A stretch of DNA of 33,166 nucleotides, taken from IMG/VR virus record IMGVR_UViG_3300035182_002289, positions 1-33,166 of that record. One strand, written 5' to 3'. Position 1 is the first letter of the stretch, and every line of letters starts with the position of its first letter. The DNA is from a virus. Position numbers and translations under genes: made by a program. Positions 1 to 33,166 of this stretch are shown here, piece after piece. A model generated the notes under the pieces. That model saw only the letters and a program-made list of their open reading frames with translations. It was not told where the DNA came from and did no database searches.

Positions 1-142
1 CCCCCCCCAACATTTAGATTCCCGGAATAGGATATCCAAGCGGTGGGGTTGTCGTAGGCTATGACGGTACATCTAAGGCAGCCTAGCCGCTGCTCGCAGC
101 CGTTACCGTAACACCGGCAATCGTCGTTGGGTAAATGCCTAG

Positions 143-331
143 TCATATCTTCTCCGGGCAGAAACCCGCCACTTTTTCAGGCTCCCTAATTACCCGCCAG
201 GGCTGTATTCTTTTACAGTACCAAACGGTATTTACGGGCTCGCTGGTGAAGGGGTCGGCGTGCAACAGGCTACTGTTGGTAGCGAACGGGCAATCTCGAC
301 ATCTCGAGACATCAATTTGAACTTTAACCAT
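143..331 (-). CDS. Small four-cysteine protein, putative zinc-binding
   Basis: A 62-residue protein with cysteines at about positions 11, 14, 39 and 58 (CRDCPF near the N-terminus, WYCK and GFCPEK later). This spacing suggests one zinc site, as in many small phage zinc-ribbon proteins; the role is unknown. It lies 3 bases downstream of the 335-562 gene on the same strand, so the two are probably co-transcribed. No better family match is recognised. Confidence 0.6.
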   Translation of the reverse strand: MVKVQIDVSRCRDCPFATNSSLLHADPFTSEPVNTVWYCKRIQPWRVIREPEKVAGFCPEKI

Positions 332-334
332 GAT

Positions 335-562
335 TTAATCTGCCTTTTCCCACGCGCTATCCAGCGCTTTTGGTGATTTTTCTTTAAAAAGCGCGGAGTA
401 TATTTTACGCTTTTTCCCTTTAGCCACAAGCCATTTCTGTTTAAACACCCCTCTCCATTTTTTGTTGCCAGACAACCTTGCAATGTCGGCTTCCTGTATT
501 GCGTCGAAGATCTCTTTGCGGTCTTCTGCAGGCATGTTGACAAGCAGACCTACTAATGTCAT
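335..562 (-). CDS. Small basic hypothetical protein
   Basis: A 75-residue lysine-rich protein with a predicted helical N-terminus (MTLVGLLVNMPAEDRKEIF) and a basic middle. The ATG at 562 follows a GAGGGGG ribosome binding site. It is the first gene of a leftward pair with the four-cysteine protein. No family is recognised. It is divergent from the plus-strand gene at 764. Confidence 0.6.
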   Translation of the reverse strand: MTLVGLLVNMPAEDRKEIFDAIQEADIARLSGNKKWRGVFKQKWLVAKGKKRKIYSALFKEKSPKALDSAWEKAD

Positions 563-763
563 GTTACCCCCTCATACTGTACTTTTGTGCTATTCCGCTG
601 AATTCCGACGGCGGCGGAAAAAAGATAGATATTGTCGTCGGTAGTAGGATGTCCCATGGAAATCCGTATTTCATTCGGTGAGCCTAAACAGCTTCTCGAA
701 GTAATATCGCTTTTAGCCCCCCTCGGGGAAACGCTAAAAGTCCTTAAATCATTGGAGTTTAAA

Positions 764-1042
764 ATGTCAAAATTCGTAGACGATTACAACGTGGCGTTCG
801 CCGAGTTAGCAGCTAAAGTTACCGATATCGACACTGTTGTCGATTCCGTAGCCGCTTTGGTAAAAGGTCAAACTGACCACATCAACGTATTGCTGCAACA
901 AGCTCTGGACGCTCCTACTTTGGAAGAAACCAATGCGATCATCGCAGGTATCCAAGAAGTAACCGCCCAAATCGCAACTTCTGCAAAAACCTTGGCGGCT
1001 ATCGTGCCCGCCAATGTACCGGTAGACGTTCCTGTTGCGTAA
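764..1042 (+). CDS. Hypothetical helical protein, phage-type
   Basis: A 92-residue, mostly alpha-helical protein (starts MSKFVDDYNVAFAEL) with a hydrophobic C-terminal tail ending PVDVPVA. The ATG at 764 is preceded by GGAG at good spacing. The same frame stays open upstream to ATGs at 656 and 632, and the stretch from 656 (MEIRISFGEPKQLLEV) looks like real helical coding sequence, so a 128-residue form is also possible. The function is unknown; heptad-like hydrophobics suggest oligomerisation. Confidence 0.6.
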   Translation: MSKFVDDYNVAFAELAAKVTDIDTVVDSVAALVKGQTDHINVLLQQALDAPTLEETNAIIAGIQEVTAQIATSAKTLAAIVPANVPVDVPVA

Positions 1043-1045
1043 ACT

Positions 1046-1150
1046 TTGGACGTTCTGAAGTACATAATAGCCTTCGCAGCATTCTGCGGAGGCTATCTTA
1101 TAATCATCTACTGCGGGTTAGGCTTATGCCACGCCTACATGTGGCACTAA
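1046..1150 (+). CDS. Tiny putative membrane peptide
   Basis: A 34-residue reading frame from a TTG codon, dominated by one hydrophobic segment (YIIAFAAFCGGYLIIIYCG). It begins 3 bases after the upstream stop and ends immediately before the convergent thymidylate synthase gene. There is no clear ribosome binding site, so translation would depend on coupling. Small membrane peptides are common in phages, but this one is only a plausible gene. Confidence 0.3.
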   Translation: MDVLKYIIAFAAFCGGYLIIIYCGLGLCHAYMWH

Positions 1151-1954
1151 TTAGACTGCTACCGGTGCCGATATTGCCGGCCACGCTACATAGTCAACAA
1201 TTTCAAAATCCTCAAACTTGTAATCGAACATCGATTCTGCTTTGCGCAATTTAAGGCGTGGCAGCTTTTTAGGCGTCCTAGCTATCTGCATTTCTGCCTG
1301 AGACACATGGTTTTTGTAAAGATGCACGTCACCCCCTACCCAGATCAGCTCCCCAACCTCTAAATCCGCTTGCTGGGCAAACATATGCGTCAGGAACGCA
1401 TAGCTGGCTATGTTGTATGGGACGCCGAGGAAAGAATCACACGACCTCTGTGTAAGCTGCAGGCTAAGTCTACCGTCTATCACCAACAGTTGAAACAGAC
1501 AGTGGCAAGGCCTTAGGGCCATCTTTGGCAGATCGGCAGGGTTCCAGGCCGTGACTATGATGCCCCGGTCGTCTGGCGATGTGCGCAATTTGTCGACAGC
1601 GTTTTGTATTTGGTCTATGTGCAGCATGTTCCCAAACCCTGAGGGGTACTCCCATTTACGCCACTGCATACCGTACACCGGCCCCAGGTTACCCTCTTCG
1701 TCGACCCACTCGTCCCAGATACCCACACCGTTTTCTTGCAGGTACCTGACGTTTGTATCCCCGCGTAAAAACCACAAAAGCTCATGTATTATCGACCTTA
1801 AATGCAACTTCTTGGTGGTCACCAGCGGAAACCCTTCGGCCAGATCGAAGCGCATCATGTGTCCGGCCTTCCGCAAAGTGCCGACACCCGTGCGATCCGT
1901 GCTTTGTACGCCGTGATTTAGCAGCTCCTCTAGCAGTGATAAGTACTGTTTCAT
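1151..1954 (-). CDS. thyA: Thymidylate synthase
   Basis: Makes dTMP from dUMP using methylene-tetrahydrofolate, for phage DNA synthesis. The 267-residue length is close to the usual 264. Visible family signatures are DRTGVGT near residue 20, the catalytic cysteine at about 150 within RPCHCLFQ, the following QRSCD phosphate-binding stretch, [10 protein letters not shown], and the usual hydrophobic end (ISAPVAV). The start at 1954 is chosen because the upstream stop overlaps it as ATGA; an earlier ATG at 1972 would add a glycine-rich tail unlike the family. Last gene of the leftward nucleotide operon that also encodes dihydrofolate reductase, which recycles the dihydrofolate this enzyme produces. 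Confidence 0.97.
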
Positions 1955-2283
1955 AGTCGCTCCACCACCCACAGCGATACCGCTGCGCCTATCATTATCA
2001 CTAAGCTATTAAAGGCCAAAGTGAAGCGTCTGGCGCGGCTAGTTTGGTACGCAAGTAGCGCTTTTAACTCCCTAAGCTCTTGCCGCAATTCGCGGTTTTC
2101 TTTATCTTGATTCAGCGCTTCTTGGTGCCAATGTTCACACATTTCACTTGAACCCTTTAAGCCCTCCTCCAACAAAAGCTCGCGCCGAGTAGCCTCGTCG
2201 GCCTCGACGTAACGCCCGCTGGTGCAATACTCGCGAGGGCCTATGATGCTAAACCCCAAATTGAAGCGTTTAAGATGTGACAT
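1951..2283 (-). CDS. Coiled-coil protein with C-terminal membrane anchor
   Basis: A 110-residue protein. The middle ([19 protein letters not shown]) is a clear coiled coil, and the end ([19 protein letters not shown]) is a single hydrophobic segment, so it is probably membrane-anchored by its C-terminus. It overlaps the dihydrofolate reductase gene upstream by 14 bases and thyA downstream by ATGA. It resembles a spanin or small tail-anchored phage protein only in outline; no family is recognised. Confidence 0.65.
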
Positions 2284-2797
2284 GGTCTATCCTCCTCTCG
2301 AATACTAACGATACAAAATCTTTGTGGGACTGGTCGTGTTCGATCAACGACCACAGCGGGCCTGGGCATTCTATCGGCCATTTGGCTACAGGCTCTTTCC
2401 CAGAAAGCTTAACCGGTACGCGCACGACGGACATGTATATGCGAGAAATGATGTCTTTTGCCAAGTCGAAAACCTCTTCTCCGCCTATGATGAACACCTC
2501 TTCGTACCGCCTAGTCTCGAAGTACTCAAGCACCGCAATAAGGCTGTTCGACTCAATAAGCCCGAAATCTGAATTGCTGACCAATAAGCCTTCGCCGTAG
2601 CCCGTAGACAGCACAATATTAGGCCTTCCAGGCAATACCCGACCGATAGCTTCGTGGGTTTTTCGACCCATAATTACCGGCTTACCCATAGTCAGCGCTT
2701 TAAACTTTTTCAGGTCGTCTGGTATATGCCAAGGCATGCTAGTGCCTACCCCTATTACTCGCCCCGGATCGGTGGCCACGATAGCGCTAATCCTCAT
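2270..2797 (-). CDS. folA: Dihydrofolate reductase
   Basis: Reduces dihydrofolate to tetrahydrofolate with NADPH, closing the cycle opened by the thymidylate synthase of the same operon. The protein is 175 residues. Motifs: ISAIVATDPGRVIGVG at the start, MPWHIPDDLKKFK with the active-site aspartate near 28, KPVIMGRKTHEAIGR (nucleotide binding) and VFIIGGEEVFDLA. The GGGAGG ribosome binding site lies inside the C-terminal codons of the upstream gene, which it overlaps. Extra residues after the last core strand make it slightly longer than E. coli FolA (159). Confidence 0.95.
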   Translation of the reverse strand: MRISAIVATDPGRVIGVGTSMPWHIPDDLKKFKALTMGKPVIMGRKTHEAIGRVLPGRPNIVLSTGYGEGLLVSNSDFGLIESNSLIAVLEYFETRRYEEVFIIGGEEVFDLAKDIISRIYMSVVRVPVKLSGKEPVAKWPIECPGPLWSLIEHDQSHKDFVSLVFERRIDHVTS

Positions 2798-3050
2798 CTG
2801 GAAACCTCCCGTGGCGGCAATAGTACCTGAACCCCTGCTCTTTCTTAGTCCACGCGGAAACTGTGGTAATCGTCGCCTCTAAGAAGGAGAGGTATTGCAA
2901 TTTTTCGGTCAGCTCATCCCTAAAGGTTTCGATGTCCACGGTTTCGCGTAGCACCAAAGCGCGCAGGAGTATCTGATCGGCCAATGGCAGGCTTTTTAGC
3001 TGCGCTATAGTCAGCTCACCTATATCGTTTTTTATCAGCTCGAACGTCAT
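2787..3050 (-). CDS. Hypothetical protein with YYCRHGRFP tail (copy 2)
   Basis: An 87-residue helical, acidic protein of unknown function. Its last 12 residues are YYCRHGRFPDED, and the nonapeptide YYCRHGRFP is shared with the gene immediately upstream although the rest of the two proteins differs. The GGGAGG encoding part of that tail also serves as ribosome binding site of the dihydrofolate reductase gene. It starts in an ATGA overlap with its upstream neighbour. Confidence 0.65.
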   Translation of the reverse strand: MTFELIKNDIGELTIAQLKSLPLADQILLRALVLRETVDIETFRDELTEKLQYLSFLEATITTVSAWTKKEQGFRYYCRHGRFPDED

Positions 3051-3256
3051 ACCGGAAACCTCCCATGCCGGCAGTAATACACGAAATCCGCTTCAGCCTT
3101 AGCTTCGCGCAAAAGTCGCAATGACTTTTTAAGGTCGAATATGCGGCGGTCGCAATCTTCGACATGGTCAAAGTCTTCTTTGCGCATTTTCTGCAAAACG
3201 CCTATCCGAAGATTAAGGCGGCTCTCTTCAACGTCAAATATCGATATCTCAATCAC
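3047..3256 (-). CDS. Hypothetical protein with YYCRHGRFP tail (copy 1)
   Basis: A 69-residue charged helical protein, translated from GTG at 3256 with AGGAG upstream. It ends YYCRHGRFPV, the same nonapeptide as the next gene. The tail codons again contain the GGGAGG used by the following gene. Function unknown; the body (REDFDHVEDCDRRIFDLKKS) looks like a coiled coil. Confidence 0.6.
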   Translation of the reverse strand: MIEISIFDVEESRLNLRIGVLQKMRKEDFDHVEDCDRRIFDLKKSLRLLREAKAEADFVYYCRHGRFPV

Positions 3257-3297
3257 TTGGGTGCACTCCTAAAATGCGTTTTAGATCTTCAAAATGC

Positions 3298-4150
3298 TTA
3301 ATACCCCGGGTGTTTCCACCCTAGGCTATGGTTTTTAGCGGGCGCCGCAAAAGAAAAGCCAGCGGCGTTTTTATGTCCGCCGCCACCCATCAACTTGGCT
3401 ATGTGGGACACGTCAAAATCGCCAACTGAACGCAGCGAGCAGTTAATACGCGCGGAAGCGCCGTCGTAGTAATAGGTCATACCGAAAGGGCTTTCCTGCG
3501 CCAGCAGGTTCCCCAATTCGGAGGCGTACTTAGCCGGAGCGTTCACTGCTTTTCCGCTAAAGCCTTTTATGGTGATTTCGAAAGCGTATTTAGCCAAGTC
3601 AGCCACTTCTTTATCGAAAATAGCGCACAGTGTTTGCCCCAGCTCTATAAGCCTAAATACCCTACCCTGCAGGTAATCGTCGTTGGCTATAAGATCCCAG
3701 GCACCAAACTCCATAGGTACGGAATCTCGCAAAGCGGTGCAGAACGGTCTTGTCAGGGGAGATTCAAACTTCCACAGATCCCGATCTTGTATATGGAACA
3801 GAAGCTCTGGCATTCTGGTGTGAGTATGAAAGTACTCCCAAGCCATACCGCACCCTGACTTTTCCATATCGAACCGCGCAAAGTCCAAGCCCTCCAGATC
3901 CTCTTTCGCTGTTTTGTGGTGGTCGATGACGGTGAGAAATTTTGCGCTGTGGTACATACCCATCAACACGTCGCGCTTGTAGGAAAAGTCCAGAATGAAC
4001 ACTTGTTTCCCCCGTCACTTCAGGGGGATCCTGGCCGTATTGCACCGGTATATAGTCGGCCTCCTCTTTAAACACTCGCCACGCAGCGTACGCCGCCCCA
4101 AAGCCGTCCAAGCAGTTGCCGTGGTACAGCACTAAAGTATCTTTACTCAT
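3298..4150 (-). CDS. DHH-family phosphoesterase (NrnB-like), frameshifted
   Basis: The family degrades short oligoribonucleotides or cyclic nucleotides with bound metals. The first 47 or so residues, from 4150 (LVLYHGNCLDGFGAAYA, the family's N-terminal motif), are in one frame. The rest, from about 4007 (VFILDFSYKRDV, then VIDHHKTA with the DHH motif, and GGGGHKNAAGF, the DHHA1 motif), is in another. The switch falls in a run of five Gs (GTGACGGGGGAAACAAG, minus strand). Removing one G joins the frames into one protein of about 283 residues with the full domain order. This may be a real mutation, transcript slippage or a sequencing error. The downstream part alone has an ATG at 4002 but would lack the first metal-binding motif. 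Confidence 0.8.
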
Positions 4151-4250
4151 ATTTTCACCTTTTTAATTTTAATGTTTAAGCGGGTTTGGGAAATCTCTTC
4201 ATCGGCCTTCATCTCTTCTACAAAGGTGGGGTCTGATATATTTTTGACAT
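4147..4250 (-). pseudogene. Short acidic-basic ORF with one-base frameshift
   Basis: An ATG at 4250 with a strong GGAGGAG ribosome binding site opens a frame that stops after 10 codons. If one A is added to the AAAAA run after the second codon, the frame continues as SDPTFVEEMKADEEISQTRL to a TGA at 4147 that overlaps the DHH gene start as ATGA. The good ribosome binding site and perfect coupling argue that this is a real small gene with a missing base in this sequence. Function unknown. Confidence 0.45.
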
Positions 4251-4288
4251 GGTAGCTCTCCTCCGAGCGTTAAATAGCGTACGGGCGA

Positions 4289-4318
4289 ATTGTGAAGCAC
4301 TTGACACGCAGTGTCAAG
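4289..4318 (-). promoter_or_regulatory. Promoter with overlapping operator palindrome
   Basis: On the minus strand TTGACA (4317-4312) and CACAAT (4294-4289) are 17 bases apart, ahead of the small ORF at 4250 and the DHH/DHFR/ThyA operon. The -35 lies in an inverted repeat, CTTGACAC-GCA-GTGTCAAG (4300-4318). The plus-strand half, AGCACTTGACACGC, matches the core found at other leftward promoters here, so the palindrome is probably a repressor operator. Confidence 0.5.
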
Positions 4319-6568
4319 TTATTTTCTGTAGCGATAACTCTCAAACCCTTCTGCGGCAAGAGGAATGTCTGGCGCCCACGGAGGGTTTGTCGCCATAATT
4401 TGTTCCAGCTCGTGTACCGTGTACCGGGGGGAGTCTGGAGTTTCGGTGACGTTCTCGTCGTGCACCGGCAGCACGACTGGGTACCCGGCGCGCTCTGCGT
4501 TTAATTGGCCAAACTTAAATATGTCCCTGGCAAAAGCTTGCACACAGTTTTCTACGATTTTTGGGCCTGCGGTATATATCCATTCCCATTTTTTGGTGAA
4601 TTGTCCGATACCTCTAAATCTTAACTTACCGGTATTTATGTCGTCTGTTTCGTCAGAATCGTCGTCCGCGTCTGCGACCCTCTTAATAGATTTTTCTATC
4701 CCCGCATAAACTTCCATCGCTGGGTAGCAGATATTGTGTCCGGAAGGGAGCACTATACGAACCCAATTACCAGATTTAATAGCGTACAGCCCATTTCCGA
4801 AATAAAACTTCTGTTTAGGGATAACTATAGCGGCGCGAACAGCCTCTTCGGTATCTTTCCAGAACGTCACTATGTTCGGATGCCCAGCGCGCCAAAGTCG
4901 CTTTAGACAATCTATGGCTACGAAAACAGGTTCGGGTAACTCTCTAGTTCTAATAGGTTTGTAATACTCCCAGTAGGCTTCAGGTCGGCCAATTCTTTTC
5001 GCGGATATTTTAGCTGCGCGTATATCCTGGTCGTTAAGCCATTTATAGAATTTTTCGGCATCTACCCGCGTACCTTCTGGTACAGAAGGCCGCACTCTAT
5101 CAGCAAGGTAGCTTAGGTCTATTCCGAATCCAGTAGCGAACGTAGCAACAGCGCCCACCCCACCGCCATACCCGCAGTTATGAACTATCAAATGCCCTGA
5201 ATCAGTTTTTATCGTGAACCTGTTGTTCGCACCCGCATGTGCAATGTCGTAAACAGGCTTCAAGGTAAATGATGTGGGTCTGCAGGTCGTAGACCTTTCT
5301 GCGGTTATCTTGGTTTTTTTGTTTGGTGATAAACCGTATGTTTCCGGGCTCATAATTCCCGTTAACATCGGTCCTATCCATCTCCAAAGTTGGATCGTCC
5401 CACCCAGGCAAAGTGATAAGGTGCGCGAGAAAAGCTCGTCTATCGTTTTCCCAACCTTTATGGACCGATATGCCCCTTCCACCGTAGTTGTGATATCCGG
5501 AATCTTTAGGGTTAAGACATCTGTTAAGGCAGGCCGCAATTCTGTGCAGCAGGCTTCTTCTAATTTTGACGTCTTCCACGAGGTCTGCATAGTTTGAATA
5601 ATTCTTCTGCCAGTATTTCGATACCTGTTTTGCGCAAGAGTTACACCGCGTACTACGCCCTTTATGCAGATTATATAGGTAGACTGTATGTTCCGGAGCC
5701 CCACAAGAGCACTGAACTTTGACGAAACGCAGTCCCCCGGCTTCACCCCATTCGAACCCTGTAACGGTAAGTTCTCCGAACCTATCTCCAATGCTAGGTG
5801 CAGGATGTTTTCGCTGGAAAGTACCTTTTTCGCTTCTACCCAAGACGGCCCCACCATTACGAGGTGATCCTCCGTCACATATACTCCGTCCAGATTTATT
5901 GTCTCCCGCATTCCCTTCTGAACTACCCCTAGATGTTTTACCCATGCTGTACCATCCCAAACTTTATCGGATATAGAAACGTCCACGATGCCTTTATATC
6001 CTGAATCGGTCAACACTTGGGTATCAGGGGCGAAACACGCTAATTCCAATACTTTTCCGACTTGCCTTTGGTCTTTTGTAACTTCGTCTGGGGTAATGTC
6101 AAAAGCTTTGGCATACGCGGCTTTATACAGGTCTGGACCTTCCCTAACGGGCTCCCCTTTTTTGTCCAAAACCTTATTACCCTCAAGGTCGTAGACGAAG
6201 GTGTCGTACTCTTTGAAGGCCGCCAGTTTCCAGGTTTCTCCGGCCAAATAGGCGAGTACTCGCCCCTCGATGTTTGCCAAGTCAGCGATCACGAGCTTGT
6301 TGCCCGGGGCTGCGCAGATCGAGTACCTGAGCGCGGAGCTGCAAAGCTCCATGCTGTCTATGTTGCACATGTTGAAGACGTCTTGGGCCCCTTCGAAGTG
6401 GTACTTTTTTATGATCTCCAGCCCGTGCTCTATGATCTTACGCGGGAGCGTCGGCCTTGGAAAATTTTGCGGCTGTACCATCCGGCCGCAATTAGATACG
6501 ACGGCCCCATCCACCATAAACCTATGGTTAGGTCCGGTATTCACTACATCGTATACTGGCACTTTCAT
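4319..6568 (-). CDS. DNA polymerase family A, C-terminal part: C-intein 1, polymerase and intein 2
   Basis: Second half of a split, intein-interrupted DNA polymerase I-type enzyme that would replicate phage DNA. Residues 1-26 are the C-terminal half of intein 1 (VPVYDVVNTGPNHRF, ending AVVSN), followed by cysteine +1 and the extein VQPQNFPRP. Polymerase motif A is IADLANIEGRV (Asp about 96). Motif B is split by intein 2 after KVLELA (residue 177) and resumes CGYGGG at 465. Motif C is VHDENV (about 702-707). It starts in an ATGA overlap with the GIY-YIG gene. After splicing with the 7422-8711 product, the exteins give about 766 residues of exonuclease plus polymerase. An acidic stretch DADDDSDETDD lies near residue 632. 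Confidence 0.93.
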   Translation of the reverse strand: MKVPVYDVVNTGPNHRFMVDGAVVSNCGRMVQPQNFPRPTLPRKIIEHGLEIIKKYHFEGAQDVFNMCNIDSMELCSSALRYSICAAPGNKLVIADLANIEGRVLAYLAGETWKLAAFKEYDTFVYDLEGNKVLDKKGEPVREGPDLYKAAYAKAFDITPDEVTKDQRQVGKVLELACFAPDTQVLTDSGYKGIVDVSISDKVWDGTAWVKHLGVVQKGMRETINLDGVYVTEDHLVMVGPSWVEAKKVLSSENILHLALEIGSENLPLQGSNGVKPGDCVSSKFSALVGLRNIQSTYIICIKGVVRGVTLAQNRYRNTGRRIIQTMQTSWKTSKLEEACCTELRPALTDVLTLKIPDITTTVEGAYRSIKVGKTIDELFSRTLSLCLGGTIQLWRWIGPMLTGIMSPETYGLSPNKKTKITAERSTTCRPTSFTLKPVYDIAHAGANNRFTIKTDSGHLIVHNCGYGGGVGAVATFATGFGIDLSYLADRVRPSVPEGTRVDAEKFYKWLNDQDIRAAKISAKRIGRPEAYWEYYKPIRTRELPEPVFVAIDCLKRLWRAGHPNIVTFWKDTEEAVRAAIVIPKQKFYFGNGLYAIKSGNWVRIVLPSGHNICYPAMEVYAGIEKSIKRVADADDDSDETDDINTGKLRFRGIGQFTKKWEWIYTAGPKIVENCVQAFARDIFKFGQLNAERAGYPVVLPVHDENVTETPDSPRYTVHELEQIMATNPPWAPDIPLAAEGFESYRYRK
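5177..6037 (-). other. Intein 2 in polymerase motif B (287 residues)
   Basis: Residues 178-464 of the polymerase C-terminal gene. Splicing block A is CFAPDTQVLTDSGY, block B includes VTEDHLV, block F is YDIAHAGANNRFTI and block G is LIVHN followed by Cys, so all residues for standard splicing are present. It sits between KVLELA and GYGGG, a functionally critical site typical for inteins. No LAGLIDADG motif is seen. The middle (about residues 270-430) is unusual sequence that coincides with another gene in a different frame. Confidence 0.9.
5202..5960 (-). CDS. HNH-like homing endonuclease nested out of frame in intein 2
   Basis: Same strand as the polymerase but another frame, wholly within intein 2 DNA. 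Up to 252 residues. The recognisable part starts at IGDRFGELTVTGF (about residue 57), continues with a zinc ribbon (CSCG, then CNSC), HNYGGRGISVHKGW and the C-terminal signature MDRTDVNGNYEPGN with QKNQDNRR. This order matches a widespread phage endonuclease-like family. The first 55 or so residues look non-conserved, so the real start may be a TTG further in or one of the ATGs at 5960 and 5945. The same bases encode intein motif LALEIGSENLPL and endonuclease motif IGDRFGELTV, so both frames look used. It is likely the mobility nuclease of intein 2. Confidence 0.8.
   Translation of the reverse strand: MGWYSMGKTSRGSSEGNAGDNKSGRSICDGGSPRNGGAVLGRSEKGTFQRKHPAPSIGDRFGELTVTGFEWGEAGGLRFVKVQCSCGAPEHTVYLYNLHKGRSTRCNSCAKQVSKYWQKNYSNYADLVEDVKIRRSLLHRIAACLNRCLNPKDSGYHNYGGRGISVHKGWENDRRAFLAHLITLPGWDDPTLEMDRTDVNGNYEPGNIRFITKQKNQDNRRKVYDLQTHIIYLEACLRHCTCGCEQQVHDKN
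6491..6568 (-). other. C-terminal half of split intein 1
   Basis: The first 26 codons of the downstream polymerase gene: MKVPVYDVVNTGPNHRF then MVDGAVVSN, followed by Cys. Block F is clear. Block G ends Ser-Asn rather than the usual His-Asn, so the penultimate histidine is missing. The partner N-half is at 7425-7721. Confidence 0.85.
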
Positions 6569-7467
6569 CGCTTTTTGGCCTCTGCCGACGCTTTACGTTT
6601 GGCCATCTCAGCCGCATATCGTACCGGATCACTCTTTAAATCATCCCAGTACTTCTTGATTCCGGCTTTTGCCGCCGCCACCTGTACGGTCCTATCTATG
6701 CTGGCTCTGGCCAACTGCAATTGCTGTTCATTTTTCCCCTTGATGGAGGGGTCATCGTATAGCTTTTTTACCGACCCCGATATTTTAGCCGCGAGTTCTT
6801 TTCGCTCGTCTTCTGACCTAGAAGCCCACACGGCCGAAACGGCTCGGGACTTTACTAAAAATTTTGATTTATGTTTTTCGAGAAGTTTTTCTTTTAGGGG
6901 CTTAGCGGCCTTTGCATCGCGCAAAGCGCTATTGACTCCTGTGGTGGTGTTAGCTTTAGCCGCCACTCTTACGCCACGCAAAGCCAGTTTGTACGCCAAT
7001 TTAGGATTATCCTTCCTCCATTTCACTGAGGCAGGGTAAAGATGTGCGTGGGCTTCCTTCGGGCGACTCTTCTGCGCTACGCACAATTTAGCTATGTAAG
7101 CTTTTCGGGCTTCTGGGTTTTTGTACATATGCTCCCAGAAACACTTACCCGCTATCAACATGTCGTAGTCCCCTCCCGGGGATATGTTGAATAGGTTAGC
7201 CAGCCCGTGCTCGGCTATTATCGACACTTCTAACTTTGAAGCTTCCTCCTTAGTCTCGCAAGTAGCCAGGACGGATACCTCGAAATCTTCCTCAGAGTTG
7301 GCGTTTATGGCTGCGTATAAAGGGTGCGTGGGTTTTCTCTTAGCAACCTTTAAATGTTGCTTCCACCTCTCATTAACGCCTATTTTTGTCAGGCCTATGT
7401 AACTAGACACTCCAGGAAGAGTTATCTTGTATATCTCGTATTTTGTTGCGGCAGATTCGGTTTCCAT
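6565..7467 (-). CDS. GIY-YIG homing endonuclease between the intein halves
   Basis: A 300-residue free-standing nuclease. The GIY-YIG domain covers roughly residues 9-100: YEIYKITLPGVSSYIGLT, then GVNERWKQH, HPLYAAI, and LEVSIIAEHG with the catalytic glutamate region, ending LFNISPGG. The rest is lysine-rich and helical, as expected of a DNA-binding region. It overlaps the N-half polymerase gene by 46 bases and joins the C-half gene by ATGA, so the three are translated as one unit. Position suggests that it cleaves intein-less polymerase genes and spreads the split-intein cassette. Confidence 0.92.
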   Translation of the reverse strand: METESAATKYEIYKITLPGVSSYIGLTKIGVNERWKQHLKVAKRKPTHPLYAAINANSEEDFEVSVLATCETKEEASKLEVSIIAEHGLANLFNISPGGDYDMLIAGKCFWEHMYKNPEARKAYIAKLCVAQKSRPKEAHAHLYPASVKWRKDNPKLAYKLALRGVRVAAKANTTTGVNSALRDAKAAKPLKEKLLEKHKSKFLVKSRAVSAVWASRSEDERKELAAKISGSVKKLYDDPSIKGKNEQQLQLARASIDRTVQVAAAKAGIKKYWDDLKSDPVRYAAEMAKRKASAEAKKR

Positions 7468-8711
7468 AATAGTCTTTGGTTGTATTTAGCTTCCTCTAAA
7501 CTGCATGAGGTTCCATCCTCTAAATATACTACATGATCTGGTGTAGCGCAAACGCCATCCCAAGATATAACCTCGCAAACCCCTTTATTTATAACGCCTT
7601 CATGGGCCACCCAATCCTCACCGTCAAATACCAGATCGGATATCTCCACGTTTTGAATGGGTTTCTCATGGATAATACCGTCCGGGGATAGCACCAGTAC
7701 TAAAGACCCTTCCGCTAAACAGTCTCTGAGAGTCCTAGAGGCTCCCGCAAACTGTATGGTCCCCCTCACCCTACTATCTAAGCTAGTGACGTTAGCGATT
7801 TTCTGATATTTGGCGGTAGACGTTGTGCTAGTGCTTAATCTGATCAACAACAATTCACGCATGACTGGCGGCATGTTGTCGTCGTTTTCGAGCAAGCTTT
7901 CGATTGTTGTTTTACGCAGGTCAGGCATGTCGTAGCCGTACTGCTTCATAAAGTGCAGCATCATTGCGTCCCGCTGGGACGCGGCCTGCACTTCGCCGTC
8001 GGTCAGATCAACGGTTTTGGCTGCCAGAATCTTTTGGTTCTCGGAAATGGTAGTTACGGCGGCGTCGACAAAGTCCAGGTCGATGTACATCCCGCGCGAA
8101 TTGACGTTCTGATCAAGAAACCATAGTTCCAGCTCGCTCCCTTTGTAATTCCATCGCGGGATCTTTTTTGCGCAAGCGCGCATTGATGCTGTGTCTATCA
8201 CGCAATACTCTTTATACCGCGCCCAGTCTTCGGGGTCGGTCTTCGGAGTACTCCAGGATAGATCCCCTTTTTTAGATTTACGGGGTTTGCAAAACTTGAG
8301 CACCAGACGTTTGCCGTCTTTGACCTTTTGCAGGTCTTGGGAAAGCCCCAACACCTCGCCCAAGCGCTCAAGCCCTGCTGGCAGAGCGTGTGATAGCGCC
8401 AGCGCCATCACGCACCGATAGCGCTCGATGGGCAGTATTATGCCCAAGGTGTTCTCTATCAACAGCCTATCGAACCACGCATTGTGGAACCAGAATACGC
8501 AATTTGGATTTTCAAATGCAGCTTTAAGATCAGCCGGCATGGGCTCTCCGTCCTCTGGCGACCACAGTTTGACCGGGCCATCGTCAAAAGCGTACGAGAA
8601 TAACTGTATTCGCGTTGAGCTGTGGGAAGCGTACCGATGGGTGCCGTGCTTCTTCAGATCGCACTCTGAGCAAGTCTCAGTATCGGCAAAAACGTTTATT
8701 CTTTCTGACAT
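7422..8711 (-). CDS. DNA polymerase family A, N-terminal part: exonuclease domain and N-intein 1
   Basis: First half of the split polymerase, 429 residues. It carries the DnaQ-like 3'-5' exonuclease: ExoI FADTETCSEC (Asp10, Glu12), ExoII HNAWFDRLLIE (about 76-86), ExoIII YKEYCVIDTA (Asp173). The extein runs into FAGASRTLRD, and residues 331-429 are the N-terminal half of an intein. The gene stops inside the intein, so trans-splicing with the 4319-6568 product is needed for a full enzyme. The ATG overlaps the stop of the upstream HNH-AP2 gene as TAATG. Confidence 0.93.
   Translation of the reverse strand: MSERINVFADTETCSECDLKKHGTHRYASHSSTRIQLFSYAFDDGPVKLWSPEDGEPMPADLKAAFENPNCVFWFHNAWFDRLLIENTLGIILPIERYRCVMALALSHALPAGLERLGEVLGLSQDLQKVKDGKRLVLKFCKPRKSKKGDLSWSTPKTDPEDWARYKEYCVIDTASMRACAKKIPRWNYKGSELELWFLDQNVNSRGMYIDLDFVDAAVTTISENQKILAAKTVDLTDGEVQAASQRDAMMLHFMKQYGYDMPDLRKTTIESLLENDDNMPPVMRELLLIRLSTSTTSTAKYQKIANVTSLDSRVRGTIQFAGASRTLRDCLAEGSLVLVLSPDGIIHEKPIQNVEISDLVFDGEDWVAHEGVINKGVCEVISWDGVCATPDHVVYLEDGTSCSLEEAKYNQRLLWKPNLPQQNTRYTR
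7425..7721 (-). other. N-terminal half of split intein 1 (99 residues)
   Basis: Block A is CLAEGSLVLVLSPDG, with the nucleophilic Cys1 directly after extein GASRTLRD; block B contains CATPDHVVYL. It ends at a stop codon after a short tail. The C-half lies at the start of the downstream gene, separated by the GIY-YIG gene. Confidence 0.88.
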
Positions 8712-9217
8712 TATTCTTCTAGCCCTATCAAATACGAGAACTCCCCGTGAAAAATTTTAGTGGCCTCATCGTAAGCTTCAGCTGCTTGCTCTAGGGTTTC
8801 AAAAACTCCTAAATGCTTTCGTGCGCCATTAACACTTATTTCCGCTACAAATTTACCTGCTGCTTTATGCCACCTAGCGCCCCTAACTCCAGAAGTATTG
8901 TCCGCCCGTATTTTTGTATTTTTCGCGTTATCCGATAATGAAGCTTCGCGCAAATTATCCCACCTGTTGTTGCTTCTGTTCTTATCTATGTGGTCTAGGT
9001 ACGCTACTGGGTCTTTACCGGTAACTATTTTCCAAATTATCCTATGCGCAATGTACTGTTTTCCCGCTAACCTAACGTACACGTACCCATCGGGATTCAA
9101 ACTACCGGTTTCTTTTCCGGCTTTAGAGCCTGTTAGCCGTATAAGCTTTCCAGATATTGGGTCGTATTTTAAATACGACCTTAATACTTTTGCTGGGGGT
9201 ATAGGCTTCAGATACAT
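8711..9217 (-). CDS. HNH homing endonuclease with AP2 DNA-binding domain
   Basis: A 168-residue free-standing homing endonuclease. The N-terminal HNH part reads YDPISGKLIRLTGSKAG, AHRIIWKIVTG, LDHIDKNRSNNRWDNLREA. A C-terminal AP2-type domain follows: SGVRGARWHKAAGKFVAEI, then HLGVFETLEQAAEAYDEA. The start at 9217 is chosen because the upstream gene stops there as TAATG; an open frame up to 9298 overlaps that gene and is not family-like. The stop again forms TAATG with the polymerase start. Such genes sit beside conserved replication genes and spread by cutting unoccupied alleles. Confidence 0.92.
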   Translation of the reverse strand: MYLKPIPPAKVLRSYLKYDPISGKLIRLTGSKAGKETGSLNPDGYVYVRLAGKQYIAHRIIWKIVTGKDPVAYLDHIDKNRSNNRWDNLREASLSDNAKNTKIRADNTSGVRGARWHKAAGKFVAEISVNGARKHLGVFETLEQAAEAYDEATKIFHGEFSYLIGLEE

Positions 9218-9384
9218 TAAAAATCCAAAGTCATTAAAGCTACTACCGCCTCCAATACGGAAGCTCTGAAAACCTCCATGACCTCGTTTCTCCCCCAACC
9301 TGTTTTGGCCTGGAGTTTAGCCTCGAACCGGCGCTCTATATCCGCGAGCAATGCTTGTACTTGTATTTGTGTGGGTGCGCTCAT
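9217..9384 (-). CDS. Small helical hypothetical protein
   Basis: A 55-residue protein (MSAPTQIQVQALLADIERRF at the start, VMEVFRASVLEAVVALMTL at the end), too short for most gene callers. It starts 1 base after the DUF3268 gene's stop and ends in TAATG with the HNH-AP2 gene. Function unknown; amphipathic helices suggest a small binding protein. It was probably the direct upstream neighbour of the polymerase before the endonuclease gene inserted. Confidence 0.6.
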   Translation of the reverse strand: MSAPTQIQVQALLADIERRFEAKLQAKTGWGRNEVMEVFRASVLEAVVALMTLDF

Positions 9385-9385
9385 A

Positions 9386-9760
9386 TCAAAGTCCTATGGT
9401 GTTACAGACGGATACCACTTTTCGGCAGGTATCAATATCAAACATGCCGATGTGGCATTCCTCTTGAGGTATACCCAGTTTTTTGCTAAGCCATGTGTAG
9501 GCCGAGCGTCGGGTTTTACCGCCAGACCTCCACAAGGGGTCGAAGGCTCGGTGAGCGTTCAGCTTTGCCGCACGCAGCTCAGCGTTGGCCAACCGCCCCA
9601 TCGGCTTATCTGTGGCAGGATGGCAACCTACGTAGGCATCGCAAGGCGCGCAGCGGTAAAAAACTTTTGAAAACAGATCGGGCCGGTGGGGGTAAATCTC
9701 ACGGCCAGAGACCTGGACCGACATTTTGCCGCAATAAGGGCAGGCGGGGAGGTGAGACAT
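9386..9760 (-). CDS. DUF3268 family zinc-finger-type phage protein
   Basis: A 124-residue protein. The N-terminal CPYCG, then FYRCAPCDAYVGCH, TDKPMGRLANAELR, AHRAFDPLW, TRRSAYTWLSKKLGI and CHIGMFD follow the conserved order of the phage DUF3268 family. Several Cys and His residues suggest zinc binding. The role is not known, but the family usually lies among phage replication genes, as here. It starts in a TAATG overlap with the membrane protein upstream. Confidence 0.88.
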   Translation of the reverse strand: MSHLPACPYCGKMSVQVSGREIYPHRPDLFSKVFYRCAPCDAYVGCHPATDKPMGRLANAELRAAKLNAHRAFDPLWRSGGKTRRSAYTWLSKKLGIPQEECHIGMFDIDTCRKVVSVCNTIGL

Positions 9761-9930
9761 TAATCCTCCAAAGCCGCTAAAATTCGATCAACAATCTGTC
9801 TAAAAGATTCGTCGTCCACTTCCCCGTTCAGTATAATCCACGCGGACTTTACTGCGGCTACCGGAATTACTATGATCCATACGATCAATATAACAGCCGT
9901 GCGCTTAAGGTATATTCCAAGTTTTTTCAT
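9760..9930 (-). CDS. Small single-pass membrane protein
   Basis: A 56-residue protein with one hydrophobic segment (AVILIVWIIVIPVAAV) after a short basic start and an acidic helical tail. The ATG at 9930 has a strong CGGAGGAG ribosome binding site and is the first gene after the promoter at 9966-9995. It is translationally coupled to the DUF3268 gene. Function unknown. Confidence 0.6.
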   Translation of the reverse strand: MKKLGIYLKRTAVILIVWIIVIPVAAVKSAWIILNGEVDDESFRQIVDRILAALED

Positions 9931-9965
9931 GTTTTTCTCCTCCGAGAAATTAGTAACGAGACTGC

Positions 9966-9995
9966 AATATACAGCAGGCTCTACTTACGTGTCAA
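9966..9995 (-). promoter_or_regulatory. Sigma70-like promoter for the polymerase operon
   Basis: TTGACA (9995-9990) and TATATT (9971-9966), 18 bases apart, lie in front of the genes running from 9930 through the polymerase. The -35 sits in the core TAGCACTTGACACG shared with other leftward promoters here. Confidence 0.75.
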
Positions 9996-9998
9996 GTG

Positions 9999-10114
9999 CT
10001 ACGCATCGCCTTTTATGCGTTTGTTTAAGCTGTCCAGCATTTCCTTACCCTGGTCGGTTTTGGCCAAGGCCGCCGACATGCCGGTTAGTTGGTACCGCCG
10101 CCTGTTGTAAACAT
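9999..10114 (-). pseudogene. Possible small phage ORF with one-base frameshift
   Basis: An ATG at 10112-10114 gives MFTTGGGTN then a stop. One base added there would join it to a second frame beginning at the ATG at 10079, MSAALAKTDQGKEMLDSL, ending at a TAG at 9999. The second part alone is a 26-residue frame just upstream of the promoter at 9966. It overlaps the end of the SPFH gene. Function unknown; support is limited to its protein-like sequence. Confidence 0.3.
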
Positions 10115-10533
10115 GTCGCCAGGATTCGACGGACAGCGCCCTGCAGTACTTGTAAGAGCTGCGAGTTAAGTTCGATAAACGAGGCTACGCGCTGCGCCAC
10201 CATAGCGGCGTCCTGGACCTTGAAAAACGCGGCTACGTCGACTTCAAATGGTAATCGGGCGGCGTCGTACGCTGGGTAGTCCTTCAGAGTTACTTGGAAA
10301 ATAGACTCTGGAAACGTGGTGACAGACACCCCGATGAACGGCAGGAACGCTGGCCATTCAAAGTAGCTATTACCGGCCGGCTTGTCTTTACCGTATGCCG
10401 TCGTTTGCTTAGCAGACTGAACAATGGGGACCCTGTTGGTCGGTACGATCCGTCTGAAAAACAATGCTGCAAATATGCACCCTGCAGCAGTTGCTAGAAC
10501 GCCGAGCACGGCAAAAATTATTGTTGCTAACAT
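10045..10533 (-). CDS. SPFH/band-7 (flotillin-like) domain protein, short
   Basis: A 162-residue protein with an N-terminal membrane segment (MLATIIFAVLGVLATAAGC) and a stretch resembling the SPFH domain of flotillins (RRIVPTNRVPIVQSAK, then FPESIFQVTLKDYPAYD, and FIELNSQLLQVLQGAVRRIL). The start at 10533 has GGAGGA at good spacing. Flotillins normally continue with a long coiled coil; here the protein ends soon after the domain, so it is truncated or specialised. SPFH proteins scaffold membrane microdomains; the phage role is unknown. It is separated from the upstream ssDNA-binding gene by a terminator. Confidence 0.65.
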   Translation of the reverse strand: MLATIIFAVLGVLATAAGCIFAALFFRRIVPTNRVPIVQSAKQTTAYGKDKPAGNSYFEWPAFLPFIGVSVTTFPESIFQVTLKDYPAYDAARLPFEVDVAAFFKVQDAAMVAQRVASFIELNSQLLQVLQGAVRRILATCLQQAAVPTNRHVGGLGQNRPG

Positions 10534-10553
10534 AAAATATTCCTCCAAAAGGT

Positions 10554-10579
10554 AAAAAGCATCCCGGCCTGGGGCCGGG
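10554..10579 (-). terminator. Intrinsic terminator after the DUF2815 gene
   Basis: On the minus strand CCCGGCC-CCA-GGCCGGG (a perfect 7-bp stem) is followed by ATGC and TTTTT. It lies between the DUF2815 stop and the SPFH start. Confidence 0.75.
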
Positions 10580-10597
10580 ACACACTATCTAGGCGAC

Positions 10598-11185
10598 TTA
10601 CGCCAAATCGTCCATATCTTCCTCTTCGTCGCCGAAGCCCAGGTCGTCCAGACCGTCGGTAGTAGCCGCTGAGGCGCCGCCAAAGGACTCACCGTGTTTG
10701 ACGAATTGAACGGTAGACAGGCCTGCAGAAATACCGCGACCGGGTTTCTCGTACGAGAAAATGTCGATAATAGCGTTGACTACAGCGCCACCGTACAACA
10801 AGCCTTGTGCCTGGGTTACGGGCATTTTACGGCGGTCCACCAGCGCTGGAGGGCCGTCAGCTTCGCGGCGGCCTGCACTAATACCCCACCGGTTTTCGTA
10901 GCCCTTCCAGCCGATCCGTTTGTTGCCGTCGATGAAGCACATACGGTTGGCGTTGCCTTCGATTGAGTTCAATATTTTGTCCCAATCTTTTTCCCAAGCG
11001 GCTTTTGCGACACGTTTTATCGCCGCCTCTACCAGTTTCTTCATTTCGCCGTCTGCGTCCATGACGAACTGGCATGAATACTTCAGAGGCGCATCCGCAG
11101 TGGCGGTTGGGGGTTTGCCGGGAACCCACAATTGTTGCGGGAATGACAAAATTACTTCTTTCAATATGATTCTTTCGCTGGCCAT
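10598..11185 (-). CDS. DUF2815 family single-stranded DNA-binding protein
   Basis: A 195-residue phage protein of the DUF2815 family, annotated in related phages as ssDNA-binding. Typical pieces: an N-terminal strand region with LWVPGKPPTATADAPLKYS, a middle GNKRIGWKGYENRWGISAG, RREADGPPALVDRRKMPV, and GGAVVNAIIDIFSYEKPGRG. The tail is strongly acidic (GFGDEEEDMDDLA), as in ssDNA-binding proteins that use an acidic tip to recruit partners. It is followed by a terminator and preceded closely by the DUF2800 nuclease gene; these two families are commonly adjacent in phages. Confidence 0.9.
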   Translation of the reverse strand: MASERIILKEVILSFPQQLWVPGKPPTATADAPLKYSCQFVMDADGEMKKLVEAAIKRVAKAAWEKDWDKILNSIEGNANRMCFIDGNKRIGWKGYENRWGISAGRREADGPPALVDRRKMPVTQAQGLLYGGAVVNAIIDIFSYEKPGRGISAGLSTVQFVKHGESFGGASAATTDGLDDLGFGDEEEDMDDLA

Positions 11186-11215
11186 TTTATATCTCCAAAT
11201 TTGGATTAGTGTTTT

Positions 11216-12676
11216 TTAAACGAGATCGTCTAAATCGTCATCAGCGGAGGCTGACTCTATCTCTGGAAGATCGGGAAGACCCTCCAGTACTGCGACGGGC
11301 ACATACGCATCGCGTTTGTCGTCGGCGGGGGCTATTGTAATTTTGCCCTCTTCCCGTACGATCAACGCCTCGGCGCGTGACCATTTTTTTGGTGAAGTCT
11401 TTGCCAACAGCTTTTCAGCGGTCGAGGGACTTATCACCTTTTTCGTATACATCTCATCGACTTTTAAACGCATCGATTTCAATGTTTCTTCCGCCTCTTC
11501 GGGGCTAGACCATTTCCGGTTGCCGGCCCGACCACGGACCAGTTTAAAATCCGGATGCGTCGCGCCATTCATCAGCTCAAAGTGTAGTCGTTGGGCTACA
11601 GCGTCCCGGAACTCGTCGAACAGCGCAGACGCTTTGTAGAGCTTGGTCAGCGTGTCCAAATCGAGCATGTGGATGTTCTTTGTGGCCTTAATAAGCACCG
11701 ACTCGAATGTCTCCTGAGGTAGCGCCAAGGTTTGCGCGCTTGTCACGGACTCTACCGTGTATTCAGCATCAAGATCGTCCAGACCATCTACCGTAGCCGG
11801 CAGGGCTTTTAATACGGTCTCAACCGAATTTCTGGCGAACTCTGGGCATCCGCCCTTCGCTTTACACCACGTACAGCCTTTCTCCGAATACTTCAGGTAC
11901 TGGGCCTGCCATTCTTCCTTGGTGTCGTACCATTGGTTTGGCACGTCCATGGTTGAAATGGCCTCTTCTGCAACTACGATCGCGGCTTTGCAGGTCTGGG
12001 CAAACGCCGCCAAATCCTCTGGGCTTGTCACCCAGTTTTGGGCGGAGTTAATACGGGGTTGGATAATTTGGATCCACACCCTTTTAACTTTGTCCAGGTC
12101 GTACATCATCCCGTAATCCTCCAAGACCCCCAGGGCGTACAGCATGCCTTGTGAGTTATGGGTCGGGCTTACCGGCTTGCGGCCATATTTAAGATCTTTT
12201 ACAAAGATGTCTTCTTTTCCGTCGTAGACGATGATGGCGTCCGAGGTGCCGAAAGCGCCTTTCACGCCTATCGCACTGCCAAAAGATACCCGTTGTTCGA
12301 CAAGTAGCTCTCCGCCCTCCGTAACATCCGCTAGGACGTTTCCGACATACACGATTAGGTTGGTTACCATCTCCTCATCGACAGTCCAGCGTGACCGCTC
12401 TTTGGCGCCTGCCGGCAATTTCTCCCCCGCAAATACCTGTCCGTCCCGCTCTCCTGGTTTCTCCCAGCAAATAACCGCTCTATCAAGGTACTCCGAAGGG
12501 CTTACGCCTTTTTCCAGGCACAGCGCGCCTATAAAATGCGCTACCGAACCCTCATCGGCCCAGGGACTATAGGTGTCCGGTATCCCGTCCTCCATAGCAA
12601 TCTTACCTGGGCAGTTGAGCCACCCTTCGGATCCTGATGCCGAGTATCTATGGTGCTGTTCAAGTTCTACAGCCAT
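11216..12676 (-). CDS. DUF2800 family Cas4-like nuclease
   Basis: A 486-residue protein of the phage DUF2800 family, part of the PD-(D/E)XK nucleases. HHRYSASGSEGWLNCPG opens it; the nuclease core is GTSDAIIVYDGKEDIFVKD with Asp146, Asp161 and Lys163, followed by KYGRKPVSPTHNSQGMLYAL. Cys22 near the start and Cys268, Cys271 and Cys277 (CTWCKAKGGCPEF) match the four-cysteine iron-sulfur arrangement of Cas4 and AddB nucleases. A C-terminal region of about 150 residues ends DDDLDDLV, an acidic tip like that of the neighbouring ssDNA-binding protein. Likely role: end processing for recombination or replication. Confidence 0.88.
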   Translation of the reverse strand: MAVELEQHHRYSASGSEGWLNCPGKIAMEDGIPDTYSPWADEGSVAHFIGALCLEKGVSPSEYLDRAVICWEKPGERDGQVFAGEKLPAGAKERSRWTVDEEMVTNLIVYVGNVLADVTEGGELLVEQRVSFGSAIGVKGAFGTSDAIIVYDGKEDIFVKDLKYGRKPVSPTHNSQGMLYALGVLEDYGMMYDLDKVKRVWIQIIQPRINSAQNWVTSPEDLAAFAQTCKAAIVVAEEAISTMDVPNQWYDTKEEWQAQYLKYSEKGCTWCKAKGGCPEFARNSVETVLKALPATVDGLDDLDAEYTVESVTSAQTLALPQETFESVLIKATKNIHMLDLDTLTKLYKASALFDEFRDAVAQRLHFELMNGATHPDFKLVRGRAGNRKWSSPEEAEETLKSMRLKVDEMYTKKVISPSTAEKLLAKTSPKKWSRAEALIVREEGKITIAPADDKRDAYVPVAVLEGLPDLPEIESASADDDLDDLV

Positions 12677-12686
12677 GACTCCTCCT

Positions 12687-12708
12687 AAAAGGTCGGGATA
12701 CCCCGACC
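12687..12708 (-). terminator. Stem-loop, probable terminator between 12719 and DUF2800 genes
   Basis: On the minus strand GGTCGGG-GTAT-CCCGACC (7-bp perfect stem) is followed by TTTT. The run of Ts is short and is followed at once by the next gene's ribosome binding site, so it may attenuate rather than stop transcription. Confidence 0.55.
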
Positions 12709-12718
12709 GGGGTAATGA

Positions 12719-13282
12719 TTACGCTAGCTCTTCAGCCGCTGCTTCAGCCGCTGCTTCAGCTTCCAAACGCTTGTTGCGCTCGACGACTTCTTCAGCCAAC
12801 GCCTTGGCCGCGATGACAACCGCGTCCCAGTCTTCCGGTTTTGTTTGGTCGCCTTTTTCGGCGCCGAATTTTTTAAGCACTTCACGTAGCACTTCTTTGT
12901 CCAACCGGCCCAAAGCAACCAAGACGGGTTTTACGTGCTCAGCGTAAAATTCCAGGGTACGCTCGCCTTCAGGCAATACCGAAACCGCTTCTGGCTCAGG
13001 CTTGTTGTCTTCTGGCACAACAGGCACCTCAAATTCCGAATGCTTTTGGCGGCGGGTTTTTGCAGGCTCGCGGGTATCGGCCGCCGGATTAGGTCTTGGG
13101 GTAGCGGTGGCAGCTTCGCCTGCTACACTGCTGGTAGCTGTCGTATCTAACAGCACCGCAGGGACGGTGATGCCAGAACTCTGGGCGGCGACCACGGCAA
13201 ATGCGGTTGTCAGCTTTGTTATTGCAGCAGTCTGCTCTCTGATGGCGGCTGTTTGGTCCGCCAATACTTGTTCTAGGGACAT
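12719..13282 (-). CDS. Hypothetical protein, acidic, alanine-rich
   Basis: A 187-residue protein: N-terminal coiled-coil-like start (LADQTAAIREQTAAITKL), a low-complexity Pro/Thr/Ala linker, a compact segment (TLEFYAEHVKPVLVALGRL, then REVLKKFGAEKGDQ), and a helical Ala/Glu-rich tail. The middle segment resembles small domains seen beside ssDNA-binding proteins in phages, but I do not recognise the family with certainty. First gene after the promoter at 13339-13367, with a GGAGG ribosome binding site and a possible attenuator in its leader. Confidence 0.7.
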   Translation of the reverse strand: MSLEQVLADQTAAIREQTAAITKLTTAFAVVAAQSSGITVPAVLLDTTATSSVAGEAATATPRPNPAADTREPAKTRRQKHSEFEVPVVPEDNKPEPEAVSVLPEGERTLEFYAEHVKPVLVALGRLDKEVLREVLKKFGAEKGDQTKPEDWDAVVIAAKALAEEVVERNKRLEAEAAAEAAAEELA

Positions 13283-13297
13283 ATATCCTCCTTATTG

Positions 13298-13329
13298 AAA
13301 AAGAAAAAGCCAGTGGGATTACCAACTGG
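13298..13329 (-). terminator. Leader terminator or attenuator
   Basis: On the minus strand CCAGTTGG-TAAT-CCCACTGG forms a stem with one mismatch, followed by CTTTTTCTTTTT. It lies between the promoter at 13339-13367 and the ATG at 13282, that is, inside the transcribed leader. Confidence 0.5.
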
Positions 13330-13338
13330 TCGAGAGGA

Positions 13339-13367
13339 AATATACAGCCGAAAATTAGGCGTGTCAA
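13339..13367 (-). promoter_or_regulatory. Strong sigma70-like leftward promoter
   Basis: TTGACA (13367-13362) and TATATT (13344-13339), 17 bases apart. The -35 is embedded in TTTAGCACTTGACACG, shared with other sites. It lies back to back with the Cro-like gene at 13440 and may be its target. Confidence 0.8.
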
Positions 13368-13439
13368 GTGCTAAATTAATTCTTGCTATTTACGCGATGA
13401 AGGTGTAGCTTCTGCACCATTTCTATGGAGGAAAACATT

Positions 13440-13748
13440 TTGAAATCTGACAAACTCACACCAAATAAAGCCTTTTCACGTTGGTTAGACGCGGCCTCGC
13501 CATTAGCGCGCAAGCATCTTGCCACCCTCGCCAAAACGTCGGACGCCATGTTTAGACAGTGGGCCGTAGGTCGCCGGCAGTGTTCTGCGGAAAAAGCAGG
13601 CGAAGTGGAATCCGCTACTTTGACTATTGCTAATACTGTGCCTGGAGCTCCTGCGGCGTTGACTCGTGCCGACATGTGCCCAGCCTGTGCTAAATGCGAT
13701 TATTTCAAAAGCTTTGTGAGTAGCGTCGACACCGACGACCACAAGTAA
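13440..13748 (+). CDS. Cro/YdaS-like helix-turn-helix regulator
   Basis: A 102-residue putative repressor. Its core (LATLAKTSDAMFRQWAVGRR, then QCSAEKAGEVESAT, and ALTRADMCPAC) follows the pattern of YdaS/Cro-type regulators: helix-turn-helix, GRR, a helix, then a short TR-D-containing end. The start is taken as TTG at 13440 because GGAGGA lies 7 bases before it; an in-frame ATG at 13425 overlaps that site. It is divergent from the leftward promoter at 13339-13367 and so is well placed to control it. A CPACAKC motif near the end adds cysteines not usual in the family. Start choice is moderately sure. Confidence 0.7.
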   Translation: MKSDKLTPNKAFSRWLDAASPLARKHLATLAKTSDAMFRQWAVGRRQCSAEKAGEVESATLTIANTVPGAPAALTRADMCPACAKCDYFKSFVSSVDTDDHK

Positions 13749-13770
13749 TCGCTGACCGCATTACAGTACG

Positions 13771-13791
13771 CCCGGTCATCCGGGATTTTTT
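13771..13791 (+). terminator. Terminator after the regulator gene
   Basis: CCCGG-TCAT-CCGGG followed by ATTTTTT, between the regulator stop at 13748 and the primase-helicase start at 13819. It would limit read-through into the replication gene. Confidence 0.65.
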
Positions 13792-13818
13792 GGCGATAAT
13801 AAAAATAACGGTCCGCCC

Positions 13819-16386
13819 ATGGCAGAGATACCACCCGATTTAAAACAGGCAGAGAGGTTTCTTAAAACTCTTGACCCCGAAGCGGATTTTCGATCCTTGT
13901 TGGACGACCGCCCTGACGGGTTTACTTTTCAGACGTTCGACGACGTCAAGGGGCGAAAAGAAGCCCGGTTGGCCTCTATCCTGCACGACACCCTGGACGG
14001 CTGCAAGACAGCTCTCACTAGGCTTAACGCCCAGCGCGCGGGGATTTTTGTAACGATTAATGAAACCGACGGCGAAGGTCGGAAACTGTCAAATATTGTC
14101 AAGGTCCGCGCGGTTTGGGTAGAGGACGATTCGGGCTTAGGCATTAAAACCCCGCTCGAACCACACATCATTACCGAAACGTCACCCGGAAAGTACCACA
14201 AGATTTTCTTGGTCAACGGTTTGACGCCCGATCAACACCAGCAAGTTCAAAACATCTTGGTTGCGCAGTATGGGTCAGACCCAAATGCCAAGGATTTGGC
14301 GCGTGTGCTGCGTGTGCCGGGGTTTTACCATTGCAAGGGTGCCGTGCATAAGGTCAAACTTATTCGAGCATCAGACAGTAGGCCTTATACGGCTGCGGAG
14401 GTTTTGGAAGCCTTTAAAGCGGATCCGAATGCGGCTCTCCCAGCTAAAGCCTCGACTACAAAATCGAGTGCTACCTTGGCCAAGGCTGACTACGCTGAGA
14501 TAGGCTTGAGTGAGCCCTTGCCAGATATCACCTTGCTGAATGCGGCGCAGTACCTTCCGACTCCCGGCGACCAGAATTACTCTGAGTGGCGCGACGTCGG
14601 CATGATCCTGCACCACCAGTTTCGTGGTAGCGATGAAGGTCTGTATCTTTTCGACTCGTGGTCACAAGACGTCAGGAACTACCAAGGGTACGATGACGTT
14701 GCTGCGGCGTGGTCTAATTTTGGAAAGCGTACCGGTGGCCCTGAGCTCACTTTCAAAACGCTCATCCAGGCGCAAGCTGTGCGCGAACAAGCAGAGAAGT
14801 CTGCTGTCTTTACCGATTGCATAGCCAAGGGCCAAACGCTCCTTGATCGCTGCCTAGATGCGAATTTGCTGTTGGATGAGATAGCCCCTAAATTGGGGTA
14901 CCTAGCCAAGGGCAATCTCTCTGTCGAGAAAGAGCTTGTCGACTCTCTGATGCTTCGCTATGCGGATTTGAAACCCGGCAAAAAGCTGACACGGGCCGAG
15001 GCTTCGCGCGCTATGAAACAGCGCAGGGGCAAAGATATTGACGATGCCGGTACAGTTTGCAGCGTTGACGATCCTAAGACACCGGAGTGGGCTAGAGGTT
15101 GGGTGTGGGTGTCGGAAGAGGAGACATTTTTTAACGTCCATTTGCGCTCGGTTATTTCTGCCGGCAGTTTTCGCAACCACTTTTCGTCGGAAGTACAAGA
15201 TGATGACGGTTCAAAAGATGCCGTGCGATATGTATTGGACAATAACCTTATACCTAAAGTCATGCGATCCATGTACATGCCGGCTTGCGATAAGATCTTC
15301 AAGTTTCAGGGTGTGGATTGCGTCAACACCTGCAACACCTTGCATCGGGCCGTGGTACCTAATCAGGTAGAGAACCAAGCTGCTGTAGACGTTTTCAAAT
15401 TCCACGTCGAGAGCATTTGCGGGGGATGGAACCGTGAAGCGCAGATCCTGTGCAACTGGTTCGCCGTAGCCGCTGGGCAGCCCCCTAGGAAGATCCGGTG
15501 GGCGCCGTTGCTGATCGGTGTCGTCGGTGATGGTAAATCGGTTTTCAACGAATTTATGAACTCCGCCATAGGCCACACCAACTGCAAAACAATTTCGTCG
15601 TCCCTGATCATAAACTCCGCGCAGTCCGGGCAATCTGGCTGGGCGGAGGGCGCCAGCTTCGGTTTTATCGAAGAGTTGAAATGGCACGGACATAACCGCT
15701 ATGACGCGATGAACGCTCTCAAGCCTTACATCACCAACGATGTCGTGCCGTGCAGAAAGCTTTTTAAAGAGTCGGTGACGATCCCCAACACGATGAACTA
15801 TTTCGCGACTTCCAATTACCTGGACGGTGCGCCACTTGAGGACGGCGACCGCCGGTTCTACGCGCTGCAGTCTAGGGTTGCAAAAGATGCTCTGGGCAAA
15901 GACTATTTTAAAATTTTATTTCGCGCTTTGCGCGAGCATACAGGCTCTATTTTACGCTGGCTGGTCGACTTGCCTTGGCACGAAGACTTTGATCCTGATG
16001 GCGAAGCGCCCATGACAGAAACCAAAATGCAGATCATAAATATCGTCGCCGACGATACCTGCGCGCGCATAGCGGAAATTCTGGAGGATGATGACGCGGC
16101 GGAGTATTGCCCAGAAGTCATTTTGTTCGACTCTCTTATGTCCCGGTTGTCTACCCCGCTATCCGGCATAAAGATAGATCACCCGCGTAAGCTGCAATCT
16201 CTGCTAGCGCAGATGGGTTATGCGGCCCTGGCCAGAGTGCGCGTTAACAGGCACCGCCACAGCATTTGGGCCAAGCGCGTTAACGGCTGCAAAATGAGCT
16301 TGGAAGCAGCAAAAGGTATTATCACCCAGCGCATCGCTGACGCAGTAGCGCTGGGCCACCGCGATCCCGATCCCGAGGAGGATTAA
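13819..16386 (+). CDS. Primase-helicase (RepB-like primase, PriCT and SF3/D5-like helicase)
   Basis: An 855-residue replication protein. The N-terminal 190 or so residues resemble RepB-type archaeo-eukaryotic primases (GIFVTINETDGEGRK, VWVEDDSG, then DLARVLRVPGFYHCKG). A PriCT-like segment follows near 250-310 (YSEWRDVGMILHHQF, then YDDVAAAWSNFGKR). The C-terminal half is a superfamily 3 helicase: Walker A GVVGDGKS at about 567-574, Walker B region FGFIEELKW near 615, then NYFATSNYLDGAPLEDGDRR, the sensor-arginine region. It would unwind the origin and prime synthesis for the phage polymerase. No clear ribosome binding site precedes the ATG. Heads the plus-strand operon ending at 17276. Confidence 0.9.
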   Translation: MAEIPPDLKQAERFLKTLDPEADFRSLLDDRPDGFTFQTFDDVKGRKEARLASILHDTLDGCKTALTRLNAQRAGIFVTINETDGEGRKLSNIVKVRAVWVEDDSGLGIKTPLEPHIITETSPGKYHKIFLVNGLTPDQHQQVQNILVAQYGSDPNAKDLARVLRVPGFYHCKGAVHKVKLIRASDSRPYTAAEVLEAFKADPNAALPAKASTTKSSATLAKADYAEIGLSEPLPDITLLNAAQYLPTPGDQNYSEWRDVGMILHHQFRGSDEGLYLFDSWSQDVRNYQGYDDVAAAWSNFGKRTGGPELTFKTLIQAQAVREQAEKSAVFTDCIAKGQTLLDRCLDANLLLDEIAPKLGYLAKGNLSVEKELVDSLMLRYADLKPGKKLTRAEASRAMKQRRGKDIDDAGTVCSVDDPKTPEWARGWVWVSEEETFFNVHLRSVISAGSFRNHFSSEVQDDDGSKDAVRYVLDNNLIPKVMRSMYMPACDKIFKFQGVDCVNTCNTLHRAVVPNQVENQAAVDVFKFHVESICGGWNREAQILCNWFAVAAGQPPRKIRWAPLLIGVVGDGKSVFNEFMNSAIGHTNCKTISSSLIINSAQSGQSGWAEGASFGFIEELKWHGHNRYDAMNALKPYITNDVVPCRKLFKESVTIPNTMNYFATSNYLDGAPLEDGDRRFYALQSRVAKDALGKDYFKILFRALREHTGSILRWLVDLPWHEDFDPDGEAPMTETKMQIINIVADDTCARIAEILEDDDAAEYCPEVILFDSLMSRLSTPLSGIKIDHPRKLQSLLAQMGYAALARVRVNRHRHSIWAKRVNGCKMSLEAAKGIITQRIADAVALGHRDPDPEED

Positions 16387-16800
16387 ATGAGTAAGACGTC
16401 ACAGCGAAAACGCACGTACTTCCAACAGGGGTACAACGATTTTAAAAATGGGTACGGAAACAGGGCGGAGTTTGGTAGTGGGTTGAGTTTCGACCCGTAC
16501 TATAACGACGGGTACAGAGCGGCCAAGGCCGAGTATGTGCGCGATATTTCCACCCCCTCCGTCATCGCTATTCGACTATTTCGCGCTGTGGGTATTGGAG
16601 ATGTTCAAGTGATTGACTGGAAAGCAGCCCCGGTGTGGGCAAGGTACAACGCCAAAGACCGTGATGGTAGGGTCTTTTGGCATGAAAATAAGCCGTCTGC
16701 TGGTGCTACCAGTTGGCTTAATAAAGGCGGAATGTCACTGGCCTGGAACACCGAACAGGTGGACGAAGAGTGGCGTAATACATTGGAGGAAAGAAAGTGA
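16387..16800 (+). CDS. Hypothetical protein
   Basis: A 137-residue protein with an aromatic, basic N-terminus (RTYFQQGYNDFKNGYGNR) and a C-terminal part DEEWRNTLEERK. The ATG follows the primase-helicase stop directly and uses a GAGGAGG site in its last codons. It overlaps the next gene by GTGA. No family is recognised; position suggests a replication accessory role. Confidence 0.65.
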   Translation: MSKTSQRKRTYFQQGYNDFKNGYGNRAEFGSGLSFDPYYNDGYRAAKAEYVRDISTPSVIAIRLFRAVGIGDVQVIDWKAAPVWARYNAKDRDGRVFWHENKPSAGATSWLNKGGMSLAWNTEQVDEEWRNTLEERK

Positions 16801-17276
16801 GTATTTTTGAAGATCAATTTGATTTTATGGAACAGGCCGATCAAGCCGCGATATTTTTGAAGGACGGCGTATCTGCTCCGCAATGGGCGGCGCAGCTCCA
16901 CTTGTACAATAATCTCATAGCCGAAGAGTCTGAGGAGTTTTCTGATGCTTTCAGTGAGAAGTTTAAGCTTGACGCCGCCGGATCCCCCGACATAGACGGC
17001 ATGTCCGATGATGAGTTTATAGCTGCTATCGGCGACATTCAGGACATCAAAGAGGCGGTTGACGTTATCGTGGTGGCGGCCGGCTATCTGATCACCCGCC
17101 TTGGCAAAGACGGTGCGCAAAAAGCCTGGAACCTCGTGCATGAAACCAACCTAGCTAAAGTGCGTGGTGGCGCGATTAAGCGCGAAGACGGTAAGGTGCT
17201 GCAGACTGACGAGTATAAGACAGAGTTGAAGGCCCAGCTTCACGTCGCTTTGCGGCAATTATTGCTGGGACTCTAA
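16797..17276 (+). CDS. MazG-like NTP pyrophosphohydrolase
   Basis: A 159-residue all-alpha pyrophosphatase-like protein. The metal-binding pattern is visible as LIAEESEEFSDAF followed by DIKEAVDVIVVAAGYLITRL and KAWNLVHETNLAKV, the usual order in phage MazG-type proteins. Such enzymes hydrolyse dNTPs or alarmones to monophosphates, which fits with the ThyA/DHFR nucleotide genes. Starts at GTG 16797 with GGAGGAAA upstream, overlapping the previous stop. A terminator follows. Confidence 0.85.
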   Translation: MSIFEDQFDFMEQADQAAIFLKDGVSAPQWAAQLHLYNNLIAEESEEFSDAFSEKFKLDAAGSPDIDGMSDDEFIAAIGDIQDIKEAVDVIVVAAGYLITRLGKDGAQKAWNLVHETNLAKVRGGAIKREDGKVLQTDEYKTELKAQLHVALRQLLLGL

Positions 17277-17293
17277 TCCGTACCGCAAAAAGA

Positions 17294-17317
17294 AAGTCCG
17301 CTTCAGCGGGCTTTTTT
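17294..17317. terminator. Bidirectional intrinsic terminator
   Basis: AAGTCCGC-TTCA-GCGGGCTT forms an 8-bp stem (one G-T pair), with TTTTTT after it on the plus strand and CTTTTT after it on the minus strand. It separates the plus-strand primase operon from the convergent gene ending at 17322. Confidence 0.85.
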
Positions 17318-17321
17318 GTGG

Positions 17322-17633
17322 CTAGTCGAGACTCTCTGGGATGTTTTCCGGTATATCTATGACAGGTAGATTGGCCTCAATATCGGATATTGCGCCGTCA
17401 AGGGCTGCGAACACAGCATCCCACCACGCTCTTCGGCCCTTTAGAAATGCTTCCAAGGCTCGAACATCCTCCCGACCTATGAACTCTATGCTTAGATCAT
17501 GAGAGTTCAGCATTGCGACTCTGGCGTCGGGCCTAGTCCCTTCGCAGCGTATTAAGTAGTCCGCCATGTTTCTAAGCTTGTTGGCGTTGTCTCGGGCTTC
17601 GTCCCGTTTGCGTAAAAGCTCTGCCAAAGTCAT
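17322..17633 (-). CDS. Hypothetical helical protein
   Basis: A 103-residue charged helical protein (LAELLRKRDEARDNANKLRN at the start; acidic end DIPENIPESLD). Overlaps the upstream membrane protein by ATGA. Last gene of the leftward operon before the shared terminator. Function unknown. Confidence 0.65.
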   Translation of the reverse strand: MTLAELLRKRDEARDNANKLRNMADYLIRCEGTRPDARVAMLNSHDLSIEFIGREDVRALEAFLKGRRAWWDAVFAALDGAISDIEANLPVIDIPENIPESLD

Positions 17634-17797
17634 AGGTAGAACCTCTTGCTGTAGTAATCCTTAGCAAAACCAACTCCAGCCAAGAACATGTCGACAGCCC
17701 CTATAACGGAGAACAACATGTTAAACCATATAGACCCCCCAGGGATCGCTACTAGTCCCAGGGTTATAAGCCCCATCATCAAATAGAAATGTTTCAT
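17630..17797 (-). CDS. Small two-pass membrane protein
   Basis: A 55-residue protein with two hydrophobic stretches (FYLMMGLITLGLVAIPGG and FNMLFSVIGAVDMFLAGVG) and a basic end. It overlaps both neighbours by ATGA, which supports it as a real gene despite its size. Role unknown. Confidence 0.6.
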   Translation of the reverse strand: MKHFYLMMGLITLGLVAIPGGSIWFNMLFSVIGAVDMFLAGVGFAKDYYSKRFYL

Positions 17798-18282
17798 TTT
17801 TCCTCCACTTCGTCTAAAAGCAGTGTTGCATTAGGAATCGCTTTCGCCGGTTCGTTTAAATCCGTCACCGTTAAATTTACAGCGCACCGTATGCCCGCCG
17901 CTATGCGCGCTCTCAAATCGTTGAGATCGCGCCTTAGCGCCTCGTTCGCTGTTCTCAAAGCCTCTTGCTCTAAAGATTTAAAGAAGGGCTCTACGTCTAG
18001 CCAATCTTGATTTGACATAGCGAAAGAGCAAAAGGCTCTAAGACGTTCCAGCGGATCCGTTTCGTCGTCACCACCCATCTCTATAAATTCAGGCAATGCG
18101 GGACTTCGCTTGGGGAGTTCGGCGTAAAGCTCTGTCCCAACCTTAAGGCTAGGCAAAAGCTTAACATTCCATTCGACGTCGAAAAAATCTCCGTCGTTTG
18201 AAATCACTTTGCCGACTGGTTCAGGATTTGTATCTGGCTTTGGGGGTTCGGCCAATTTTAAAAAACTGCGTAAATCTTTCAT
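17794..18282 (-). CDS. Hypothetical protein with coiled-coil C-terminal half
   Basis: A 162-residue protein from the ATG at 18282, chosen because it forms ATGA with the upstream stop; an ATG at 18300 is also in frame. A beta-rich N-terminal part (VGKVISNDGDFFDVEWNVK) precedes a helical part (TANEALRRDLNDLRARIAAG). No family recognised. Confidence 0.65.
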   Translation of the reverse strand: MKDLRSFLKLAEPPKPDTNPEPVGKVISNDGDFFDVEWNVKLLPSLKVGTELYAELPKRSPALPEFIEMGGDDETDPLERLRAFCSFAMSNQDWLDVEPFFKSLEQEALRTANEALRRDLNDLRARIAAGIRCAVNLTVTDLNEPAKAIPNATLLLDEVEEK

Positions 18283-18473
18283 AGGTTTTGCTCCAGCCAT
18301 TTTGCTTTTGTTAAAGTGTGGGGCGCCGGTTCTACTTGGAGTTTACCCAAGTAGAACATCTCCCCGTAGCCGTTCGAAACGGTTAAGCCTTTTTTGCGTA
18401 CCGCAACTACAATTAGCGCACCTCTTGCCGTTTTCGAAAACACAACGTCGCCCTTTTCGTATTGAATTTTCAC
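18279..18473 (-). CDS. Small beta-rich hypothetical protein
   Basis: A 64-residue protein (YEKGDVVFSKTARGALIVVA, then KLQVEPAPHTLTKAKW), suggestive of a small SH3-like barrel. Overlaps both neighbours by ATGA. Function unknown. Confidence 0.6.
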   Translation of the reverse strand: MKIQYEKGDVVFSKTARGALIVVAVRKKGLTVSNGYGEMFYLGKLQVEPAPHTLTKAKWLEQNL

Positions 18474-18955
18474 CCGTCCCCCTCGTCGAATATCCGCAGA
18501 GCGTTGGCCTCTCCATTAAATCGGTGAGGGGAATCCGCCATCACTTGATCGCCCGTTATATGCGCTACCACGCTTACACCTCTTGCCAGCTTGGCTTTAA
18601 GCGCATCGCGCTCGGCCTCCACCGCCAGCAGAATGTTGGTCAGCTTTTCGTTTTCGTCCAGGTATTCTTCACGCTGTTTGGCTGCGCGCTCGAAGCAATG
18701 CTTGGCGTCAGACTGCCCTTGCAAAAGGCCATCGGACCATCTTTGTCGGGCCAACTGCTCCAATTTATGGATGTGGGCTTTTTGGCTTTCTATCGTAGCC
18801 GTTAGCGCAGCGTTATTGTCTATCAAAACCCCCGCTTGGGTAGCCAGTTTATCCAGCGCGTTCGATACCCAGCCCATATGCGCTCTGGGGCTATTAGTAA
18901 CAACACCTCGGCGCAGTACTCCGGCTTGCTCCAAAATATCATCCGCAAGAGACAT
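18470..18955 (-). CDS. Coiled-coil hypothetical protein
   Basis: A 161-residue protein with a long predicted coiled coil (about residues 45-125; for example KQREEYLDENEKLTNILLAV). It overlaps the upstream repeat protein by 17 bases and the downstream gene by ATGA. Function unknown. Confidence 0.65.
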   Translation of the reverse strand: MSLADDILEQAGVLRRGVVTNSPRAHMGWVSNALDKLATQAGVLIDNNAALTATIESQKAHIHKLEQLARQRWSDGLLQGQSDAKHCFERAAKQREEYLDENEKLTNILLAVEAERDALKAKLARGVSVVAHITGDQVMADSPHRFNGEANALRIFDEGDG

Positions 18956-19427
18956 CGCGCTCCCCCACCATTTTATCTAGGCCCTCACGAACGTCCCTCA
19001 GCGCTTGCTGGTACCCTTGTTTGTACCAGTACTGGTCTGAGGCGGTCATATGCTTTTTTGCCGGAGCTGAAGGCTCCTCAGCTATGCGGTACTCTACTCC
19101 TGGGGACCAGCCAGGAAACGTGTATATGTCGGTCCAAGGACCAGAGGCTCTAAATTGCAGTTTGGGTTTTCCAAGGCGTATCCACTCGTCATACACCGCC
19201 AAATGCTTTTCTGGGATCGCGTCCCTAGAGGTATATGGGTGGGTATCTTGGTCGGCTAATATTCGGTACTCCAGATCCGTTAACCACCTAGGCTCCTCTG
19301 TATCTAGCGTTAACCATCTAACGCCGTTGAGGCTTCTACATTGCATCGTGGGTTTACCCAAGCGAAGCCACTCCTCGTAAATTTCCCAGTGCATCTCTGG
19401 GACGTCTATTAATTTTTTTGTTTCCAT
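18939..19427 (-). CDS. Two-repeat phage protein
   Basis: A 162-residue protein with two copies of an approximately 45-residue module: the first includes HWEIYEEWLRLGKPTMQCRS and ends LEYRI, the second LAVYDEWIRLGKPKLQFRA and ends VEYRI. Such W-P-x-x-EYRI modules occur singly or in tandem in many phage proteins of unknown function. The C-terminal end is helical. The start at 19427 has GGAGGAG directly upstream; the longer frame to 19628 is not supported. Confidence 0.7.
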   Translation of the reverse strand: METKKLIDVPEMHWEIYEEWLRLGKPTMQCRSLNGVRWLTLDTEEPRWLTDLEYRILADQDTHPYTSRDAIPEKHLAVYDEWIRLGKPKLQFRASGPWTDIYTFPGWSPGVEYRIAEEPSAPAKKHMTASDQYWYKQGYQQALRDVREGLDKMVGERDVSCG

Positions 19428-19533
19428 ATTCTCCTCCGGAATATCTAACTTCATAAGTGCGCGGCTCCACAAATTTATGGGTGGGAGCCACGCCGATTTA
19501 AAAGTTTTTACGCCTTTCATGGCGGGCTGGCGC

Positions 19534-19884
19534 TTATTCCCCGCCGCGTACCTTATTCTTGCTATTGCCCGACGACTGTTGCGCAGGACGGGCCTCCAAA
19601 AAATCCGCGATACAGACGTTGTTTTCATCGGTAGCTGTCGACGCGAATTTAATCTGCTCTCCTATTGCTAGCTCTGTCAGACCGCCGGAATATTTGACTG
19701 GCAATGCGGCGGGTACCCTAAGGGCAAGAGAGTTGCTGGCTATGATAGCGTCCCCGCTGCCATCATTGGGCGTACCGACAAAGGTCGTTACGAAGCTTCC
19801 CGACACATAAGGGCCTGTGCCTGCCATGGCCGGCGCTGTTGCTAAAGCTAATGCCACTGCTAAAACCAATTTATATCTGTTCAT
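19534..19884 (-). CDS. Putative secreted protein with signal peptide
   Basis: A 116-residue protein with a classical signal peptide (MNRYKLVLAVALALATAPAMA, cut after AMA). The mature part is small, with a Ser/Gly-rich strand-like region and a basic, glutamine-rich tail. Secretion by a phage-encoded protein would suggest a host-surface or envelope role; this is inference. It lies 16 bases after the 19901-20044 membrane protein. Confidence 0.55.
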   Translation of the reverse strand: MNRYKLVLAVALALATAPAMAGTGPYVSGSFVTTFVGTPNDGSGDAIIASNSLALRVPAALPVKYSGGLTELAIGEQIKFASTATDENNVCIADFLEARPAQQSSGNSKNKVRGGE

Positions 19885-19900
19885 TTTTATACCCGTAAAG

Positions 19901-20044
19901 TTAAGACTTGTTGCGCTTACTGCGCCTATTGTTAAGCTCTAATGCTACCTCCACCACAGCTATGATGAACGCCAGGGTCAGCCCTAGTACCATGCCGATC
20001 GGTGTTAACACCGCCAGGATATACGTCAGGATGCTAGAGCGCAT
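19901..20044 (-). CDS. Small membrane protein
   Basis: A 47-residue protein with one or two hydrophobic segments (ILTYILAVLTPIGMVLGLTL, then FIIAVVEVALEL) and a basic tail. The start overlaps the upstream stop as TGATG. Function unknown. Confidence 0.5.
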   Translation of the reverse strand: MRSSILTYILAVLTPIGMVLGLTLAFIIAVVEVALELNNRRSKRNKS

Positions 20045-20172
20045 CAGTCATCCGACCGTGGTGTTCGGCCGCCAAAATAGAGTACCGCCAAGAAGGCTAC
20101 GCCCAGCAGCGCGTACGCTCCGAGACCCAGGTACCCTAAGGTGTTAATCCTCTCATATACCTCGGCGTTCAC
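20044..20172 (-). CDS. Small single-pass membrane protein
   Basis: A 42-residue protein from GTG at 20172, chosen because GAGGAGG lies 6-7 bases before it. The hydrophobic part is LGLGAYALLGVAFLAVLYF. It overlaps the end of the TraR/DksA gene by 20 bases. The same frame is open further upstream but is the shadow of that gene. Confidence 0.55.
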   Translation of the reverse strand: MNAEVYERINTLGYLGLGAYALLGVAFLAVLYFGGRTPRSDD

Positions 20173-20383
20173 GTTTGTCCTCCTCGTCTTGGCAATATAT
20201 ACACCGAACCACAAAGTCCAGCTTGGCTCGTTCTGCCGGTATGACGTCACTGCAATCGATGCAGATCTTGCCCCCGTCGTCGTCGTACTCTGGCCGCTCT
20301 TTTTGTCGGCCTGCATGTTGTCTCAACGCCCTAGCGTTGTACTGCTCCTCAATGTCTGAGGATAAATCCCCTTCGTCCGCCAT
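20153..20383 (-). CDS. TraR/DksA family zinc-finger protein
   Basis: A 76-residue protein with the C4 zinc finger of the TraR/DksA family: CIDC, then CIYC, with 17 residues between the pairs (spacer IPAERAKLDFVVR). TraR-type proteins bind RNA polymerase through the secondary channel and mimic DksA with ppGpp, altering host transcription. The N-terminal helix carries the acidic tip residues (MADEGDLSSDIEEQYN). Translation start at 20383 overlaps the previous stop as TGATG. Confidence 0.88.
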   Translation of the reverse strand: MADEGDLSSDIEEQYNARALRQHAGRQKERPEYDDDGGKICIDCSDVIPAERAKLDFVVRCIYCQDEEDKRERRGI

Positions 20384-20718
20384 CACATTGCCCTGAAAAA
20401 TATTAAGCTGATCAGATACGCCGTGGTCATTATGGCGTAAGCCCCTAAACAAACCGACAGCAATTTATACCTAAGCGACGTTTGTGTCAGCGTTTCAAGC
20501 TCGCTGTCGCGCGCTTTTATTTCCGCGCTAGAGTTCTTCAAGAAGTTGTCGAGGGCTTTTTCGCGAACGGAGGCATGAGACCCCTTGGCGTATTCTTTTG
20601 CTCTCATAGCCCGAAGTGTTTCCTCGGGTATACGGTAAGGCCTGGGTACGGTCGTCCCGGGGTCCACGGTGAGCAAATCACTCAACAACTTTTCTTCACT
20701 ATCTACTATCGCAGCCAT
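20383..20718 (-). CDS. Hypothetical protein with C-terminal membrane segment
   Basis: A 111-residue protein from ATG 20718 with GGAGGAG upstream. A charged helical body (AIVDSEEKLLSDLLTVDPG, then REKALDNFLKNSSAEI) is followed by a hydrophobic C-terminal segment (LSVCLGAYAIMTTAYLISL). First gene after a long structured leader. Function unknown. Confidence 0.6.
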   Translation of the reverse strand: MAAIVDSEEKLLSDLLTVDPGTTVPRPYRIPEETLRAMRAKEYAKGSHASVREKALDNFLKNSSAEIKARDSELETLTQTSLRYKLLSVCLGAYAIMTTAYLISLIFFRAM

Positions 20719-21060
20719 AATCTCCTCCAAAATGATGCCGACTAAAGTGTTCGGCGAAATGGGCTTTACCCTTTGCAAAGCCGACTTAGGTGTTCGACTT
20801 TGGAAAGGGTGGACCCCCGATCATCTAGGGGGTCCACTTAGAATACGCAACCCTATAAGTGGATGGGGAGCCTGCAATATGACACAGTAAAAACCATCCT
20901 ACATCGCTATAAGGCCCGCACAGCTCGGGCGTTGTTTCTTGCTACAGGCCAGACTCATTTCTGAGCCATCCAGGTTTCTGGATCTTCCCGATAACCGCCT
21001 GTTTGCGCTACTCGGATTATCCGACCCCGCGCACCGGGGCTTTTTGTTGGATGTATCTTG
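20719..21060 (-). other. Long untranslated leader rich in inverted repeats
   Basis: No gene is seen here. Between the promoter at 21055-21083 and the ATG at 20718 lie several inverted repeats: GTGGACCCCC/GGGGGTCCAC (20814-20842), ATCCAG/CTGGAT near 20968-20984, GCCGA/TCGGC and GGCTTT/AAAGCC near 20740-20785, and GATAA/TTATC near 20988-21020. On the plus strand CCCCG-CGCAC-CGGGG plus TTTTT (about 21024-21045) looks like a terminator, so part may instead be a plus-strand small RNA. Confidence 0.4.
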
Positions 21061-21083
21061 ATCGCAATTTCAATGCGTGTCAA
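21055..21083 (-). promoter_or_regulatory. Leftward promoter with shared core
   Basis: TTGACA (21083-21078) and a weaker CAAGAT (21060-21055), 17 bases apart. The -35 is in TTTAGCACTTGACACG, nearly identical to the site at 13362. It would drive the genes from 20718 to 17322. Confidence 0.6.
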
Positions 21084-21102
21084 GTGCTAAATTCGTTTCG
21101 AC

Positions 21103-21357
21103 TTAAGTGTTTTGCTCGGCCATCCAGGCACGGATAGTGCCGACGCACCATTGGTTTGTATGCCCGTGCATTTTATTCGCGCGTTGACTCTTAAAATCCG
21201 GTTCTGGTATGCGTTTTTCTTTTAACTTGCGCGCTAGTGTTGCTTTGGAAATTCCCAGCCACAGCAGCAAGTCTCTAGCGCTAAAACAAGCATCAGGTCT
21301 GGCAGATCTAGCCCACTCTGGAAGCTCTGTTGGAATTTTAGTCTTTACGCCTTGCAT
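21103..21357 (-). CDS. Small helix-turn-helix DNA-binding protein (AlpA/excisionase-like)
   Basis: An 84-residue protein with a winged helix-turn-helix pattern typical of AlpA/excisionase regulators: CFSARDLLLWLGISKATLAR, then KRIPEPDFK, ending WCVGTIRAWMAEQ. It overlaps the upstream gene by 13 bases. It could act as an excisionase or local transcription regulator; no integrase is seen nearby. Confidence 0.7.
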   Translation of the reverse strand: MQGVKTKIPTELPEWARSARPDACFSARDLLLWLGISKATLARKLKEKRIPEPDFKSQRANKMHGHTNQWCVGTIRAWMAEQNT

Positions 21358-21779
21358 GGGTCATCATCCGACTTAAGTGTTTCGCTTTCAAGCGCTTTTA
21401 CCGCTACCCCTAGTTCTTTTGCCGCAAGTTTGTAGCTGTCTAGCTGCCTATTTTCTCCAGGCTTAATTATGCTTTTGCCATATTTAAAATCGAACGTTGC
21501 CGGTTTCTGCGTCAAGTCTTCTACCGGCATCGAGGCAAGCTTTTTGATGGCGGTAGGCGGTAGCTGGCTTACCCGATCGCGCGCGGCTTTCTTAGGCGAT
21601 TCCAGGCGCCTTGCGTGGCCTACAACCTCAAGCAGGAGATCGGGCTTAGCTAGCAAGGTGGCGGCCATCGCTTCGACTATGCTGCGCGATTTTACGTCGT
21701 TCCAGTTTGCTATGATCTTAAGGTCTTCGTAGGCCCCAACGCTAATACGCAGGGATTTTGTAGGGTTTGTGTCTTGCAT
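21345..21779 (-). CDS. Putative ribbon-helix-helix-like DNA-binding protein; longer membrane-fused form possible
   Basis: From ATG 21779, with GGAGGAA upstream, a 144-residue protein: KSLRISVGAYEDLKIIANWN and VKSRSIVEAMAATLL look like a strand followed by two helices (ribbon-helix-helix style), then a basic helical region. The same frame stays open to an ATG at 21947 giving 56 more residues with a membrane segment (LTTIVIAALVAVVVAMVAL). So a 200-residue anchored form and a 144-residue soluble form may both be made. A GCCGCCCA/TGGGCGGC stem-loop precedes the inner ribosome binding site. Family assignment is tentative. Confidence 0.6.
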   Translation of the reverse strand: MQDTNPTKSLRISVGAYEDLKIIANWNDVKSRSIVEAMAATLLAKPDLLLEVVGHARRLESPKKAARDRVSQLPPTAIKKLASMPVEDLTQKPATFDFKYGKSIIKPGENRQLDSYKLAAKELGVAVKALESETLKSDDDPCKA

Positions 21780-21943
21780 TGTTCCTCCTGGCCGCCCAGG
21801 TGGGCGGCTTTCTAAAGTTATTTGATAAGGCCTTTTAAAACGCCGCTGATGATGCTGTCGCCCAGGTTTAAAAGCCCACAGAGTAAGGGCTACCATCGCC
21901 ACCACTACGGCGACCAGCGCCGCTATTACTATCGTTGTTAGGC

Positions 21944-22264
21944 TCATGTTAATTGCTCCCAAGGTATTGAGGAAAAATGCCGGTAAGCTTTTCGGGCTTG
22001 CGTTAAGCATTCCAAAGCCACCGCGCCGGCGTATGGTGGCCTGTCCAGCACTACGCCATACGTTCGGCCTCTAAAATCCTTTAGCCCGGATTCTATAAAG
22101 CCCCCGCGCCATGCCGGATAGTCCGGGCAATCGTAGTAAACTTTTTGCTCCTGCTTAGGCAGGTCCAAGTACATGTAATAGGCCAAGCGTCGTATTTTTT
22201 GAAATCTGGTAGTGGTCGGCTTATAGCGCACGGCCCTTATGTAATTGAATCTATGCTTTTCCAT
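21944..22264 (-). CDS. Hypothetical protein
   Basis: A 106-residue basic, tyrosine-rich protein (MEKHRFNYIRAVRYKPTTT, later FRGRTYGVVLDRPPYAG). Overlaps the membrane-start ATG at 21947. No family recognised. Confidence 0.6.
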   Translation of the reverse strand: MEKHRFNYIRAVRYKPTTTRFQKIRRLAYYMYLDLPKQEQKVYYDCPDYPAWRGGFIESGLKDFRGRTYGVVLDRPPYAGAVALECLTQARKAYRHFSSIPWEQLT

Positions 22265-22293
22265 GGCTATTCGCTCCGGTTGGTTGGCTAAAG

Positions 22294-22980
22294 TTAAAGG
22301 GTTTTTTCGATCTGCTTTTTACGCGCGCCGTGCGGGTAAAAGCCGATAATGTAATCGCGGTCAGCGACGGCGCAAAGCTTGCACCGGTCGCACGTCATAC
22401 CGTCGCGCGTTTGGGCAAGGCAGGCAACTATTTTACGGCCCTCTGGCGTCCGGGTGACCTTGGCCGCGTCGGATCTGATAACAGTGACCACAGGCCCCAC
22501 GTTCGCCGCCGCCAGTTCATCGGCGTGCGCGGGATTGTTGGCCGACAGGTTGACAGTAAAGCCGCCCAGGTTGGCCGATTTTATGGCCCTGGCGTTCGAT
22601 TCTATCGTTAGCGGGTAATGTGTATATGTAAAGCCCTTGCGGCCCTTGTTCGCGATTGTGAGTTGATCTAGCTTGGCCGCGTCTAAAGTGTCGCCAGTGT
22701 CGCCAAGTTTGGGCAGGTCTCCGACTTGGTTGTGCCGCCATAGCTGGCCGCGCCGTATGGTTTCAACAGCCTTTATAAACTCGGCCCAGTCCTCGCCGCG
22801 CTTGGCCTCCGAAACTTTGGCCCAGTGTATCGAAAGCGGAAAGTTATCCCCAAAGCACCCCGCCCCTTTAAACGCGCAACTATCGGGGCAGGATTGGCGC
22901 GGCGACGTGCTAACGGGTATTGGCCCGGTTTTGTCGTTTTTAGATACTTTTTTCATGTGGTAGCGTTCCATATCAGCCAT
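22294..22980 (-). CDS. Phage protein with cysteine clusters (DUF7227-like)
   Basis: A 228-residue protein. The N-terminal part KTGPIPVSTSPRQSCPDSCA with KGAGCFG, and the C-terminal MTCDRCKLC, form two cysteine clusters around a barrel-like middle (GFTVNLSANNPAHADEL, VGPVVTVIRSDA). This pattern is that of an uncharacterised phage family that I recall as DUF7227; the exact family name is uncertain. The clusters suggest metal or Fe-S binding. The start overlaps the upstream gene's stop. Confidence 0.65.
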   Translation of the reverse strand: MADMERYHMKKVSKNDKTGPIPVSTSPRQSCPDSCAFKGAGCFGDNFPLSIHWAKVSEAKRGEDWAEFIKAVETIRRGQLWRHNQVGDLPKLGDTGDTLDAAKLDQLTIANKGRKGFTYTHYPLTIESNARAIKSANLGGFTVNLSANNPAHADELAAANVGPVVTVIRSDAAKVTRTPEGRKIVACLAQTRDGMTCDRCKLCAVADRDYIIGFYPHGARKKQIEKTL

Positions 22981-23368
22981 GCTCCACTACTAGCGAACCA
23001 TAAAAACCCATAGTCTCGGCGATGTCGTTCAGAGCTTTACGCACCGCACTCAAGCCCCGCCCGTCCACGTCTTGCGGGTACTCTATGCCGGCGTTTCGCA
23101 TGGCTTGATCGAAAGCGGCAGAATGTTTGCAGTAGCCACCGCCACCGGCGGCCCCGTGTCCGCTGTTCATAGTGCCGACTCGAAGCCAAAGATTGCAATA
23201 GATGGTATTGGCAGAATTAGACCGGCCCCTGTACCATCTGAGTGTAATAATTTCGGCTAGGTCGCCGGTCGGTTTCATCGCGACAACAGACCACGCTTTT
23301 ACGGTTTCTTTGTCGGCGTATTGGCCCTTAGCGGTATTTTTTGCAGGCGTAATTGTTAAAGCGTTCAT
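22973..23368 (-). CDS. Conserved-looking phage hypothetical protein
   Basis: A 131-residue protein with a glycine- and histidine-rich centre (GTMNSGHGAAGGGGYCKHSA) followed by AMRNAGIEYPQDVDGRG and ALNDIAETMG. This arrangement recurs in phage proteins of unknown function. Probably folds alone; no catalytic motif is identified. Confidence 0.65.
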   Translation of the reverse strand: MNALTITPAKNTAKGQYADKETVKAWSVVAMKPTGDLAEIITLRWYRGRSNSANTIYCNLWLRVGTMNSGHGAAGGGGYCKHSAAFDQAMRNAGIEYPQDVDGRGLSAVRKALNDIAETMGFYGSLVVEHG

Positions 23369-23422
23369 AGCGTTTGGCTCATTAGGTTAGTTGTAAGGTG
23401 TAAGGTGTTTAGCTTGATAGGA

Positions 23423-23644
23423 TTAAAGTACTAGCGCGAAATATTCGCGGCTATTGTCGGGCAAATAATGAACCGCGCCCACGCACCGCCCGTCGTGTTC
23501 AGGCGGCTCGGTTTGCCAGTGAAGCATTACAGAGTAGCCGCCCCTGAAATTCTCTTCGGTGGCGCGCGTGCGGTAGTTTGTAACAGTGTCGGCCCATTGG
23601 TCCGCCGTTACGCGTGTTAAGTGACTGTGTTGCGGCTTTTGCAT
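23423..23644 (-). CDS. Small hypothetical protein
   Basis: A 73-residue protein (TADQWADTVTNYRTRATEEN, then YLPDNSREYFALVL). Overlaps its upstream neighbour by 28 bases. No family recognised. Confidence 0.5.
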   Translation of the reverse strand: MQKPQHSHLTRVTADQWADTVTNYRTRATEENFRGGYSVMLHWQTEPPEHDGRCVGAVHYLPDNSREYFALVL

Positions 23645-23802
23645 GGTGTTTGCTCCGGTTGTTTATCGGTATAGCCTAGCACCCATTTTAATGGGGCTTG
23701 GTTAGTCGGGCTTACGTATTCGCGGGTTTTGTCATTGTCTCTAGACCAGTCCCACGCGGCGGCGAAGGTGTTAAAAGTTTTTGTTTTTACGGTCTTGTCC
23801 AT
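23617..23802 (-). CDS. Small hypothetical protein
   Basis: A 61-residue protein (TKTFNTFAAAWDWSRDNDKT, then WVLGYTDKQPEQTP), with a GAGGGGGG ribosome binding site. No family recognised. Confidence 0.5.
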   Translation of the reverse strand: MDKTVKTKTFNTFAAAWDWSRDNDKTREYVSPTNQAPLKWVLGYTDKQPEQTPCKSRNTVT

Positions 23803-23830
23803 AACTACCCCCCTCGATTGTTTGGCCGCG

Positions 23831-23992
23831 CTAAGCGCGGCGTTTGGATGTTTGGCTAGTTATCAAACTCGCCCGTATCTTCAATACATTCCGCGCTCTC
23901 TGGCTCGCCGAAGTCTTGTTCAGCGCCGCCCAGGCTTCGGCCTCAGTCTCGCCCGCGCCAATGCACTGGATTACAAATTCAAATGTTTTCAT
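23831..23992 (-). pseudogene. Small ORF with apparent frameshift
   Basis: The ATG at 23992 opens MKTFEFVIQCIGAGETEAEA then WAALNKT, after which the frame becomes basic and unlikely and ends at 23831. A one-base addition after the WAA codons would continue as EQDFGEPESAECIEDTGEFD to a stop at 23856. The acidic continuation looks much more like a real C-terminus, so the sequence is frameshifted or the gene is decayed. Confidence 0.45.
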
Positions 23993-24006
23993 GTTATGCC
24001 CCTCGA

Positions 24007-24765
24007 TTAATAGCCGGTTACGGCGGTCCAGTAATTGTCTGATAGTTCCTGAAGGCGTTTGAACTTAGCGCGGCGCGTGCTCAAAATATCGCCCAGCTTT
24101 GAGCGTATGGCGTCACAAACAGCCGGGGTATAGGACAGCCCCGCTTTTTTAATTTCGCCTATTAGCGCCAGCCCCTCGCGGTTTAATTCGTGTATCTCGG
24201 CGCGCGCTTCAATCTGTTCGCACTCGGCGGCATCTCTGGCGCTGAATTCCCGGTTATCTTCAGCGGCGCGCTCGGCTAGCCTATCGGCGGCGCGCGCGGC
24301 ATCGCGTTTGGTTTCGTAGTAGCTGGAAAAGTCTATCGTTCCGCCCTCGCTAGCCGTGAAGTAATACGCGGCCAGATAAACTTTATGGGTATCCATGCCA
24401 TTGTCGTCGCCGTCGGTGCCGTACATACGGCGGGGATTGCGAAAAGACACAACCGCGCCTTTTACCAGTTCGCCGCAGTACTGGTCAGCGTACCAGCCCG
24501 TATGATCCAAGCGCGTTAGGTCGCCCGCCTCACCCTCAAAATGAAAGGGGCAGGCTTCCATGTGGCCCACGTAAATGCTTTCGAGGTCCGCGCCCCATGT
24601 AACGGCGTACTTGCCGGATATTAGCGCGGCTGGCTTTTCCCACCGGTATTTTCGCCAGTCTGTTTCAACACGGTGCGCGGCTAAGGCCTTGTAGTATTCC
24701 AGCCGGCGCGCAGGGTTTGTGGCATGCTGCCAATGTTTTTTAGGTGTAATGTTTTGTGCGTTCAT
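24007..24765 (-). CDS. Hypothetical protein
   Basis: A 252-residue protein. N-terminal two-thirds are mixed (RLEYYKALAAHRVETDWRK, WGADLESIYVGHMEACPF, YYFTASEGGTIDFSSYY), followed by an Ala/Arg/Glu-rich helical region (about residues 160-215), probably a coiled coil. A short AAGGA precedes the ATG. No function is apparent. Confidence 0.65.
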   Translation of the reverse strand: MNAQNITPKKHWQHATNPARRLEYYKALAAHRVETDWRKYRWEKPAALISGKYAVTWGADLESIYVGHMEACPFHFEGEAGDLTRLDHTGWYADQYCGELVKGAVVSFRNPRRMYGTDGDDNGMDTHKVYLAAYYFTASEGGTIDFSSYYETKRDAARAADRLAERAAEDNREFSARDAAECEQIEARAEIHELNREGLALIGEIKKAGLSYTPAVCDAIRSKLGDILSTRRAKFKRLQELSDNYWTAVTGY

Positions 24766-24785
24766 GGTTTTTTATCCTTCGGTTA

Positions 24786-24923
24786 TCAATCGAAAAAATA
24801 GCGGTCCCAGGCGGCGGAAAGGCGCGCCGCGTGGCGGCGTCGGCTTGCGTGGTCCGCTTGCTCGGCTTGCGTGTCAAATGCTACCACGCAACTCAAAAAA
24901 ATGTCAATAAGCTTTTTAATCAT
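24786..24923 (-). CDS. Small hydrophobic-to-basic ORF
   Basis: A 45-residue frame: IKKLIDIFLSCVVAFDTQAE then HASRRRHAARLSAAW. It lies between two likely genes and contains two TTGACA motifs (24907-24902 and 24877-24872); the second is in GTAGCATTTGACACGC, a relative of the shared promoter core but with a poor -10. It may be a gene, a promoter region, or both. Confidence 0.3.
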   Translation of the reverse strand: MIKKLIDIFLSCVVAFDTQAEQADHASRRRHAARLSAAWDRYFFD

Positions 24924-24930
24924 TGGCTTT

Positions 24931-25143
24931 TTACCCTAATCGGTTCGACGGCCACACGCTCGCATGGCTGCCAGGAAGTCTAACAAGCACCGATACAAAC
25001 AGTTCGACATCCGCGCGCGTGCTTTGCGGTGTGGTCTGGTGTGCTATACCTTCAACGCGACCGTAGCCGGCAGGCTGCCCCATATCGGCGGGAAAGTGGA
25101 CAATATCGCCCGGTTTTAGTTGTCTTGCTCTTTCAATGTCCAT
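24931..25143 (-). CDS. Small beta-rich hypothetical protein
   Basis: A 70-residue protein (RARQLKPGDIVHFPADMG, then YGRVEGIAHQ and ELFVSVLVRLPG). It looks like a small barrel, similar in outline to the 18279-18473 protein. Function unknown. Confidence 0.55.
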   Translation of the reverse strand: MDIERARQLKPGDIVHFPADMGQPAGYGRVEGIAHQTTPQSTRADVELFVSVLVRLPGSHASVWPSNRLG

Positions 25144-25168
25144 TTTAGTTCCCTGGCTATGTGGTCTG

Positions 25169-25390
25169 TTAGTTGCTCAATTCATCCAGCCGGCGCGCTA
25201 TCAACTCGGCGCACCGGTCGCGCTTCGGCTTTGCCTTTATGCGCACAATTTTAGAGACCGCAGACAGCGGGGCGCGCTCGGCATTAGTGACTAGAAAGGC
25301 TGCGTTATTTAAATCGGTCGCGGTAATTAAGTAGGTCCGCGCGGCTTTGCCCTGGCCTAGCGTGACTTTGTACAGTGTAAAATCCAACAT
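25169..25390 (-). CDS. Small hypothetical protein
   Basis: A 73-residue protein (FTLYKVTLGQGKAARTYLIT, then RIKAKPKRDRCAELIARR). Alternating strand and helix pattern with a basic C-terminal half. No family recognised. Confidence 0.5.
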   Translation of the reverse strand: MLDFTLYKVTLGQGKAARTYLITATDLNNAAFLVTNAERAPLSAVSKIVRIKAKPKRDRCAELIARRLDELSN

Positions 25391-25400
25391 GATTTAGCCC

Positions 25401-25526
25401 CTAAATTAGCGTGAAATATTGCCACGCGGCGCGCGTGGCTTTCCTGAATTGGCGCGGATTGGCAAGGCCCCCGCGCTTGTAAAATTCCCTTTTCGAGATC
25501 CTGGCAGCCCCTAGCATGGCGGCCAC
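25401..25526 (-). CDS. Tiny phage-type protein
   Basis: A 41-residue protein from GTG at 25526, overlapping the upstream TAG. The core ISKREFYKRGGLANPRQFRK then TRAAWQYF resembles short phage proteins with a FY-x-x-GG-x-x-NP-R-x-x-R pattern. Basic, so nucleic-acid binding is possible. Confidence 0.5.
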   Translation of the reverse strand: MAAMLGAARISKREFYKRGGLANPRQFRKATRAAWQYFTLI

Positions 25527-25837
25527 TACTCGAACCGGCCAGCGTGGCGCGGATTTTCTAAAATATCGCCCAAGCAGCAAACACGGTAGCGCCCGCTTAG
25601 GTGGTCAAAAACGATAGTACCGGCGTAAGTATCGCCGGCGTTAAGATAAGACAGCCCCCCACGCGCGGCGGTAGTCGTCAGCGTCTTTTTTAGCCGGCAA
25701 GTATTCCACCCGAAAAACTCGCCTAGGTGGTTTGCTGTCCTTAAGTCGTCATCCTTTAGCGCCGCGCGGATTTTTCGAGCTGTGGCGGCGTCCAGGTTTA
25801 GATTTTTCGCTATGTTTTTAGCTGTTGGGTAGTTCAT
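25526..25837 (-). CDS. Hypothetical protein
   Basis: A 103-residue protein from ATG 25837. The N-terminal half is helical (MNYPTAKNIAKNLNLDAAT, then KIRAALKDDDLRTANHLG), suggesting a helix-turn-helix-like fold; the second half is beta-rich with GTIVFDHLSGRYRVCCLGDI. The frame is open upstream but the start here fits the spacing after the 25854 gene. Confidence 0.55.
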   Translation of the reverse strand: MNYPTAKNIAKNLNLDAATARKIRAALKDDDLRTANHLGEFFGWNTCRLKKTLTTTAARGGLSYLNAGDTYAGTIVFDHLSGRYRVCCLGDILENPRHAGRFE

Positions 25838-25853
25838 TTTTAGCCCCCTGGCT

Positions 25854-26111
25854 TTAGTCGTTTTGTTCGTCATCATCGCCGAAGTTTTCCAGATCCAGCG
25901 CAGCTTTGATTTTAGCCCGCTCGGCATATACGGCGCACGTTAGTCTGTAGGCATCAGCGGCGGACACTGCGCAAGATCCCGGCAGGTTTGCCGACAACAG
26001 CGCGCGCTGTATCGCGTCATATATTACAGCTTCAACATGCTCGCCGGCGGCTTTATCGGTCGGATGTATTTTGCCGTCGCCGGTTTGGTATTGCCGTATA
26101 GTCTTGAACAT
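25854..26111 (-). CDS. Small hypothetical protein
   Basis: An 85-residue protein from ATG 26111 (MFKTIRQYQTGDGKIHPTDK, then AAGEHVEAVIYDAIQ, acidic end FGDDDEQND). Starts 3 bases after the broken 26114-26411 gene. No family recognised. Confidence 0.55.
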   Translation of the reverse strand: MFKTIRQYQTGDGKIHPTDKAAGEHVEAVIYDAIQRALLSANLPGSCAVSAADAYRLTCAVYAERAKIKAALDLENFGDDDEQND

Positions 26112-26113
26112 GG

Positions 26114-26411
26114 TTAAAACTCCCCTTCGGTAATGTCGCAGCACGCGCCCCACAAAAGGCGCGCGGTGTTCTCGGCGCGGCCCTGGTCGGTGCCCTCGTT
26201 TTCGGTTAAGTCGCCCCACGCGCCAAACTCGCCCAGGTATTCAACAACCGCCGCGCGCGGTATCGCTTCAAGTTGTTTGCTATCTTTGGCAGCGCGGCCA
26301 ATTCTGCGACATAGGGGCGGCGTCGGTGCCTCGCGGCGTGGCGTGGTGCGCTTGATCGCGCGTTATGTTTAGCCGGATATAATTGCCGGCGGCGTATTGT
26401 TCCCAAAGCAT
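26114..26411 (-). pseudogene. Phage hypothetical protein with two frameshifts
   Basis: Three frames join into one family-like protein of about 99 residues: MLWEQYAAGNYIRLNITRDQ in the first, YVAELAAL in the second, and KDSKQLEAIPRAAVVEYLGE then FGAWGDLTENEG and NTARLLWGACCDITEGEF in the third. Each junction needs one added base (near GCCGCCCCTATG and CTGCCAAAG, minus strand). The E-[FY]-GAWDDL and RLLW-x-AxGDI pattern is common in phages. Either a decayed gene or two base losses in this sequence. Confidence 0.55.
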
Positions 26412-26426
26412 AGCGGCCCCCCTGGT

Positions 26427-26606
26427 CTATATGTCGTGGCGGTGTTCAATGCCGACAATAAAGCTATCGGCGCAAAACTCTAAAGGTTGGACCGACACCC
26501 AGCGGCAGAAGTACCCGCCCGCCGGCGCGTTGGTTTCGCGATACCCGCGCGGCAGTCCGCACAATAGGCGCCCCGCGTGGTATCCCGTTAAGCTTATATG
26601 CCTCAT
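26427..26606 (-). CDS. Small hypothetical protein
   Basis: A 59-residue protein (MRHISLTGYHAGRLLCGLPR, then APAGGYFCRWVSVQ), from ATG 26606 with AAGGGGG upstream. Three cysteines, no clear metal motif. Confidence 0.45.
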   Translation of the reverse strand: MRHISLTGYHAGRLLCGLPRGYRETNAPAGGYFCRWVSVQPLEFCADSFIVGIEHRHDI

Positions 26607-26620
26607 AGCGTCCCCCTTTA

Positions 26621-26935
26621 TCAAAAATCTATCCAAAATTTACACCGCGGACCGTGCTTATTCTCCCAAAGTAATTTGGCTCCCCCGTCTGCGTAAACTT
26701 TTAAATGCTGGTGATAACCATAGGGGAAATCATCTTCGGGTATCAATTCCCCGTCCCAGCCTAACGCCGTAAAATCGGCCCCCTGATACCACCTAACCGC
26801 GTAATCAAAGCCTATATCTTTAAGACGCCGAGAGACGCCACCTATAAGTCCTCTGAATTGCTCAGTATCTATTAATATTGCTTCAGGTGCGTCTTCGCAC
26901 CATTCTGAACTACATACGTCTATTTTTTGCAACAT
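26621..26935 (-). CDS. Hypothetical protein
   Basis: A 104-residue acidic, aromatic-rich protein (APEAILIDTEQFRGLIGGVS, then DYAVRWYQGADFTALGW and YADGGAKLLWENKHG). Lower GC than its neighbours, suggesting a different origin. No family recognised. Confidence 0.6.
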   Translation of the reverse strand: MLQKIDVCSSEWCEDAPEAILIDTEQFRGLIGGVSRRLKDIGFDYAVRWYQGADFTALGWDGELIPEDDFPYGYHQHLKVYADGGAKLLWENKHGPRCKFWIDF

Positions 26936-26944
26936 GACAGCACC

Positions 26945-27094
26945 CTATTTAATCAACAGCTTGCGAAGCTCGGCAATTTCGCCGGGGGAAATCCTGGCCC
27001 GCGCAATAACTAACCCCGTGCCGACCGCGAATAGTCAGCCGGGAAAACAGCCCATAATTACGTAGAAGCTCAGGACGGCGCAAAACACGATCAA
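26945..27094 (-). pseudogene. Small membrane protein gene with in-frame TGA
   Basis: From TTG 27094 the frame gives a hydrophobic stretch IVFCAVLSFYVIMGCFPG, then TGA, then continues open as LFAVGTGLVIARARISPGE with IAELRKLLIK to a TAG at 26945. The continuation is hydrophobic and then charged, as a real membrane protein would be, and a TGG (Trp) in place of TGA would fit. A nonsense mutation or a base error is likely; TGA is a normal stop elsewhere here. Confidence 0.4.
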
Positions 27095-27100
27095 GCGCGG

Positions 27101-27892
27101 CTACTGTACCGCCCCTGCAACGTTTGCCAGTAGGGCGACTATTTCGGCCCGCGTTTTGTCGTCTATCTCTACGCGCTCTGGGTAGCGGATAGCATCCGAC
27201 AAAAAACGCTCGGGTTCTGGGTTCTGGTCGCTCGCTGCTTCATTTAGTTCGCGGCCTTCGATCCAGGACAGCGCGCCGAGGTTTTCAACTTTGGCCCGGT
27301 AGCTTTTCAAAATGTCGTCAAAAACATCGGGATTAAACATATCGCCCCATTGCACGGCCAAGGCTGACGATAGATAAAAATCAAGCTCAACAGCGCCGTA
27401 GCTGTCCGGATTGTGCGCGCGGCGGACATAGTACGCCACGCGGCGCGCGGCGGTAAGTTGCGCGGCGCAGTGGTGCCCGTCGGCATCGATCCAGACTAAA
27501 ATAGGGCTAGGATACACGCGCGGCGCGTCGGCAGGCGCGTCGGCAGGCGCGGGTACATGCTGCGTTATCGCGGCGGTTTTGGTTTCACTCATCGCTTCGT
27601 CGTGCTCGAACCCTTCCCAAACATAGGCGCAGGCGTCATACGCGGACAGCACGGCGGATTTAAACCCCCAGGGGCCCCCCTTGGCCGCCTCGATTATTTT
27701 CGCGGCGTGCTCGGCGCCAAACGCGCCGTATATACAGCGGTCTACATCGGCAAAAAGCACGACATCACCGACAATACGCGCGGCCAATCTTTGGCCTTGC
27801 TCGGTGTATTGGCGCCCCGTGTTCCAGGCGACAAAATCAGCGCGCGGCGCGTCGGTGTTTTGGGTGTTGCTGTTGGAGGTTTGAGTGTTCAT
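27101..27892 (-). CDS. Hypothetical protein
   Basis: A 263-residue protein with a Ser/Thr/Asn-rich start, a compact N-terminal domain (GQRLAARIVGDVVLFADVD, then EHAAKIIEAAKGGPWGF), a Pro/Ala linker near residue 120, and a C-terminal domain (SPILVWIDADGHHCAAQLTA, then KSYRAKVENLGALSWIEGRE). No family recognised. Confidence 0.6.
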   Translation of the reverse strand: MNTQTSNSNTQNTDAPRADFVAWNTGRQYTEQGQRLAARIVGDVVLFADVDRCIYGAFGAEHAAKIIEAAKGGPWGFKSAVLSAYDACAYVWEGFEHDEAMSETKTAAITQHVPAPADAPADAPRVYPSPILVWIDADGHHCAAQLTAARRVAYYVRRAHNPDSYGAVELDFYLSSALAVQWGDMFNPDVFDDILKSYRAKVENLGALSWIEGRELNEAASDQNPEPERFLSDAIRYPERVEIDDKTRAEIVALLANVAGAVQ

Positions 27893-27929
27893 TTCAGGCC
27901 CCTTGTTTTGTGGTTTGTGGTTTAGTGTT

Positions 27930-28076
27930 TTAGCGTTTGACGGTGCGCGGCAATCTGGCGCGCGCCGGCAGGTACAGAAAAAAGCCGTTAAATTTTGCGG
28001 GTGTTACTTGCCAGCGGCGGCCACTAACAAAAATGTAGCCCGTCACATAGCGCCAAGCGTGGCGCGCGGCGTTCAT
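27930..28076 (-). CDS. Small basic protein
   Basis: A 48-residue basic, aromatic protein (NAARHAWRYVTGYIFVSGRR, then FFLYLPARARLPR). Starts in an ATGA overlap with its upstream neighbour. Function unknown. Confidence 0.45.
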   Translation of the reverse strand: MNAARHAWRYVTGYIFVSGRRWQVTPAKFNGFFLYLPARARLPRTVKR

Positions 28077-28219
28077 TGCGCGCCCCCGTGCCAATTGCCG
28101 GCGGTGGCGTCAATAAATTCAATGGCGTCAATAAGCCGCCAGAACGGGGACCGGCGCGCCTCAGCGGCGCCGCGTAGGGCAATTATCAAGAGCCGGTTTT
28201 TTAGTTCGGCGGCGCTCAT
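28073..28219 (-). CDS. Small helical protein
   Basis: A 48-residue protein (SAAELKNRLLIIALRGAAEA, then WRLIDAIEFIDATAG). Starts in a TGATG overlap with the gene upstream and ends in ATGA. Function unknown. Confidence 0.45.
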   Translation of the reverse strand: MSAAELKNRLLIIALRGAAEARRSPFWRLIDAIEFIDATAGNWHGGAQ

Positions 28220-28302
28220 CAGAAGCCCCCCAACAGTTCAATGCTAAGGCGCGCGGCTATGGCGTCATAAAATTCTATACAGGTTTGGCAGTGTATCGAC
28301 AT
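28219..28302 (-). CDS. Tiny CxxC-containing ORF
   Basis: A 27-residue frame (MSIHCQTCIEFYDAIAARLS). First frame downstream of the promoter at 28393 and coupled to the next gene by TGATG. Could be a leader peptide or small regulator. Confidence 0.35.
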   Translation of the reverse strand: MSIHCQTCIEFYDAIAARLSIELLGGF

Positions 28303-28392
28303 AAAGCCCCCAGGGTTGAGGCCGCGCGCCCAGGGCGGGCAGCGGCGGCGGCGGGTTTAAAAATGTTTTTCGTTATTTACTAACTTGGGGTA

Positions 28393-28435
28393 ATTATAGC
28401 GGGGCTTGGTGTTAGCGTTTGTGAACGGGTTCACA
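28393..28435 (-). promoter_or_regulatory. Promoter with palindromic operator for the GC-rich operon
   Basis: On the minus strand a perfect TATAAT (28398-28393) has no good -35; instead a perfect palindrome TGTGAAC-CC-GTTCACA (28435-28420) covers that position. It would drive leftward transcription into the 28302-22294 genes. A repressor or activator probably binds the palindrome. Confidence 0.5.
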
Positions 28436-28467
28436 GTTTTACGTTTTTAACGCTCAGCGCGTAGTTT

Positions 28468-29019
28468 TTAAACTAGGTCCGACAAATCAACCGCGCCGGC
28501 ATCAACGTGCGATATTGATTTTATTGGCTTCGATAGCTGGGCCTGTTTTAGTTTCTTTTCGCGTTTGCGGGGCGCTTCAATATCGCGTTTCGTTTTTGTA
28601 TCAATTTCAAACTCGGGGCTTATCTCTAAAAACTCGCGAACGCTTTTGGGTTTGTGACTGTATCCGCTGAAGACTTGAGCGCTTACGCGCGGCGCTTTAG
28701 CAGCCTCAGCGCGCGCCGTTGGTGTTAGGTGCTGTTTTTCTTTTATTTGCACAAGCCTATCGGCGACGGCTTCGAGGTCTGTTAGGACGCCGTGGAGAGC
28801 TTGGACAGTCAAAACGGTATCAGTTAAAGCCTTGAAATGCGCATCACCACCAACCCTCGCGCAGGCTTTGTACTTTTTGGCGGCTATGGTCGCGGAAATA
28901 TTGAGCCGCGCTATCATCGATACGGTTTTTACTTGAGCCATGCCGACCGCCGAGCTTAGGCCAAAGGCGCGCGCGTTGAATTCGCTGGAGTTTACTAAGT
29001 ACCTGGATGTTTTAGACAT
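28468..29019 (-). CDS. Hypothetical protein with acidic C-terminal tip
   Basis: A 183-residue basic helical protein. A middle coiled-coil-like part (LTVQALHGVLTDLEAVADRL) precedes a lysine-rich region (KRDIEAPRKREKKLKQAQL) and an end DAGAVDLSDLV that resembles the acidic tips of the DUF2815 and DUF2800 proteins. It lies next to the iteron-like region at 29.04-29.5 kb, so an origin-binding role is possible but unproven. Confidence 0.6.
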   Translation of the reverse strand: MSKTSRYLVNSSEFNARAFGLSSAVGMAQVKTVSMIARLNISATIAAKKYKACARVGGDAHFKALTDTVLTVQALHGVLTDLEAVADRLVQIKEKQHLTPTARAEAAKAPRVSAQVFSGYSHKPKSVREFLEISPEFEIDTKTKRDIEAPRKREKKLKQAQLSKPIKSISHVDAGAVDLSDLV

Positions 29020-29039
29020 GTTTTCGTTCTCTGGGTATT

Positions 29040-29500
29040 TAAAAGCGTATACATTAACACTTTATCGGGCTTAGCGGGGCTGTCCAATAGCGCGAAATAA
29101 TGCGGACAGCTCCAAGTTATTGTTTCCCCTATACTTTTATTTTTTGGCATATAAACTGTCCAAGTAACTATTTTTTATTGGACAGCTCCAACCTATTGAT
29201 TTTTATACGCTTTTAGCCGTTTTTTCTAGTTTCTGTCCGATAAACCAATAAAATCCGGCAAAGGTATATATACACGCATAACGTAGTGTATACGGGGGGC
29301 GTATACGCATAACATAGTGTATACGAAGCTACTGTATACACTTCTATCTTGTTTGTGTATAGATTCCCCTTTATTTTATTGGTATACGGACAGAAGATTA
29401 TAAAAGGATTGATATATAAGGGTTTTAATGCTGTCCGCTAAATTTTGCGCTATCGGACAAAGCCCTTTTTTTATTGGCCACGTAAAATAATGCGGACAGC
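29040..29500. repeat. Cluster of CTGTCC and GTATAC motifs, candidate origin or control region
   Basis: An AT-rich stretch with no gene. CTGTCC or GGACAG occurs eight times (29080, 29104, 29156, 29180, 29233, 29388, 29431, 29494) plus a near match at 29455. GTATAC occurs six times (29047, 29288, 29301, 29319, 29334, 29382). A 21-bp direct repeat ACGCATAAC(G/A)TAGTGTATACG lies at 29274 and 29305, 31 bp apart. Iteron-like spacing in an AT-rich gene gap suggests an origin of replication or multi-operator region. Confidence 0.5.
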
Positions 29501-29599
29501 CTGACCCGGCCACCCTGGCAACTTGTAGATTTTTGCGCGTTGATGGATCCCGCCCACGTGTTGTTTTTTGCGCGTTGGGTAACGTGTTGTTTTTTGCGC

Positions 29600-29915
29600 G
29601 TGGCTTTTCGGCGACTTCGGTGCGCTGTTTTCATCTCTTCGGTGCGCTGTTTTCTGTTGTCTGTGCGCTGTCGTCTGTGCGCTGTTTTCTGTTGTCTGTT
29701 TTCATCCCTTCGGTGCGCTGTTTTCTGTTTTCTGTTGTCTGTTTTCATCCCTTCGGTGCGCTGTTTTCTGTTTTCTGTTGTCTGTTTTCATCTCTTCGGT
29801 GCGCTGTTTTCTGTTTTCTGTTGTCTGTTTTCTGTTGTCTGTTGTCTGTTTTCATCCCTTCGGTGCGCTGTTTTCTGTTTTCTGTTGTCTGTTTTCTGTT
29901 GTCTGTTGGCTTTTA
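29600..29915. repeat. Imperfect tandem repeat array, about 43 bp units
   Basis: Repeats built from CTTCGGTGCGCTGTTTTCTG and TTTTCTGTTGTCTG modules, with GTGCGCTG occurring about eight times. Open frames across it on both strands (Phe/Ser/Val-rich or Lys/Arg/Gln-rich) are low-complexity by-products. No gene is seen here. Confidence 0.75.
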
Positions 29916-29975
29916 TGTGGACCAACCCACAGAAAAACTGCACGTTAGCGCGCTGAATCTGTTAGATTTTTAGCT

Positions 29976-30410
29976 ATGGACTTTATAGAGCACCCGACAG
30001 GAAACCGCACCGCGCGCCCCAAAGCCGGCGAAGTGTTAAAACCGCGCTTTTTTTCGCTGGTATCCCCAGACTTGATAGAGTTGCACGTGGTAGCGGCATT
30101 AATGCCGCAAGAAAAGCGCGCAAGTTATCGCGCCGACTGGATAAGCGCGCACGGTTTGTGGCGTGTTGTCTTCACGACGCCGCCGGGGGGAGAAGCGAAA
30201 AGCCAAATCGAACGCGAATACTTAGCCACGCGGCGTGTTATCGCCCTTCGGACGACCGGAAAACCGCCCGCCCCCGGCCTATTGAACAAAAAACCGCGCA
30301 AAAAGGCCGAAGACTACGCCGCAGAGCGCGCAGCACGCCGCAAAAAGCCACCAGCAGGCGGCAAAAAGCCGCCAAAAAAATCGAGCCGCTCGCTAGCGCT
30401 CGCTACCTAA
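29976..30410 (+). CDS. Hypothetical basic protein
   Basis: A 144-residue protein. The first 90 residues look folded (KPRFFSLVSPDLIELHVVAA, then YRADWISAHGLWRVVFTTP); the last 50 are lysine/proline-rich (KKPPAGGKKPPKKSSRS), typical of a DNA-binding tail. It lies between the two repeat regions, so an origin- or packaging-related role is possible. No family recognised. Confidence 0.55.
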   Translation: MDFIEHPTGNRTARPKAGEVLKPRFFSLVSPDLIELHVVAALMPQEKRASYRADWISAHGLWRVVFTTPPGGEAKSQIEREYLATRRVIALRTTGKPPAPGLLNKKPRKKAEDYAAERAARRKKPPAGGKKPPKKSSRSLALAT

Positions 30411-30462
30411 CCCCGCCATGCTGTTGTAAGGTTGTTAGCGTTACACGTCAGAGGTTTGACAT

Positions 30463-30628
30463 TTTCACCCTTCGGGTAAGATCGCTGCGCTCCTGGAGGA
30501 AGAGAGTGTTTATATTTTTTGGTAATGAGTCGCTAAAGCGACGGTGATTAGATTTTTAGTAATGAGTCGCTGGCGCGACGGTGATCTGATTTCACCCTTC
30601 GGGTAAGATCGCTGCGCTCCTGGAGGAA
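30463..30628. repeat. 39-bp direct repeats flanking tandem hairpin repeats
   Basis: Two identical 39-bp copies (30463-30501, 30590-30628) start TTTCACCCTTCGGGTAAG and end CTGGAGGAA; each holds an ACCC-TTCG-GGT tetraloop hairpin. Between them are two related units with GTAATGAGTCGC-N4-GCGACGGTGAT (30521-30585). No gene is seen; the repeats look like structured RNA or protein-binding elements. Confidence 0.65.
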
Positions 30629-30723
30629 AGGTTTTTTCGGACGGGGTAGGGGGGAGACCGGTGGGCCAATTTCGAACCCCACTCGAGTAGAACGCCCTAT
30701 CCGGATTCGCAGACATATTTTAG

Positions 30724-30867
30724 AAAAAATTTACCAGAAAATTTTTATCCCCAACGCGCAAAAAATTTACCAGAAAATTTTTATCCCCAACGCGCAAAAA
30801 ATTTACCAGAAAATTTTTATCCCCAACGCGCAAAAAATTTACCAGAAAATTTTTATCCCCAACGCGC
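30724..30867. repeat. Four perfect 36-bp AT-rich repeats with DnaA-box-like sequence
   Basis: Four contiguous identical copies (30724-30759, 30760-30795, 30796-30831, 30832-30867). Each holds AAAAAATTTACCAGAAAATT followed by TTTATCCCCA and ACGCGC. TTATCCCCA differs by one base from the DnaA box TTATCCACA. The AT-rich part resembles an unwinding element. No spacers, so not CRISPR. Degenerate AT-rich sequence continues to about 30930. Confidence 0.8.
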
Positions 30868-30943
30868 AAAAATCACCACGTTACCCGCAAAAATCACCAG
30901 AAAAATTTTCAAAAAATTTTTAGTATTTTCAGTAGCATTTGCT

Positions 30944-30972
30944 TTGACAAGAAAGGCAACGTGTGCCAGAAT
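30944..30972 (+). promoter_or_regulatory. Sigma70-like promoter for 31076 gene
   Basis: TTGACA (30944-30949) and CAGAAT (30967-30972), 17 bases apart, directly after the AT-rich repeats, which may act as an UP element. Transcript would run through the inverted repeat at 30978-31036. Confidence 0.65.
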
Positions 30973-30977
30973 CCCTT

Positions 30978-31036
30978 TGTCCCAAAACGCTTTTGTTAGC
31001 AAGGGGTCGAAACTGAGTAAACATCGTTTTGGGACA
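30978..31036 (+). other. 12-bp perfect inverted repeat in the leader
   Basis: TGTCCCAAAACG (30978-30989) and CGTTTTGGGACA (31025-31036) are perfect complements separated by 35 bases. In RNA this is a stable stem with a large loop, ending 39 bases before the ATG at 31076; in DNA it could be a pair of operator half-sites. Confidence 0.55.
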
Positions 31037-31075
31037 CCCTACACATACCATCAACATTCTCACGGCAAAAAGGTA

Positions 31076-31426
31076 ATGACGAAGCATAAACACCCCACCA
31101 AATCGAAAGAAGAGAAGGTCTACGAGCAAGCGGTGGTAGACGCCCTCAACACGACACTGAAGTTGGCCAAGAGCGGAAAGTTTTTCGCCCTGGCAATGTT
31201 TGTTGCAGATGATGAAGGGGTGAAGGTAATCCTGCCCGGTCACCAGAATCCTGAGATTGATGCACATTTGCAGGAACAGGCCGATGAGATGCGCGCGGCC
31301 ATGGTCGGCGCCGTGATGGGGGTGAAGATGACCTCCAAGACTTTGGAGGCGGTGTCGAAGCTGGAAGACGCGCTGTCCGATAACGGCCCGTTAGCGGCGC
31401 ACATGCGCCCCCCGCGCGCCCATTAG
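31076..31426 (+). CDS. Hypothetical helical protein
   Basis: A 116-residue protein from ATG 31076 (KEEKVYEQAVVDALNTTLKL, then KFFALAMFVADDEGVKVIL, and AAMVGAVMGVKMTSKTLEAV). It begins after the promoter at 30944 and its leader stem. The frame is open further upstream but that would cross the leader stem. No family recognised. Confidence 0.6.
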   Translation: MTKHKHPTKSKEEKVYEQAVVDALNTTLKLAKSGKFFALAMFVADDEGVKVILPGHQNPEIDAHLQEQADEMRAAMVGAVMGVKMTSKTLEAVSKLEDALSDNGPLAAHMRPPRAH

Positions 31427-31462
31427 AGCCCTGATCCACAATAGCACCCTGACACTGACACT

Positions 31463-31540
31463 ATGAGCACTTACAAAAGGCCCGTGTACTCCAAAGCGAA
31501 AAGGCTGCGCAGACGATGGGCGATAAGAGCAGCTTTTTGA
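31463..31540 (+). CDS. Tiny arginine-rich ORF
   Basis: A 25-residue, very basic frame (STYKRPVYSKAKRLRRRW), overlapping the next gene's start. No ribosome binding site is evident; included as a possible small peptide. Confidence 0.25.
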   Translation: MSTYKRPVYSKAKRLRRRWAIRAAF

Positions 31541-31725
31541 TTACCGCGCTTGTTGTCATGGCCGCACCCGTCGGCGTAAAGTTGACGAGCGGCATCGCCA
31601 AGGACATGCAGATCGTTTTTGCGATGTTGGTGGGGTACTTGGTTTTGGTGACAGCGCTAGCCGCAGCCACCGTACGCCCTTACCACCCACACCAAGACAA
31701 AAGGCCCGATCGGAGGCGCAAATGA
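31516..31725 (+). CDS. Small membrane protein
   Basis: A 69-residue protein with two hydrophobic stretches (FLITALVVMAAPVGVKL and IVFAMLVGYLVLVTALAAAT) and a basic end (HPHQDKRPDRRRK). Overlaps the next gene by ATGA. Role unknown. Confidence 0.55.
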   Translation: MGDKSSFLITALVVMAAPVGVKLTSGIAKDMQIVFAMLVGYLVLVTALAAATVRPYHPHQDKRPDRRRK

Positions 31726-32102
31726 CGGACACGCGCAAAGAGTTGCCACAATTTCTTACGGAGCCCATGAAGTCGCGTACGCCTGAGCAGGTGCGCGAGC
31801 TCCAAGCGCTTGGGACGAACAAACCCGTACGTGAGCCAGAGCCCTTACCCGCCGCCGCACCCGCCGCACCCGCCGCACCCGCCGCACCCGCCGCGACCGA
31901 CCTGCCCGAGTTCCACGTCAGGTTGATCGAGGAGCGTGACGCTTTGGACGACAAGTTGATAAAGCTGATGGAGTTTATTCAGTCGCCCAAATTTGCAGAT
32001 ATTTCAAATACTCAACAAAAGCTCTTGACACGACAAGCGGGTATTATGTTAAGCTACACAACGGTTTTATCGGAAAGACTAGCGGATTTGAAGACACGGT
32101 AG
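31722..32102 (+). CDS. Hypothetical protein with PAA repeats and a coiled-coil end
   Basis: A 126-residue protein: charged N-terminus (MTDTRKELPQFLTEPMKSRT), a Pro/Ala repeat linker near residues 43-58 encoded by repeated CCCGCCGCA, and a C-terminal helical domain (RLIEERDALDDKLIKLMEFI, then LLTRQAGIMLSYTTVLSERL). The C-terminal part resembles small phage domains of the type called crAss001_48-related; family assignment is tentative. GGAGG precedes the ATG. Confidence 0.6.
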   Translation: MTDTRKELPQFLTEPMKSRTPEQVRELQALGTNKPVREPEPLPAAAPAAPAAPAAPAATDLPEFHVRLIEERDALDDKLIKLMEFIQSPKFADISNTQQKLLTRQAGIMLSYTTVLSERLADLKTR

Positions 32103-32173
32103 TCCAACGGTAAAACCGCTAAAGCCTATTCTGAGCGTGCCTGCAGCTCCCCTGTACGACCCGCTATTTCTCA

Positions 32174-32212
32174 GGCCCAATCGCAGTTGGGCTGATGGGT
32201 TATAGATTGCGA
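32174..32212 (+). ncRNA. Candidate H-type RNA pseudoknot, copy 1
   Basis: Stem GCCCAA (32175-32180)/TTGGGC (32187-32192) with loop TCGCAG (32181-32186). The loop can pair with TTGCGA (32207-32212), one G-U pair included, separated by TGATGGGTTATAGA. The strand is inferred from the neighbouring genes. Homologous structure follows 79 bases later. Not a family I recognise. Confidence 0.5.
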
Positions 32213-32252
32213 GAAAAGTTAAAACCTATTGCGGCCACCTCGACCGTTCAGA

Positions 32253-32291
32253 GCCCCAAGCGCAGTTGGGGTGATAGGTTATAGACTGCGC
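32253..32291 (+). ncRNA. Candidate H-type RNA pseudoknot, copy 2
   Basis: Stem CCCCAA (32254-32259)/TTGGGG (32266-32271) with loop GCGCAG (32260-32265). The loop pairs perfectly with CTGCGC (32286-32291) across TGATAGGTTATAGA, the same 14-base spacing as copy 1. Paired bases differ from copy 1 in a compensatory way. Confidence 0.5.
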
Positions 32292-32498
32292 ACTGATTAG
32301 GGGCGTTCACGAAAGGGGTACTGCATTTGGGCCAGACCATAGCTGACCCATACCGCGGTTAAGGGAACTATAGTACCCGCGCCCGCCCAATATCTCGGGC
32401 CATGAAGTGAGCGTGTTGAACTGACGACTTGTGCAAGGACATTCCCCAGTGGGTAAGCCTGTCCTCTAATAGGAATTTGATCAGCAGGCTCTCTTGAT

Positions 32499-32600
32499 GG
32501 TGAAGGTGAAGGTGAAGGTGAAGGTGAAGGTGAAGGTGAAGGTGAAGGTGAAGGTGAAGGTGAAGGTGAAGGTGAAGGTGAAGGTGAAGGTGAAGGTGAA
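32499..32600. repeat. GGTGAA hexamer, 17 tandem copies
   Basis: Exactly 17 perfect copies of GGTGAA. In frame it could encode Gly-Glu, Val-Lys or Ser-Pro repeats, but no convincing start or conserved flanking protein sequence is seen. A slippage-prone microsatellite. Confidence 0.9.
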
Positions 32601-32769
32601 GGCGATACGCAGATAAAGTTGAAGGCCAATACTTTAAATATCTGGACAACCGCGAACGAGCATAGACGAGCCGATACGATCAGGTACCTAACCTGACAGA
32701 TATGCCGGGATCGCATCCGGCCACCATCACTCACAGTACCAACCCAACAACATTCTCGGAGGAGAGAAC

Positions 32770-33045
32770 ATGAGCTACACACCAACAACCCGTATCCCCC
32801 TGACACCGGCCCAAATACGGCAGTTCGACGAAATTAGCCGCGATAAGAGCGCGGCAGAGGCTACGCTGAAGGTAGCCCTCGGATTCCACACCAATGTCCT
32901 CAACATGATTGCTAAAACGGAAAAAACGCTGTGGGACGAGCTGGTGCTGATACACGGCCTAGACATTGACAACCTATGCTTCAAGACAATGGTTGATCGC
33001 GGCGAAGTGGTCATCGTAGATTACGAAGGGGGGAAACAGCCCTAA
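32770..33045 (+). CDS. Hypothetical helical protein
   Basis: A 91-residue protein (RIPLTPAQIRQFDEISRDKS, then ATLKVALGFHTNVLNMIAKT, and TLWDELVLIHGLDIDNLCF). GGAGGAGAGAAC precedes the ATG. Its stop codon TAA lies inside the first unit of the terminal 12-bp array. No family recognised. Confidence 0.65.
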   Translation: MSYTPTTRIPLTPAQIRQFDEISRDKSAAEATLKVALGFHTNVLNMIAKTEKTLWDELVLIHGLDIDNLCFKTMVDRGEVVIVDYEGGKQP

Positions 33046-33166
33046 TACAAACCCTAATACAAACCCTAATACAAACCCTAATACAAACCCTAATACAAAC
33101 CCTAATACAAACCCTAATACAAACCCTAATACAAACCCTAATACAAACCCTAATACAAACCCTAAT
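33040..33166. repeat. 12-bp tandem repeat CCCTAATACAAA at the window end
   Basis: Ten full perfect copies plus seven bases, running off the end of the window. The array starts inside the last codons of the preceding gene. It may mark an assembly break in a longer array. Confidence 0.95.

Follow-up and report, generated by a model that had tools for sequence, protein, structure and literature searches.

A putative HNH homing-type endonuclease gene overprinted out of frame within an intein of a phage DNA polymerase

The second intein of a phage family-A DNA polymerase, which carries no nuclease in its own frame, very probably harbours the gene of an HNH homing-type endonuclease, overprinted out of frame on the same DNA; this reading is drawn from sequence comparison and structure prediction, and translation of the nested gene, splicing, cleavage and homing are inferred. 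The evidence consists of the anatomy of the segment, its conservation, the selection acting on each frame, the signature of the start site, the occurrence of related elements in divergent flanks, and the existence of intein-free alleles. The usual picture of inteins and their homing enzymes is either a fusion within a single polypeptide or two split halves with a free gene between them. In this case one DNA segment would serve as splicing linker in one frame and as nuclease in the other, as inferred without experiment.

According to the proposed mechanism, a mini-intein in the polymerase gained an out-of-frame HNH endonuclease gene. The polymerase frame would read through this gene and thereby acquire a disordered linker of approximately 160 residues; with the splicing halves on either side of it intact, the precursor could still splice (splicing being inferred). 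The HNH protein (247 aa) would be made separately by internal initiation at the ATG at 5945, with a Shine–Dalgarno (SD)-like sequence provided by the W-D-G codons of the intein. Most likely it would cut polymerase alleles that lack the intein, at the insertion site in motif B, and repair of the cut allele would copy intein and nuclease gene jointly.

Anatomy of intein 2 and of the overlapping HNH frame

The window is the whole stretch of viral DNA analysed (33,166 nucleotides). The frame of intein and polymerase is referred to as the intein frame, and the −1 frame of the intein on the same strand as the nested frame. The following features, all on the minus strand, were assigned:

4319 to 6568, minus strand: ORF comprising the C-part of split intein 1, a polymerase part, intein 2 and the polymerase C-part (ORF translation, domain/profile matches)
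5177 to 6037, minus strand: polymerase intein 2, class 1, C1 to N287 (C1, T55xxH58, D264, H286-N287, Cys+1)
5762 to 6037, minus strand: N-terminal splicing domain, intein residues 1–92 (pLDDT >90; intein frame conserved)
5276 to 5761, minus strand: intein linker, apparently the read-through of the nested gene and predicted to be disordered (pLDDT ~30; intein-frame dNN/dSN 0.64; missing in the Javan422 mini-intein)
5177 to 5275, minus strand: C-terminal splicing domain, intein residues 255–287, VYDI..RFTI..VHN (pLDDT ~93–95; intein-frame dNN/dSN 0.13–0.30)
5202 to 5945, minus strand: putative gene of a zinc-ribbon HNH endonuclease, nested in the −1 frame relative to the intein; 247 codons and a stop codon (phrog_374, 2.1e-32; core dNN/dNS 0.12; confident model for residues 51–230)
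5943 to 5945, minus strand: likely start of the nested gene, ATG (shares bases with intein codons 31–32; ATG in excess over expectation)
5949 to 5961, minus strand: SD-like stretch GGGATGG, encoded by W27-D28-G29 (upstream of ATG 5945; anti-SD pairing)

Intein 2 (CFAPDTQVLT...SGHLIVHN/C) is one contiguous open frame of 287 codons without a stop (6037 to 5177), its halves not lying on separate ORFs, and is inserted in the motif B/O-helix region of the polymerase (..GKVLELA/intein/CGYGGGVG..). The initial annotation had described 287 residues with intact splicing blocks, and all splicing residues were located as described. It had further described two long frames on the same strand; this double-frame observation is confirmed as real, LALEIGSENLPL and IGDRFGELTVTGF being read from identical bases, both on the minus strand. 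The third frame of the segment is closed throughout (longest run 26 codons).

Residues C1, T55, H58, D264, H286 and N287 and the Cys/Ser at +1 are each conserved in all of the 97 distinct inteins compared, the +1 residue being Cys in 89 and Ser in eight. The structure of the intein frame was predicted with confidence for residues 1–92 and 255–287, the stretch in between (93–254) remaining at a pLDDT of approximately 30, and a Foldseek search with the predicted model returned inteins, the DnaX mini-intein 7cfv as best match (E 8e-4, prob 1.00), followed by gp41-1 (6qaz). By predicted Hint fold and splicing residues the requirements for a class 1 intein are thus met; splicing activity is inferred. 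In the linker, predicted to be disordered, domain and profile searches matched no endonuclease model, which agrees with the initial remark that intein 2 has no LAGLIDADG motif. As a separate observation, profile phrog_93, labelled "endonuclease", matches the intein frame and not the nuclease frame, both in the window (6568 to 4319, minus strand) and in the related loci L206 and L214–L216; this label is a possible source of wrong annotation.

The same splicing residues bear on the annotation of the Sodalis phage SO-1 record, in which gp38/gp39 are treated as a group I intron with an HNH ORF. HNH ORFs are frequent in group I introns, and the insert in the window could be read likewise, but this is scarcely credible given the Hint fold matches, the retention of the splicing residues in 97/97 inteins, and the lack of any Rfam match in the window, in the SO-1 locus or in the related loci L003 and L006.

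The HNH family identity of the nested protein, judged from its sequence, is solid. Profile matches were obtained to the HNH endonuclease families phrog_374 (2.1e-32), phrog_3377 (1.1e-21) and phrog_2081 (1.1e-18) of PHROG, the first of which bears out the zinc-ribbon HNH-like endonuclease named at the outset; Pfam and NCBIfam contained no significant model for this protein. The 247 residues begin with a disordered N-terminus encoded by DNA of the intein N-domain; a zinc ribbon (CxC..CxxC) and an HNH-like core follow, and the protein ends in a helical tail that is partly encoded by DNA of the intein C-domain. Residues 51–230 were mostly predicted with confidence and residues 1–44 as disordered. 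When the predicted model was submitted to Foldseek against the PDB no significant match was returned, and a search of a viral structure library led to putative HNH homing endonucleases. The zinc-binding Cys pairs are present in 96 and the (L/M)DR..YxPxN core in 93 of the 97 relatives. The canonical first His of the HNH motif is not obvious: an invariant Asp-Arg (LDR/MDR) stands where Asp-His would be expected, in the relatives as well.

Conservation, selection and the start of the nested gene

A tblastn search with the nested protein matched 659 phage records, 166 of them with at least 80% coverage, and among the matches listed most host genes carry the annotation DNA polymerase or "intein-containing DNA polymerase precursor". 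In Pseudomonas phage MR14, Vibrio phage 97.13, EBPR siphovirus 2, Salmonella phage S10 and Escherichia phage K1_SXAU_B4 the HNH protein lies in the nested frame and the intein frame runs from C1 to HN; the −1-frame arrangement also occurs in Jerseyvirus and Kagunavirus. A scan of IMG/VR with the intein-frame alignment yielded at least 323 relatives. Both frames are open in 86/86 relatives (80 kept IMG/VR loci plus six sequences), the nested frame for 234–288 codons. Each of the 97 distinct inteins has a nested frame that stays open over 220 codons or more, and in none is the third frame open for 150 codons. An independent scan with the nested protein gave 48 intein-borne HNH loci and 32 free-standing ones; across the HNH match the polymerase frame stays open in all of the former and the intein frame in none of the latter (0/32). 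The nested protein thus has many homologues outside this locus, the absence of which would have refuted the overprinting proposed in the initial annotation.

When the HNH gene of the window was recoded with random synonymous codons, the intein frame acquired approximately five stops and was free of them in 0/400 trials; synonymous recoding of HNH proteins gave means of 4 to 6.4 stops. Because the recoding trials were never stop-free, the two open frames are not due to chance. A sequencing error or a chance ORF is ruled out by the HNH family match and by conservation in hundreds of loci. By sequence comparison, a single DNA segment is in double use, as intein linker and as HNH frame, and this use is conserved in hundreds of phages.

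Constraint was determined from 21 independent pairs, with substitutions classed by their effect in both frames. For the nested frame, the exteins give dNN/dNS values of 1.19 and 1.30; within the intein the ratio is 1.55 at positions 0–75, 0.76 (0.46–1.24) at 92–169, 0.29 (0.20–0.39) at 170–244, 0.12 (0.10–0.15) in the HNH core, 0.20 in the nested tail and 1.57 past the nested stop. According to this profile, selection on the nested frame starts inside the intein N-domain and stops at the nested stop; the first 26 codons are only weakly constrained (0.76, interval including 1). The substitution pattern, a test of constraint in both frames having been suggested in the initial annotation, shows strong purifying selection on the nested frame. 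For the intein frame, dNN/dSN lies at 0.13–0.30 across the outer splicing regions; the core has 0.64, as compared with 0.80–0.84 for a non-coding-frame control, and at intein positions 170–244 both frames are constrained. Mean pairwise identity (67 sequences) follows the same course: in the intein frame it is 0.46–0.56 for residues 1–60, 0.59–0.76 at the C-end and 0.19–0.33 in the middle, where that of the nested frame (0.36–0.62) crosses over it. Judged by these substitution data, the intein linker is close to neutral except for staying open, and strong constraint on the intein frame is confined to the splicing domains.

A relic, that is, an HNH gene formerly in frame or free-standing that was displaced by indels and is no longer made, could still be invoked, since free-standing HNH relatives are known and the present evidence includes no expression data. 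Such a relic is very improbable in view of the purifying selection over 21 independent pairs (dNN/dNS 0.12 in the core), of the frame being open in 97/97 with zinc ribbon (96/97) and core motif (93/97) retained, and of the conserved motifs kept by the window copy itself.

The start of the nested gene was located by synonymous reshuffling of the intein frame across the 97 relatives as null model. The invariant intein residues W27, W32 and W66 each yield NTG in the nested frame. At W32 (window 5945, intein position 92) this codon is ATG in 72, GTG in 21, TTG in four and CTG in none of the relatives, ATG being expected in only 39±4.5. The nested frame is open from the W32 start to W66 in 95/97, as compared with 27.8±4.1 expected, and shows no such excess in an upstream control region (open in 23, 31.6 expected); the two exceptions (L008 and L082) carry an ATG at position 116, directly past their stop. 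Pairing with the anti-SD sequence before position 92 has a mean of −7.1 kcal mol−1 and is below −4 in 97/97. The SD-like stretch stands there because the WDG codons of the intein produce it: the intein amino acids alone predict −6.8, and there is no sign that synonymous codons were chosen to strengthen the SD (−7.1 vs. −6.8).

The nested start is therefore probably the NTG around W32–V33, in the window ATG 5945, as far as codon statistics allow. The span of 5202 to 5960 given initially for the nested gene holds as an overlapping HNH ORF, which counts 252 codons from the first in-frame TTG (5960 to 5202, minus strand), but the evidence favours ATG 5945, and TTG 5960 is unlikely to be the start. 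A start at W66 (intein position 194) was likewise rejected (CTG in 9/97, weak SD, frame kept open upstream).

Programmed −1 frameshifting from the intein frame, which would give a polymerase–IntN–HNH fusion and no separate protein, would suit the −1 position of the nested frame, and a slippery heptamer occurs somewhere in positions 75–300 in 27/97 relatives. No such heptamer is present in the window or in the other 70, and the nested frame is kept open only downstream of the NTG at position 92, not before it; ATG is in excess and CTG absent at this position, and the two relatives with a stop past it have an ATG shortly downstream. Frameshifting is accordingly considered quite improbable. Internal initiation is the best reading of the ATG excess and of the frame kept open from W32, translation itself being inferred.

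Signs of mobility, intein-free sites and a second family

Streptococcus phage Javan422 carries a 168-residue mini-intein at the same motif B site and with the same KVWDGLNWVKH block, in which the nested gene and the long linker are both missing. Their joint absence follows naturally if linker and nested gene are one and the same; together with the near-neutral middle of the intein frame it supports the earlier proposal that the linker is read-through, and Javan422 is not the refuting case of a homologous intein that keeps the linker and lacks the nested frame. Intein-free polymerase sites were found in 28 records. In one pair of loci (L114/L115) the intein DNA is 88% identical and the flanks only 60% and 54%; another pair (L083/L087) displays the reverse contrast, the flanks being more alike than the intein. 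There are thus signs of horizontal movement of the intein, taken from similarity contrasts with no formal tree test.

The nested protein might also be made for another phage role, such as packaging, exclusion of rivals or regulation, as HNH proteins serve otherwise in phages and a packaging role is mentioned in PMC12613952. A role other than homing is regarded as unlikely, because the gene sits inside an intein, its product resembles putative HNH homing endonucleases, signs of transfer into divergent flanks exist, and so do intein-free alleles.

In APSE-7 and Caulobacter phage GB2A a related intein was found near polymerase motif C (GGK../C...VHN/CEN), with the HNH gene in the +1 frame. In a scan for this second family the intein frame was open across the HNH match in 37/44 tested loci; these inteins sit in polymerases, at several sites, and in SNF2-type phage helicases (L206, L214, L216). 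Here too the HNH frame is under constraint (dNN/dNS 0.15, 13 pairs); it starts with ATG or GTG in 30/35, and stretches such as GGAGGG precede the start in several. Two insertions, or one insertion and a change of frame, could lie behind the two families and are indistinguishable on present data. Separately, a 1278-aa polymerase ORF with two overprinted inteins, one with the HNH in −1 and the other in +1, was observed on a single contig (L117 and L195).

Since hundreds of phages have retained the double use, and both alternative frames are employed for it, it points to a class of mobile inteins whose homing enzyme annotation has mostly missed. With only modest conviction we favour the wider proposal that overprinted homing endonucleases made as separate proteins form a widespread intein class in phage replication genes, that they arose at least twice (−1 frame at polymerase motif B; +1 near motif C and in SNF2-type helicases), that their start sites were latent in intein codons, and that they are a plausible bridge from mini-inteins to fractured split inteins with free-standing nucleases. 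Overprinting would offer a route for nuclease genes into inteins. The overlap would tie intein and nuclease together genetically, as a clean natural system for the study of gene overprinting, and phage inteins classed as nuclease-less may often hide a nuclease.

Known systems and neighbouring features

Overprinted inteins are mostly unannotated, even in well-collected phages (Jerseyvirus), and several nested ORFs are annotated without being read as such: APSE-1 P46, SO-1 gp39 ("type I self-splicing intron"), LPSE1 gp01 and SS3e orf42. The literature search turned up no description of an HNH gene lying out of frame inside an intein, most subscription papers being outside its scope. Partial precedents are the HNH gene of the ShiLan methylase, which involves no intein, and the annotated but uninterpreted nested ORF of APSE-1.

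In-frame endonuclease inteins likewise combine splicing domain and homing enzyme in one DNA element, but the nuclease of intein 2 is encoded in another frame, from which a separate protein would be made. In fractured genes, reportedly described by Dassa et al. in 2009, the intein is split and a free-standing nuclease ORF sits between its two parts. The nuclease is separate from the intein in these as in intein 2, and intein 1 of the same polymerase looks to be of this type (GIY-YIG ORF), whereas intein 2 is contiguous and its nuclease gene overlaps the intein rather than interrupting it. Free-standing PHROG 374 HNH proteins belong to the same family and share the zinc ribbon and the YGGRG..W..(L/M)DR..YxPxN core, but overlap no second open frame (32/32 closed).

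APSE-1 P45/P46 (AF157835, NC_000935), an HNH ORF in another frame of a DNA polymerase gene, belongs to the second family and differs in its +1 frame and insertion site; the record names no intein, and the ORF is shortened (423 bases). Out-of-frame HNH genes without a splicing element were described in phage methylases by Arsenault, Gosselin and Gogarten, who left the mode of translation open (PMC11855218). As in the ShiLan methylase, the HNH gene of intein 2 lies in an alternative frame of an open insertion, with signs of homing and a proposed internal start (PMC11855218; Applejack, PMC12613952). The ShiLan insertion lacks a splicing element, is thought to remain in the protein and sits in another host gene, and it is for the nested gene of intein 2, unlike for ShiLan, that start-site and selection signatures were measured. 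The question raised by ShiLan, how hidden HNH genes are translated, thereby becomes directly testable. In the Guernseyvirinae-like phage Schulenberg no inteins and two free-standing HNH genes were reported (PMC6763661).

Some further observations were made in passing. In the SS3e record (NC_006940.2, 2920–3900) the polymerase lies in separate ORFs and the intein N frame continues into the HNH frame, which is either a sequencing error or a real fusion. In the window, a DHH-like phosphoesterase apparently extends across two overlapping frames (4150 to 3764 and 4002 to 3298, minus strand), possibly by a frameshift, as judged by eye. Intein 1 of the polymerase looks split (8711 to 7422, 7467 to 6565, and from 6568 onwards, minus strand): IntN is terminated by a stop (7422), the start of a free GIY-YIG ORF lies within IntN, and the stop of this ORF overlaps the ATG of IntC (..VVSN/CGRMVQ). 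No relatives of the GIY-YIG ORF were found when viral sequences were scanned. An ORF with HNH_3 and AP2 domains (9298 to 8711, minus strand) abuts the polymerase start, so that three nucleases of three kinds would lie in or beside one polymerase gene.
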